NCBI RefSeq assembly: GCF_000410515.1
Contig: NC_021500.1
Span: 3,844,001 to 3,908,000 of the forward strand
Direction: 5' to 3'
DNA: 64,000 nt
Source: Enterobacter sp. R4-368
Lineage (GTDB): Bacteria; Pseudomonadota; Gammaproteobacteria; Enterobacterales; Enterobacteriaceae
Shown in pieces: positions 1-64,000 of the stretch (its first letter is position 1; each line of letters opens with the position of its first letter). The position numbers were made by a program, and so were the translations under genes. Below the pieces are notes generated by a model, which was not told the origin of the DNA, ran no database searches, and saw nothing but the letters and a program-made list of their open reading frames with translations.

Positions 1-1739
1 GACCACCAGCCGTTGACGTGTTCAACCAGCGCGCGGCCAATACGAGCGGCATCCTCTTCGCTGTGGGCTTTCTTTAGCCAGACGAAGGTGGAGTCCGTGT
101 CGCCATAGATAACATCGTAACCCTGCGCTTCAATCAGCGCTTTGGTCTGGCGCATGATCTCGTGGCCACGCATAGTGATCGACGATGCCAGCCGCGGATC
201 GAAAAAGCGGCAGGCGCTGGTGCCAAGCACGCCGTAAAACGCATTCATAATGATCTTCAGCGCTTGCGACAGCGGCTTATTGCCGTGACGTTTGGCCTCA
301 TCGCGCCCGTGCCAGATCTGCCCGACAATCCCCGGCAGGCAGTGCTTTTCACGCGAAAACCATGCGCCAAGAAACCCCTCGGTACTGTGCGCGTTATCCG
401 GCTGCGCCATGCCTTCAACCAGGCCGACGGGATCGATCAGGAAAGTGCGGATAATAGAGGGGTAGAGGCTTTTGTAATCCAGTACCAGCACCGAGTCATA
501 CAGGCCGGGGCGCGAATCCATTACATAACCGCCGGGGCTGGCCTGCGGCGGCACGCCACCGAGATTTGGCGCGACATAGCCTGCGCGGTGCATACGCGGA
601 AAATAGAGGTGGCTGAAGGCCGCCACCGAGCCGCCGTGGCGATCAACGGGCAAACCGTTTACCGTAGCGCGCTCCAGCAAAAACGGCATGATCTCCGTCT
701 TGTGAAAGATACGCGTCACCAGTTCGCAATCTTTCAGGTTATAGGTGGCGAGCGCGGGTTTATCTTCGGCGAAGCGCCGGTCGATCTCATCCATGCGATC
801 CCACGGGTTATCAATCGCTTTGCCTTCGCCAAGCAGCTCTCTGGAGACGGCTTCCAGTGAGAACGAGGAGAAGTTCCAGAACGCCGATTTCAGCGCTTCA
901 ATCCCGTCAATAATCAGCCTGCCGGTGGCCTGTGCGAAGAAGACGCCATTCTTAAAACCGTGTTCGCGCCACTCCAGCTCGCCGCCGTTACGCCCGAGCG
1001 TCAGCGGTACGCGGTAGCGCTCGGCGCTTTTTTGCAGCACGCGCAAATCGAATTGCACGACGTTCCAGCCAATGATCACATCCGGATCGTGCGCGGCAAA
1101 CCAGGCGTTGAGTTTTTCCAGCAGTTGTGGGCGGCTGGCAACATACTCCAGCTCAAAATCCAGCCCCTGAGCGCTGCCGTTTTCCGGGCCGAGCATATAG
1201 ACCGTGCGCTGCCCGCAGCCCTCAAGGCCGATACAGTAAAGCTCGCCATGGCGGCTGGTTTCGATATCCAGCGACACCCATTTCAGCGGCGGGCGATAGT
1301 GCGGGCTGGGTTTCAGCCGCGCATCAACCAGCGCGGCACCTTGTGGCGTGCCGTCAACCCACACCGGCGCGGTAATAAAGCGCTCCATCAGAAAGCGTTC
1401 CGGCGGGCGGATATCGGCTTCGTAAACGGTGATACCGTCATCGCGCAGCATTTTTTCAATGCGCATCAGTTGGCGATGGGCGCGGCAGTAAAGGCCATAT
1501 ACCGGCTGGCGGTGAAAGTCACTCAGGTTCAGCGGCGTTAAGCGCCACTGCTTTTCGGTTCGCAGCAGCAACTTAACCTTTTCCACCTGCGCGGCGGGAA
1601 TAAAAGCAACCGACTCTTGCGGTGGCAGCACGACGCGCAGCGGGCCATTATCCGTCGCCAGCCAGAACTCGACCTCGGTTCCGCCGGGGGTATCCCGCCA
1701 GTGTCGGGTTAAAATAAAACCTTCTTGCGCCTGCGCCAC
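1..1739 (-). CDS. polB: DNA polymerase II, 3' end cut by the window
   Basis: Family B DNA polymerase with 3'-5' proofreading exonuclease, used in SOS-induced repair and replication restart. About 579 N-terminal codons are present; the family length is about 785, and the C-terminus lies before base 1. The start is GTG at 1737-1739, because the protein then reads [14 protein letters not shown], close to E. coli [12 protein letters not shown]. The exonuclease I motif DIET is encoded near 1265-1275. Polymerase motif A ([10 protein letters not shown]) is near 445-475 and motif C (YGDTDS) near 90-110, so both catalytic aspartate motifs are intact. A LexA box lies 58 bp upstream, so SOS control is expected. 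The gene follows araD on the same strand, separated by a terminator-like hairpin. Confidence 0.97.
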
Positions 1740-1757
1740 AGCCGTCTCTCATAAAAC

Positions 1758-1785
1758 AAAACCAGGCGAGATTATAGCCTGGTTT
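1758..1785 (-). terminator. Rho-independent terminator of araBAD
   Basis: A 9-bp perfect inverted repeat (AAACCAGGC / GCCTGGTTT) with a 9-nt loop is followed, on the minus strand, by TTTTGTTTTA. It lies between the araD stop and the polB start. The loop reads TATAAT on the minus strand, so it may also hold the -10 element of polB. Confidence 0.7.
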
Positions 1786-1796
1786 GTTGTTGGGTG

Positions 1797-1812
1797 CTGT
1801 GGTTTTATACAG
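1797..1812. promoter_or_regulatory. LexA (SOS) box of polB
   Basis: CTGT-N8-ACAG matches the LexA consensus half-sites exactly and resembles the known E. coli polB (dinA) operator. It ends one base before the araD stop codon (1813-1815) and lies 58 bp upstream of the polB GTG. Confidence 0.85.
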
Positions 1813-2508
1813 TCATTGGCCGTAGTAAGCCTTCGCGCCGTGCTTACGTAAATAGTGTTTATCCAGCAGCGTTTGTTGCATGGCGGGTAACTCAGGCGCG
1901 AGCTGACGGCAGAAAATACCCATATAGGCCACTTCTTCGAGCACGATGGCGTTATGTACCGCGTCATCTGCGCTTTTGCCCCACGCGAACGGGCCATGAG
2001 AATGCACCAGCACGCCGGGCATTTGCGCCGGATCGATGCCTTTTTTCTCAAAAGTCTCGACGATCACATTGCCGGTTTCCCATTCGTATTCGCCGTTGAT
2101 CTCCTCGTCGGTCATCTTACGGGTACAGGGGATCTCGCCATAAAAATAGTCGGCATGGGTGGTGCCCGTTGCCGGGATCGGCTGACCAGCTTGCGACCAG
2201 ATGGTGGCATGGCGTGAGTGGGTATGCACAATGCCGCCGATGGTCGGAAACGCCTGGTACAGCAGTCGGTGAGTCGGCGTATCGGAAGAGGGTTTTTTCG
2301 TGCCTTCAACTACTTCGCCGGTGGTGATGTTGACGACCACCATATCGTTAGCGGTCATGACGCTGTAATCGACGCCAGAAGGTTTAATCACCATCAGGCC
2401 GCTTGTACGATCAACGGCACTGACGTTGCCCCATGTCAGCGTGACCAGGTGATGTTTCGGCAGCGCCAGGTTGGCTTCCAGCACCTGCTGTTTCAATGCT
2501 TCTAACAT
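1813..2508 (-). CDS. araD: L-ribulose-5-phosphate 4-epimerase
   Basis: Interconverts L-ribulose 5-phosphate and D-xylulose 5-phosphate, the last arabinose-specific step before the pentose phosphate pathway; cytoplasmic, class II aldolase fold. The protein has 231 residues, the usual length. The zinc ligands H95 and H97 (in VHTHS) and H171 (VHSHG) and the conserved D76 are all present. It is the third gene of araBAD, 49 bp after araA, with a small hairpin in the gap. The start ATG at 2508 is preceded by GGAGG. Confidence 0.98.
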
Positions 2509-2527
2509 GCGTTCCTCCAGGAAAGAT

Positions 2528-2545
2528 GGCCTGCCGCAGCAGGCC
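2528..2545. repeat. Short inverted repeat between araA and araD
   Basis: GGCCTG-N6-CAGGCC forms a 6-bp GC-rich hairpin within the 49-bp araA-araD gap. It has no T-run, so it is unlikely to terminate. Intergenic hairpins at this position in enterobacteria can protect upstream mRNA; that role is inferred here. Confidence 0.5.
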
Positions 2546-2557
2546 GGGTGTTCCCTG

Positions 2558-4060
2558 TTAACGTTTTGAACCGTAATACACTTCGTTCCAGCGCAGCGCG
2601 TCTTTAAACGCAGGCAGGCGGGTGTCGTTGTCGATAACCGTCAGCTCAAGATCGTGCAGCTCGCTGAACTGGCGCATATCGTCGAGCGTCAGCGCCTGGC
2701 TGAAGACGGTGTGGTGCGCGCCACCGGCGAGGATCCACGCTTCAGAGGCGGTTGGCAGATCCGGCTGCGCTTTCCACAGGGCGTTGGCGACCGGCAGTTT
2801 CGGCAGATCGTGCGGGGTTTTCACCGCCTCAACGCAGTTCACCAACAGACGGAAACGATCGCCTAAGTCGATCAGGCTGGCGTTAATCGCCGGGCCGGTT
2901 TTGGTGGAGAAAATCAGACGTGCCGGATCGGCTTTGCCGCCAATACCGAGGTACTGCACATCCAGCGTCGGTTTTTCGTCGATGGCGATAGAAGGACAGA
3001 CTTCCAGCATGTGCGAGCCGAGCACCAGATCGTTGCCGTGCTCAAAGTGATAGGTGTAATCCTCCATAAAGGAGGTGCCGCCGTTCAGCCCGCCGGACAT
3101 CACTTTCATGATGCGCAGCAGCGCGGCGGTCTTCCAGTCGCCTTCACCGGCGAAGCCGTAGCCTTGTTGCATCAAACGCTGTACCGCCAGGCCCGGTAAC
3201 TGTTTCAGGCCGTGCAGATCTTCAAAGGTGGTGGTGAAGGCATGGAAACCGCCCTCTTCGAGGAAGCGTTTCAGACCCAGTTCGATACGGGCGGCGTCAA
3301 GCACGTTCTGGCGTTTGTCACCATGAACCTGCGCGGCAGCCGTCAGGCGATAGCTGCTTTCATACTCATCAACCAGCGCGTTGACATCGCCATCGCTCAC
3401 GGCGTTCACTACTTGCACCAGATCGCCCACGCCCCAGGTATTGACCGAGAAACCGAACTTGATTTGTGCTGCGACTTTATCGCCGTCCGTCACCGCCACT
3501 TCGCGCATGTTGTCGCCGAAACGTACCACTTTCAGCTGGCGGGTATCCTGTTTAGACACCGCCTGGCGCATCCACGCGCCGATGCGTTGATGGGCGTGTT
3601 TATCCTGCCAGTGTCCCGTCACCACGCTATGTTGCTGACGCATACGCGCGCCAATAAAGCCGAACTCGCGGCCGCCGTGCGCGGTCTGGTTGAGGTTCAT
3701 AAAGTCCATATCGATGCTGTCCCACGGCAGGGACGCATTGAACTGGGTGTGGAACTGCAGCAGCGGCTTATTGAGGATAGCGAGACCGTTAATCCACATT
3801 TTCGCCGGTGAGAAGGTGTGCAGCCACACCACCATCCCGGCGCATTTGTCATCGTAGTTGGCATCGCGGCAGATGTGGGTAATCTCATCCGGCGTGGTAC
3901 CCAGTGGTTTCAGCACCAGTTTGCAAGGCAGTTTCGCTTCCGCATTGAGGGCGTTGACCACCTGCTCGGCGTGCTTCGTCACTTGTTTCAGGGCTTCCGG
4001 CCCGTACAGGTGCTGGCTGCCAATGACGAACCACACTTCATAATTGTCGAAAATAGTCAT
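2558..4060 (-). CDS. araA: L-arabinose isomerase
   Basis: Converts L-arabinose to L-ribulose with Mn2+ in the cytoplasm. The protein has 500 residues, the same as E. coli AraA. The metal-binding and catalytic residues fall at the family positions: E306 (GEGDWK), E333 (MEDYTY), H350 (LGSHML) and H450 (GGAHH). It is the second gene of araBAD, 10 bp after araB, so co-translation is likely. No irregularity is seen. Confidence 0.98.
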
Positions 4061-4070
4061 GATCTTGTCC

Positions 4071-5762
4071 TTAATGAGTTAACGCGGCCTGCGAGACTGT
4101 CGCGGCTGAAGGGAGATAGTGTTGCTCGGCGCTCTTCGCCCACTGCTGATAGCGGCGATAGAGGCGTTCAAACTGTTGCGCCTGCGCGGTCGGTTGCAGG
4201 GTTTTTTCGATGGCGCTGGCCATTTTCAGCTGCGCCGCCGGGATATCGGCATGCACTTGCGCGGCGACGGCGGCGAAAATCGCCGCACCCAGTGCGCAGC
4301 ACTGTTCAGATTCAACTACCTGTAATGGGCGGTTCAGCACATCGCAGCAGGCCTGCATCACGCCGAGGTTTTTACGTGCGATACCGCCGAGCGCCATTAC
4401 GTTGTCGACGGCAATACCCTGTTCGGTGAAGCACTCCATAATGGCGCGCGCGCCGAACGCGGTTGCGGCAATCAACCCGCCAAACAGCGCCGGGGCGTCG
4501 GTGCCGAGATTCAAATCGGTGATCACCCCTTTCAGACGCTGGTTGGCATTTGGCGTACGGCGACCGTTAAACCAGTCCAGCACCACCGGCAGGTGATCGA
4601 GCGATGGATTTTTTACCCACGCATCGGTCAGCGCAGGTAAGAGTTGTTTCTGGCTGGCTTTGATCTGCGCTTTCAGCTCTGGATGTTGCTGCGCGAGCTG
4701 TTCCAGCGGCCAGCCAAGCACGCGGCCAAACCAGGCATAGATATCGCCAAAGGCGGACTGCCCGGCTTCGAGGCCGATAAAGTCCGGCACTACGCTGCCA
4801 TCAACCTGGCCGCAAATGCCTTTTACCGCCCGGTCGCCAACGCTCTGTTTGTCGGCAATCAGAATGTCGCAGGTAGATGTACCGATGACTTTCACCAGCG
4901 TATTCGGTTGTGCGCCTGCTCCAACTGCGCCCATATGGCAGTCGAAGGCACCGCCGGAAACCACTACGGATTCAGGCAAACCAAGGCGCTGCGCCCACTC
5001 GGCCGTCAACGTGCCGACGGGAATATCGGCGGTATACGTGTCGGTAAACAGCGGCCAGTTCAGGTGTTTATTAATGATGGGATCGAGTTCATCGAAGAAC
5101 GCGGCAGGTGGCAGGCCACCCCAGCTTTCATGCCACAGGGATTTATGCCCGGCACTGCAACGCCCGCGACGAATCGCTTCCGGACGCGTGGTGCCGGAGA
5201 GCAGGGCGGGGATCCAGTCACACAGTTCGATCCAGGAGGCGGCAGCCTGCGCGACGGCGCTATCCGCGCGGGTAACGTGCAGGATTTTTGCCCAGAACCA
5301 TTCGCTGGAGTAAATGCCGCCGATGTAGCGCGAGTAGTCAGTTTTGCCGGGGGTGTGGCACAAGCGGGTAATGGCTTCCGCCTCTTCGACGGCGGTGTGA
5401 TCTTTCCACAACACAAACATCGCGTTCGGGTTGTCGGCAAACTCCGGGCGCAGCGCCAGCACGCGGCCTTCGGCATCAATCGGCGCCGGTGTTGAACCGG
5501 TGCTGTCGACGCCAATGCCTTTGATCCCGGCGCGTTGCGCGTCGCTCAGTTCTGCCAGCACACTTTTCAGTGCCGCTTCCATCGACTCGATGTAATCGCG
5601 CGGGTGGTGGCGAAATTGGTTATGCGGCGCATCGCAATAACGCCCCTCCTGCCAGCGTGGATACCACTCGACACTGGTGGCGATCTCCGCCCCGGATGTG
5701 CAGTCTACCGCCAGCGCACGTACTGAATCGCTGCCGAAATCGAGGCCAATTGTGATTGCCAT
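4071..5762 (-). CDS. araB: Ribulokinase
   Basis: FGGY-family sugar kinase that phosphorylates L-ribulose with ATP, the second step of arabinose breakdown. The protein has 563 residues (E. coli 566). The N-terminus [20 protein letters not shown] holds the phosphate-1 motif, and [13 protein letters not shown] and [15 protein letters not shown] are typical of the family. The ATG at 5762 is chosen over an in-frame ATG 18 codons upstream because it matches the family start and has GGAG about 10 nt before it. It is the first gene of araBAD, transcribed from pBAD. Confidence 0.97.
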
Positions 5763-5796
5763 GTATCTTGCTCCATGAAGAATAACCGTTAGAAAA

Positions 5797-5840
5797 ACGA
5801 TAGTGAGCGGCGGCAAAAACCGTCAGGCAGGATCCGCTAA
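5797..5840 (-). promoter_or_regulatory. araBAD core promoter and araI2
   Basis: On the minus strand the -35 hexamer CTGACG (5821-5826) and the -10 hexamer TATCGT (5797-5802) are 18 bp apart, as in E. coli pBAD. The I2 half-site, with core AGCGGATCCTGCCTGA, spans about 5823-5840 and overlaps the -35, the arrangement that lets arabinose-bound AraC contact RNA polymerase. Confidence 0.8.
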
Positions 5841-5843
5841 TCT

Positions 5844-5860
5844 TATGGATTAAAATGCTA
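5844..5860 (-). promoter_or_regulatory. araI1, AraC half-site
   Basis: TAGCATTTTAATCCATA on the minus strand fits TAGC-N7-TCCATA and differs from E. coli araI1 by one base. It sits 21 bp upstream of I2, in direct repeat. Confidence 0.9.
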
Positions 5861-5873
5861 TGGGATCGCAAAG

Positions 5874-5889
5874 TGTGACGCCGTGCAAA
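5874..5889. promoter_or_regulatory. CRP site between araI1 and araO1
   Basis: TGTGACGCCGTGCAAA has one perfect CRP half (TGTGA) and is identical to the matching stretch of the E. coli araC-araB interval. Its centre is about 29.5 bp from the centre of araI1. Confidence 0.75.
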
Positions 5890-5894
5890 AATTC

Positions 5895-5936
5895 GATGTG
5901 GACATTTCTGCCGCCTTTATAGACACTTCCGTTATC
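5895..5936. promoter_or_regulatory. araO1 operator and araC promoter region
   Basis: Two AraC half-site-like stretches, TGTGGACATTTCTGCCG and TATAGACACTTCCGTTA, align with E. coli araO1L and araO1R. Binding here represses araC. The exact borders are approximate. Confidence 0.7.
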
Positions 5937-6054
5937 CCTTTTTGCCCTGTTCAGCGGCGTTAAAAAGGCGTAATCGCTTTTGTCTGGCGGGATTAGACAA
6001 TTGGCGTGTTTACGCCCTTTGCCTGCGGGCGGCTGAGGAATGACGGGATTCTCA

Positions 6055-6071
6055 ATATGGACAATTGGTTT
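6055..6071. promoter_or_regulatory. araO2, upstream looping operator
   Basis: ATATGGACAATTGGTTT is identical to the core of E. coli araO2. It lies in the araC leader, 211 bp centre-to-centre from araI1 by my count, the known looping distance in E. coli. Confidence 0.85.
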
Positions 6072-6099
6072 CTTTACCAGGCACGGGAGTATTGCGTTT

Positions 6100-6945
6100 A
6101 TGGCTGAATTACAGAACGATCCACTGCTGCCAGGGTACTCGTTTAATGCGCATCTGGTGGCGGGGCTGACCCCCATTGAAGCCGACGGTTATCTCGATTT
6201 TTTTATCGACAGACCGCTGGGCATGAAGGGCTATATCCTGAATCTCACCGTGCGCGGCGAGGGTGTGGTGATGAACCACGGCAAGCAGTTTGTTTGCCGC
6301 CCTGGCGATATCCTGCTTTTCCCGCCGGGAGAAATTCACCACTATGGCCGCCACCCCGACGCCAGCGAGTGGTATCACCAGTGGGTTTACTTCCGTCCAC
6401 GCGCCTACTGGCACGAGTGGCTGAACTGGCCGACACTGTTCGCGCAAACCGGTTTTTACCGTCCTGATGATGCGCATATGGCGCGTTTTCGTGAACTTTT
6501 CGCGCAAATTATCGACGCCGGGCAAAGTGTCGGGCGCTATGCGGAACATCTGGCGATAAATCTGCTGGAGCAACTGCTACTGCGCCGTATGGAAGCGATT
6601 AACGAATCGCTGCACCCGCCGCTGGATAACCGCGTGCGCGACGCCTGCCAGTACATTAGCGATCACCTGGCGGATAACCATTTTGATATCGCAAGCGTTG
6701 CTCAGCATGTTTGCTTGTCGCCTTCACGCCTGTCACACCTTTTTCGTCAGCAACTGGGCGTGAGTGTGTTGAGCTGGCGCGAGGATCAGCGTATCAGCCA
6801 GGCAAAATTACTGCTTAGCACCACGCGAATGCCGATTGCCAGCGTCGGGCGCAATGTTGGTTTTGACGATCAGCTCTATTTCTCGCGGGTTTTTAAAAAA
6901 TGCACCGGTGCCAGCCCCAGTGAATTCCGCGCGGGATGTGAATAA
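6100..6945 (+). CDS. araC: Arabinose operon regulator AraC
   Basis: Dual activator and repressor of the arabinose genes. Residues 1 to about 170 form the arabinose-binding cupin and dimerisation domain with its N-terminal arm. Residues of about 175-281 carry two helix-turn-helix motifs ([19 protein letters not shown] and [20 protein letters not shown]) ending in the AraC signature. The ATG at 6100 is chosen because the protein then begins [15 protein letters not shown] like E. coli AraC and has GGGAG upstream; a longer in-frame start at 6040 would overlap araO2. At 281 residues it lacks the last 11 residues of E. coli AraC, as in Salmonella and Citrobacter. It is divergent from araBAD. Confidence 0.97.
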
Positions 6946-7072
6946 AAAGTAAAGAATGGCAATGAAAGGTTCTGCAATGTGACATAACCGGTAAAATTTT
7001 CAGATAATTGAAAGCTTGACGCTCGCGGATGACCTCCGGAGAATCCAGCGTTCATTCTGAACAGGACACCTT

Positions 7073-7843
7073 ATGGAAGCGCTGCTGGAACACTTTGTTA
7101 CCCAATCCGCCATGTATTCGCTGGCGGCGATTATGCTGGTGGCGTTTTTTGAGTCGCTGGCGTTAGTCGGGCTGATTTTACCCGGCACGGTAATGATGGC
7201 GGCGCTCGGCACGCTGATCGGCAGCGGCGAAGTGAACTTCTGGCATGCGTGGCTGGCGGGGATTGTTGGCTGCCTGCTAGGCGACTGGATCTCCTTCTGG
7301 TTGGGCTGGCGTTTTAAGGGGCCGCTGCACCGCTGGTCGTTTATGAAAAAGAACAAAGCGCTGCTCGATAAAACCGAACACGCGCTGCATCAGCACAGCG
7401 TATTTACCATTCTGGTTGGGCGTTTTGTCGGGCCGACGCGCCCGCTGATCCCGATGGTTGCCGGCATGCTGGATCTGCCCATCCGCAAGTTTTTGCCGCC
7501 GAATATTGTTGGCTGCCTGCTATGGCCGCCGTTCTACTTCCTGCCCGGTATTCTGGCCGGTGCGGCAATTGATATTCCCGCCGATATGCAAAGCGGTAAC
7601 TTCAAATGGCTGTTGTTGCTGACCGCGCTGCTGCTGTGGCTGGCCTGCTGGTTGTGCTGGCGGTTATGGCGCGCGGGGAAATCCGGTGTTGACCGTTTGA
7701 CAAACTACCTGCCACGTCGCCGCCTGTTGTGGCTGGCACCGGGCACGCTGGTGGTTGCTGTCGCTGCGGCGATCGCGCTGGCGCAGCACCCGCTGATGCC
7801 GATTTACCTCAACATCTTAGGCGACGTTGTTCGCGGTCACTGA
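7073..7843 (+). CDS. yabI: DedA-family inner-membrane protein YabI
   Basis: DedA (VTT domain) membrane protein. Related proteins act in membrane homeostasis and undecaprenyl-phosphate or phospholipid translocation; the exact substrate of YabI is not established. The protein has 256 residues (E. coli 254). Hydrophobic segments are seen near residues 12-45, 55-80, 125-170 and 180-205, with a last one near 222-245. The DedA core [14 protein letters not shown] and the [17 protein letters not shown] loop are clear. The start ATG has AGGA upstream. The gene converges on thiQ, and their coding ends overlap by 7 bp inside a perfect palindrome. Confidence 0.93.
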
Positions 7844-7850
7844 CCGCGAA
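7830..7850. repeat. 21-bp palindrome spanning the yabI and thiQ stop codons
   Basis: A 10-bp perfect inverted repeat (TTCGCGGTCA / TGACCGCGAA) around one central base. The yabI stop TGA (7841-7843) and the thiQ stop TGA (complement of 7837-7839) are mirror images within it. There is no T-run on either side. Confidence 0.85.
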
Positions 7851-8538
7851 TCCCCAGCAAACCAGACGCGGATGATTTGCCGCTGAGCAACGCGTCCGTG
7901 TTGCCATCCCACGCAATGCGCCCGTCAGCAATCACCAGCGAACGTTCGGCAATCCGCGCTGCATCCTCCACACTGTGCGACACCATCAGCAGCGTTAACC
8001 GCTGTCGCTGACATACTGACTGTACCAGCGCGAGCATCTCCTGGCGCAGCGCCGGGTCGAGTGCGGAAAAGGGTTCATCAAGCAATAACACCGGCTGCTC
8101 ACGCACCAGGCAGCGCGCCAGCGCCACGCGCTGACGCTGACCACCGGAAAGCTGCTCCGGCAGGCGTGCCAACAGTGATTCCAGCCCCATGGTTTCGGCG
8201 ATCTGCTCCAGTTTATGCTGCTGGTCGCTATTTAGCTTCAGACCCGGGTTTAACCCCAGCCCGATGTTTTGCCGCACGGTGAGATGAGTAAAGAGGTTAT
8301 TTTCCTGAAACAGCATCGATACCGGGCGCTGCGAGGGCGTGGTATGCGTGTGATCTTCGCCTGCGATGGTTATCGTGCCGCTGGCGGGAGTAAGAAACCC
8401 GGCTACCAGGTTCAGCAGCGTGCTTTTTCCCGCGCCGCTTGGGCCGAGAACGGCAATCTGCTCGCCCCGGGTAACAGAGAGGGAAAAGCGCATTGGCAGA
8501 TGGTGATAAAGCCAGGTGACATCAGTCAGTCTTAACAT
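7837..8538 (-). CDS. thiQ: Thiamine ABC transporter ATP-binding protein
   Basis: ATPase subunit of the ThiBPQ importer for thiamine and thiamine phosphates, at the cytoplasmic face of the inner membrane. The protein has 233 residues. Walker [10 protein letters not shown] is at residues 32-40, the Q-loop MLFQENN near 75, signature [15 protein letters not shown] near 128, Walker B VLLLDEP near 150 and the switch histidine in LMVSHS. The ATG at 8538 ([15 protein letters not shown]) matches the family; a longer upstream start would lie deeper inside thiP. It overlaps thiP by 17 bp and is the last gene of thiBPQ. Confidence 0.96.
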
Positions 8539-10132
8539 GGCGGCCCGGAAGTTTTTCAATCACGGTGAATAAGAAAAAGCACAGCAGCAGCAGGATGAGT
8601 GCGGTCACTGCGCCGTCCTGGCTGCGGTACGACCCAATCTGCTGATAGAGATAAAATGGCAGCGTGCGAAAGTCGTCATTACCAAATAACGCCACCACGC
8701 CGAAATCGCCAATCGACAGCACGCAGGCAAATGCCAGCGCCTGGGCCAGCGGGCGTTTCAGCGCGCGTAATTCGACCACGCGCAGACGCTGAAAACCCTG
8801 CATTCCCAGCGACTGGCACAACATGCTGTAGCGGGAAGTCAGATCGCGCATCGGGTTTTCCAGCACTTTCAGCGCATAAGGAATGGCCATCAGCGCATTG
8901 GTAAAAATGACGATGCCATCGGCGGAAGCGGGCAGACCAACGCTGTTATTGAGCAGCAGAAAGAAGCCCGTCGCCAGCACGATCCCAGGCATCGCGAGGA
9001 TCAACATACCGCTGATTTCCAGCGCTTGCCCGGCCATAATTTGCTGGCGCGCGCGTAACTCCCGGCTGCTCCACAACAACATCATGGTCAACACGACGCA
9101 CAACAGCCCCGCGCCCAGCGCGATGCGCAGCGACGTCCACACCGCTTGCCACAGGACTGGCTCTGCCAGCACTTTCATCAGGCTCAGATTGAGGCCATCG
9201 ACAATCACTGCCAGCAACGGCGGCAGCAGTAATAACAGAGCCAGCACAATCAATGTGATATCCGCGACCTTGCTGAACAGCCGATCCTCCGGGTTGCGCC
9301 AGCCAGTAATCTGGTGGCTGCCCACGGCGATCGCTTTGCTCATCCGCTGGCTGAGCAGCACCAGACCGAGGCAGCAGATCATCTGGATCAGCGCCAGCAT
9401 GGCTGCGCGGGCGGGATCAAAATCGAAGCTGAGCGCCTGGTAGATGGCCAGTTCAATGGTGGTGGCCTGCGGCCCGCCGCCCAGCGACAGCACGGTGGCG
9501 AAACTGGCGAAGCAGAGCATAAAAATCAGCGCGGCGACCGGCGGGATCTGGCGGCGTAACCACGGCCACTCGACAAAACGGAAGAATGCCCAGCCGCGCA
9601 TACCCAGTTGTGCGGCAAGCTGGCGCTGCTCGCCGGGGATCTGCTCCAGCGTTTGCAGCAGCAGGCGCGAGGCCATCGGCAAATTAAAAAAGACGTGTGC
9701 CAGCAAAATGCCCTGTAAACCATATGGCGAGAATGTCCACTCCAGACCAAGCGCGTGCCAGAGCGTTGCCAGCCAGCCCTGGCGGCCATACACGCTGAGA
9801 ATGCCGAACACGGCGACCAGTACCGGCAGGATCAGCGTCATGGCGCACAGGCGCAGTAAGGCGAGACGGCCAGGAAAACGCCGCCGGTAGAGCGCGCGGG
9901 CAAGAAATATCGCCGGTATGACCGAGAGCAGCGCGGAGAGAAACGCTTGCCAGAAGGAGAAGCGCACCACATGCCACAGGTAGCTGTCCTGGAAAAAATC
10001 AGCCAGCCCGCTGGACGGGGCGTTTTGCCACAGGGCAAGAAAGGCTGCCAGCGCCACCGCCACCATCAATGTGGCAGCGGTGAGGCCGGGCTGCAGCCAG
10101 CCAGCAATCAGCGGCTGACGGCGCGTTGCCAT
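8522..10132 (-). CDS. thiP: Thiamine ABC transporter permease
   Basis: Inner-membrane permease of ThiBPQ, with two fused BPD_transp_1 modules. The protein has 536 residues, the same as E. coli ThiP. About 12 hydrophobic segments are visible, and each half holds an EAA-type loop for contact with ThiQ ([18 protein letters not shown] near 185; [23 protein letters not shown] near 445). It starts 25 bp inside thiB and ends 17 bp inside thiQ, so translation is probably coupled. Confidence 0.96.
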
Positions 10133-11091
10133 GCATTAATCCAGGTTGCACGCTGGGACGCGACCTCCTGCGAAGAGTATTCCAGCGAGGTTTGCGGTTT
10201 CACCAGCTGGTCGAAGCCTGCAGGCAGCGTCACATTGGTGACCGGGTACATCCAGTTACCGCCCGGGATAGTGTTCTGGAACGCGGGCGAAACCATAAAC
10301 TTGAGGAATTTTTCCGCCAGTTCCGGCTGTTTACTGGCAGCGGTGCGGGCGGCAACTTCTACCTGCAAATAGTGGCCTTCGCTGAAATTCGCCGCCGCGT
10401 AGTTATCTTTCTTCTCGGCAATAATGTGGTAAGCCGGAGAAGTGGTATAGCTCAGCACCAGGTCGCTTTCCCCTTTCAGGAACAGACCATAGGCTTCGCT
10501 CCAGCCTTTGGTGACGGTGACCGTTTTGGCCGCCAGTTTCTGCCACGCTTGCGGGGCGTTGTCGCCATAGACTTTCTGCATCCACAGTAGCAGGCCGAGG
10601 CCTGGCGTGCTGGTGCGCGGATCTTCGTAGATAACGCGCCATTTCTGATCGCTTTCGACCAGCTCTTTCAGGCTTTTGGGCGGGTTTTTCAGTTTGTTTT
10701 TATCGTAGACAAACGCGAACCAGCCGTAGTCGAACGGTACAAACGTGTCGTTCTTCCAGCCGCCAGGCACGTTAACCGCATCGGTGGCGACGCCGCTTTT
10801 GGCGAACAGTTTGGTTTGTGTCGCGGCTTCCAGCAGGTTGTTATCCAGCCCCAGCACCACGTCGGCTTTGCTGTTTTTGCCTTCCATGCGCAGGCGGTTA
10901 AGCAGCGAAACGCCATCTTCGAGTGCCACGAATTTCAGCTCGCAGTTGCAGTCGCTTTCAAAGGCTTTTTTTACCGCAGGCCCTGGCCCCCAGTCGGCAG
11001 AAAAGGAGTCGTAGGTGTAAACGGTCAGAACAGGTTTTGCAAAAGCAGGCGCTGCAATCAGCAGCAGGAACGGCAGTGATTTTTTTAACAC
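10108..11091 (-). CDS. thiB: Periplasmic thiamine-binding protein
   Basis: Captures thiamine, TMP and TPP in the periplasm for ThiPQ. The protein has 327 residues, with a signal peptide of about 18 residues (MLKKSLPFLLLIAAPAFA) and probable cleavage before KPVLTVYTYD. The start is GTG at 11091; it matches the E. coli N-terminus and has GAGG six bases before it. An upstream in-frame ATG would place the start inside the riboswitch, so it is rejected. A TPP riboswitch precedes the gene, and the Shine-Dalgarno lies in one arm of a hairpin. Confidence 0.96.
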   Translation of the reverse strand: MLKKSLPFLLLIAAPAFAKPVLTVYTYDSFSADWGPGPAVKKAFESDCNCELKFVALEDGVSLLNRLRMEGKNSKADVVLGLDNNLLEAATQTKLFAKSGVATDAVNVPGGWKNDTFVPFDYGWFAFVYDKNKLKNPPKSLKELVESDQKWRVIYEDPRTSTPGLGLLLWMQKVYGDNAPQAWQKLAAKTVTVTKGWSEAYGLFLKGESDLVLSYTTSPAYHIIAEKKDNYAAANFSEGHYLQVEVAARTAASKQPELAEKFLKFMVSPAFQNTIPGGNWMYPVTNVTLPAGFDQLVKPQTSLEYSSQEVASQRATWINAWQRAVSR

Positions 11092-11098
11092 TTTGCAC

Positions 11099-11126
11099 CT
11101 CAAAATGGGTGGCAAAGGATTTTGAG
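11099..11126 (-). promoter_or_regulatory. Hairpin sequestering the thiB Shine-Dalgarno
   Basis: Minus-strand CTCAAAAT (11119-11126) and ATTTTGAG (11099-11106) form an 8-bp stem. The second arm contains part of the GAGG ribosome site of thiB. It is the likely expression platform of the TPP riboswitch. Confidence 0.65.
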
Positions 11127-11133
11127 AGGCAGC

Positions 11134-11217
11134 CTCAAATCCCTTCGCCGGCGTTATCCGGATCAGGTTCGACGGGTATTTTCTCAGCACACGCGCATGG
11201 CGTAGCACCCCGTTGAG
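11134..11217 (-). ncRNA. TPP riboswitch (THI element) of thiBPQ; SroA region
   Basis: On the minus strand the conserved THI-box parts appear in order: GGGGTGC, GTGCTGAGA, ATACCC, GAACCTGATCCGGATAACG, and CCGGCGAAGGGA. P1 pairs CTCAA (11213-11217) with TTGAG (11134-11138). The aptamer binds thiamine pyrophosphate and reduces thiB expression. In E. coli the same leader yields the small RNA SroA. A TACAAT -10-like hexamer lies at 11227-11232, just upstream. Confidence 0.95.
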
Positions 11218-11258
11218 AACGCCGCTATTGTAATGATTTGGTAAAAAATGCGAAAGCC

Positions 11259-12914
11259 TTATGGATCCGGTGGCGCAAACCAGGCGGATTTAAAGTCGAA
11301 CCAGCCCAGCGTGTTCATGCGCAGCCCGCGCATGGTGCGCTGTCCCTGAATCCTCAGCCAGTGGTGGATCAGCGGTACGATGGCTTTACTGGCGAGCAAC
11401 TGTTGCGACCAGACGGCAAGATTCATCTCCCCGTTGCGCCATTTTGCCGCATCTGCCTGCCAGTCGAGCGGAATACAGTGCTGTAGCAGCGGTACTTCGT
11501 AGAGGTTGGCGAACACCGAGAAATCCAGCGGCAGCGTGAAATTGGCGCTGTTAAGCCAGATATCGCTCCCGGCTTCGCCCCGATGCCACTCCTCGTAATC
11601 CACTTCCTGCACAATCAGCTTCACGCCGTGTTCGGCCAGCAGCGTGCTCATGGTACGTGACAGCGCTTCGTGCTCGTTATGTTCGCGATAGAACGTGAGC
11701 GTCAGGGTTTCCAGACCCGCTGGTTTTTCACCACTACCGGGGCGGGCATGGTGCCAGCGCGGCAGCAGACCGTAAGCCGGGAACCAGTAGCGTTGGTACT
11801 GCTCATTGGCGTGCCACAGCAGATTAGTGGGGGAGAGCACATGGCTGACCCACTCCCTGACCGCCGGGTTCGCGCCACGACTGGATCGCGCATCAAACAA
11901 CAGGTAATAACAGCCCTCTTCGAGGCGGCTTTCCACCGCTTTTTCGCCGTCGGTTGGCCCCTCAAGCGTCAGGCCGCTGGTCGGTTCATCGCTCAGATCC
12001 GGCAACACCCAGACGTTGACTTCATCGATCAGGGCGCGAAAGCCGAAGTAGTCATCAAAGGCGTGGATTTTTAACTGATTAGTGGTATTGCGCGTCACGG
12101 CGTAAGGGCCAGTACCAATCGGCTGGCTGGCGAAGTTGCTTATCGTGTTCCATTCACGCGGCAAAATCATTGCCGGCACATGCCCCATCAACCACGGCAG
12201 CCAGTTATCCGGCTGGCTGAGATGGATATCCAGTGTCCAGGGCGTCGGCGAGATCACTTCGCGGATATGTGAGTAGAGCGGCAGAGCCGTGGCGCGCTCC
12301 AGCGATGCAATCACATCACTCATTTCCAGTTCGCGGCCGTGATGAAAATGAATGCCTGGGCGTAAATAAAATCGCCAGTGCAACGGGGAAATCAGCTTCC
12401 AGTGGTGGGCGATATCCGCTTCCAGTTCCCCGTTTTCCTCATTTATGCGCGTCAGCGCACTGAAGATTTGCCGTGCTATATGGGTTTCGGAACGACGTAA
12501 TGCACTACCTGGCAGCAGGTTACGCAGTGGCCGGTAGTAAAGGACCCGCAGGATATGTCGCCCCTGGCGAAAGCTCCGGCCGAGATGCGAAACCAGCATC
12601 TGGCGCACGGCCTTTTTATCGCCGACCAGTTGCACCAGTTGATCGATGCGATCCTGCTCCAGCAGGTCTTCGGCGCGCTGTTGCTGGAGCGCAAGGCCGG
12701 TATATAGAAAGGTGAGCCGCGAACGTTTGCCACGGCCGGCTTCAGCATCCCAGGTCAGCCAGCCGCGCTCCTGCATGGTATTGAGCAGGGTGCGCATATG
12801 GCGGCGCGAACAGCTAAGCAGCTCCGCCAGCTCGTTAAGCGTCGTTTCTTGTGACTTCCCATCGCAGCATTGCCACAGACGGATGAACTGTTGTTGCAGG
12901 CGGCCGGACGACAT
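11259..12914 (-). CDS. sgrR: Transcriptional regulator SgrR
   Basis: Activator of the divergent sgrS gene under glucose-phosphate stress. The protein has 551 residues, the same as E. coli. Residues of about 1-115 form a winged-helix domain ([22 protein letters not shown] is the HTH). Residues of about 160-480 resemble periplasmic solute-binding proteins (SBP_bac_5) and are thought to sense a small sugar-phosphate-related ligand in the cytoplasm. There is no signal peptide. It is divergent from sgrS with a 67-bp gap, and lies upstream of thiB on the same strand. Confidence 0.96.
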
Positions 12915-13001
12915 AAAAGGGGAACTCCTGATAAAAACTCAGCAATTTATTAATCCCTATATTAAGCCAATACTTCTCTGCGATGAAAGCGAGGAGGTCA
13001 T

Positions 13002-13154
13002 ATGCTGAGATCATCCATACGACGGTTTTATCTGGACTATTTTCACGCCACGCAGGATGCGGGCTGGCTCGCCCGCCTGAGCGCACGGCAGCGCCTGAAA
13101 ATGCTGGAAGAGCTGATGCAGTGGGAAGTGACAACGCCGGTCTCGAAAGACTGA
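13002..13154 (+). CDS. sgrT: SgrT, peptide encoded within SgrS
   Basis: A 50-residue peptide (E. coli 43). In E. coli SgrT inhibits glucose uptake by binding PtsG (EIICB-Glc). The core is recognisable: RRFYLDYFHAT, WLARLSARQRLKMLEELMQW, compared with RQFYQHYFTAT and WLRWLSVPQRLTMLEGLMQW in E. coli. The start ATG is preceded by GAGGAGG with a short spacer, so translation should be strong. The stop lies 9 nt before the ptsG-pairing region. Residues M1 to about I6 extend beyond the E. coli start. Confidence 0.9.
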   Translation: MLRSSIRRFYLDYFHATQDAGWLARLSARQRLKMLEELMQWEVTTPVSKD

Positions 13155-13199
13155 ATCGCCGAAATCATGTGTGACTGAGTATTAAGTGCGAATGCACCC

Positions 13200-13229
13200 G
13201 CCAGCAAAATGTTTTTTGCTGGCTTTTTT
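13200..13229 (+). terminator. SgrS terminator
   Basis: GCCAGCAAAA / TTTTTGCTGGC hairpin followed by six T. The U-rich tail is also the Hfq binding site of SgrS. Confidence 0.9.
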
Positions 13230-13292
13230 CGTTTTATGCTGACAGCCGCTTTTTACGCTTTCCCTTTTTGCCGTGCTAACAAGGAAATATTC

Positions 13293-14471
13293 ATGCTCTG
13301 GTTAATGACGATGGGACGCCGCCTTAATGGCGTTTACGTCGCTTTTATGATCGTCGCCTTTATGATGGGAGTTGCCGGAGCGCTACAGGCACCGACGCTC
13401 AGCTTGTTCCTGAGCCGGGAAGTGGGCGCTGAGCCGTTCTGGGTTGGGCTGTTTTATACCGTCAACGCCATAGCCGGGATTGTGGTCAGCCTTGGGCTGG
13501 CAAAACGATCCGACAACCAGGGCGACAGGCGCAAACTGATCCTCTTTTGTTGCCTGATGGCGGTGGGCAATGCGCTGTTATTCGCCTTTAACCGCCACTA
13601 TCTGACGCTTATCACCTGCGGTGTGCTGCTGGCCTCGCTGGCAAATACCGCCATGCCGCAGCTTTTCGCGCTGGCGCGTGAGTATGCGGACAGTTCTGCA
13701 CGTGAAGTGGTGATGTTCAGTTCTGTCATGCGCGCACAACTCTCGCTGGCGTGGGTGATTGGCCCGCCGCTGGCGTTTATGCTGGCGCTTAATTACGGCT
13801 TTACCGCCATGTTTTCCATTGCCGCCGGGATTTTCGTTATCAGCCTGGTGCTGGTGGCGTTCTGGCTGCCTTCGGTGGCGCGTGTTGAACAGCCCGCCGA
13901 CGTGGCGGTGACGCAGGTCAGCGGCTGGAGCGATAAAAATGTACGCATGCTGTTTATTGCCTCCACGCTGATGTGGACCTGCAACACCATGTACATCATT
14001 GATATGCCGCTGTGGATTAGCCTGGAATTAGGGCTACCCGACAAACTGGCCGGGATTTTAATGGGTACGGCGGCAGGGCTGGAGATCCCAGCGATGATCC
14101 TGGCGGGCTTTTTTGTCAAACGCATCGGTAAACGGCGCATGATGCTCACCGCGGTTGCGGCGGGTGTGTTGTTCTACATTGGCCTGATTTTTTTCCACAG
14201 CCAGACGGCGTTACTTTCCCTGCAACTGTTTAATGCGGTGTTTATCGGGATTATCGCCGGGATTGGCATGTTGTGGTTTCAGGATCTGATGCCTGGGCGG
14301 GCAGGTTCGGCGACCACGCTGTTTACCAACAGTATTTCGACCGGCGTGATCCTGGCCGGGGTGATCCAGGGCGCGCTGGCGCAAAGCTTTGGTCACGGCG
14401 CGGTTTATATCGGCATTGCGGTGATTTCAGTGCTGACGCTGTGGCTGACCAGCCGCGTTAAAGACGTATAA
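13293..14471 (+). CDS. setA: Sugar efflux transporter SetA
   Basis: Major facilitator superfamily exporter of sugars and analogues such as lactose, glucose and non-metabolisable glucosides. The protein has 392 residues, the same as E. coli, with about 12 hydrophobic segments. The family loop RSDNQGDRRKL lies between segments 2 and 3. The ATG at 13293 (MLWLMTMGRR) follows AAGGA and matches the family; an upstream in-frame ATG would fall within the SgrS terminator. It lies 63 bp downstream of the sgrS end, as part of the glucose-phosphate stress response. Confidence 0.95.
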   Translation: MLWLMTMGRRLNGVYVAFMIVAFMMGVAGALQAPTLSLFLSREVGAEPFWVGLFYTVNAIAGIVVSLGLAKRSDNQGDRRKLILFCCLMAVGNALLFAFNRHYLTLITCGVLLASLANTAMPQLFALAREYADSSAREVVMFSSVMRAQLSLAWVIGPPLAFMLALNYGFTAMFSIAAGIFVISLVLVAFWLPSVARVEQPADVAVTQVSGWSDKNVRMLFIASTLMWTCNTMYIIDMPLWISLELGLPDKLAGILMGTAAGLEIPAMILAGFFVKRIGKRRMMLTAVAAGVLFYIGLIFFHSQTALLSLQLFNAVFIGIIAGIGMLWFQDLMPGRAGSATTLFTNSISTGVILAGVIQGALAQSFGHGAVYIGIAVISVLTLWLTSRVKDV

Positions 14472-14474
14472 ACG

Positions 14475-14500
14475 AAAAAAGGCCCGGAAACCGGGCCTGT
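14475..14500. terminator. Bidirectional terminator between setA and leuD
   Basis: GGCCCGG-AAA-CCGGGCC stem (14481-14497). On the minus strand it is followed by a run of six T (complement of 14475-14480), so it is best suited to end leuABCD. It may also serve setA. Confidence 0.85.
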
Positions 14501-14506
14501 TGTTGG

Positions 14507-15112
14507 CTAGCGCATAAAAGCGGGCTGTTTGTTTTCGTAAGCGGCGATGGCATCGTCGTGCTGTAACGTCAGACCGATGCTGTCCAGACCGTTCAGCATG
14601 CAGTGGCGGCGGAAGGCGTCAATCGAGAAGCTGTACGACTTTCCGCCCGCATTCACCACTTGCGCTTGCAGATCCACCTCAAAGCTAATGCCCGGGTTGT
14701 TCTGCACCAGCGTAAAGAGCTCATCCACTTCTTGATCGCTCAACGTTACCGGCAGCAGCTGGTTGTTAAAGCTGTTGCCGTAAAAGATGTCGGCGAAACT
14801 TGGCGCAATCACCACTTTGAAACCGTAATCGGTCAACGCCCACGGCGCGTGTTCACGTGACGAACCGCAGCCAAAGTTTTCCCGCGCCAGCAAAATCGAT
14901 GCGCCTTTGTATTGTGGGAAATTCAGCACGAACTCCGGGTTCGGCTGTTGGCCTTTGTCATCCAGAAAACGCCAGTCGTTAAACAGATGGGCACCAAAAC
15001 CGGTGCGCGTGACCTTCTGCAAAAACTGCTTCGGGATAATGGCGTCGGTATCCACATTCGCGGCATCCAGCGGAACGACCAGGCCGGTATGTTGGGTAAA
15101 TTTCTCTGCCAT
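14507..15112 (-). CDS. leuD: 3-isopropylmalate dehydratase, small subunit
   Basis: Swivel-domain subunit of isopropylmalate isomerase (LeuCD), which converts 2-isopropylmalate to 3-isopropylmalate. The protein has 201 residues, as usual. The motifs [11 protein letters not shown] and [19 protein letters not shown] are characteristic. It is the last gene of leuABCD, 11 bp after leuC, and is followed by a strong terminator. Confidence 0.97.
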
Positions 15113-15123
15113 GGTTGTTCTCC

Positions 15124-16521
15124 TTACAAGCTGCGAATATCAGCGAAATGACCGGTCACGGCGGCGGCGGCGGCCATCGCCGGGCTAACCAGATGCGTGC
15201 GCCCGCCGCGGCCCTGGCGGCCTTCAAAATTACGGTTACTGGTCGATGCGCAACGTTCACCCGGATTCAGGCGATCGTTATTCATGGCCAGGCACATGGA
15301 GCAGCCCGGCAAGCGCCATTCAAAACCGGCTTCAATAAAGATTTTGTCCAGACCTTCGGCTTCCGCCTGTGCTTTCACCGGACCGGAGCCAGGCACAACC
15401 AGCGCCTGTACGCCCGGCGCGACTTTGCGCCCTTTGGCGATTTCCGCCGCTGCGCGCAGATCTTCAATGCGCGAGTTGGTGCAGGAGCCGATAAAGACTT
15501 TATCGATAGCCACTTCCGTTAACGGTACACCAGGTTTCAGCCCCATGTAGGCCAGTGCTTTTTCTGCTGAAGCGCGCTCAACCGGATCGGCGAACGAGGC
15601 CGGATCGGGAATGATATCGGTCACTGAAATAACCTGACCCGGATTGGTGCCCCAGGTTACCTGCGGGGCGATCTCTTCGGCCTGCAACGTAACTACGGTG
15701 TCGAAAACCGCACCTTCGTCGGTATGCAGGGTTTTCCAGTAGGCCACTGCATCATCGAAGTCTTTGCCCTTCGGCGCATGCAAACGACCTTTCACGTAGT
15801 TAAAGGTGGTTTCATCCGGGGCGACCAGGCCGGCTTTTGCGCCCATCTCAATCGCCATATTGCACAGCGTCATACGGCCTTCCATGCTCAGCGCACGGAT
15901 AGCGTCACCGCAGAACTCAACCACGTGCCCGGTGCCGCCGGCGCTGCCGGTTTTACCAATGATCGCCAGCACGATATCTTTCGCGGTGATCCCCGGTGCG
16001 GCCGTGCCTTTGACTTCAATTTTCATGGTTTTGGCGCGACCCTGCTTCAGGGTTTGCGTCGCCAGAACGTGTTCCACTTCCGATGTACCGATACCGAAAG
16101 CCAGCGCGCCAAATGCGCCGTGGGTGGCGGTGTGGGAATCGCCACAAACGATGGTCATGCCCGGCAGGGTGATGCCCTGTTCCGGCCCCATTACGTGGAC
16201 GATGCCCTGATACGGGTGGTTCAGGTCATACAGTTCAACGCCGAATTCGTTGCAGTTTTTGATCAACTCCTGCATCTGAATGCGCGCCATCTCGCCGGAA
16301 GCGTTGATGTCTTTAGTTTGTGTCGAGACGTTGTGATCCATCGTCGCGAAGGTTTTACCCGGCTGGCGCACCGGACGGTGGTGCGCGCGCAGCCCATCGA
16401 ACGCCTGCGGTGATGTCACTTCATGCACCAGATGGCGGTCGATATACAACAGTGGGGTTTCGTTTGGCGCTTCATAGACCACATGGGCGTCAAATAACTT
16501 TTCGTACAAACTTTTAGCCAT
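15124..16521 (-). CDS. leuC: 3-isopropylmalate dehydratase, large subunit
   Basis: Aconitase-family catalytic subunit with a [4Fe-4S] cluster. The protein has 465 residues (E. coli 466). The cluster cysteines are seen in FIGSCTNSR and in [33 protein letters not shown] is also typical of the family. It works with LeuD. It lies 2 bp after leuB and 11 bp before leuD, in one operon. Confidence 0.97.
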
Positions 16522-16523
16522 GA

Positions 16524-19186
<2,663 letters not shown>

Positions 19187-19227
19187 GGTTTAGGTCCTTG
19201 TCTCTTAGGTCGCCTCGCTACGAGCAT

Positions 19228-19254
19228 AAAAAAACCCGCGCCAAGGCGCGGGTT
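19228..19254 (-). terminator. leu operon attenuator
   Basis: A 10-bp GC-rich stem (AACCCGCGCC / GGCGCGGGTT, 19233-19254) with a 2-nt loop is followed on the minus strand by seven T. It lies between leuL and leuA, the position of the leucine attenuator in E. coli. Confidence 0.92.
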
Positions 19255-19278
19255 CTTAATCTTAACTGGAAGGACGAT

Positions 19279-19365
19279 TCAACTCAGAATGTCGCCCACC
19301 GGTCTACCGCGCACGAGAGATGCGTTTAGTAGTAGTAGACCAGCGAAACCGACGTTGCGAATCAT
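19279..19365 (-). CDS. leuL: leu operon leader peptide
   Basis: A 28-residue leader, MIRNVGFAGLLLLNASLVRG and then RPVGDILS. It has four consecutive leucine codons, all the rare CTA, at residues 10-13, as in E. coli leuL. Stalling here when charged tRNA-Leu is scarce prevents the attenuator from forming. The leader's own GGTCTAC and the later GTAGACC can pair, as expected for the alternative RNA structures. GGAG lies upstream of the ATG; a second ATG 8 nt upstream, in another frame, gives no leucine run. Confidence 0.93.
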   Translation of the reverse strand: MIRNVGFAGLLLLNASLVRGRPVGDILS

Positions 19366-19399
19366 GAATCATGCTCCAGGTGAATGCGATATGCTTTTA

Positions 19400-19428
19400 G
19401 TGGTACTGGATACGTAAGTTAATGTCAA
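19400..19428 (-). promoter_or_regulatory. leuLABCD promoter
   Basis: On the minus strand a consensus -35 TTGACA (19423-19428) is followed after 17 bp by a weak -10 (TACCAC, 19400-19405, or a neighbouring register). The downstream AAAAGCATATCGCATTCA matches E. coli. The -10 call is tentative. Confidence 0.6.
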
Positions 19429-19836
19429 CCCCTCGTCTGAAAAGCGTAGCTTAAGAGCGCCGATTATTTTGTTGCGCTTTAGTTAATAATTCTGCCTATA
19501 CGATGGAAATACGTTTTTCATGCTTACGCATTACCGGTTGTATCTGGCGTTACGTAGTATTTAAAGTCTTCCGTAAAAGCGAAGTGAATAATCGAGTGAT
19601 GGGTAAAGGAAAACAGCGATTGAGATATATTTTTATTGTGATTACAGAATGTTTGGTAAGGTAAAAATATATGAAGAACTCCCTTAATTTAAGATGAAAA
19701 AGTTAATTTTCATTCGCCTGGAAAATAAAACAGGAGCTTTATATATTCCTAATTTGTCACACCGTACTTCTAATAATGTTATATGCGTGATAAATCATCT
19801 TCCTGAATATTATTATTACGCAGGTCGAGGGAGCTC
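19429..19836. other. AT-rich leuL-leuO divergent spacer
   Basis: About 400 bp with no credible gene. From about 19450 it becomes markedly AT-rich, in contrast to the GC-rich genes around it. In E. coli the same spacer is a binding platform for H-NS and LeuO. Only an 8-codon ORF beginning near 19671 is present, which I do not call. Confidence 0.6.
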
Positions 19837-20802
19837 ATGATGACGACGGATTGCAAAATACCTGGTGAAGATGTTTATAATCAGCATGTTAATGAAGAGG
19901 GGAAACCGCAGTTACGTTCTGTCGATCTCAATTTATTGACTGTTTTTGATGCAGTAATGCAGGAACAAAATATCACCCGCGCGGCACATGTTCTGGGAAT
20001 GTCGCAACCCGCAGTAAGTAATGCTGTTGCGCGGCTTAAAGTCATGTTTAATGACGAACTTTTTGTTCGCTATGGGCGTGGGATCCAGCCAACGGCGCGC
20101 TCGTATCAACTTTTTGGTTCTATCCGCCAGGCGCTGCAATTGGTGCAAAATGAACTGCCCGGTTCCGGATTCGATCCGCTTAGTAGTGAACGTGTATTTA
20201 ATCTGTGTGTTTGTAGCCCGCTGGATAATCTTTTAACGTCAGCGATTTACAATCGCGTAGAGAAAATTGCCCCCGGTATTAATTTAGTATTTAAATCCGA
20301 TCTTAATCACAGCACCGAGCACCAGCTGCGTTATCAGGAAATTGAGTTTGTGATTGGCTACGAAGAGTTTCGCCGGCCTGAATTTTCATGTATCCCACTA
20401 TTTAATGATGAAATGGTACTGGTCGTCAGCCATCAGCATCCCCGCCTCAATGCGCTCACCACAGAAAACGCCATCTTCAGAGAACAGCATGCGGTGGTTT
20501 CGCTGGACCGGTACGCGTCATTTAGCCAGCCATGGTATGACAGCGTAGATAAATGCAGTTGTATTGCTTATCAGGGGATGGCGCTGACCAGCGTATTAAG
20601 CGTGGTTTCGCAAACTCATCTGGTGGCGATTGCCCCGCGCTGGTTAGTGAAGACATTTGCTGAAGGGCTGGATTTAGCGATGCTGCCGCTCCCGTTAGAT
20701 CTGAAGAGCCGCACATGTTACCTCTCCTGGCATGAAGCCGCAGGCAGAGATAAGGGCCATCAATGGATGGAAGAGCTTCTGGTGTCGGTGTGTAGCCATT
20801 AG
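19837..20802 (+). CDS. leuO: LysR-type regulator LeuO
   Basis: Global LysR-family regulator and antagonist of H-NS silencing. The protein has 321 residues (E. coli 314). The winged HTH spans about residues 30-90 ([20 protein letters not shown]), followed by the effector-binding domain ending near [16 protein letters not shown]. The first 30 residues differ from E. coli. The start is the first of two adjacent ATGs at 19837 and 19840; GAGGGAG upstream fits either. It is divergent from leuABCD and upstream of ilvIH. Confidence 0.94.
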
Positions 20803-20809
20803 CCAGTGG

Positions 20810-20859
20810 GCAGAATCATCCAGCGGTGAAAGCGTTTGGTTATTCTGCTCTGTTTTTTT
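20810..20859 (+). terminator. Candidate leuO terminator
   Basis: GCAGAAT (20810-20816) pairs with ATTCTGC (20842-20848) around a 25-nt loop, followed closely by seven T (20853-20859). The large loop makes it a modest candidate. Confidence 0.4.
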
Positions 20860-21189
20860 CTGGCAGTATTTTATCCTGATTTACGTCTGTCGCAATGACA
20901 GACGATGTTGCAAAAATGGATCAATTACTGGACAACTTCGTATTCGGATGATGAATGGTCATCGTCTTTGCTTATCACAGATGTTTCCACCAATTCTGCG
21001 TTTCTGACGTCGTTTTTTCACTTTTGTACAGGCTTCACCGCAAGGGCTTGCTAATTGCCTGCCAGATTTTGAGCGGTTATGGTAACTGCCATTCATAATC
21101 AGAGTGCAGGGATTTCCTGTTCTGAACAGAGCGACAGCGCGGAAATGATTTTCGCCGTCAGTCGACAAACGTAAGCCTGGAGGCAAAGC
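20860..21189 (+). promoter_or_regulatory. ilvIH upstream region
   Basis: About 330 bp with no supported gene. In E. coli the corresponding region holds several Lrp sites that activate ilvIH; I cannot assign individual sites by eye. It contains a perfect 8-bp inverted repeat, CGTCTGTC / GACAGACG (20884-20904), and an 18-codon ORF beginning inside it that has no ribosome site. Confidence 0.5.
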
Positions 21190-22914
21190 ATGGAGATGTT
21201 GTCTGGAGCCGAGATGGTCGTCCGATCGCTTATCGATCAAGGCGTAAAGAAAGTATTCGGCTATCCCGGAGGCGCGGTTCTTGATATCTACGATGCCCTG
21301 CATACCGTCGGCGGTATTGAACACGTGCTGGTTCGCCACGAACAGGCGGCGGTACATATGGCCGATGGCCTGGCGCGGGCGACGGGTGAAGTGGGCGTGG
21401 TCCTGGTAACTTCCGGCCCCGGCGCGACCAACGCCATTACCGGCATCGCTACGGCATATATGGATTCTATTCCGCTGGTGGTGCTCTCCGGTCAGGTTGC
21501 AACGTCGCTGATTGGCTATGATGCTTTCCAGGAGTGCGACATGGTGGGGATCTCCCGCCCGGTGGTAAAACACAGTTTTTTAGTCAAGCAAACGGAAGAT
21601 ATTCCCGGTGTATTAAAGAAAGCTTTCTGGCTTGCCGCCAGCGGTCGCCCTGGACCGGTAGTGGTGGATTTGCCGAAAGACATTATGAACCCGGCCAATA
21701 AGCTGCCTTACGTCTGGCCGGAATCCGTCAGCATGCGTTCCTATAACCCGACAACGCAGGGACATAAAGGCCAGATTAAGCGCGCTTTACAAACGCTGGC
21801 GGCGGCGAAAAAGCCGGTAGTCTATGTTGGCGGTGGCGCGATCAATTCAGCCTGTGAAGTACAACTACGCCAGCTTGCTGAAAAACTGAATTTACCGGTT
21901 GTCTCTTCATTGATGGGGCTGGGGGCATTTCCTGCTTCCCACCGACAGGCGCTCGGCATGCTGGGCATGCACGGGACTTACGAAGCCAATATGACGATGC
22001 ACCATTCGGATGTCATCTTTGCCGTTGGCGTGCGTTTTGACGATCGCACCACCAACAATCTGGCGAAATATTGCCCGGATGCGACGGTGCTGCATATCGA
22101 TATCGATCCGACGTCTATTTCCAAAACCGTGCAGGCAGATATTCCGATTGTTGGTGATGCGCGGCTGGTGCTGGAACAGATGCTGGAATTGCTGGATCAG
22201 GAAGCGTATCCGCAGCCGTTAGATGAGATTCGCGACTGGTGGCTGCGCATCGATCAATGGCGCGCCCGCCAGTGCCTGAAATACGATACCCAAAGTGAGA
22301 GCATTAAACCGCAGGCGGTGATCGAAGCGGCCTGGCGCCTGACGAAAGGTGAGGCTTACGTGACATCAGATGTCGGCCAACACCAGATGTTCGCCGCGCT
22401 TTACTACCGCTTTGATAAGCCGCGCCGCTGGATCAACTCTGGCGGGCTGGGCACGATGGGATTCGGTTTGCCTGCGGCGCTCGGCGTGAAGATGGCGTTG
22501 CCGGATGAGACGGTGATTTGCGTGACCGGCGATGGCAGTATCCAGATGAACATTCAGGAGCTTTCTACCGCTTTACAGTACGAATTGCCGGTGCTGGTGC
22601 TCAATCTGAACAACCGTTACCTGGGCATGGTGAAGCAGTGGCAGGACATGATTTATTCTGGTCGCCATTCGCAATCGTATATGGAATCACTACCTGATTT
22701 CGCCCGCCTGGCGGAAGCCTATGGCCATGTTGGGATCCGCATTACGCGCCCGGATGAGCTGGAAGCGAAACTCGCTGAAGCACTGGAACAGGTGAAGAAT
22801 AATCGCCTGGTGTTTGTTGATGTTACCGTTGACGGTAGTGAACACGTTTATCCGATGCAGATCCGCGGTGGCGGTATGGATGAGATGTGGTTAAGCAAAA
22901 CGGAGAGAACCTGA
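21190..22914 (+). CDS. ilvI: Acetolactate synthase III, large subunit
   Basis: Thiamine diphosphate enzyme making acetolactate and acetohydroxybutyrate for valine, leucine and isoleucine. The protein has 574 residues, the same as E. coli. [19 protein letters not shown] carries the catalytic glutamate. The TPP-binding motif runs from [19 protein letters not shown] to NLNN in the C-terminal domain. The FAD-like middle domain includes [20 protein letters not shown] precedes the start. It is followed by ilvH after 2 bp. Confidence 0.98.
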
Positions 22915-22916
22915 TT

Positions 22917-23408
22917 ATGCGCCGGATATTGTCTGTATTACTGGAAAATGAATCGGGCGCGTTATCGCGCGTGATTGGTTTGTTCTCTCAGCGGGGTTAC
23001 AACATTGAAAGCCTGACTGTTGCGCCAACCGATGATCCGACGTTATCAAGAATGACGATCCAGACCGTTGGCGATCAGAAAGTGCTCGAACAGATCGAAA
23101 AGCAACTGCACAAACTGGTTGATGTTCTGCGTGTCAATGAATTGGGGCAGGGGGCGTACGTTGAGCGCGAGATCATGCTGGTGAAAATTCAGGCCAGCGG
23201 CTACGGGCGCGAAGAGGTGAAACGCAACGCGGAAATTTTCCGTGGGCAGATCATTGACGTTACCCCTTCTATTTATACGGTTCAGCTTGCCGGAACCAGC
23301 GACAAACTGGATGCGTTTCTGGCGACGATCCGCGATGTCGCAAAAATCGTTGAAGTCGCGCGGTCTGGCGTGGTGGGGTTGTCGCGCGGCGACAAAATCA
23401 TGCGTTGA
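22917..23408 (+). CDS. ilvH: Acetolactate synthase III, regulatory subunit
   Basis: ACT-domain subunit that gives acetolactate synthase III its valine sensitivity and full activity. The protein has 163 residues, as in E. coli. The N-terminal ACT domain is at residues 1 to about 75 ([20 protein letters not shown]), and the C-terminal ALS_ss domain follows. The ATG at 22917 (MRRILSVLL) is the family start; an in-frame start inside ilvI is rejected. It ends the ilvIH operon. Confidence 0.97.
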
Positions 23409-23433
23409 TCGTGATCGTTCTCTCCATTTATCT

Positions 23434-23462
23434 GCCCGGCCTCTTACGCCGGGCTTTTTTTT
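23434..23462 (+). terminator. ilvIH terminator
   Basis: GCCCGGC-N7-GCCGGGC hairpin followed by eight T, 25 bp after the ilvH stop. Confidence 0.9.
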
Positions 23463-23585
23463 GCGAAATCATACGGAACCCGATACGAAAGCGGTTGCCG
23501 CAGTGAGTATTCTGCGCTTAGATGTTATGGAAATTAGCCTATATCCCTAAAAAGGTTATGGAGTGCACTATTTTAAGGGGCAATT

Positions 23586-24590
23586 GTGAAACTGGATGAA
23601 ATCGCCCGGCTAGCCGGCGTCTCACGAACCACGGCCAGCTACGTCATTAATGGTAAGGCGAAGCAGTATCGTGTCAGCGACAAAACCGTCGAGAAAGTGA
23701 TGGCGGTTGTTCGTGAGCATAACTACCACCCGAACGCGGTGGCGGCTGGGCTGCGAGCAGGACGAACTCGCTCGATTGGGTTGGTTATCCCCGATCTTGA
23801 AAACACGAGCTACACGCGTATTGCCAACTATCTGGAGCGCCAGGCGCGTCAGCGCGGCTATCAGCTTTTGATTGCCTGCTCTGAAGATCAGCCTGACAAC
23901 GAAATGCGTTGTATTGAACATTTGCTGCAACGGCAAGTGGACGCGATCATTGTATCCACTTCTCTGCCGCCGGAGCATCCGTTCTATCAACGGTGGGCGA
24001 ATGACTCCTTCCCGATCGTCGCACTCGATCGTGCGCTGGATCGTGAACACTTCACCAGTGTCGTCGGTGCCGATCAGGATGATTCGGAAATGTTGGCGGA
24101 AGAGCTGCGTAAATTCCCGGCGGAGCGTGTGCTTTACCTTGGCGCTTTGCCGGAGTTATCGGTGAGCTTCCTGCGTGAGCAGGGCTTTCGCAGCGCGTGG
24201 AAAGACGATCCGCGCGAGGTTCAGTATCTCTACGCCAACAGTTATGAGCGGGAAGCCGCTGCGCAACTGTTTGAGAAATGGCTGGAAACCAACCCGATGC
24301 CGCAAGCAATGTTTATCACCTCGTTTGCCTTATTGCAGGGGGTGCTGGATGTGACGTTGCGTCGCGACGGCAAGTTGCCATCTGATTTGGCGATTGCCAC
24401 CTTCGGCGATCATGAGTTGCTGGATTTCCTGCAATGCCCGGTGCTCGCGGTGGCGCAGCGTCATCGCGATGTGGCCGAACGCGTGCTGGAGATCGTGCTG
24501 GCAAGCCTTGATGAGCCACGCAAACCGAAAGCGGGGCTTAGCCGTATTCGCCGTAATCTTTACCGTCGCGGCATACTTAGCCGGGTATAG
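23586..24590 (+). CDS. cra: Catabolite repressor/activator Cra (FruR)
   Basis: LacI-family regulator of carbon flow: it represses glycolytic genes and activates gluconeogenic genes, and is released from DNA by fructose 1-phosphate. The protein has 334 residues, as in E. coli. The HTH is at residues 1-20 ([20 protein letters not shown]) with the hinge to about 60, followed by a periplasmic-binding-protein-like sensor domain. The start is GTG at 23586 with AAGGGG upstream. The protein is nearly identical to E. coli Cra. Confidence 0.98.
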
Positions 24591-24599
24591 TTTCGGGTG

Positions 24600-24624
24600 A
24601 AAGGCAGCGACAGCTGCCTTTTTA
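24600..24624 (+). terminator. cra terminator
   Basis: GGCAGC-GACA-GCTGCC stem followed by five T, 12 bp after the cra stop. Confidence 0.85.
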
Positions 24625-25119
24625 CTATTCATCTCTCACCTTTAATCAAATTATTGTTAAGACTCTCCTAAGATAAATCCTTAATTTCCCAATGGCTGCT
24701 GTTAATTTATTTTGCCCATTCCTTAAAAAACATTTTTAAAGGGTAATTGAGAAGTAACTTATCCCGGTTTTTGTATTGAATTGTTACATCTAAAAAAGGC
24801 CACGTGCATTGAATTAACGTCCATTTATCGCGTTAAGGTTTTATCATTGCGGAAGTGCCGCCGCGCTGTGCGTGCGTTGATGTAACTGGTGCTGTTAACT
24901 CTCTTCAATATGTCTTAAAATGCCGCCCGCGTCGCAAACTGACACTTTATATTTCGCGCGCAGAAATTGAATGGTTTTAAACGCGCGTGCGCATATTCTG
25001 TTTTTTTTCTTGCAAATATTCATGACGTTAATTTGCCTCGTAAGCTGAGCACTATTTCACCGACGCAGATATTCGCTGCGAATAAGGGATCTTTTGTTCT
25101 GGTTAGCCATTGCGCTGGC
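24625..25119. other. cra-mraZ spacer
   Basis: About 500 bp, AT-rich in its first third, without a credible ORF on either strand. E. coli has a similar empty spacer here. I see no clear RNA gene or repeat. Confidence 0.5.
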
Positions 25120-25149
25120 TTGACAAGCTTTTCCTCCGCTCCGTAAACT
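25120..25149 (+). promoter_or_regulatory. Pmra, main promoter of the dcw cluster
   Basis: Consensus -35 TTGACA (25120-25125) and -10 TAAACT (25144-25149), 18 bp apart, just upstream of the MraZ repeats. The E. coli dcw promoter Pmra has the same position. Confidence 0.8.
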
Positions 25150-25156
25150 CCCTCAG

Positions 25157-25181
25157 TGGGGATTTGTGGGATAAAGTGGTG
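25157..25181 (+). promoter_or_regulatory. MraZ binding repeats
   Basis: Three direct repeats TGGGG, TGGGA and TGGTG separated by exactly 5 bp each, matching the TGGGN-N5 array bound by MraZ in autorepression. They lie immediately downstream of the -10. Confidence 0.88.
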
Positions 25182-25210
25182 TAAAAGGGTCACCTGGGGG
25201 TGAATCGGAA

Positions 25211-25669
25211 ATGTTCCGTGGAGCGACGTTAGTCAATCTCGACAGCAAAGGGCGGTTATCCGTTCCCACCCGATATCGGGATTTGCTGCAGGAGAATGCC
25301 TCCGGTCAAATGGTTTGCACCATTGACATCCGTCACTCATGCCTGCTGCTTTACCCTTTGCCCGAATGGGAAATTATCGAGCAAAAACTGTCGCGTCTGT
25401 CGAGCATGAACCCGCTCGAACGGCGCGTACAACGTTTGTTGCTGGGGCATGCCAGCGAGTGCCAGATGGATAGCGCCGGGCGCATTTTGATTGCGCCTGT
25501 TTTACGGCAACACGCCGGATTAACGAAAGAAGTGATGCTGGTCGGGCAGTTCAATAAATTTGAGCTGTGGGACGAAACGACCTGGTATCAACAGGTCAAG
25601 GAAGATATCGACGCTGAGCAATCGGGTTCCGAAGCGCTTTCGGATCGGTTGCAGGATTTGTCTCTGTAA
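25211..25669 (+). CDS. mraZ: Transcriptional regulator MraZ
   Basis: AbrB-like DNA-binding protein that represses its own promoter and hence the dcw cluster. The protein has 152 residues, as in E. coli, with two SpoVT/AbrB-like halves ([39 protein letters not shown]). The binding repeats lie 30-54 bp upstream. It is the first gene of the cluster, and its stop overlaps the ATG run of rsmH. Confidence 0.97.
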
Positions 25670-25671
25670 TG

Positions 25672-26613
25672 ATGATGGAAAATTTTAAACACACGACGGT
25701 GCTGCTGGATGAGGCCGTTAACGGCCTGAATATTCGTCCGGATGGCATTTACATCGATGGCACTTTTGGTCGCGGTGGTCACTCGCGCTTGATCCTCTCC
25801 CAACTGGGAGCGGAAGGACGCTTGCTGGCGATCGATCGCGATCCGCAGGCGATTGCTGTAGCACAAACCATTGATGATCCCCGCTTCTCCATCATTCATG
25901 GTCCCTTTTCTGCGCTTGCTGATTATGTCAGCGAGCGCGACCTTATTGGCAAGATTGACGGCATTCTCCTCGATCTTGGCGTCTCTTCACCGCAGCTTGA
26001 CGATCCGGAACGCGGCTTTTCCTTTATGCGTGATGGCCCGTTAGACATGCGTATGGATCCCACTCGCGGTCAGTCTGCCGCCGAATGGTTACAAACTGCT
26101 GATGAAGCCGACATCGCCTGGGTTTTAAAAACCTTTGGTGAAGAACGCTTTGCCAAACGTATTGCCCGCGCCATCGTCGAGCGCAACCGTCTCGATCCCA
26201 TGACCCGCACCAAAGAGCTGGCGGAAGTGGTGGCGGCGGCAACGCCGGTGAAAGACAAATTCAAACATCCCGCGACCCGTACCTTCCAGGCGGTGCGCAT
26301 TTGGGTGAACAGTGAACTGGAGGAGATAGAGCTGGCGCTAAAAAACTCGCTCGGCGTGCTTGCCCCGGGAGGGCGGCTTTCGATTATCAGCTTCCATTCA
26401 CTGGAAGATCGCATTGTGAAACGCTTTATGCGTGAGCAAAGCCGTGGCCCGCAGGTTCCTGCCGGGTTGCCGATGACCGAAGAGCAACTCAGGAAACTGG
26501 GTGGCCGTCAGCTGCGAGCCTTAGGAAAGTTGATGCCGGGCGAAGAAGAAGTGGCTGAAAACCCACGTGCCCGTAGTTCAGTTCTGCGTATTGCAGAGAG
26601 GACGAACGCATGA
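25672..26613 (+). CDS. rsmH: 16S rRNA m4C1402 methyltransferase
   Basis: SAM-dependent methyltransferase for N4 of C1402 in 16S rRNA (formerly MraW). The protein has 313 residues. The SAM-binding motif [13 protein letters not shown] is near residue 30, and [14 protein letters not shown] is near 100. Three successive ATGs occur at 25669, 25672 and 25675; the second matches the E. coli annotation, and the first overlaps the mraZ stop. The end overlaps ftsL by 4 bp. Confidence 0.96.
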
Positions 26614-26975
26614 TCGGCAGAGTGACAGAGACCCTGAGCAAAGTGAAGGGATCGTTAGGAAGCAACGAGCGCCATGCTTTGCCTGGCGTGATCGGCGACG
26701 ATCTTTTGCGATTTGGGAAACTGCCACTCTGCTTGTTCATTTGCATCATTATGACGGCAGTGACGGTGGTCACTACCGCCCATCACACGCGTTTATTAAC
26801 CGCACAGCGTGAACAACTGGTTATTGAGCGCGACGCGCTGGATATCGAATGGCGCAACCTGATCCTTGAAGAGAATGCGCTCGGCGATCACAGCCGGGTT
26901 GAACGGATCGCCACAGAGAAGCTGCAAATGCAGCATGTCGATCCCTCACAGGAAAATATTGTGGTGCAGAAATAG
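26610..26975 (+). CDS. ftsL: Cell division protein FtsL
   Basis: Bitopic divisome protein that joins FtsB and FtsQ and activates FtsWI. The protein has 121 residues, as in E. coli. The cytoplasmic N-terminus covers about residues 1-37, the membrane segment about 38-57 ([20 protein letters not shown]), and a periplasmic coiled coil follows to about 100. Its ATG overlaps the rsmH stop (ATGA). Confidence 0.96.
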
Positions 26976-27000
26976 AGATGAATAAGGAATCACGCAACGC

Positions 27001-28767
27001 ATGAAAGCAGCGGCGAAAACGCTTAAACCGAAACGCCAGGAAGAACAGGCCAACTTTGTCAGTTGGCGTTTTGCGTTGCTTTGCGGTTGTATTCTGCTGG
27101 CACTGATGTTTCTGCTCGGACGCGTTGCCTACCTGCAAGTCGTCAATCCGGACATGCTGGTGCGTGAAGGGGATATGCGTTCCCTGCGTGTACAAGAAGT
27201 GGCGACGTCGCGCGGGATGATAACCGACCGTTCTGGCCGCCCGCTGGCGGTGAGTGTCCCGGTGAAAGCCATCTGGGCGGATCCGAAAGAGTTGCACGAT
27301 GCGGGTGGTGTGACGCTCGATAATCGCTGGAAAGCGCTCTCTGACGCGCTGAATATGCCGCTCGACCAGCTTGCTTCACGCATCAATGCCAACCCGAAGA
27401 TGCGCTTTATTTATCTTGCGCGTCAGGTTAACCCGGATCTCGGTGATTACATTAAAAAGCTGAAATTACCCGGGATTCATCTGCGTGAAGAGTCTCGCCG
27501 TTACTATCCATCCGGAGAAGTGACTGCTCACCTCATCGGTTTTACCAACGTCGACAGCCAGGGCATTGAAGGCGTTGAGAAGAGCTTTGATAAATGGCTC
27601 ACCGGTCAGCCGGGCGAACGCATTGTGCGTAAAGACCGCTACGGGCGCGTGATAGAAGATATTTCGTCTACCGATAGCCAGGCGGCGCACAATCTCGCAT
27701 TAAGTATTGATGAACGTTTGCAGGCGCTGGTCTATCGCGAGCTGAATAACGCCGTAGCGTTTAACAAAGCAGAGTCGGGCAGCGCTGTGCTGGTGGATGT
27801 GAACACCGGCGAAGTGCTGGCAATGGCCAACAGTCCTTCCTATAACCCAAACAACTTCACCGGCACATCGAAAGACGCGATGCGTAACCGCGCCATTACC
27901 GACGTATTTGAGCCGGGTTCCACCGTGAAACCGATGGTGGTTATGACCGCGTTACAGCGCGGCGTGGTGACGCCAAATACGGTGCTGAACACGGTGCCTT
28001 ATCGTATTAACGGCCATGAAATCAAAGACGTGGCGCGATACAGCGAATTAACCCTCACCGGGGTCTTACAGAAGTCGAGTAACGTCGGTGTTTCTAAGCT
28101 GGCGTTAGCGATGCCCTCCTCAGCGTTAGTAGATACTTACTCACGTTTTGGCCTGGGAAAAACGACCAATTTGGGGATGGTCGGGGAACGCAGTGGCTTA
28201 TTTCCTCAAAAACAACGGTGGTCTGACATAGAGAGGGCCACCTTCTCTTTCGGCTACGGGCTAATGGTAACGCCGTTACAGTTAGCGCGAGTCTACGCAA
28301 CCATTGGCAGCTACGGCATCTACCGTCCGCTGTCGATCACCAAAGTTGATCCGCCAGTTCCGGGCGAACGCATCTTCAACGAATCCATTGTCCGTACCGT
28401 GGTGCACATGATGGAGAGCGTGGCGCTGCCAGGCGGTGGCGGTGTGAAAGCCGCCATCAAGGGTTATCGTATCGCGATTAAAACCGGTACGGCGAAAAAA
28501 GTCGGCCCCGATGGCCGCTATATCAATAAATACATTGCTTACACCGCTGGCGTCGCGCCTGCCAGCCGCCCGCGCTTTGCGCTGGTGGTGGTTATCAACG
28601 ATCCGCAAGCGGGTAAATACTACGGTGGCGCCGTGTCCGCGCCGGTCTTTGGTGCCATCATGGGTGGCGTTCTGCGCACCATGAACATTGAACCGGATGC
28701 GCTGACCACGGGCGAAAAAAGTGAATTTGTAATTAATCAAGGCGAGGGATCAGGTGGCAGATCGTAA
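27001..28767 (+). CDS. ftsI: Septal transpeptidase FtsI (PBP3)
   Basis: Class B penicillin-binding protein that cross-links septal peptidoglycan with FtsW. The protein has 588 residues, as in E. coli. There is a single membrane anchor at about residues 24-44. The active-site motifs lie at the E. coli positions: S307-TVK, S359-S-N361 and K494-TGT. The C-terminus overlaps murE by 14 bp. No resistance-type insertion is seen near residue 333. Confidence 0.98.
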
Positions 28768-30241
28768 TTTGCGCGACCTTCTCGCTCCGTGGGTGCCAAT
28801 GCTACCTGCGCGAGCGCTACGAGAGATGACACTCGACAGCCGTGTGGCTGCCTCGGGCGATCTTTTTGTGGCAGTGGTCGGTCATCAGGCGGACGGGCGT
28901 CGATATATCCCGCAGGCGATTGCGCAAGGTGTTGCTGCCATTATTGCTGAAGCGAAAGATGAAGCGAATGACGGTGAAGTTCGTGAAATGCACGGCGTTC
29001 CGGTCATTTACCTCAGCCAGTTAAATGAGCGCCTTTCCGCGCTGGCAGGCCGTTTTTATGGTGAGCCTTCCGGGCAATTACGTCTTATCGGCGTAACCGG
29101 TACTAACGGTAAGACCACCACCACACAGTTACTGGCGCAGTGGAGTCAACTGCTTGGCGAAACCAGCGCGGTGATGGGCACGGTGGGCAACGGTCTGTTG
29201 GGTAACGTCGTACCGACGGAAAATACCACCGGATCTGCTGTCGACGTTCAGCATGTCATTGCCGGACTGGCGGCGCAAAACGCGACCTTTGCGGCGATGG
29301 AAGTCTCTTCCCATGGTCTGGTACAGCATCGCGTGGCGGCACTGAAATTTGCCGCCAGCGTGTTCACCAATTTAAGCCGCGATCACCTGGATTATCACGG
29401 TGATATGGCGAACTACGAAGCCGCGAAATGGCTGTTGTTCTCTTCACATCATTATGGTCAGGCGATCATTAATGCCGACGACGAAGTTGGCCGTCGCTGG
29501 CTGGCCAAATTACCGGACGCCGTTGCGGTATCGATGGAAGACAATATCAATCCGGACTGTCATGGTCGCTGGTTGAAAGCCGTGAGCGTTGATTATCACG
29601 ACAGCGGTGCGACGATCTATTTCGACTCCTCATGGGGCGAAGGTGAAATTGAAAGCCGCCTGATGGGTGCGTTTAACGTCAGCAATCTGCTGCTGGCGCT
29701 GGCGACGTTGCTGGCGCTGGGTTACCCGCTGAGTGAACTGCTGAAAAGCGCATCACGTCTGCAACCAGTTTGCGGTCGTATGGAAGTGTTCAGCGCGCCG
29801 GGTAAACCCACCGTGGTGGTGGATTATGCCCATACGCCGGATGCGCTGGAAAAAGCGCTGCAGGCGGCGCGTCTGCACTGCACTGGCAAGCTGTGGTGCG
29901 TGTTTGGCTGTGGCGGCGATCGCGATAAAGGCAAACGTCCATTAATGGGCGCGATTGCTGAGCAGTTCTCTGATGTACCGGTGGTGACGGACGACAATCC
30001 GCGTACCGAGGAGCCGCGCGCCATTATTAATGACATCCTCGCGGGCATGCTGGATGCGGGTCAGGCTCGCGTGGTGGAAGGCCGGGCAGAAGCGGTGACC
30101 AATGCCATCATGCAAGCCAAAGAGAACGATGTCGTGCTGCTGGCCGGTAAAGGCCACGAAGATTATCAGATTGTGGGTACACGCCGTCTGGATTACTCCG
30201 ACCGCGTCACCGCGGCGCGTTTGCTGGGGGTAGTAGCATGA
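28754..30241 (+). CDS. murE: UDP-MurNAc-L-Ala-D-Glu:meso-DAP ligase
   Basis: Mur ligase that adds meso-diaminopimelate to the peptidoglycan precursor. The protein has 495 residues. The ATP loop GTNGKTTTT begins near residue 116. The DNPR motif ([12 protein letters not shown]) is the mark of DAP rather than lysine specificity. The start is GTG at 28754, within the end of ftsI, and gives [15 protein letters not shown] as in E. coli. It overlaps murF by 4 bp. Confidence 0.97.
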
Positions 30242-31596
30242 TTAGCGTAGCGCTGAGTCAACTTACCCGCACGCTGCACGCGGAACTGCACGGCCAGGAT
30301 GTGGTGATTGAGGCGGTAACCAGCGACACACGTAAACTGACGCCGGGCTGCCTGTTTGTTGCGCTGAAAGGCGAGCGTTTTGATGCTCACGACTTCGCTG
30401 ACAAAGCGAAAGAAGGGGGCGCGGGCGCGCTGCTGGTGAGCCGAAAACTGGATATCGACCTGCCGCAGTTAGTGGTGCAGGACACCCGCCAGGCTTTTGG
30501 CGAACTGGCTGCCTGGGTTCGCCAGCAAGTGCCAACGCGCGTGGTGGCGCTGACCGGTTCTTCCGGCAAGACGTCAGTGAAAGAGATGACCGCTGCCATT
30601 CTCAGCGAATGCGGCAATACGCTCTACACCGCCGGCAATCTTAACAATGATATCGGCGTGCCAATGACCTTGTTGCGCCTGACCAAAGAGCACCATTTTG
30701 CGGTGATTGAACTGGGGGCGAACCACCAGGGCGAAATCGCCTGGACTGTTAGCTTGACGCGCCCGGAAGCGGCGCTGGTCAATAACCTGGCGGCCGCGCA
30801 TCTGGAAGGCTTTGGCTCGCTTGCCGGTGTGGCGAAAGCGAAAGGCGAAATCTACACCGGTCTGCCCGCTAACGGTATCGCCATTATGAATGCTGACAAT
30901 AATGACTGGCTGAACTGGCAGAGCATCATTGGCGATCGCAAAGTCTGGCGCTTCTCACCCAACGCAGCGAACAGCGATTTTACCGCGACGAATGTGCATG
31001 TGACTTCACATGGCACTGAGTTCACGCTGCAAACCCCAACCGGCAATGTGGATGTCACTCTGCCACTGCCGGGTCGCCACAACATCGCCAATTCGCTGGC
31101 AGCAACGGCGCTGGCAATGGCGGTTGGCGCAAGCCTGGACGCGGTAAAACGCGGGCTGGCAAACCTGAAAGCCGTACCGGGGCGCTTATTCCCGGTGCAG
31201 TTGGGTGAAAACCAACTGCTGCTGGATGACACCTATAACGCCAACGTTGGTTCTATGACCGCGGCTGCCCATGTGTTGTCCGAAATGCCGGGTTACCGGG
31301 TGATGGTGGTTGGCGATATGGCCGAACTGGGTGATGAGAGCGAAGCGTGTCATATCCAGGTCGGTGAAGCGGCGAAAGCCGTCGGCATTGATAAAGTTCT
31401 GAGCGTCGGCACGTTGAGCAAAGCGTTGAGCAAAGCCAGCGGCGTAGGCGAGCATTTTAACGATAAAGCGGCAGTAACAGCGCGCTTAAAGGCGCTCATC
31501 GCTGAGCAGAAAATTATTACTATTTTGGTGAAAGGTTCACGTAGCTCCGCCATGGAAGAGGTGGTACGCGAATTACAGGAGAACGGGACATGTTAG
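30238..31596 (+). CDS. murF: UDP-MurNAc-tripeptide:D-Ala-D-Ala ligase
   Basis: Adds D-Ala-D-Ala to finish the UDP-MurNAc-pentapeptide. The protein has 452 residues, as in E. coli. The ATP loop [12 protein letters not shown] is near residue 106, and [13 protein letters not shown] is a conserved segment of the C-terminal domain. It overlaps murE by 4 bp and mraY by 7 bp. Confidence 0.97.
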
Positions 31597-32672
31597 TGTG
31601 GCTGGCCGAACATTTGGTCAAATATTATTCCGGCTTTAACGTCTTTTCCTATTTGACGTTTCGCGCCATTGTCAGCCTGCTGACCGCGCTCTTCATCTCC
31701 TTGTGGATGGGGCCGCGCATGATTGCCCGCTTGCAAAAACTCTCTTTTGGTCAGGTTGTACGTAACGACGGCCCGGAATCGCACTTCAGCAAACGCGGTA
31801 CGCCGACGATGGGCGGGATCATGATCCTGACCGCGATTGTGGTTTCTGTTGTGCTATGGGCGTACCCATCCAACCCCTACGTCTGGTGTGTTCTTGTCGT
31901 GTTGGTGGGTTACGGTGCGATTGGCTTTGTCGATGACTACCGCAAAGTGGTGCGCAAAGACACCAAAGGCCTGATTGCACGCTGGAAGTATTTCTGGATG
32001 TCGGTTATCGCGCTGGGCGTAGCGTTTGCGCTCTATCTGGCGGGCAAAGATACCCCCGCGACCGAGCTGGTGGTGCCGTTCTTTAAAGATGTGATGCCGC
32101 AACTGGGCATGTTTTACATTCTGCTGGCTTATTTCGTGATTGTTGGCACCGGTAACGCGGTCAACCTGACGGATGGCCTGGATGGCCTGGCGATTATGCC
32201 GACGGTTTTCGTTGCCGGCGGTTTTGCGCTGGTGGCATGGGCGACCGGCAACATGAATTTTGCTAACTATCTGCACATTCCTTATCTGCGTCATGCAGGG
32301 GAACTGGTGATTGTCTGTACGGCGATTGTCGGCGCTGGGTTAGGGTTCTTGTGGTTTAACACCTATCCGGCACAGGTTTTTATGGGCGATGTCGGTTCAC
32401 TGGCGCTGGGCGGCGCGCTGGGCATTATCGCCGTGCTGCTGCGCCAGGAGTTCCTGCTGGTGATCATGGGCGGGGTGTTTGTGGTGGAAACACTGTCGGT
32501 CATTTTGCAGGTTGGTTCATTCAAACTGCGCGGCCAACGTATTTTCCGTATGGCGCCGATTCATCACCACTATGAACTGAAAGGCTGGCCGGAACCGCGC
32601 GTGATCGTGCGCTTCTGGATTATTTCGCTGATGCTGGTGCTGATTGGCCTGGCAACGCTGAAGGTACGTTAA
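31590..32672 (+). CDS. mraY: Phospho-MurNAc-pentapeptide transferase MraY
   Basis: Polytopic inner-membrane enzyme that makes lipid I from UDP-MurNAc-pentapeptide and undecaprenyl phosphate. The protein has 360 residues with about 10 membrane segments. The catalytic aspartate motifs GFVDDYRK and [10 protein letters not shown] and the histidine-rich loop [12 protein letters not shown] are all present. Confidence 0.98.
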
Positions 32673-32674
32673 TC

Positions 32675-33991
32675 ATGGCTGATTACCAGGGTAAAAAAGT
32701 CGTCATCATCGGTTTGGGTCTCACAGGCCTTTCCTGCGTGGACTTTTTCCTCGCACGCGGTGTCACACCGCGTGTGATGGATACGCGCGTTTCTCCGCCG
32801 GGGCTGGACAAGCTGCCGGAGGCGGTGGAGCGCCATCTTGGTAGTCTTAACGATGACTGGTTGCTGGCCGCCGATCTGGTTGTTGCGAGCCCAGGCATCG
32901 CGCTGGCGCATCCTTCTTTGAGCGCGGCGGCAGACGCTGGCGTTGAGATTGTTGGCGATATCGAGCTGTTTTGCCGTGAAGCGCAGGCACCGGTTATCGC
33001 GATTACCGGTTCCAACGGCAAAAGTACCGTGACCAAGCTGGTCGGGGAGATGGCCGAAGCTGCCGGGGTGAACGTCGGGGTCGGCGGTAATATCGGTCTG
33101 CCAGCGTTGATGCTCCTCGACGATGCGCGCGAACTTTATGTGCTGGAGCTTTCCAGCTTCCAGCTGGAAACCACCTCCAGCCTGCACGCGGCGGCGGCCA
33201 CCATCCTGAACGTCACGGAAGATCATATGGATCGCTATCCGTTTGGGTTGCAGCAATATCGTGCTGCCAAGCTGCGCGTCTATGAAAACGCGAAAGTGTG
33301 TGTCGTGAATGCTGATGACGCATTGACGATGCCGGTACGCGGCGCGGATGAACGTTGTGTCAGTTTTGGCGTTGATGTCGGCGATTACCACTTAAACCGC
33401 CAACAGGGTGAAACCTGGCTGCGCGTGAAAGGTGAGAAAGTGCTGAATGTGGCTGAGATGAAACTGAGCGGCCAGCACAACTACACCAACGCGCTGGCAG
33501 CGCTGGCGTTGGCGGATGCCGTCGGTTTACCGCGCGCCAGCAGTCTGAAAGCGCTGACGACATTTACCGGACTGGCGCACCGCTTCCAGCTGGCGCTGGA
33601 GCATAACGGCGTGCGCTGGATCAACGACTCGAAAGCAACGAATGTCGGTAGTACCGAAGCGGCGCTGAACGGCCTGCATGTCGACGGTACACTGCATTTG
33701 CTGCTCGGCGGTGACGGGAAATCGGCAGATTTCTCCCCGTTGAAGCGTTACCTGAGCGGCGATCGTATTCGTCTTTACTGCTTCGGCCGTGACGGCGCGG
33801 AGCTGGCGGCGCTGCGCCCGGAAATCGCGGAACAAACCGAGACAATGGATCAGGCCATGCGGCTCATCGCGACACGTGTACAGCCGGGCGATATGGTGCT
33901 GTTGTCACCCGCTTGCGCCAGCCTCGATCAGTTTAAAAATTTTGAACAACGGGGTGATGTCTTTACCCGTCTGGCGCAGGAGTTAGGCTGA
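32675..33991 (+). CDS. murD: UDP-MurNAc-L-Ala:D-Glu ligase
   Basis: Adds D-glutamate to UDP-MurNAc-L-alanine. The protein has 438 residues. An N-terminal Rossmann fold ([15 protein letters not shown]) is followed by the ATP loop [11 protein letters not shown] near residue 112 and by [15 protein letters not shown] in the C-terminal domain. Its stop shares a base with the ftsW ATG. Confidence 0.97.
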
Positions 33992-35232
33992 TGCGTTTAA
34001 CGCTCCCCCGCCCAAGAATGCCGCGCCTGCCAGGATTGAGTATCCTGGCCTGGTTGTTTACGGCGTTAAAAGGCTGGGTCATGGGCTCGCGACAGAAGGA
34101 CACTGATAGCCTGGTCATGTATGACCGCACGCTGCTGTGGCTGACGTTGGGCCTTGCGGCAATCGGCTTTATCATGGTGACGTCGGCGTCGATGCCAGTT
34201 GGACAGCGTCTGACGGACGATCCCTTCTTCTTTGCCAAGCGTCACGCGCTGTATCTGTTCCTGGCGTTTTGTATGTCGATGGTGACATTGCGGCTGCCAA
34301 TGGATTTCTGGCAAAAATACAGCTCAGCAATGCTGATCGCCGCGATCATCATGCTGCTGGTGGTGCTGGTTGTGGGGAGTTCGATCAACGGGGCATCGCG
34401 CTGGATTGACCTCGGGCTGATGCGTTTCCAGCCAGCGGAGTTCACCAAGCTGTCGCTGTTCTGCTATCTGGCGAACTACCTGGTGCGCAAAGTAGACGAA
34501 GTGCGAAACAACCTGCGCGGCTTCTTAAAACCGATGGGCGTGATCCTGGTGCTGGCGGTGTTGTTACTGGCGCAGCCGGACCTTGGTACGGTGGTTGTAC
34601 TGTTTATCACCACGCTGGCGATGCTGTTCCTGGCGGGGGCGAAGTTGTGGCAGTTCATCGCCATTATCGGGATGGGTATTTCCGCAGTGGTACTGCTGAT
34701 CCTTGCCGAACCTTATCGTATTCGCCGCGTAACGTCGTTCTGGAACCCGTGGGAAGATCCCTTTGGTAGCGGTTATCAGCTTACCCAGTCATTAATGGCG
34801 TTTGGCCGCGGTGAATTGTGGGGCCAGGGCTTAGGTAATTCGATTCAGAAACTTGAGTATCTGCCGGAAGCGCACACCGACTTTATCTTCTCCATTATCG
34901 GCGAAGAACTCGGTTATATCGGTGTGGTAGTGGCACTTTTAATGGTATTCTTCGTCGCTTTCCGCGCCATGTCTATCGGGCGTAAAGCGCTGGAAATCGA
35001 TCATCGTTTTTCTGGTTTTCTGGCCTGCTCAATAGGTATCTGGTTTAGCTTCCAGGCGCTGGTTAACGTTGGTGCGGCGGCGGGTATGTTGCCGACCAAA
35101 GGGTTAACGCTGCCGCTTATCAGTTACGGTGGTTCCAGTTTATTAATTATGTCAGTGGCGATTACGCTGCTGCTACGCATAGATTATGAAACGCGTCTGG
35201 AGAAAGCCCAGGCGTTTACTCGAGGTGTGTGA
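33991..35232 (+). CDS. ftsW: Septal glycosyltransferase FtsW
   Basis: SEDS-family peptidoglycan polymerase that acts with FtsI. The protein has 413 residues (E. coli 414), with 10 expected membrane segments. Conserved SEDS stretches are [34 protein letters not shown] and [14 protein letters not shown]. The first 40 residues are cytoplasmic and proline- and arginine-rich. The end overlaps the murG ATG by one base (TGATG). Confidence 0.97.
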
Positions 35233-36299
35233 TGAGTGGTCAACCAAAGCGGTTAATGGTGATGGCAGGCGGTACCGGCGGGCATATATTCCCCGGTCTT
35301 GCGGTCGCGCACCATTTAATGGATCAGGGCTGGCAAGTGCGCTGGCTCGGAACCGCCGATCGCATGGAGGCTGATCTGGTGCCGAAGCACGGCATTGAGA
35401 TCGATTTCATCCGCATCTCTGGTCTGCGCGGCAAAGGTATTAAGGCGCAGTTGCTGGCGCCGGTGCGTATCTTCAATGCCTGGCGTCAGGCGCGCGCCAT
35501 TATGCAACGCTTTAAGCCTGATGTGGTGCTGGGGATGGGCGGCTATGTTTCCGGTCCCGGCGGGCTCGCGGCCTGGTCGCTTGGTATTCCGGTGGTGCTG
35601 CATGAGCAAAACGGCATTGCCGGTTTGACCAACAAATGGCTGGCGAAAATCGCCACCAAAGTGATGCAGGCATTTCCGGGCGCTTTCCCGACAGCGGAAG
35701 TGGTGGGGAACCCGGTGCGTGTCGATGTGTTGGCGCTGCCGCTGCCACAGCAACGTTTGCCCGGTCGTGAAGGCCCGGTGCGGGTGTTGGTTGTTGGTGG
35801 TTCGCAAGGCGCGCGCGTACTTAACCAGACGATGCCGCAGGTTGCGTCAAAGTTAGGGGCCGCGGTCACTATCTGGCATCAGAGCGGGAAAGGTGCCCAG
35901 CAGGAGGTTGAGCGAGCTTATGCAAGCGCTGGCGAACCTCAGCATAAAGTTACTGAGTTTATTGACGATATGGCACAAGCCTATGCGTGGGCGGATGTGG
36001 TGGTGTGCCGCTCTGGGGCGTTGACGGTTAGCGAGATCGCCGCAGCAGGTTTACCGGCGCTGTTTGTACCGTTCCAGCACAAAGACCGGCAGCAGTACTG
36101 GAATGCCTTGCCGCTGGAAAAAGCGGGCGCGGCGAAGATTCTGGAGCAACCGCAATTCACCGTAGATGCGGTGGCTGCAACGCTCGCGGGCTGGAACCGC
36201 GAAGCATTACTGGAGATGGCCGAACGCGCGCGCGCAGCAGCGATCCCGGATGCGACCGAACGGGTGGCAAACGAAGTGAGCCTGGCAGCTCAGGCATAA
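35232..36299 (+). CDS. murG: Lipid II synthase MurG
   Basis: GT28 glycosyltransferase that adds GlcNAc from UDP-GlcNAc to lipid I on the inner face of the membrane. The protein has 355 residues. The glycine loop GGTGGH is at residues 13-18, and [13 protein letters not shown] and [18 protein letters not shown] form the second G-loop and the donor site. The ATG at 35232 ([14 protein letters not shown]) matches E. coli; the GTG one codon earlier is less likely. Confidence 0.97.
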
Positions 36300-36355
36300 A
36301 TACTGGCGACGCCTTTTGCGTCGCGCAAATTTAAGTAGTCGATGGCGTTTAGAGA

Positions 36356-37831
36356 ATGAATACACAAGAACTGGCGAAACTGCGTTCAATCGTGCCCGAG
36401 ATGCGTCGCGTCCGGCACATTCACTTTGTCGGCATTGGCGGTGCTGGCATGGGCGGTATTGCCGAAGTGCTGGCCAACGAAGGCTACCAGATTAGCGGCT
36501 CCGATTTGGCGCCCAATCCGGTTACGCAGCAATTGACGTCGCTTGGCGCCACGATTTATTTCAACCACCGCCCGGAAAACGTAAGCGATGCGAGCGTAGT
36601 GGTGGTTTCCAGCGCGATCTCAGCCGATAACCCGGAAATCGTCGCGGCACATGAAGCGCGCATTCCGGTGATCCGCCGTGCAGAGATGCTGGCGGAATTA
36701 ATGCGTTTTCGCCACGGCATTGCCATTGCTGGTACGCACGGCAAAACGACCACCACCGCGATGGTGGCAAGTATTTATGCAGAAGCCGGGTTGGACCCGA
36801 CTTTTGTTAATGGTGGCCTGGTTAAAGCCGCTGGCGTGCATGCGCGCCTGGGGCACAGCCGTTACCTGATTGCTGAAGCGGACGAGAGCGATGCCTCGTT
36901 CCTGCATCTGCAACCGATGGTGGCGATTGTCACCAATATCGAAGCTGACCACATGGATACCTACCAGGGCGACTTCGAGAATTTAAAAACGACCTTTATC
37001 AACTTCCTGCACAACCTGCCGTTCTATGGCCGTGCGGTGATGTGCGTCGACGATCCGGTGATTCGGGAGCTGTTGCCGCGTGTAGGTCGCCAGATTACGA
37101 CCTACGGCTTTAGCGATGATGCGGATGTTCGCGTGGAAAACTACCGCCAGGTTGGTCCGCAAGGGCACTTTACGCTGGTGCGCCAGGATAAACCGGAACT
37201 GCGCGTGACGCTGAATGCGCCTGGTCGCCATAACGCGTTAAACGCGGCGGCGGCTGTTGCGGTAGCGACGGAAGAGGGGATCGAAGATGACGCGATCCTG
37301 CGCGCGCTGGAAAGCTTCCAGGGCACAGGCCGCCGTTTCGACTTCCTCGGTGAATACCCGCTGCAAGATGTAAACGGTAAAGCCGGTACCGCGATGCTGG
37401 TTGACGATTATGGTCACCATCCGACAGAAGTGGACGCCACTATCAAAGCAGCGCGTGCAGGCTGGCCGGATAAAAACCTGGTGATGCTGTTTCAGCCGCA
37501 CCGTTATACGCGTACTCGCGATCTGTATGACGATTTTGCCAATGTGCTGACCCAGGTGGATTCGCTGTTGATGCTGGAAGTTTATCCGGCGGGCGAAGCA
37601 GCGATCCCTGGCGCAGATAGCCGTTCTCTGTGCCGCACTATTCGCGGACGCGGCAAGATCGATCCGATTCTGGTCTCCGATCCGGCGCAGGTTGCCGCGA
37701 TGCTGGCTCCGGTGCTGACCGGTAACGATCTGATCCTGATCCAGGGTGCCGGTAACGTCGGGAAGATTGCGCGCAGCCTGGCCGAGAGCAAACTGAAACC
37801 GCAGGCTGTGGAGGAGGAGCGCCGTGGCTGA
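36356..37831 (+). CDS. murC: UDP-MurNAc:L-Ala ligase
   Basis: First Mur ligase of the pathway. The protein has 491 residues, as in E. coli. The nucleotide fold is [17 protein letters not shown], the ATP loop [12 protein letters not shown] lies near residue 122, and the conserved [10 protein letters not shown] is in the C-terminal domain. A 56-bp gap separates it from murG, one of the longer gaps in the cluster. It overlaps ddlB by 8 bp. Confidence 0.97.
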
Positions 37832-38744
37832 GAAAGTAGCGGTTCTGCTGGGCGGAACCTCCGCCGAGCGTGACGTTTCGCTTAATTCCGGTGCAGCGGT
37901 GCTGGCAGGTTTGCGTGAAGGCGGTGTTGATGCGCATGGTGTGGATCCGCGCGATGTGGATGTCACCCGCCTGAAAGAGATGGGGTTCAGTAAAGCGTTT
38001 ATCGCCCTGCATGGCCGCGGCGGCGAAGATGGTACTCTGCAGGGGCTGCTGGAATTAATTGATATTCCCTACACCGGAAGCGGTGTGATGGCCTCGGCGA
38101 TTTCGATGGATAAATGGCGCAGCAAGCTGTTGTGGCAAGGGGCAGGGTTGCCCGTCGCGCCGTGGGTAGCACTGACGCGCGGCGAATTTGAATCAGGCCT
38201 GAAAATTATTGATATTCAACGGATTGAGGTGCTGGGGTTACCTGTTATTGTCAAGCCCAGCCGCGAAGGCTCAAGCGTCGGGATGTCAAAGGTCGATAAA
38301 AAAGAAGAACTGCATGCAGCATTAGCGCTTGCATTTCAACATGATGATGAAGTTCTGATCGAAAAATGGCTCTGTGGGCCGGAATTTACCGTCGCATTGC
38401 TTGGAAATGAAATTTTACCGTCGATTCGTATTCAACCGGCGGGAATCTTCTATGATTATGAGGCGAAATATCTCTCTGATGAGACGAAGTATTTTTGCCC
38501 ATCAGGTCTGGAAGCGGACAATGAAGCAGCATTACAAGCCCTGGCGCGTGAAGCCTGGCAAATTTTAGGCTGTCGTGGCTGGGGCCGTATTGATGTCATG
38601 CTGGACAGCGATGGACAGTTTTATTTGCTGGAAGCGAACACGTCGCCAGGAATGACCAGCCATAGTCTGGTGCCGATGGCGGCACGTCAGGCGGGGCTGA
38701 GTTTCTCCCAGTTAGTTGTTCGCATTCTGGAATTGGCGGAGTGA
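37824..38744 (+). CDS. ddlB: D-alanine-D-alanine ligase B
   Basis: ATP-grasp ligase that makes D-Ala-D-Ala for MurF. The protein has 306 residues, as in E. coli. The N-terminal [16 protein letters not shown] and the C-terminal [17 protein letters not shown] motifs are present. The start is GTG at 37824, overlapping murC, with GGAGGAG upstream. ftsQ follows after 1 bp. Confidence 0.97.
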
Positions 38745-38745
38745 T

Positions 38746-39594
38746 ATGTCACAGGCTGCGCTGAACACGCGAAACCGCGAAGCGGAGGCTGTTAAAATCT
38801 CCCGCCGCAACAATGGAACGCGTCTTGCAGGTATCCTATTCCTGCTGACGGTGCTGTGCACTGTGTTGGTGAGTGGCTGGGTGGTACTGGGCTGGATGGA
38901 CGACGCGCAGCGTTTGCCGTTATCAAAGCTGGTGTTGACAGGCGATCGCCATTACACCCGCAACGATGATATTCGCCAGTCTATTTTGGCGTTGGGCGCG
39001 CCCGGCACGTTTATGACGCAGGACGTTAATATCATTCAAAGCCAGATAGAACGTCTGCCCTGGATCAAGCAGGCGAGCGTCAGAAAACAGTGGCCAGACG
39101 AATTGAAGATTCATCTGGTTGAATATGTGCCCATTGCACGGTGGAATGATCAACATATGGTCGATGTGGACGGCAACGCATTTAGCGTGCCGGCCGAACG
39201 TACCAGTAAACAGGTTTTACCGATGTTGTACGGCCCTGAAGGGAGTGAAAGCGAAGTATTACAGGGCTACCGTGACATGGGGCAAGTGCTGGCAAAGGAT
39301 AAATTCACGTTAAAAGAGGCGGCGATGACCGCGCGGCGTTCATGGCAAGTAACGCTCAGCAATGACATCAAGCTTAATCTGGGCCGTGGCGATACGATGA
39401 AACGTCTGGCGCGCTTTGTGGAACTCTACCCGGTGCTCCAGCAACAGGCGCAAACGGATGGCAAAGAGATTAGCTACGTGGATTTACGCTATGACTCAGG
39501 TGCGGCCGTAGGCTGGAAAGCGGCCCCTGTTCAGGAACCGAATCAGCAGCAAAATCAGGCACAACAGAATCAGGCACAGGCAGAGCAACAATGA
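38746..39594 (+). CDS. ftsQ: Cell division protein FtsQ
   Basis: Bitopic divisome protein that links FtsK to FtsBL. The protein has 282 residues (E. coli 276). There is a membrane segment at about residues 28-50, then a POTRA domain ([18 protein letters not shown]) and the beta domain that binds FtsB. The C-terminal tail is a Q/N-rich stretch with a repeated NQAQ unit, longer than in E. coli. The ATG at 38746 gives [10 protein letters not shown]; an earlier in-frame ATG within ddlB is rejected. It overlaps ftsA by 4 bp. Confidence 0.96.
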
Positions 39595-40847
39595 TCAAGG
39601 CGACGGACAGAAAACTGGTAGTAGGACTGGAGATTGGCACCGCGAAGGTCGCCGCTTTAGTAGGGGAAGTTCTGCCCGACGGTATTGTGAATATCATTGG
39701 CGTAGGCAGTTGTCCGTCTCGTGGGATGGATAAAGGCGGAGTGAACGATCTGGAATCGGTGGTGAAATGCGTTCAGCGCGCTATCGATCAGGCTGAATTG
39801 ATGGCCGATTGCCAGATTTCATCGGTCTACCTTGCGCTCTCGGGGAAACATATTAGCTGTCAGAACGAAATTGGTATGGTGCCGATTTCGGAAGAAGAAG
39901 TTACGCAGGAAGATGTGGAAAACGTGGTGCATACGGCTAAATCGGTCCGCGTGCGCGATGAACACCGTGTTTTACATGTGATTCCGCAGGAGTACGCTAT
40001 CGACTACCAGGAAGGGATCAAAAACCCGGTAGGTCTGTCCGGCGTACGCATGCAGGCGAAAGTGCATTTGATTACTTGCCATAACGACATGGCGAAAAAC
40101 ATCGTTAAAGCCGTTGAACGATGTGGTTTGAAAGTTGACCAACTTATTTTTGCCGGACTGGCTTCCAGCTACTCCGTGCTGACTGAAGATGAACGTGAGC
40201 TGGGTGTCTGCGTTGTCGACATCGGCGGTGGTACAATGGATATGGCGGTTTATACCGGCGGTGCGCTGCGTCATACCAAAGTTATCCCTTATGCCGGGAA
40301 CGTGGTAACCAGCGACATTGCCTATGCCTTTGGTACACCGCCGAGCGATGCAGAGGCGATTAAAGTTCGCCATGGTTGTGCGCTGGGGTCGCTGGTTGGC
40401 AAAGACGAGAGCGTTGAGGTGCCGAGTGTCGGCGGCCGTCCGCCGCGTAGCCTGCAGCGTCAGACGCTGGCAGACGTTATCGAGCCGCGCTACACCGAGC
40501 TGCTCAACCTGGTGAACGACGAAATTTTGCAGTTACAAGAACAGCTTCGCCAACAAGGTGTGAAGCATCATTTGGCGGCGGGGATTGTGTTGACTGGCGG
40601 TGCTGCGCAAATGGAAGGCCTGGCGGCCTGCGCGCAGCGCGTGTTCCATACACAGGTGCGTATTGGTGCGCCGCTCAATATTACTGGCTTAACGGATTAC
40701 GCCCAGGAGCCGTATTATTCAACGGCGGTGGGGCTGCTGCACTACGGGAAAGAGACCCATTTAAGTGGTGAAGCAGAAGTTGAAAAACGCGTGTCAGTGG
40801 GTTCGTGGTTCAAAAGAATCAACAGCTGGCTGCGAAAAGAGTTTTAA
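39591..40847 (+). CDS. ftsA: Cell division protein FtsA
   Basis: Actin-like ATPase that anchors FtsZ to the membrane and recruits later divisome proteins. The protein has 418 residues (E. coli 420). The nucleotide motifs [15 protein letters not shown] and [14 protein letters not shown] are present. The C-terminal amphipathic helix [15 protein letters not shown] is the membrane-targeting sequence; the two missing residues lie just before it. Its ATG overlaps the ftsQ stop. Confidence 0.98.
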
Positions 40848-40908
40848 TTTTTTTCAGAGACCGTAGAGAATTAGCGGTTTCAGGCGACAGGCACAACGGA
40901 GAGAGATT

Positions 40909-42057
40909 ATGTTTGAACCGATGGAATTAACCAACGACGCGGTGATTAAAGTCATCGGCGTCGGTGGCGGCGGCGGTAACGCCGTAGAGCATATGGTGCG
41001 CGAGCGCATCGAAGGGGTTGAGTTCTTCGCGGTGAATACCGACGCGCAGGCGTTGCGTAAAACAGCGGTGGGGCAAACCATTCAGATCGGTGGTGGTATC
41101 ACCAAAGGTCTGGGCGCTGGGGCAAACCCTGAAGTTGGCCGTAACGCGGCGGAAGAGGATCGTGAAGCGCTGCGCGCTGCGCTGGAAGGTGCTGACATGG
41201 TCTTTATCGCAGCGGGAATGGGCGGCGGTACCGGTACCGGTGCGGCACCTGTAGTGGCTGAAGTTGCAAAAGATCTGGGTATCCTGACCGTTGCTGTCGT
41301 GACCAAGCCTTTCAATTTTGAAGGCAAGAAGCGTATGGCATTTGCGGAGCAGGGGATTACTGAGCTGTCCAAGCATGTGGACTCGCTGATTACCATCCCT
41401 AACGACAAACTGCTGAAAGTGCTGGGTCGTGGTATTTCTTTGCTGGACGCATTTGGTGCGGCGAACGATGTTCTGAAAGGCGCAGTGCAGGGTATTGCCG
41501 AGCTGATTACGCGCCCGGGTCTGATGAACGTCGACTTTGCTGACGTGCGTACTGTGATGTCCGAAATGGGCTACGCGATGATGGGTTCTGGCGTTGCCAG
41601 CGGCGAAGATCGCGCGGAAGAAGCGGCCGAAATGGCGATTTCCAGCCCGCTGCTGGAAGATATCGATCTGTCTGGTGCGCGAGGCGTGCTGGTTAACATT
41701 ACGGCGGGCTTTGACCTGCGTCTGGATGAGTTCGAGACTGTGGGTAACACTATCCGTGCGTTTGCATCGGATAACGCAACCGTGGTTATCGGTACTTCCC
41801 TTGACCCGGATATGAATGACGAACTGCGTGTTACTGTTGTTGCGACCGGTATCGGTATGGACAAGCGTCCGGAAATTACCCTGGTCACCAATAAACAAGC
41901 GCAGCAGCCGGTAATGGATCGCTATCAGCAGCACGGCATGCAGCCGATGCAGCAGGAGCAGAAACCAGCGAAAGTGGTTAACGACAATACGCCGCAGACC
42001 ACCAAAGAGCCTGATTATCTGGATATTCCAGCGTTTTTGCGTAAACAAGCCGATTAA
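40909..42057 (+). CDS. ftsZ: Cell division protein FtsZ
   Basis: Tubulin-like GTPase that forms the Z ring. The protein has 382 residues (E. coli 383). The tubulin signature [14 protein letters not shown] is near residue 105, and the T7-loop region [11 protein letters not shown] is near 205. The variable linker (about 317-366) is followed by the conserved C-terminal peptide [14 protein letters not shown], which binds FtsA, ZipA, ZapD and other partners. AGAGA lies upstream of the ATG, in a 61-bp gap after ftsA. Confidence 0.99.
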
Positions 42058-42097
42058 GAATTTGCTGGAAGTTGGGCTTCGTCGCTCTTTGTGCTAA

Positions 42098-43075
<978 letters not shown>

Positions 43076-43092
43076 CGCCATAACCTCAAAAT

Positions 43093-43143
43093 CGACTGGT
43101 TAACCTGGCACTCTCTCCGGTCAGGGAAACCAGTCGTTTTTAT
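43093..43143 (+). terminator. lpxC terminator, end of the dcw cluster
   Basis: CGACTGGTT (43093-43101) pairs with AACCAGTCG (43128-43136) around a loop with its own short pairing, followed by TTTTTAT. Confidence 0.85.
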
Positions 43144-43353
43144 TTGTGCATTTCATCAAAAACGCCGGTGCGCGGATTAAATTCAAAACCTTTCTCCCGC
43201 TTTTTTTAGCGCGACTGCTGCTTTCCTGTCCAGTTTTCTGCCTTGCTATGCCCGAATACTGCTGTGGCGTGATGGCTTTAGTGGTAAGATTTGGGGCGCA
43301 AAACGACATACACTGACGCATTTTGAGACAGGTGTGATTTTAGGGTGGAGCAA

Positions 43354-43860
43354 GTGAGCGGAATACTGACGCGCTGGCGACAATTTGGCAGACGCTATTT
43401 CTGGCCGCATCTCTTATTAGGGATGGTCGCGGCGAGTTTTGGTTTGCCTGCACTTGCCTGCAATACAGAAACCGCTCAGCCAGCACGCGAAACGACCCGC
43501 AATCACGATAACGCCAGCGCGGTCAATTTCAGCAGCTTTGCCTTGCTGGAAGCCAAACGTCGTCCGAATTTCACCGTCGACTACTGGCACCAACATGCCA
43601 TTCGCACCGTTATTCGCCACCTTTCGTTCGCCATGGTACCGCAAGCGCTGCCGGTGGCAACGGAAGAGCCGTTGCCGATTCAGGCACACCATCTTGCTTT
43701 GCTGGACACGCTCAGCGCGCTGCTGACGCTGGAAAGTAAGCCGCCAGCAATTGTTCGTCTTGCAGCCCAAACCACCTTCGTACCGCATACCGCGTTTCGC
43801 GTTTCCACCTGGATAAGCCAGGTACAAGGTATCCGCGCCGGGCCTCAGCGTCTCAGCTAA
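43354..43860 (+). CDS. secM: SecM, secretion monitor of secA
   Basis: Exported peptide whose own translation arrest exposes the secA ribosome site when secretion is slow. The protein has 168 residues (E. coli 170), with an unusually long signal sequence (residues 1 to about 35). The start is GTG at 43354 ([12 protein letters not shown]), with GGAG just upstream; another GTG three codons earlier is in frame. The arrest motif F148-xxxx-WI-xxxx-GIRAGP164 is intact, while the 25 residues before it diverge from E. coli. The predicted cleavage after A33-L34-A35 leaves a cysteine at position 36. Confidence 0.95.
43795..43845 (+). promoter_or_regulatory. SecM translational arrest motif
   Basis: Codons for [17 protein letters not shown] keep every residue of the 17-position FxxxxWIxxxxGIRAGP arrest sequence at the same spacing. 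It controls secA, which starts 77 bp further on. Confidence 0.92.
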
Positions 43861-43921
43861 AAAAACGAGTCTTTTTATCCATTTTTTAGCTCCGTAAAAC
43901 GGGGCGCTTGAGATTTTTATT

Positions 43922-46627
43922 ATGCTTACCAATTTGTTAACTAAAGTATTCGGTAGTCGTAACGATCGTACGCTGCGTCGCATGCGTAAAACTGTTGCCC
44001 AGATTAACGCCATGGAACCGGCGATGGAGCAGCTCAGCGATGACGAGCTGAAAGGTAAAACTGCTGAGTTTCGCGCGCGTCTGGAAAAAGGCGAGAGCGT
44101 AGATAGCCTGCTGCCAGAAGCGTTCGCCGTCGTGCGAGAAGCGAGTAAACGCGTGTTCGGCATGCGCCATTTCGACGTGCAGCTGCTGGGCGGTATGGTG
44201 CTTAACGATCGCTGTATTGCAGAGATGCGTACCGGTGAAGGTAAAACATTAACCGCAACATTGCCGGCCTACCTGAACGCCCTGAGCGGTAAAGGCGTGC
44301 ACGTCGTAACGGTGAACGACTATCTGGCGCAACGTGACGCCGAAAATAACCGTCCACTGTTTGAATTCCTCGGCCTGAGCGTTGGCATCAACCTGCCGGG
44401 CATGCCGTCTGTCGCTAAGCGCGAAGCCTACGCCGCTGACATTACTTACGGTACAAACAACGAATATGGCTTCGATTACCTGCGCGATAACATGGCGTTC
44501 AGCCCTGAAGAACGCGTGCAACGTAAACTGCACTACGCACTGGTGGATGAGGTCGACTCCATCCTGATCGATGAAGCGCGTACTCCGCTGATCATCTCTG
44601 GTCCGGCGGAAGACAGCTCCGATCTGTATAAAAAAGTGAACAAAATCATCCCGCATCTGATTCGTCAGGAGAAAGAAGATTCTGACACTTTCCAGGGTGA
44701 AGGCCACTTCTCCGTAGACGAGAAAGCGCGTCAGGTTACCCTGACCGAACGTGGTCTGGTGCTGATTGAAGAGCTGCTGGTAAAAGAAGGCATCATGGAA
44801 GAAGGCGAGTCGCTCTACTCTCCTGCGAATATCATGCTGATGCACCACGTCACTGCTGCTCTGCGTGCCCACGCGCTGTTTACCCGCGATGTTGACTACA
44901 TCGTGAAAGATGGCGAAGTCATTATCGTTGATGAACACACCGGGCGTACCATGCAGGGTCGTCGCTGGTCCGATGGTCTGCACCAGGCCGTTGAAGCCAA
45001 AGAAGGCGTGGAAATCCAGAATGAAAACCAGACTCTGGCTTCGATCACCTTCCAGAACTATTTCCGCCTGTATGAAAAACTCGCCGGGATGACCGGTACT
45101 GCGGATACCGAAGCGTTCGAATTCAGTTCAATCTATAAACTGGATACCGTTGTCGTTCCGACTAACCGCCCAATGATCCGTAAAGATATGCCGGATCTGG
45201 TCTATATGACTGAAGCGGAAAAAATTCAGGCGATTATCGAAGACATTAAAGAGCGTACAGCTAAAGGACAGCCAGTGCTGGTGGGGACTATCTCCATCGA
45301 AAAATCAGAAGTTGTGTCCAATGAGCTGACAAAAGCGGGAATCAAACACAACGTTCTGAACGCCAAATTCCACGCCAAAGAAGCAGATATCGTGGCGCAA
45401 GCGGGATACACCGGTGCGGTGACCATTGCGACGAACATGGCCGGTCGTGGTACGGATATCGTGCTGGGCGGGAGCTGGCAGGCTGAGCTGGCTGAGATCG
45501 AAGATCCAACGCCTGAGCAAATCGCCAAAGTGAAAGCCGACTGGCAGGTGCGTCACGATGCAGTGCTGGCGGCGGGCGGCCTGCACATTATCGGTACTGA
45601 GCGTCACGAATCACGCCGTATCGATAACCAGTTGCGTGGTCGTTCTGGTCGTCAGGGTGATGCGGGTTCCTCCCGTTTCTACCTCTCCATGGAAGATGCG
45701 CTGATGCGTATTTTTGCCTCCGACCGTGTTTCCGGCATGATGCGTAAGCTGGGGATGAAGCCGGGTGAAGCGATTGAACACCCGTGGGTCACCAAAGCCA
45801 TTGCCAACGCCCAGCGTAAAGTGGAAAGCCGCAACTTTGACATTCGTAAGCAACTGCTGGAATACGATGATGTGGCCAACGATCAGCGTCGCGCGATTTA
45901 CACCCAGCGTAACGAATTGCTGGACGTATCTGATGTTAGCGAAACGATTACCAGCATTCGTGAAGATGTCTTTAAAGCGACTATTGATGGCCATATTCCA
46001 CCGCAGTCTCTGGAAGAGATGTGGGATGTTCCTGGTCTGCAGGAACGTCTGAAAAACGACTTCGATCTCGACCTGCCGATCGCAGAATGGCTGGATAAAG
46101 AGCCGGATCTGCATGAAGAAACGCTGCGTGAACGTATTCTGCAAAGCGCGGTTGAAACCTATCAGCGCAAAGAGGAAGTTGTTGGCGCAGAGATGATGCG
46201 TCACTTCGAAAAAGGCGTAATGCTGCAAACGCTTGATTCCTTGTGGAAAGAGCACCTGGCGGCGATGGATTATCTGCGTCAGGGTATCCACCTGCGTGGT
46301 TATGCGCAAAAAGATCCGAAGCAGGAATATAAGCGTGAATCTTTCGCCATGTTTGCTGCGATGCTGGAGTCGCTGAAATACGAAGTCATCAGCACGCTGA
46401 GTAAGGTACAGGTGCGTATGCCGGAAGAAGTGGAAGAGATGGAGCAGCAGCGCCGTCAGGAAGCTGAACGTCTGGCGCAGATGCAGCAACTGAGCCACCA
46501 GGATGACGAATCCGCCGCTGCGGCAGAACTTGCCGCACAAACTGGCGAACGCAAAGTAGGGCGCAACGATCCGTGCCCGTGTGGTTCCGGTAAAAAATAC
46601 AAACAGTGCCACGGGCGTCTGGCATAA
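43922..46627 (+). CDS. secA: Protein translocase ATPase SecA
   Basis: Motor that drives preproteins through SecYEG. The protein has 901 residues, as in E. coli. Walker A MRTGEGKT is near residue 102, DEAD-like [11 protein letters not shown] near 207, the preprotein cross-linking domain at about 220-375, and the second nucleotide domain includes GTISIEKSE and [17 protein letters not shown]. The C-terminal zinc-binding tail [13 protein letters not shown], used for SecB and phospholipid contact, is present. It is translated under SecM control. Confidence 0.99.
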
Positions 46628-46648
46628 CGCGTTAATAATAATTACGAA

Positions 46649-46672
46649 GGCGCAGATATCTGCGCCTTTTTT
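46649..46672 (+). terminator. Terminator between secA and mutT
   Basis: Perfect 18-bp palindrome GGCGCAGATATCTGCGCC followed by six T, 21 bp after secA. It lies 15 bp before mutT, so mutT either relies on read-through or has a promoter overlapping this site. Confidence 0.85.
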
Positions 46673-46686
46673 ATGGGATCTGCAGA

Positions 46687-47076
46687 ATGAAAATACTCAA
46701 CATCGCCGTAGGGATCATCCGTAATCCGCAAGGAGAAATCTTTATTACCCGGCGAGCCGCCGATGCGCATATGGCAAATAAACTGGAATTCCCCGGCGGC
46801 AAGATTGAAGCCGGTGAAACCCCTGAGCAGGCCATGATCCGCGAATTACAGGAAGAAGTGGGTATAACACCTGTTGAAGCGGTACTGTTTGATAAGCTGG
46901 AATATCAGTTCCCGGATCGCCATATCACGTTGTGGTTCTGGCTGGTAGAGCGCTGGGAAGGGCAGCCCTGGGGTAAAGAGGGACAACCAGGCGAGTGGAT
47001 AGCGCAGGATAAGCTGAATGCGGAAGATTTCCCGCCGGCGAATGAACCCGTTATTACCAGGCTGGCGCAGCGCTAA
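46687..47076 (+). CDS. mutT: 8-oxo-dGTP diphosphatase MutT
   Basis: Nudix hydrolase that removes 8-oxo-dGTP from the nucleotide pool and so prevents A:T to C:G changes. The protein has 129 residues, as in E. coli. The Nudix box Gx5Ex7REUxEExGU lies at residues 38-60 with G38, E44, R52, E53, E56, E57 and G59. It lies downstream of secA and converges on yacG. Confidence 0.97.
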   Translation: MKILNIAVGIIRNPQGEIFITRRAADAHMANKLEFPGGKIEAGETPEQAMIRELQEEVGITPVEAVLFDKLEYQFPDRHITLWFWLVERWEGQPWGKEGQPGEWIAQDKLNAEDFPPANEPVITRLAQR

Positions 47077-47103
47077 GCAACACGCCAGCTGGTTTGTTGG
47101 CGA

Positions 47104-47298
47104 TTACGGCTGCTCTTCACTCCAGTCATCGCTGTCGGAGAGATCGCCTGAACTTGGAATACGCTTCTCTTCTGCAGCCCATTCGCCTAAGTCAATAAGC
47201 TGGCAGCGTTTGGAGCAAAAGGGGCGAAACGGGCTTTCTTCACCCCAGACCACAGATTTGCCGCAGGTTGGGCAGTTAACCATCGTAGCTTCAGTCAT
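47104..47298 (-). CDS. yacG: DNA gyrase inhibitor YacG
   Basis: Small zinc protein that binds GyrB and inhibits gyrase. The protein has 64 residues (E. coli 65). The zinc ligands C9, C12, C28 and C32 are in NCPTCG and FCSKRCQ, followed by the conserved [15 protein letters not shown]. It is the last gene of coaE-zapD-yacG, 11 bp after zapD. Confidence 0.95.
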
Positions 47299-47309
47299 TA
47301 CAGAACTCC

Positions 47310-48053
47310 TTAACAGCAGGCCAGTTCAAAATCAAGCCGCTCCGGTACCAGGCCGTTTTCGCTGTCGAGGGGCATAAAACGTATAGCAAAGCGGCTCTTA
47401 TGGCCGGAAATTTGTGGATATAAACGCTCTTTCAAAGGCAATTGCAGGCGCAGCAGGTCGGCATCTTCGCCATTATCCTGGTAAAAACCATTCAGGCTGG
47501 TCTGGCGACGAAATGGTGCAGCGTTGCGAATAAGATCAAGGATCAGCGATAGCGTTGCGCGCAGCGGTTCAAGGCTTGCAAGCCATATTTCGATTTGCGC
47601 ATCGCGCTGTTCTTGGGGTAAGTGCAGCCACATATGCAACGTGGGCAAATCGAAACTACAACATCCGCCGGGGATACTCAGGCGCTGGCGCACCAGCCCA
47701 ATCAGGCGATCTTCACGTAATAACTGACCGATGCGTGGTGCGGTCATCAACACAGCGCCGCTCTCTTTCAACTGCTGGCGGATAGCCTCAATACGATTGA
47801 GATCAACGCCGGGCACTTCGCTCCAGGCGCGCAGTTTACGTTGCTGACGCTCCAGCTCTTTCAGTAATTCAGTGCGGGTATCGCCCCGCTCAAACACATC
47901 CAGCAATTCACCTACGTTGCGGAAAAAGTGCAGCGCGTCTGCGTGATCGCTCACCGGTAAATGAACCGAAAGTTGTTGCAGTAAAAACTCAACGCGCAGC
48001 CAGGTACGCATCTTTTCATTAAGCGGATGTTCAAAAAGGATGTGGGTGTGCAT
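47310..48053 (-). CDS. zapD: Cell division protein ZapD
   Basis: Cross-links FtsZ filaments by binding the FtsZ C-terminal peptide; cytoplasmic. The protein has 247 residues, as in E. coli. Conserved segments are [15 protein letters not shown] at the N-terminus, [16 protein letters not shown] in the middle and [14 protein letters not shown] near the end. The ATG shares a base with the coaE stop (TAATG). Confidence 0.96.
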
Positions 48054-48673
48054 TACGGTTTTTCCTGTGATACGGCCTGCGAAGCATAACGTAGATAGGC
48101 TGCATGCAGGCGGGCAACATCCGATGCTATCGCATCTGGTGCGCCATTATTGTCAATAACATCATCCGCGATGGCAAGTCGCGCTTCACGCGTGGCCTGA
48201 GCCGTGAGAATTTTTTCTGCATGTTCTCGGCTGACACCATCGCGCTGCATGGTGCGTAAAATTTGTGTCTCAACCGGGACGTCGACGACTAAAACGCGAT
48301 CGGCTTTATCATAAAGCTGGTTTTCCACCAGCAACGGAACAACCCACAGTACATAAGGTGACGTCGCTTGCGCAATCTGGTGCTGGGTCAGTTTTTGAAT
48401 AAGCGGGTGGAGCAAACCGTTTAGCCATGCTTTATCGGCTGGGGATGCAAAAATATGTTCGCGCAACAAACGACGATTCAGTGATCCGTCCTTGAGCAGC
48501 ATTTCAGCGCCGAAATGTCCGACAATGGCGCGTAATGCTTCGGTTCCGGGTTCCACAACCTGACGTGCGATAATATCCGCGTCGATAACATTAACACCCA
48601 ATGCAGCAAAGGCATTTGCCACGGTGCTTTTACCGCTGCCGATGCCGCCAGTTAACGCGACCGTATACCCCAT
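48053..48673 (-). CDS. coaE: Dephospho-CoA kinase
   Basis: Last step of coenzyme A synthesis: phosphorylates the 3'-hydroxyl of dephospho-CoA. The protein has 206 residues, as in E. coli. The P-loop GGIGSGKST is at residues 9-17, with further conserved pieces [13 protein letters not shown] and HPLIQK. It is the first gene of the coaE-zapD-yacG operon and divergent from guaC. Confidence 0.97.
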
Positions 48674-48992
48674 AACACTTAGTCCTAAAATAGCCTGCCA
48701 TTCACCACTCTGCGTCTTTTTTCCTGCTTTCGTAACGGTATTTTGCCATCTCTGATAAGAGAAAAACGCAAAAGTGCTAATATAATTATTAAATTATTCA
48801 GTTAGTTGTGATTAAAGCAAGCGACAATGAAATCAATTAACCCAAACTTGCCTGTTCACCAGGTAAATTTATAGGATTGTAGCGTAAAAAAAGAGAATTT
48901 CGCAGTCTTGCACGGTCCTTATTAGCGCGTATGATAGCGTCACTGGAGTTGTGAGTTTGTCATGTCGCCATTAACCCCAGGAATCTGCACAC
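48674..48992. promoter_or_regulatory. Divergent coaE-guaC spacer
   Basis: 319 bp, AT-rich in the middle (about 48770-48900), without an ORF. It should hold both promoters. I see no operator that I can name with confidence; an imperfect ACGCAAAAGTGC does not meet the PurR consensus. Confidence 0.45.
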
Positions 48993-50036
48993 ATGCGTAT
49001 TGAAGAAGATCTGAAATTAGGTTTCAAAGACGTTCTTATCCGCCCTAAACGTTCTACCCTCAAAAGCCGTTCCGATGTTGAACTGGAGCGCAAATTCACA
49101 TTTAAACATTCCGGGATGAACTGGTCCGGCGTACCCGTTATCGCTGCCAATATGGATACCGTTGGCACGTTCGCGATGGCGAAAGCGTTGGCGTCCTTCG
49201 ATATTCTTACCGCTGTACACAAACACTACTCTGTTGAAGACTGGAAAGCCTTTATTCAGCGTGAGTCTGCAGATGTGCTGCGTCATGTGATGGTTTCTAC
49301 TGGCACATCCGATGCCGATTTCGAAAAAACCAAACAGATCCTCGCGTTACATGCAGATCTGAATTTTGTCTGCATCGATGTGGCGAACGGTTACTCAGAA
49401 CATTTCGTGCAGTTCGTTGCTAAAGCACGTGAAGCCTGGCCGAATAAAACTATCTGTGCCGGTAACGTCGTCACGGGTGAAATGTGTGAGGAACTCATTC
49501 TTTCCGGCGCCGACATCGTGAAAGTGGGTATCGGCCCGGGTTCTGTGTGCACCACTCGCGTAAAAACCGGCGTCGGTTACCCTCAGTTGTCTGCGGTGAT
49601 CGAGTGTGCCGATGCGGCTCACGGCCTCGGGGGGCAGATTGTCAGTGACGGTGGCTGTACCGTACCTGGCGATGTGGCGAAAGCTTTCGGCGGCGGCGCG
49701 GATTTCGTTATGCTCGGCGGTATGCTGGCGGGTCATGAAGAGAGCGGTGGAACCATCGTTGAAGAAAACGGTGAGAAATACATGCTTTTCTATGGCATGA
49801 GCTCCGAATCCGCCATGAATCGCCACGTTGGTGGTGTTGCAGGTTACCGCGCGGCGGAAGGCAAAACCGTGAAGCTGACGTTGCGTGGCCCGGTGGAAAA
49901 TACCGCACGCGATATCCTCGGTGGTTTGCGTTCAGCCTGTACTTATGTTGGCGCTTCCCGCCTGAAAGAGCTGACCAAACGCACCACCTTTATCCGCGTT
50001 CAGGAGCAGGAAAACCGCGTTTTCAATAGCCTCTGA
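48993..50036 (+). CDS. guaC: GMP reductase
   Basis: Reduces GMP to IMP with NADPH, returning guanine nucleotides to the adenine branch. The protein has 347 residues, as in E. coli; IMPDH-like barrel. The catalytic cysteine C186 is in GPGSVCTTR, and the phosphate-binding [25 protein letters not shown] stretch (only partly quoted) follows. AGGA lies about 12 nt before the ATG. Confidence 0.97.
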
Positions 50037-50043
50037 CGAGTTT

Positions 50044-50067
50044 GCAGGCGCACAGCGTTGCGCCTGC
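50044..50067. terminator. Candidate bidirectional terminator between guaC and hofC
   Basis: GCAGGCGC (50044-50051) / GCGCCTGC (50060-50067) stem in the 32-bp gap between the convergent genes. There is only a poor T-run on either side. Confidence 0.5.
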
Positions 50068-50068
50068 A

Positions 50069-51271
50069 TTATCCGCCACCACTCATCGCATCTCCCAGAT
50101 GAAAGATGGGCAAATACATTGCCACAACTAATACCCCGATAATAAGCCCAGTAACCACCAGTAATAGCGGTTCCAGCACTGCGGCCAGACCATCAGCCTG
50201 ACGCTGGGTTTGTTCGCTATGATGCCGGGCCAGATTCTCCAGCATGCTGTCCAGCGCGCCAGAAACTTCCCCTGTGCGAACCAACTGAATGCACAATGGT
50301 GGGAATTCACCACTCTGTTGTAACGCTGCCGAAATAGCCGCACCCTGAGTAATTTCCTGATGCGCGCGTTGCAGCACCGCCTGCCAGTAAGGGCAGGAGA
50401 GAGTTTCCCGTACGCTCTCCAGCCCTTGCAAAAACGCGATCCCCGCACGCTGTGTCAGTGCCAGGACGGTAAATATCTGGCTCAGGCGCTGGCCACGAAG
50501 CAGCGGGCCAATGATCGGGCTTGCCAGTAGTAACCGCTGCCGATGGCGTTGCCAGCCTGTATGGTTGCGCAGCATCCGTAAAACACCGCTTGTTAATAAT
50601 GCGCACACCATTAAGGGCAGTGCCGCTTGCTGCATGATCGCAGCACCCGCAATGACACCTCGCGTCAGCATCGGCAGCGGGGTATTGAATGTCCGGTAAA
50701 TGGCGGTGAATTCCGGTAGTACCAGATAGATCATGGCCAGCACCACGACGGCAGTCAGTGCGAGGATGATTAACGGATAGCGCAGCGCTTTTTTCACTTT
50801 CAGTGTTAACTCTCGCTGCGCTTTTTGCTGGCTGGCGAGTTTAAAGCAGCACTCATCCAGCTTGCCGGTTAATTCACCGGTGCGAATCATTGCCAGCCAG
50901 AGCGGTGGAAACACTTCTGGCCATTGGCGCAGTGCAGCGGAGAAGGTTTCACCCTGCTCCAGCGCTTGTGCCAGATGATGTAACAATGCGCGCCACTGCT
51001 TTGCAGGATGCTGTTCAGCCAGAAGTTGTAACCCTTCCGGCAACGTGAGTCCTGCCCGCAGTAAGGTTGCCAGTTGATGAAGTAACTGGCTGCTGTGTTC
51101 CGGCTTCCAGAGTGCGCGCCGTATGACGCAGCGCTTTATCGCAAGCGGATGAATTTGCTGTTGGTTCAACAGCAACAGTGTGCTGGTGCGGTTTTCGCTC
51201 CAGAACAACCCACTTTGCAGTTCACCGCTTTTTTCGAGCCCGGACCATTGCCAGAGTTGTTTACTTGCCAT
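50069..51271 (-). CDS. hofC: Type IV pilus assembly platform protein HofC
   Basis: PilC/GspF-family inner-membrane protein of the PpdD pilus machine. The protein has 400 residues, as in E. coli. Two T2SSF domains (about residues 70-190 and 270-390) are seen, with membrane segments near 170-190, 215-235 and 375-395. Conserved GEFPPLCIQLVRTGEVSGALD and WLAMIRTGELTGKLDE mark the repeats. It overlaps hofB by 11 bp. Confidence 0.93.
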   Translation of the reverse strand: MASKQLWQWSGLEKSGELQSGLFWSENRTSTLLLLNQQQIHPLAIKRCVIRRALWKPEHSSQLLHQLATLLRAGLTLPEGLQLLAEQHPAKQWRALLHHLAQALEQGETFSAALRQWPEVFPPLWLAMIRTGELTGKLDECCFKLASQQKAQRELTLKVKKALRYPLIILALTAVVVLAMIYLVLPEFTAIYRTFNTPLPMLTRGVIAGAAIMQQAALPLMVCALLTSGVLRMLRNHTGWQRHRQRLLLASPIIGPLLRGQRLSQIFTVLALTQRAGIAFLQGLESVRETLSCPYWQAVLQRAHQEITQGAAISAALQQSGEFPPLCIQLVRTGEVSGALDSMLENLARHHSEQTQRQADGLAAVLEPLLLVVTGLIIGVLVVAMYLPIFHLGDAMSGGG

Positions 51272-52655
51272 CAGGGAAACCCAATATGCGTACCAGCTCC
51301 TCGAGCGTGGTCAGCCCTTGTTCAACGGCGAGGCAGCCATGCTGAAAAAGCGTAGTCATCCCCCCTGCGCGTGCCCGCTGTTCGATCTCATCCGCGCTGA
51401 GATCGCTGGCGATGGCCTGGCGAACGTCCGGGGTGATGGCGAGTACTTCGAATAACGCGACGCGTCCATAGAAACCGTGATAGCACTGCTCACAACCTTC
51501 GGCGCGCCAGCGAGGCAGCGGGCGCGGCCACAGATTGTCGGGCAAATGGATATTTTCCACTCCCAGCTTGCGGCAATGCGGGCACAGTTTTCTCACCAGC
51601 CGCTGTGCGACAACCAACGAAAGCGCGGAAGAGATCATCCAGCGCGCAACCCCCATTTGCTGAATGCGCACCAGCGTTTCGCTGGTCGAGTTGGTGTGCA
51701 ATGTCGACAGCACCAGGTGGCCGGTTTGTGCGGCTTTGATGGCGATTTCCGCCGTTTCGCCATCGCGGATTTCGCCGACCATGATGATATCGGGATCCTG
51801 GCGCAGTAAGGCGCGCAGCACACTTTGAAAGGTCAACCCGGCACGCGGGTTTATCTGCGTCTGATTCAAACCGTTCAGCGGGATCTCGACCGGATCTTCA
51901 ACGCTACAGATGTTGACCTCCTGCTTGTTACGCGCCTGAAGTGCGCTGTATAGCGTTACTGTTTTACCACTGCCGGTAGGCCCGGTGACCAGCAACAGCC
52001 CCTGTGGTTGCGCCAGCGCGTTATTAAAGAGCGCCATTTGCGTTTCCGTCATACCAAGGGCGGCGATCTCCAGCGCCTGGTTAACCTGGTGCAAAAGCCG
52101 TAAGACGACTTTTTCGCCGTGGCGGCAGGGCAGGGTTGCGATACGAAACGAAACAGACTGCCCTGACAACTCGACATTGAACTGTCCATCCTGCGGGAGA
52201 CGTCGTTCGGCGATATCAAGGTTACCGAGCACTTTTAGCCTTGCTGTCAGGGTGCTGGCAAGTGTGCCGGGGAGCGGCGTTAAAGCATGCAGTACCCCGT
52301 CAACACGCAGGCGAATGACATACTGGGTTTCGCCGGGCTCAAAATGGATGTCGGAAGCGCGTAGCATCAGTGCCTGTTGCAGCGTGTGGTTTAAAATTTC
52401 TACCGCAGAGCCGCTCTCTTCTTTGGGCTCTTGTATTACCGGTACTGGGGGCTGCGCGGTTACCTGCTGGTGCTTATCCATCTGTTCCGGTGTCCAGCAG
52501 CGGATATCGATGCGTTTTTGCACCGCGAATTGCAGCGATTCCATCAGCTCTGTGCTGGGGCTATCCACAACGGCAATAGTGAGCACATCGATTTCGTTAT
52601 TGAGCACAACCGCATTGTGGCGCTGGCAGAGCGCGATAAGTTTGTCCTCTTTCAT
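51261..52655 (-). CDS. hofB: Type IV pilus assembly ATPase HofB
   Basis: PilB/GspE-family hexameric ATPase that powers assembly of the PpdD pilus. The protein has 464 residues (E. coli 461). Walker A GPTGSGKT is near residue 220, the aspartate-box region RALLRQDPDIIMVGEIRD near 285, and a zinc-type tetracysteine set (CPHC and CEQC) near 365-395. It lies 9 bp after ppdD. In E. coli this operon is poorly expressed in the laboratory. Confidence 0.94.
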   Translation of the reverse strand: MKEDKLIALCQRHNAVVLNNEIDVLTIAVVDSPSTELMESLQFAVQKRIDIRCWTPEQMDKHQQVTAQPPVPVIQEPKEESGSAVEILNHTLQQALMLRASDIHFEPGETQYVIRLRVDGVLHALTPLPGTLASTLTARLKVLGNLDIAERRLPQDGQFNVELSGQSVSFRIATLPCRHGEKVVLRLLHQVNQALEIAALGMTETQMALFNNALAQPQGLLLVTGPTGSGKTVTLYSALQARNKQEVNICSVEDPVEIPLNGLNQTQINPRAGLTFQSVLRALLRQDPDIIMVGEIRDGETAEIAIKAAQTGHLVLSTLHTNSTSETLVRIQQMGVARWMISSALSLVVAQRLVRKLCPHCRKLGVENIHLPDNLWPRPLPRWRAEGCEQCYHGFYGRVALFEVLAITPDVRQAIASDLSADEIEQRARAGGMTTLFQHGCLAVEQGLTTLEELVRILGFPDGK

Positions 52656-52664
52656 TGCTGCTCC

Positions 52665-53099
52665 TTAGCGTCCGGTACGGAAAACATCTTCGCAAGCCTG
52701 TTGCAGTGCGCTATCCGCTTGCGTATTGCATGTGCGCGTCCAACCCTGCATCCCCTCGGCACTGTTCCACTGTGGCGTCATGACCACACTCAGCCCGTTC
52801 AGGCTCTCTTGCCCGGTCAGCGTGACGATGCCTTTTGCAACGCTCATGGCAGAAACATATCGCGTGGTTGTCGGCGCGGGGATGCCATTACTGCTGGCAT
52901 CGCAGGTATCTAAGCCACCGCGCTCCAGCGCGCATAACTCGATTGCGGTGCGATAGGGAACATAGGCTTGCAGCATGTCGGTTAGCGCGGCTTTACGCAG
53001 GTAGTTTTGGTAGGCAGGAATACCGATAGCGCTCAAAATGGCAATGATGCCAATAACCACCATCAGCTCAATTAAGGTGAATCCTTGCTGTCTGTTCAT
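52665..53099 (-). CDS. ppdD: Prepilin peptidase-dependent pilin PpdD
   Basis: Major type IVa pilin. The protein has 144 residues (E. coli 146). The class III leader is MNRQQG with cleavage before F7; the mature N-terminus FTLIELMVVIGIIAILSAIG carries E at position 5 and forms the membrane and assembly helix. Two cysteine pairs are seen in the globular domain. The ATG at 53099 is the family start; a longer upstream reading is rejected. The Shine-Dalgarno lies in one arm of a small hairpin. Confidence 0.97.
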   Translation of the reverse strand: MNRQQGFTLIELMVVIGIIAILSAIGIPAYQNYLRKAALTDMLQAYVPYRTAIELCALERGGLDTCDASSNGIPAPTTTRYVSAMSVAKGIVTLTGQESLNGLSVVMTPQWNSAEGMQGWTRTCNTQADSALQQACEDVFRTGR

Positions 53100-53102
53100 A
53101 AA

Positions 53103-53122
53103 CGGCTCCTTGTTTTGAGCCG
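53103..53122 (-). promoter_or_regulatory. Hairpin over the ppdD ribosome binding site
   Basis: Minus-strand CGGCTC and GAGCCG form a 6-bp stem with an 8-nt loop. The AAGGAG ribosome site begins in the loop and runs into the second arm, so the stem would limit translation. Confidence 0.5.
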
Positions 53123-53238
53123 CTACTCTGTCAGCGCCTGGACTGGCTGGCGAGACGCAAAAAGAAGAGTGGGAAAGAGGCTTCCAGCGTTGTTGATGAA
53201 ATTGCAGTTCACAACAAAAAAGGTGCGAGTTAGCACGC

Positions 53239-53263
53239 AAAAAAAACGGGCCTGTGGCCCGTT
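53239..53263 (-). terminator. nadC terminator
   Basis: AACGGGCC-TGT-GGCCCGTT stem (53245-53263), followed on the minus strand by a run of eight T, 13 bp after the nadC stop. Confidence 0.9.
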
Positions 53264-53275
53264 CAAAAGTGAGGA

Positions 53276-54202
<927 letters not shown>

Positions 54203-54298
54203 TTAGGTGATGTCCTGCTGGCAACGCCATTACGGGACACAGTGCAAACATGCTACTCTGAAGCGTGTTTCAGCACCATCCTCTATAAGGAGTTCCTT

Positions 54299-54862
54299 AT
54301 GCAGTTACGCAAGGGCTGGCTGGTTGAGGCGCGGCATGTGCCGTCTCCCCATTTTGATTGCCGCCCGGACGATGAACAGCCTTCATTACTGGTGGTACAT
54401 AATATTAGCTTGCCCCCCGGTAAATTTGGCGGCCCGTGGATAGACGCGCTGTTCACCGGCACGCTGGATGCCAGCGCCGATCCGTTCTTCGAAGAGATTG
54501 TTCATCTGCGCGTTTCCGCACACTGCCTGATTCGCCGTGATGGCGAGATTGTGCAGTATGTGCCTTTTGATAAACGCGCCTGGCATGCAGGCGTCTCTTC
54601 GTATCATGGGCGGGAACGCTGTAACGACTTTTCCATTGGTATCGAGCTTGAGGGCACCGATCATCTGCCTTATACCGATGCGCAATACCGCCAGCTGGCG
54701 GCAGTGACACGAACGGTGATTGAGCTTTACCCGTCGATTGCCGACAATATGACCGGGCATAGCGATATCGCCCCCGAACGCAAGACCGATCCCGGGCCGG
54801 CTTTTGATTGGGCGAGATTTCGTGCGCTGGTTGCCGGTATGTCAGAAAAGGAGATGCCATGA
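54299..54862 (+). CDS. ampD: 1,6-anhydro-MurNAc-L-alanine amidase AmpD
   Basis: Cytoplasmic zinc amidase of cell-wall recycling. Its loss raises the anhydromuropeptides that turn AmpR into an activator of ampC. The protein has 187 residues, the length in Citrobacter and Enterobacter. The zinc ligands H34, H154 and D164 and the catalytic K162 are present. The ATG at 54299 has a perfect AAGGAG before it. It overlaps ampE by 4 bp. It looks intact, so no derepressed AmpC state is suggested from this gene. Confidence 0.97.
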
Positions 54863-55713
54863 CGTTATTCACCCTGTTGCTGGTATTAGCAGCAGAACGG
54901 CTGTTTAAACTGGGCGAGCACTGGCAACTGGATCATCGGATGGAAGTGCTGTTCCGGCGGGTAAAACACTACTCCATGTTCAGGACGTTGCTGATGACCG
55001 CGCTGGCGATGCTGGTCACCTTCCTGATTTTGCGCGCATTGTATGGGCTGTTTTTCAATGTTCCGCTGCTGGTGGTGTGGATTTTGCTCGGCGTGTTGTG
55101 TATCGGCGCGGGTAAAGTGCGGCTGCACTATCACGCCTATCTGAAAGCGGCAGCGCGCAATGACGCACATGCCCACACGGCAATGGCGAATGAGCTGACG
55201 CTGATCCACGGCGTGCCGCCAGGCTGCGACGAGCGCGAGTTTCTGCGCGAGCTGCAAAACGCGCTGGTATGGATCAACTTCCGTTTTTATCTCGCGCCAA
55301 TGTTCTGGTTTATCGTCGGTGCGTCGTGGGGACCCGTGTTGCTGGTCGGTTACGCCTCATTGCGTGCGTGGCAATACTGGCTGGCGCGTTACAAAACGCC
55401 AAACGAGCGTCAGCAGTCTGGCATTGACGCCATTTTGCATCTGCTGGATTGGATACCGGTGCGCCTCGCGGGTGTGGTCTACGCGCTGGTCGGACACGGT
55501 GAAAAAGCGCTCCCGGCCTGGTTTGCGTCGTTGGGCGATCGCCATACTTCACAATACCAGGTGCTGACGCGTCTTGCGCAGTTCTCGCTGGCGCGCGAGC
55601 CGCACACCGATAAAGTCGAAACGCCGAAAGCCGCTGTCTCAATGGCGAAAAAAACGTCGCTGGTGCTGGTGGTCGTGGTGGCGCTGTTAACGATTTACGG
55701 CACGCTGATTTAA
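54859..55713 (+). CDS. ampE: Inner-membrane protein AmpE
   Basis: Membrane protein encoded with ampD; a sensory or accessory role in beta-lactamase induction has been proposed, but its activity is not established. The protein has 284 residues, as in E. coli, with hydrophobic segments near 45-65, 70-90, 145-170 and 265-284. The ATG at 54859 overlaps the ampD stop (ATGA). It converges on the GH43 gene, with only 15 bp between stops and no hairpin there. Confidence 0.95.
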
Positions 55714-55728
55714 CCGCGTGCCGCAGTA

Positions 55729-56679
55729 TCACTGATTATCCGCTGCCGGGATGCCGAAATCGGGCATCCCGTTTTCTTGCCAGCGAATTGTTTTCAGGCG
55801 GGTATGGCGATTGGGATCGTAAAGCGGATCGCCTTCAATTTCGGTGTAATTCCGTGCGTGATAGACCAGCACATCTTCCCCTTCCGGCGTTTGCGTAAAA
55901 CTGTTGTGCCCCGGGCCGTACTGGTGGTTTTCATAACTGGTTTTAAACACCGGCTGCGGCGATTTATGCCAGTTTTTGGGATCCTGCGGGTTGGCGGTGA
56001 TATCGATCCACAACAAGCCCATACAGTAATTTTCGTCGGTGGCGCTGGCGGAATAACTCACAAAGAGTTTATCGCCGTGGAACAATACCGCCGGGCCTTC
56101 ATTGACCAGAAAACCACGACACTCCCAGTCAAATTCCGGTTTGCTTAACATTACCGGTTCGCCTTTCAGCGTCCACGGGTTTTCCATTTCCGCCAGGTAG
56201 AGGTTGGAGTTCCCGGCAATATGCGGCGCTTTTTGCGCCCATAAATACCAGCGTTTCCCCTGATGCTCAAAGGTGGTGGCATCGAGCGCAAAGGTATCGA
56301 AAGGCGTTTTTACCTGGCCTTTTTCGACCCAGCGACCGCAGAGCGGATCGGCATCCGCGCACTCCAGAACGAACATGCGGTGCTGGAACATATTCAGCGC
56401 ATCCAGCGCTTTGGTCCAGGTCGCGGCAAAGTAGAGATACCATTTGCCATCAATGTGATGCAGCTCCGGTGCCCAGATAAGCTCGCTCATCGGGCCGCTT
56501 TGCGGTTTGCGCCAGACTACCACGCCCTCGGCATCCCGCAGGCCTTCCAGCGTACTGGCGCGGCGGATCTCCAGCCGGTCATATTCCGGCACCGAGGCAA
56601 CGAAGTAATACTCGCCTTGATGGCGCAGGATAAACGGGTCAGCGCGCTGTTCAATAAACGGGTTCGGCCAGTTTTCCAT
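55729..56679 (-). CDS. GH43-family glycosidase, probable alpha-L-arabinofuranosidase or beta-xylosidase
   Basis: A glycoside hydrolase family 43 five-bladed propeller enzyme of 316 residues without a signal peptide, so cytoplasmic. The usual acidic triad can be placed at D14 (RADPFI), D133 (ALDATT) and E194 (VNEGPAV); WAPELH at 69-74 is also typical. It is shorter than E. coli YagH (about 536 residues) and lacks the C-terminal sandwich domain. It shares a base with the end of the GPH symporter gene (TAATG), so the two are one operon. Substrate is inferred: alpha-1,5-arabino- or arabinoxylo-oligosaccharides. The upstream AraC-like site favours arabinosides. Confidence 0.85.
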   Translation of the reverse strand: MENWPNPFIEQRADPFILRHQGEYYFVASVPEYDRLEIRRASTLEGLRDAEGVVVWRKPQSGPMSELIWAPELHHIDGKWYLYFAATWTKALDALNMFQHRMFVLECADADPLCGRWVEKGQVKTPFDTFALDATTFEHQGKRWYLWAQKAPHIAGNSNLYLAEMENPWTLKGEPVMLSKPEFDWECRGFLVNEGPAVLFHGDKLFVSYSASATDENYCMGLLWIDITANPQDPKNWHKSPQPVFKTSYENHQYGPGHNSFTQTPEGEDVLVYHARNYTEIEGDPLYDPNRHTRLKTIRWQENGMPDFGIPAADNQ

Positions 56680-58085
56680 TATGCATTCCTTACGTTATCG
56701 CCCGCCGGTAAATGCTGATTTTCGGTCAGTTCATGGTAGTTGACGCGGCGTTTTTCCAGATCCGCCTGAATCTGTTTCATCAATTCACGGTCGACTTTCA
56801 GTAAGCGCACCACGCCTGCGGTGATCAGGTAGCCGACGCCCGGAATAATGGTAAACAGCAGCATGATGCCGTTAATGGCGCTGGCGCTTTGCTGTTTGGC
56901 TCCGGCGTCATAGCCATACCAGGAGAGCAGGAAACCGACCATCGCCCCGGCAACTGCCAGCCCCACTTTCAGGAAGAACAGGTTGCCGGAGAAGCTCATA
57001 CCGGTAATGCGTTTGCCGGTTTTCCACTCGCCGTAATCATCGACATCCGCCATCAGCGACCAGTGCAGCGGGGAAGGGATCTGATGCAGAATGTTCAGCA
57101 GGAAGTAGAGCACCACAATCAGCACCGTGGCGTGCGGGTCAAAGAAGTAAAAGGCGCAGGAGAAGACCGCCAGCACGATATTGGTCCAGAAGAAGACTTT
57201 CAGTTTACACCAGCGGTCGGTCAGCACTTTTGCCAGCATACTGCCGAGCATCATGCCGACCACGCCAAGGCTAATAAACATCGTCGCGAAATGGGTGCTT
57301 TCCCCCATCACCCAGGTGACGTAATACATGGTGGCCGCCATGCGGATAAAACCAGGGCAAACATTGCAGAGCGTCAGCAGGAGGATGCGCACCCACTGAT
57401 CGTTTTTCCACACGTCTTTGAAATCTTTTTTCAGATCATCATTGGTTGGCACCGCCGGGCGGATACGTTCGCGCACGGTGGCAAAGCAGAACAGGAACAT
57501 ACACATGCCGATAAACGCCAGCACCGTCATCGCCATCTGGTAGCCTTTGGCTTTATCCGCACCGCCGAACCACTCGGCCATCGGCAGCAGCGTGAGCGAC
57601 AACAGCAGGGTGGCAATGCCGACCATCACAAAGCGATACGACTGGCAGGCAACGCGCTCTTTCGGGTCGTTAGTGATAACACCGCCCAGCGAGCAGTAGG
57701 GGATATTGATCGCGGTATAGGTCAGCGACAACAGGAAATAGGTGACAAAGGCATAGATAACTTTGCTGTTATAAGACCATTCCGGCGTGGTGAACATCAG
57801 CACGCTGAAGACGGCGTAAGGTACGGCTATCCACAACAGCCACGGGCGAAAACGGCCATATTTACTTTGTGTCCGGTCAGCGAGCGCCCCCATTAGCGGG
57901 TCAGTCACCGCATCAATCACGCGAATCGACAGCAGTAATACCCCAACCAGCGCAGGTGCGAGGCCGAAGATATCAGTATAGAAATAGTTAACAAACAGCA
58001 TGATAGCGCCAAAGATAATGTTGCATCCGGCGTCGCCCATGCCATAACCAATCTTTTCTTTAACAGACAGTTTGTTGTTGTCCAT
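56679..58085 (-). CDS. GPH-family oligosaccharide:cation symporter, YagG/XynT-like
   Basis: Glycoside-pentoside-hexuronide transporter of the MelB type. The protein has 468 residues with 12 predicted membrane segments. It is very close to E. coli YagG throughout, for example MDNNKLSVKEKIGYGMGDAG and VIDAVTDPLMGALADRTQSK. It probably imports xylosides or arabinosides for the following GH43 enzyme. GGGAG precedes the ATG. In E. coli yagGH sit elsewhere, next to the regulator XynR; no such regulator gene is here. Instead, an AraC-like half-site and a CRP-like site lie upstream. Confidence 0.9.
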   Translation of the reverse strand: MDNNKLSVKEKIGYGMGDAGCNIIFGAIMLFVNYFYTDIFGLAPALVGVLLLSIRVIDAVTDPLMGALADRTQSKYGRFRPWLLWIAVPYAVFSVLMFTTPEWSYNSKVIYAFVTYFLLSLTYTAINIPYCSLGGVITNDPKERVACQSYRFVMVGIATLLLSLTLLPMAEWFGGADKAKGYQMAMTVLAFIGMCMFLFCFATVRERIRPAVPTNDDLKKDFKDVWKNDQWVRILLLTLCNVCPGFIRMAATMYYVTWVMGESTHFATMFISLGVVGMMLGSMLAKVLTDRWCKLKVFFWTNIVLAVFSCAFYFFDPHATVLIVVLYFLLNILHQIPSPLHWSLMADVDDYGEWKTGKRITGMSFSGNLFFLKVGLAVAGAMVGFLLSWYGYDAGAKQQSASAINGIMLLFTIIPGVGYLITAGVVRLLKVDRELMKQIQADLEKRRVNYHELTENQHLPAGDNVRNA

Positions 58086-58163
58086 TGCCGGTTCTCCCTT
58101 TGAGATATGGCATGAAGTATTTGTCTGTAAATTTTTGTTTGCGTAGCAGGATCAGGCCGCAGA

Positions 58164-58180
58164 GATGGACAAAATGGCTA
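58164..58180 (-). promoter_or_regulatory. Candidate AraC half-site of the GPH-GH43 operon
   Basis: Minus-strand TAGCCATTTTGTCCATC fits TAGC-N7-TCCAT and agrees closely with araI1 in this window (TAGCATTTTAATCCATA). It lies about 80 bp upstream of the symporter ATG. A weaker second half, containing GATCCTGC as in araI2, follows about 21-22 bp downstream. Confidence 0.6.
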
Positions 58181-58192
58181 TGGAAAGGAAAG

Positions 58193-58208
58193 TGTGAGGA
58201 AGGTAACA
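58193..58208. promoter_or_regulatory. Candidate CRP site of the GPH-GH43 operon
   Basis: TGTGA-N6-TAACA matches nine of ten consensus half-site bases. Its centre is about 28.5 bp upstream of the AraC-like half-site, compared with about 29.5 bp in the araBAD promoter. Confidence 0.6.
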
Positions 58209-58219
58209 CAGTGATAACA

Positions 58220-58255
58220 CCCCTCTCCCTGGCGGGAGAGGGGGAGTGGGTAAGG
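58220..58255. repeat. REP-like palindrome after aroP
   Basis: CCCCTCTCCC-TGGC-GGGAGAGGGG, followed by GAGTGGGTAAGG. It resembles the dispersed CCCTCTCCC...GGGAGAGGG intergenic palindromes of enterobacteria. It begins 2 bp past the aroP stop and may also act as a transcript end or mRNA stabiliser. Confidence 0.6.
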
Positions 58256-58256
58256 A

Positions 58257-59627
58257 TTAATGCGCTTTCACGGTATTGGCGTTTTTCTGCTTCAGCAGGT
58301 AGCCGACGCCGAGGATGGCAATCCACACCGGGATCAGGTAGACGGAGATCGCCATGCCGTCTGTCATCAGCATGATCACCAGTACCGCTGCCATAAAGAT
58401 CAGGCAGATCCAGTTCCCCAGCGGGTAGAACAGCGCCGGGAAGCGCGGCGTAACCCCTTGCTGCTGCTTGGCGCGGCGAAAACGCATGTGCGCCAGGCTA
58501 ATCATCGCCCAGTTGATCACAAGCGCGGAAACCACCAGCGCCATCAGCAGACCAAACGCGGATTCCGGGGCGAAGTAGTTGATCAGCACACACAGCGCGG
58601 TAAACAGCGCAGAGGTGATGATGGTGTTCACCGGCACGCCGCGTTTATCCACGTGTTGCAGTATTTTCGGCGCGTTGCCCTGTTTCGCCAGACCGAACAG
58701 CATACGGCTGTTGCAGTACACGCAGCTGTTATAAACAGAGAGCGCGGCAGTCAGCACCACAATGTTCAACGCGTTGGCCACAAACGAGTCACCCAGTTCA
58801 TGGAAGATCAGCACAAACGGGCTGGTGTCAGCCGTAACACGCGTCCACGGCAGCAGGGAGAGCAGCACAGCCAGCGAACCCACATAGAAAATCAGAATGC
58901 GGTAGATAACCTGGTTGGTGGCTTTCGGAATGCTTTGTTCCGGGTTATCGGCTTCTGCGGCGGTGATCCCCACCAGTTCCAGACCACCGAAGGAGAACAT
59001 GATGATCGCCATCATCATCACCAGCCCACCGATGCCGTGCGGCAGGAAACCGCCCTGTTCCCACAGGTTACGCACGGTAGCCTGCGGGCCAGCGCTGCCG
59101 CTAAACAGCAACCAGCCGCCAAATACGATCATCGCGACAACCGCGAAAACCTTAATAATGGCGAACCAGAACTCCATCTCACCAAACACTTTCACGTTGG
59201 TCAGGTTGATGGCGTTGATAATGACAAAGAACACGGCGGCGGAAACCCATGTTGGAATTTCTGGCCACCAGAACTGCACATATTTCCCGACGGCAGTAAG
59301 CTCCGCCATCGCCACCAGCACGTACAGCACCCAGTAGTTCCAGCCGGAAGCAAAGCCTGCAAAGTTGCCCCAATATTTGTAAGCGAAGTGGCTGAATGAG
59401 CCTGCTACCGGCTCTTCAACCACCATTTCGCCAAGCTGGCGCATGATGAGAAACGCGATAAAACCGGCAATGGCATAACCCAGAATTATCCCCGGACCGG
59501 CAGATTGAATGACGGATGCGCTGCCCAGAAACAGGCCAGTCCCAATAGCGCCACCCAGCGCGATAAGCTGAATGTGGCGGTTCTTAAGGCCGCGCTTTAG
59601 CTGATCGCCGTGCTGTTGACCTTCCAT
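58257..59627 (-). CDS. aroP: Aromatic amino acid permease AroP
   Basis: APC-superfamily proton symporter for phenylalanine, tyrosine and tryptophan in the inner membrane. The protein has 456 residues (E. coli 457) with 12 membrane segments. The N-terminal GLKNRHIQLIALGGAIGTGL and the conserved SFGGLELVGITAAEADNPE are family marks. Two TyrR-box-like sites lie upstream. It is followed by a REP-like palindrome. Confidence 0.96.
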   Translation of the reverse strand: MEGQQHGDQLKRGLKNRHIQLIALGGAIGTGLFLGSASVIQSAGPGIILGYAIAGFIAFLIMRQLGEMVVEEPVAGSFSHFAYKYWGNFAGFASGWNYWVLYVLVAMAELTAVGKYVQFWWPEIPTWVSAAVFFVIINAINLTNVKVFGEMEFWFAIIKVFAVVAMIVFGGWLLFSGSAGPQATVRNLWEQGGFLPHGIGGLVMMMAIIMFSFGGLELVGITAAEADNPEQSIPKATNQVIYRILIFYVGSLAVLLSLLPWTRVTADTSPFVLIFHELGDSFVANALNIVVLTAALSVYNSCVYCNSRMLFGLAKQGNAPKILQHVDKRGVPVNTIITSALFTALCVLINYFAPESAFGLLMALVVSALVINWAMISLAHMRFRRAKQQQGVTPRFPALFYPLGNWICLIFMAAVLVIMLMTDGMAISVYLIPVWIAILGVGYLLKQKNANTVKAH

Positions 59628-59654
59628 TATGAAACCTCGTGTGTGGTTGTTATT

Positions 59655-59713
59655 TGTACGCTGCGGTTTGCGTGTAATAAATAAATTCCGTTTTTTGTAT
59701 TTTTTTGTTTACG
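59655..59713. promoter_or_regulatory. Two candidate TyrR boxes upstream of aroP
   Basis: TGTACG-N6-TTTGCG (59655-59672) and TGTATT-N6-TTTACG (59696-59713) fit TGTAAA-N6-TTTACA, keeping the invariant G and C. They lie 28-86 bp before the aroP ATG, where E. coli aroP is repressed by TyrR. The matches are partial. Confidence 0.45.
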
Positions 59714-60090
59714 AAATGTCGACGTGTTTTTTCGTCAATCCCTTTCATAGGGCTCAGAATAGTGATAAGTGCGCGGGAATGCATCTGCTTTATGAAACTC
59801 TGATGACGAGCGGATAAAAAAGAAACCGTTTCTGCGTACCCCATCTACTCCCTCAATGGCCTTATTTCTTTGTTTTATGCGAATTAAAAGAATATTTATT
59901 CATATATTGGCGAACTGAATCGGTTCACATGCCTTAATTGGCGTTTCAGGAAAGTTAAAACTGCCTCTTTCGTGGTAAACGAGGCATTTGTGCAAGGTTA
60001 CATCTTTGAAACGCTATTTCTGTAACATTGTTAAAATGTGCGTGGTTTCCTGATTTCAATCAAAACCTGTATGGACAGAAGGTGAATACT
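59714..60090. other. aroP-pdhR divergent spacer
   Basis: No credible ORF. The stretch is AT-rich. It contains an inverted repeat TGCCTC (59962-59967) / GAGGCA (59981-59986) of unknown role. I see nothing else that I can support. Confidence 0.45.
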
Positions 60091-60119
60091 TTGTTACTTT
60101 AGCGTCAAGAACATGAAAT
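60091..60119 (+). promoter_or_regulatory. pdhR promoter
   Basis: -35 TTGTTA (60091-60096) and -10 TGAAAT (60114-60119) with 17 bp spacing, at the same place as E. coli Ppdh. The -10 runs directly into the PdhR operator. Confidence 0.7.
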
Positions 60120-60134
60120 TGGTAAGACCAATTT
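60116..60134. promoter_or_regulatory. PdhR operator
   Basis: Perfect palindrome AAATTGGTAAGACCAATTT containing the consensus ATTGGT-NNN-ACCAAT. It overlaps the -10 and start region of the pdhR-aceEF operon, giving autorepression that pyruvate relieves. Confidence 0.93.
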
Positions 60135-60164
60135 ACTCCGGGCGAGTGGTAGAGACAGGGAACA

Positions 60165-60929
60165 ATGGCCTACAGCAAAATCCGCCAACCAAAACTTTCC
60201 GATGTGATTGAGCAGCAACTGGAGTTTTTGATTCTCGAAGGTACGTTGCGTCCCGGCGAGAAACTGCCTCCAGAGCGCGAACTGGCCAAACAGTTCGATG
60301 TTTCTCGTCCTTCACTGCGCGAGGCCATTCAGCGCCTCGAAGCGAAAGGCCTGCTCCTTCGTCGCCAGGGTGGCGGTACTTTTGTCCAAAGCAGTCTGTG
60401 GCAAAGCTTCAGCGATCCGCTGGTTGAGCTTCTGGCCGATCATCCCGAATCCCAGTTTGACCTGCTTGAAACCCGCCACGCGCTGGAAGGCATTGCTGCA
60501 TATTACGCGGCGCTGCGCAGCACCGATGAAGACAAAGCGCGGATCAGCGAGCTGCACCAGGCCATTGAGCGGGCGCAGCAGTCCGGGGATTTGGACGCGG
60601 AATCCAGTGCCGTCGTGCAGTATCAAATAGCCGTAACCGAGGCGGCACATAATGTTGTGCTGCTTCATCTGCTACGCTGCATGGAGCCCATGTTGGCGCA
60701 AAACGTTCGTCAGAACTTTGAATTGCTGTACGCGCGCCGCGAAATGCTGCCGCTTGTCAGCAACCATCGCTCGAGTATTTTCGCGGCGATCATGGCCGGG
60801 AAGCCGGAAGAGGCGCGTGAAGCGTCGCACCGCCACCTGGCGTTTATTGAAGAGATTTTGCTGGATCGTAGCCGTGAGCAGAGCCGTCGTGAACGCTCGC
60901 TTCGCCGGTTAGAGCAGAGAAAGAATTAA
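60165..60929 (+). CDS. pdhR: Pyruvate-sensing regulator PdhR
   Basis: GntR/FadR-family repressor of its own operon and of other respiratory genes, released by pyruvate. The protein has 254 residues, as in E. coli. The winged HTH spans residues of about 9-75 ([20 protein letters not shown]), and the FCD effector domain about 95-225. The C-terminus is strongly basic ([20 protein letters not shown]). It is the first gene of pdhR-aceE-aceF-lpd; lpd is outside the window. Confidence 0.98.
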
Positions 60930-60935
60930 GATTTT

Positions 60936-60971
60936 CTGGTGCAGGTTGTACCGGAAGAGTTGTAACACCAG
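60936..60971 (+). other. Small hairpin after pdhR
   Basis: CTGGTG (60936-60941) pairs with CACCAG (60966-60971), 6 bp after the pdhR stop. There is no T-run. It may protect or punctuate the pdhR-aceE transcript. Confidence 0.4.
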
Positions 60972-61003
60972 CGCCAAACTTTAGAGCGCGGCAACTAAAC
61001 GCA

Positions 61004-61068
61004 GAACCTGTCTTATTGCACTTTTGTGGTTTGAACGAAAAGGCATGAGAATGCAATGGGACAGGTTC
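61004..61068 (+). other. Long hairpin in the aceE leader
   Basis: A 17-nt arm at 61004-61020 (GAACCTGTCTTATTGCA) and its partner at 61052-61068 pair throughout in RNA, with two G-U pairs, around a 31-nt loop. It lies 40 bp before the aceE ATG. A similar structure is found in the E. coli pdhR-aceE spacer, as I recall it. Function unknown: processing, stability or partial termination are possible. Confidence 0.65.
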
Positions 61069-61108
61069 CAGACAAATCAACGTATTAGATAGATAAGGAA
61101 TACCCCCC

Positions 61109-63772
61109 ATGTCAGAACGTTTCCAAAATGACGTGGATCCGATCGAAACTCGCGACTGGCAACAGGCGATCGAATCGGTCATCCGTGAAGAAGGTGTTGA
61201 GCGTGCTCAGTATCTGATTGACCAGCTCCTTTCTGAAGCCCGCAAAGGCGGTGTGAAAGTGGCAGCTGGCACAGGGGCGAGCAACTATGTAAACACTATT
61301 GCCGTTGAAGATGAACCGGAATACCCGGGCAATCTGGAACTGGAACGCCGCATTCGTTCAGCTATCCGCTGGAACGCCATCATGACGGTTCTGCGCGCGT
61401 CCAAAAAAGACCTTGAGCTGGGCGGCCACATGGCGTCCTTCCAGTCTTCCGCGACCGTTTATGAAGTTTGCTTCAACCACTTCTTCCGCGCGCGTAACGA
61501 GAAAGACGGCGGCGACCTGGTGTACTTCCAGGGCCACATCTCTCCGGGCATCTACGCACGTGCATTCCTGGAAGGTCGTCTGACTGAAGAGCAGATGAAC
61601 AACTTCCGTCAGGAAGTTCACGGTAAAGGCCTCTCCTCTTACCCGCACCCGAAACTGATGCCGGAATTCTGGCAGTTCCCGACCGTATCCATGGGCCTGG
61701 GCCCGATTGGTGCGATCTATCAGGCGAAGTTCCTGAAATATCTGGAACACCGTGGTCTGAAAGATACCTCTGAGCAAACCGTTTACGCCTTCCTCGGCGA
61801 CGGTGAGATGGATGAGCCGGAATCCAAAGGCGCTATCACCATCGCCACCCGTGAAAAACTGGACAACCTGTGCTTCATCATCAACTGTAACCTGCAGCGT
61901 CTGGATGGCCCGGTAACCGGTAACGGCAAAATCATCAACGAACTGGAAGGTATCTTCGCAGGTGCTGGCTGGAACGTTATCAAGGTGATGTGGGGCGGTC
62001 GTTGGGATGAGCTGCTGCGTAAAGATACCAGCGGTAAACTGATCCAGCTGATGAACGAAACCGTCGACGGCGATTACCAGACCTTCAAATCCAAAGATGG
62101 CGCGTACGTGCGTGAGCACTTCTTCGGTAAATACCCGGAAACCGCAGCGCTGGTTGCAGACTGGACTGATGAGCAGATCTGGGCCCTGAACCGTGGCGGC
62201 CACGATCCGAAGAAAGTTTACGCGGCACTGAAAAAAGCGCGTGAAACCAAAGGCAAAGCGACTGTTATCCTGGCCCACACCATCAAAGGTTACGGCATGG
62301 GCGATACCGCAGAAGGTAAAAACATCGCTCACCAGGTTAAGAAAATGAACATGGACGGCGTGCGTTATATCCGCGATCGTTTCAATGTTCCGGTTACCGA
62401 TGAGCAGGTTGAAAACCTCTCTTACATCACCTTCCCGGAAGGTTCTGAAGAGCACAAATACCTGCACGAACGTCGTCAGGCGCTGAAAGGCTACCTGCCG
62501 TCTCGTCAGCCGAACTTCACCGAAAAACTGGATCTGCCTGCGCTGGAAGACTTCTCCCAGCTGCTGGAAGAGCAGAATAAAGAGATCTCCACTACCATCG
62601 CTTTCGTGCGTGCCCTGAACGTGATGCTGAAGAACAAGTCGATCAAAGATCGCCTGGTGCCGATCATCGCCGACGAAGCGCGTACCTTCGGTATGGAAGG
62701 TCTGTTCCGTCAGATTGGTATTTACAGCCCGAACGGCCAGCAGTACACCCCGCAGGACCGTGAGCAGGTTGCTTACTACAAAGAAGACGAGAAAGGTCAG
62801 ATCCTGCAGGAAGGCATCAACGAACTAGGTGCTGGCGCATCCTGGCTGGCGGCTGCGACTTCTTACAGCACCAACAACCTGCCGATGATCCCGTTCTACA
62901 TCTACTACTCCATGTTCGGGTTCCAGCGTATCGGTGACCTGTGCTGGCAGGCTGGCGACCAGCAGGCTCGCGGCTTCCTGATCGGTGGTACTTCGGGTCG
63001 TACGACCCTGAACGGCGAAGGTCTGCAGCACGAAGATGGTCACAGCCATATTCAGTCGCTGACTATCCCGAACTGTATCTCTTACGACCCGTCTTATGCG
63101 TACGAAGTAGCAGTCATCATGCATGACGGTCTGCAACGTATGTACGGTGAAGCGCAAGAGAACATTTACTACTACATCACCACGCTGAACGAAAACTACC
63201 ACATGCCGGCGATGCCGGAAGGTGCCGAGGAAGGTATCCGTAAGGGTATCTACAAACTCGAAACCGTTGCCGGTAGCAAAGGTAAAGTTCAGCTGCTGGG
63301 CTCCGGTTCTATCCTGCGTCACGTGCGTGAAGCAGCGCAGATCCTGGCGAACGACTACGGCGTGGGCTCTGACGTGTACAGCGTCACCTCCTTCACTGAA
63401 CTGGCGCGTGATGGGCAGGATTGTGAGCGTTGGAACATGCTTCACCCGCTGGAAACGCCGCGCGTTCCGTACATCGCTCAGGTGATGAACGACGCACCGG
63501 CTGTGGCATCAACTGACTATATGAAACTGTTCGCCGAGCAGGTTCGTACTTACGTACCGGCTGATGACTACCGCGTACTGGGTACTGATGGCTTCGGTCG
63601 CTCCGACAGCCGTGAAAACCTGCGTCACCACTTCGAAGTTGATGCTTCTTACGTGGTGGTAGCAGCACTGGGCGAACTGGCTAAACGTGGCGAAATCGAC
63701 AAGAAAGTGGTGGCGGAAGCAATCACCAAATTCAACATCGATGCAGAAAAAGTTAACCCGCGTCTGGCGTAA
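61109..63772 (+). CDS. aceE: Pyruvate dehydrogenase E1 component
   Basis: Thiamine diphosphate-dependent decarboxylase of the pyruvate dehydrogenase complex, which passes the acetyl group to lipoyl-E2. The protein has 887 residues, as in E. coli. The TPP motif runs from [14 protein letters not shown] to [11 protein letters not shown] near residues 230-265. The transketolase-like middle domain includes [12 protein letters not shown] and [17 protein letters not shown] precedes the ATG. aceF follows after 14 bp. Confidence 0.99.
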
Positions 63773-63786
63773 GAGGTAAAGAGATA

Positions 63787-64000
63787 ATGGCTATCGAAAT
63801 CAAAGTACCGGACATCGGGTCTGATGAAGTTGAAATCACCGAGATTCTGGTCAAAGTGGGCGACACCGTTTCCGCTGAACAGTCGCTGATCACCGTAGAA
63901 GGCGACAAAGCCTCTATGGAAGTTCCGTCTCCGCAGGCTGGCGTTGTTAAAGAGATCAAAGTCTCTGTTGGCGACAAAACCGAGACGGGCAAACTGATCA
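63787..64000 (+). CDS. aceF: Dihydrolipoyl acetyltransferase E2, 5' part
   Basis: Core acetyltransferase of the pyruvate dehydrogenase complex, cut by the window end; 71 codons are visible. They encode the first lipoyl domain, [20 protein letters not shown] to KTETGKLI, with the lipoylated lysine K41 in [13 protein letters not shown]. coli AceF has three such domains before the peripheral-subunit-binding and catalytic domains. It lies 14 bp after aceE. Confidence 0.97.

Follow-up and report, generated by a model that had tools for sequence, protein, structure and literature searches.

Probable control by arabinose and cAMP of the araTU operon of Enterobacter sp. R4-368, a known kind of AraC target

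The araTU operon of Enterobacter sp. R4-368, which consists of a symporter gene and a GH43 gene, has a promoter that is very probably controlled by arabinose and cAMP, and the operon is the orthologous copy of a Salmonella target already assigned to AraC. It was analysed within a stretch of 64,000 nucleotides of contig NC_021500.1 (positions 3,844,001 to 3,908,000), called here the window, in which all positions below are counted. A preliminary description of this DNA had proposed that the operon was recruited into the arabinose regulon. This proposal is supported by the conservation of the promoter in 81 of 81 cases (the window together with the 80 best of 351 related loci, called here the promoter set) and by the reported change of araU along with araBAD, araC and araE in Salmonella. 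The main inference of that description is right and largely already known, the operon extending a familiar type of AraC target to one more genus; what is added here is the family-wide conservation of the arrangement, the genome-wide specificity of the composite of CRP-like site and half-site, and the non-canonical second half-site. For the organism of the window we infer AraC binding, arabinose induction, AraC dependence, substrate and localisation. The features that the argument needs are the following.

58208-58193, minus strand: CRP-like site TGTTACCTTCCTCACA (TGTTA-N6-TCACA), letters read directly
58180-58164, minus strand: AraC half-site 1, araI1-like, TAGCCATTTTGTCCATC (TAGC-N7-TCCAT), letters read directly
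58140..58154, minus strand: conserved box TGATCCTGCTACGCA where araI2 and the -35 are expected
58116..58121, minus strand: putative -10 element AATACT (AATAAT in most orthologs), at a conserved place
56679..58085, minus strand: GPH-family sugar:cation symporter gene, ortholog of Salmonella STM14_0178, which we take to be araT (TIGR00792 gph above cut-off; MFS_2)
55729..56679, minus strand: GH43 gene, araU-like (PF04616; solved relatives 3AKF, 9NXG and 5M8E)
6040-6945, plus strand: araC, the probable regulator (AraC_binding and HTH_18 domains)
5823..5860, minus strand: araI1 and araI2 of the araBAD promoter, the reference within the window and its top composite (35.8 bits)

The CRP-AraC arrangement and its conservation

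Both the CRP-like site, judged against the CRP consensus, and half-site 1 lie on the minus strand inside the 171-bp gap before the symporter gene, with a centre-to-centre distance of 28.5 bp. In the araBAD promoter of the same genome the gap after TCACA is longer by one base, so that the distance between the CRP and AraC centres is there about 29.5 bp. The preliminary description had reported a CRP-like site and then TAGC-N7-TCCAT on the coding strand of the symporter gene, at about 28.5 bp as against about 29.5 bp in araBAD; the letters are present at that place, both distances were recovered from the sequence, and these two sites, the main part of the observation, are real. The scan with an AraC weight matrix that it had proposed as a check was performed with a matrix of six E. 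coli AraC half-sites (the E. coli matrix). It gave the 17-mer of half-site 1 a score of 12.4 bits and 6th place among 127,968 window positions; araI1 and araI2 of the araBAD promoter in the window score 23.3 and 12.5 bits with the same matrix.

The probable regulator gene, araC, stands about 51 kb from the araTU promoter. As in E. coli K-12, it diverges from the araBAD promoter, the genes on the other side being read as araBAD. The earlier statement that no local regulator gene is present holds in so far as none adjoins the operon, but araC lies within the same window. Among 58 genomes, araT (at least 80% identity) was found in 19, all of which belong to the 25 with AraC (E up to 1e-60). In relatives (loci L161-L179), the araF promoters carry direct AraC half-sites 21 bp apart, CAGC-N7-TCCATA and then CAGC-N7-TCCTTG, and this pair faces away from araF, the same as in K-12.

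Absence of the half-site from orthologous promoters, which the preliminary description had regarded as speaking against its reading, was looked for in the promoter set. TCACA-N23-TCCAT precedes the operon in all 81 promoters (window and best 80 of 351 loci), with the AGC box exact in 62 and TGTNA-N6-TCACA present in 79 of them. One of the loci (L040) carries TCACA-N23-TCCAT but is outside the 80-row alignment, from which 32 representatives with less than 80% mutual identity were drawn for the column tests. With the E. coli matrix the fixed site was the top forward-strand half-site in 77 of the 81 upstream regions (at most 330 bp each; window and best 80 of 351 loci), and in 72 when both strands were counted. 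The block is kept in an Enterobacillus locus (L052) though aroP and ampE are both absent from the fetched stretch, and in the one araT-bearing genome with a divergent AraC, of only 58% identity (G030), the araT promoter retains the spacing, with TCCAG in place of TCCAT. In the latter genome (locus L027, G030:C1:3096471-3100838) the araTU pair adjoins an MFS-type transporter ORF, and an AraE-like symporter gene lies within about 5 kb. The Salmonella arizonae copy (locus L073) has the same CRP-AraC layout.

The region in the place of araI2

The weak second half-site that had been described 21-22 bp further on fared less well. Its literal GATCCTGC is present, and is also found in the araI2 of the same genome, but the half-site does not rise clearly above permuted columns, and the offset +21 from half-site 1 scored low, -7.1 to -10.8, with three matrices built from the araBAD, araE and araF promoters (12, 17 and 10 distinct sites). 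The best offsets were +18, +22 and +35, whose scores were equalled by permuted columns in 57, 197 and 46 of 400 trials, respectively, and as a composite of two half-sites the place ranked only 42nd of 383,778 in the window. A second AraC half-site at +21 or +22 was rejected, since no register stood clearly above the permuted columns; the direct repeat expected beside the -35 at a distance of 21 bp was not found.

Columns +28 to +40 from half-site 1 are nearly invariant across the 32 representatives, with the consensus ATMCTGCWACGCA (M = A or C, W = A or T). Matches to this pattern are scattered in 32 genomes; within the genus (15 genomes) the pattern matches 39 times and its reversed control 10 times, and no fewer than 8 of those 39 matches lie in araT promoters. 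The reading of the box as a recurrent element in its own right was considered and not adopted. Further downstream, all 80 aligned promoters (the promoter set without L040) have AATAAT or AATACT at +59, counted from half-site 1, and a consensus scan for a sigma-70-type promoter at this putative -10 region found none. The box can be read in three ways: araI2 may be degenerate and overlap an atypical -35, AraC may read the box in another register, or it may be RNA polymerase that reads it.

It is possible, if unlikely, that AraC regulates the operon through a non-standard second register (for example +18), or through one half-site together with RNA polymerase contacts, in a promoter that works differently from araBAD. 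The offset +18 is the best register for the E. coli matrix (-2.3 versus -7.1 at +21) and also for one araI2 matrix, and the near invariance of the box agrees with such a reading; the 57 of 400 trials in which permuted columns match the score at +18 argue against it, as does the spacing between half-site 1 and the -10, which at 59 here versus 58 counted in araBAD fits the ordinary +21 geometry with a degenerate araI2. In a tentative and rather doubtful picture, the araTU promoter would have an AraC geometry unlike that of araBAD, made of one canonical half-site at a fixed CRP spacing and a family-wide invariant box in place of araI2, read by AraC in another register or directly by RNA polymerase. 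If this were true, AraC activation would be possible without a 21-bp direct repeat. The conserved region that stands for araI2 poses a modest question on the mechanism of AraC activation, one that lends itself to testing.

Under the favoured reading, control of the promoter by arabinose and cAMP, CRP would bind 58208-58193 and AraC 58180-58164, in an arrangement that closely resembles the araBAD and araE promoters. When the sugar is available, AraC would sit on half-site 1 as well as on the conserved region beside the -35, bringing RNA polymerase to the -10 around 58116-58121.

Specificity of the composite

The AraC half-site alone, without its CRP half, is not special, and with one mismatch allowed the bare pattern has 597 matches in the genome versus 633 for the reversed control, that is, no enrichment. 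The composite TCACA-N11..15-AGC-N7-TCCAT has exactly three matches in the same genome, upstream of araBAD, araE and the araTU operon, and none in the control. Over 15 genomes of the genus it has 46 matches, of which 43 precede araBAD, araE or araT and three lie elsewhere, with one in the control. Two genomes without araT (G006 and G008) have two matches each, just those of araBAD and araE, and in 24 genomes outside the family the composite is at chance level (6 matches versus 8 in the control). The exact AGC composite recovers the araT promoter in 15 of 19 araT-bearing genomes, the other four being missed because the AGC box varies. With the matrices built from the araBAD, araE and araF promoters, the mean score of half-site 1 over the 32 representatives was reached by none of 400 column permutations; with a matrix restricted to araI2 from araBAD and araE, half-site 1 ranked only 4th of 104 positions. 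The notion that the half-site is a chance match, with the conserved block being used by CRP and a different regulator of the operon, could draw on the bare pattern being no commoner than its reversed control and on the unsupported second half-site, but it is very improbable and was rejected, given a composite confined to ara promoters in its own genome, the absence of any permutation reaching half-site 1, and a site fixed in 81 of 81 promoters (window and best 80 of 351 loci).

The operon genes and their relation to known systems

The GH43 gene overlaps the stop of the symporter gene by one base. The symporter passes the GPH model and fails the cut-offs of the YagG equivalog and of a second one, which we take to be of the YicJ type; its nearest named relative (best 80 of 351 loci) is from Kosakonia pseudosacchari, with 99% identity. 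In the window the pair sits between aroP and ampE, its neighbours being aroP, ampE and ampD. Among the best 80 of 351 loci, GH43 is directly downstream of the symporter in all 80, aroP lies within 400 bp upstream in 68 and ampE follows downstream in 78. E. coli K-12 has ampE immediately next to aroP, without the araTU operon between them, and the operon occurs in 49 of 5426 complete E. coli genomes at the place that is empty in K-12 (the query being the Escherichia whittamii copy). The copy of E. coli TUM13936 (NZ_CP134358.1 4057579-4060129, L184) retains the CRP-AraC layout. Two Klebsiella records of a plasmid collection (NZ_OP378649.1 and CP125156.1) hold GH43 beside an MFS gene with 86% identity; CP125156.1 is 5.4 Mb long and therefore looks like a chromosome. 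A terminator-like hairpin with nine pairs and a T-rich tail (55747-55771, plus strand) lies within the 3′ end of the GH43 coding sequence and would serve the convergent ampE.

The GH43 protein matches SaAraf43A and AtAbf43C with E-values of 2e-111 and 5e-126, and its acid triad, placed by motif, is D14, D133 and E194, residues that fall within conserved blocks of the alignment with 3K1U. The GH43_26 relatives are all alpha-1,5-arabinofuranosidases (PMC12493170), and the assignment to this subfamily was made by close match to characterised members with the subfamily names of that paper. The protein groups with the GH43_26 exo-1,5-alpha-L-arabinofuranosidases, an activity that is predicted from these matches, and on this ground the arabinoside substrate proposed in the preliminary description would hold, the protein being only 24% identical to YagH. 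A simple hydropathy count found no signal-like stretch at its N-terminus, and the enzyme may cleave imported short arabinosides in the cytoplasm. AraT would import such arabinosides, most likely alpha-1,5-arabino-oligosaccharides, from which the cytoplasmic GH43_26 enzyme would release L-arabinose; this would feed AraBAD and itself be the inducer.

In the work of Stringer and colleagues from 2014, araT and araU are said to have been named from AraC ChIP-seq in Salmonella, reportedly with RNA-seq content as well. It is reported that araU (STM14_0177) changed 2.4-fold between 5 and 40 mM arabinose, together with araBAD, araC, araE and ygeA, and araU is placed among the arabinose genes by reference to Stringer et al. 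(2014), a paper with an expanded core AraC regulon in its title (PMC8341724). Since the operon is already counted among the arabinose-switch genes of Salmonella, the find is sound and mostly not new. In a further source, STM14_0178 is a Na+/galactoside symporter and STM14_0180 is aroP (PMC10715015), which puts STM14_0178 two locus tags before aroP. The GH43 protein STM0148 was reported as an arabinofuranosidase for dietary arabinose that is required for gut expansion on diets with arabinose-containing fibre, and the abstract has the enzyme freeing arabinose from dietary polysaccharides (PMC10016319). From position and description, STM0148 appears to be STM14_0177 (araU). The promoter, which is shared by many genera of Enterobacteriaceae, plant-associated ones included, would thus place under the arabinose switch an operon reported to aid Salmonella on dietary arabinose. 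The enzyme is suggested here to work inside the cell on imported short arabinosides and not directly on polysaccharide, which differs in emphasis from that abstract.

The E. coli yagGH-xynR system likewise pairs a GPH symporter with a GH43 enzyme, and it is highly unlikely that the araTU operon is a xyloside system of this kind under a xylose or xylonate regulator. The shared gene pair and the depositor label beta-xylosidase, carried by two of the seven matching solved chains, would agree with it, whereas the symporter is 38% identical to YagG and below its model cut-off, the GH43 protein of 316 aa is 24% identical to YagH (536 aa) and has GH43_26-type relatives, and yagGH has an adjacent xynR and an annotated D-xylonate transporter and xylosidase, while no xynR-like gene was seen among the neighbours aroP, ampE and ampD. 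A yagGH-type xyloside operon was rejected on the low identities and the failed YagG cut-off. With SaAraf43A and AtAbf43C (GH43_26) the window's enzyme shares the last acid spacing of 61; it differs from them in the first (119 versus 115), and has neither a CBM42 domain nor a signal-like N-terminus.

The E. coli araBAD promoter likewise has a CRP site followed by a direct AraC half-site, at 29.5 bp versus 28.5 bp here; the stretch TCACACTTT-CTTTCCATAGC of the araTU promoter corresponds to TCACACTTTGCTATGCCATAGC in araBAD and is one base shorter. The close likeness spans TCACACTTT...CATAGC, which is wider than the sites first described, whereas the araTU promoter is without a recognisable araI2 in the +21 register. 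The araTU operon of Salmonella enterica (STM14_0178/STM14_0177) belongs to another genus, the nearest named relatives of the window being Kosakonia, and likewise consists of a GPH symporter and a GH43 gene beside aroP.
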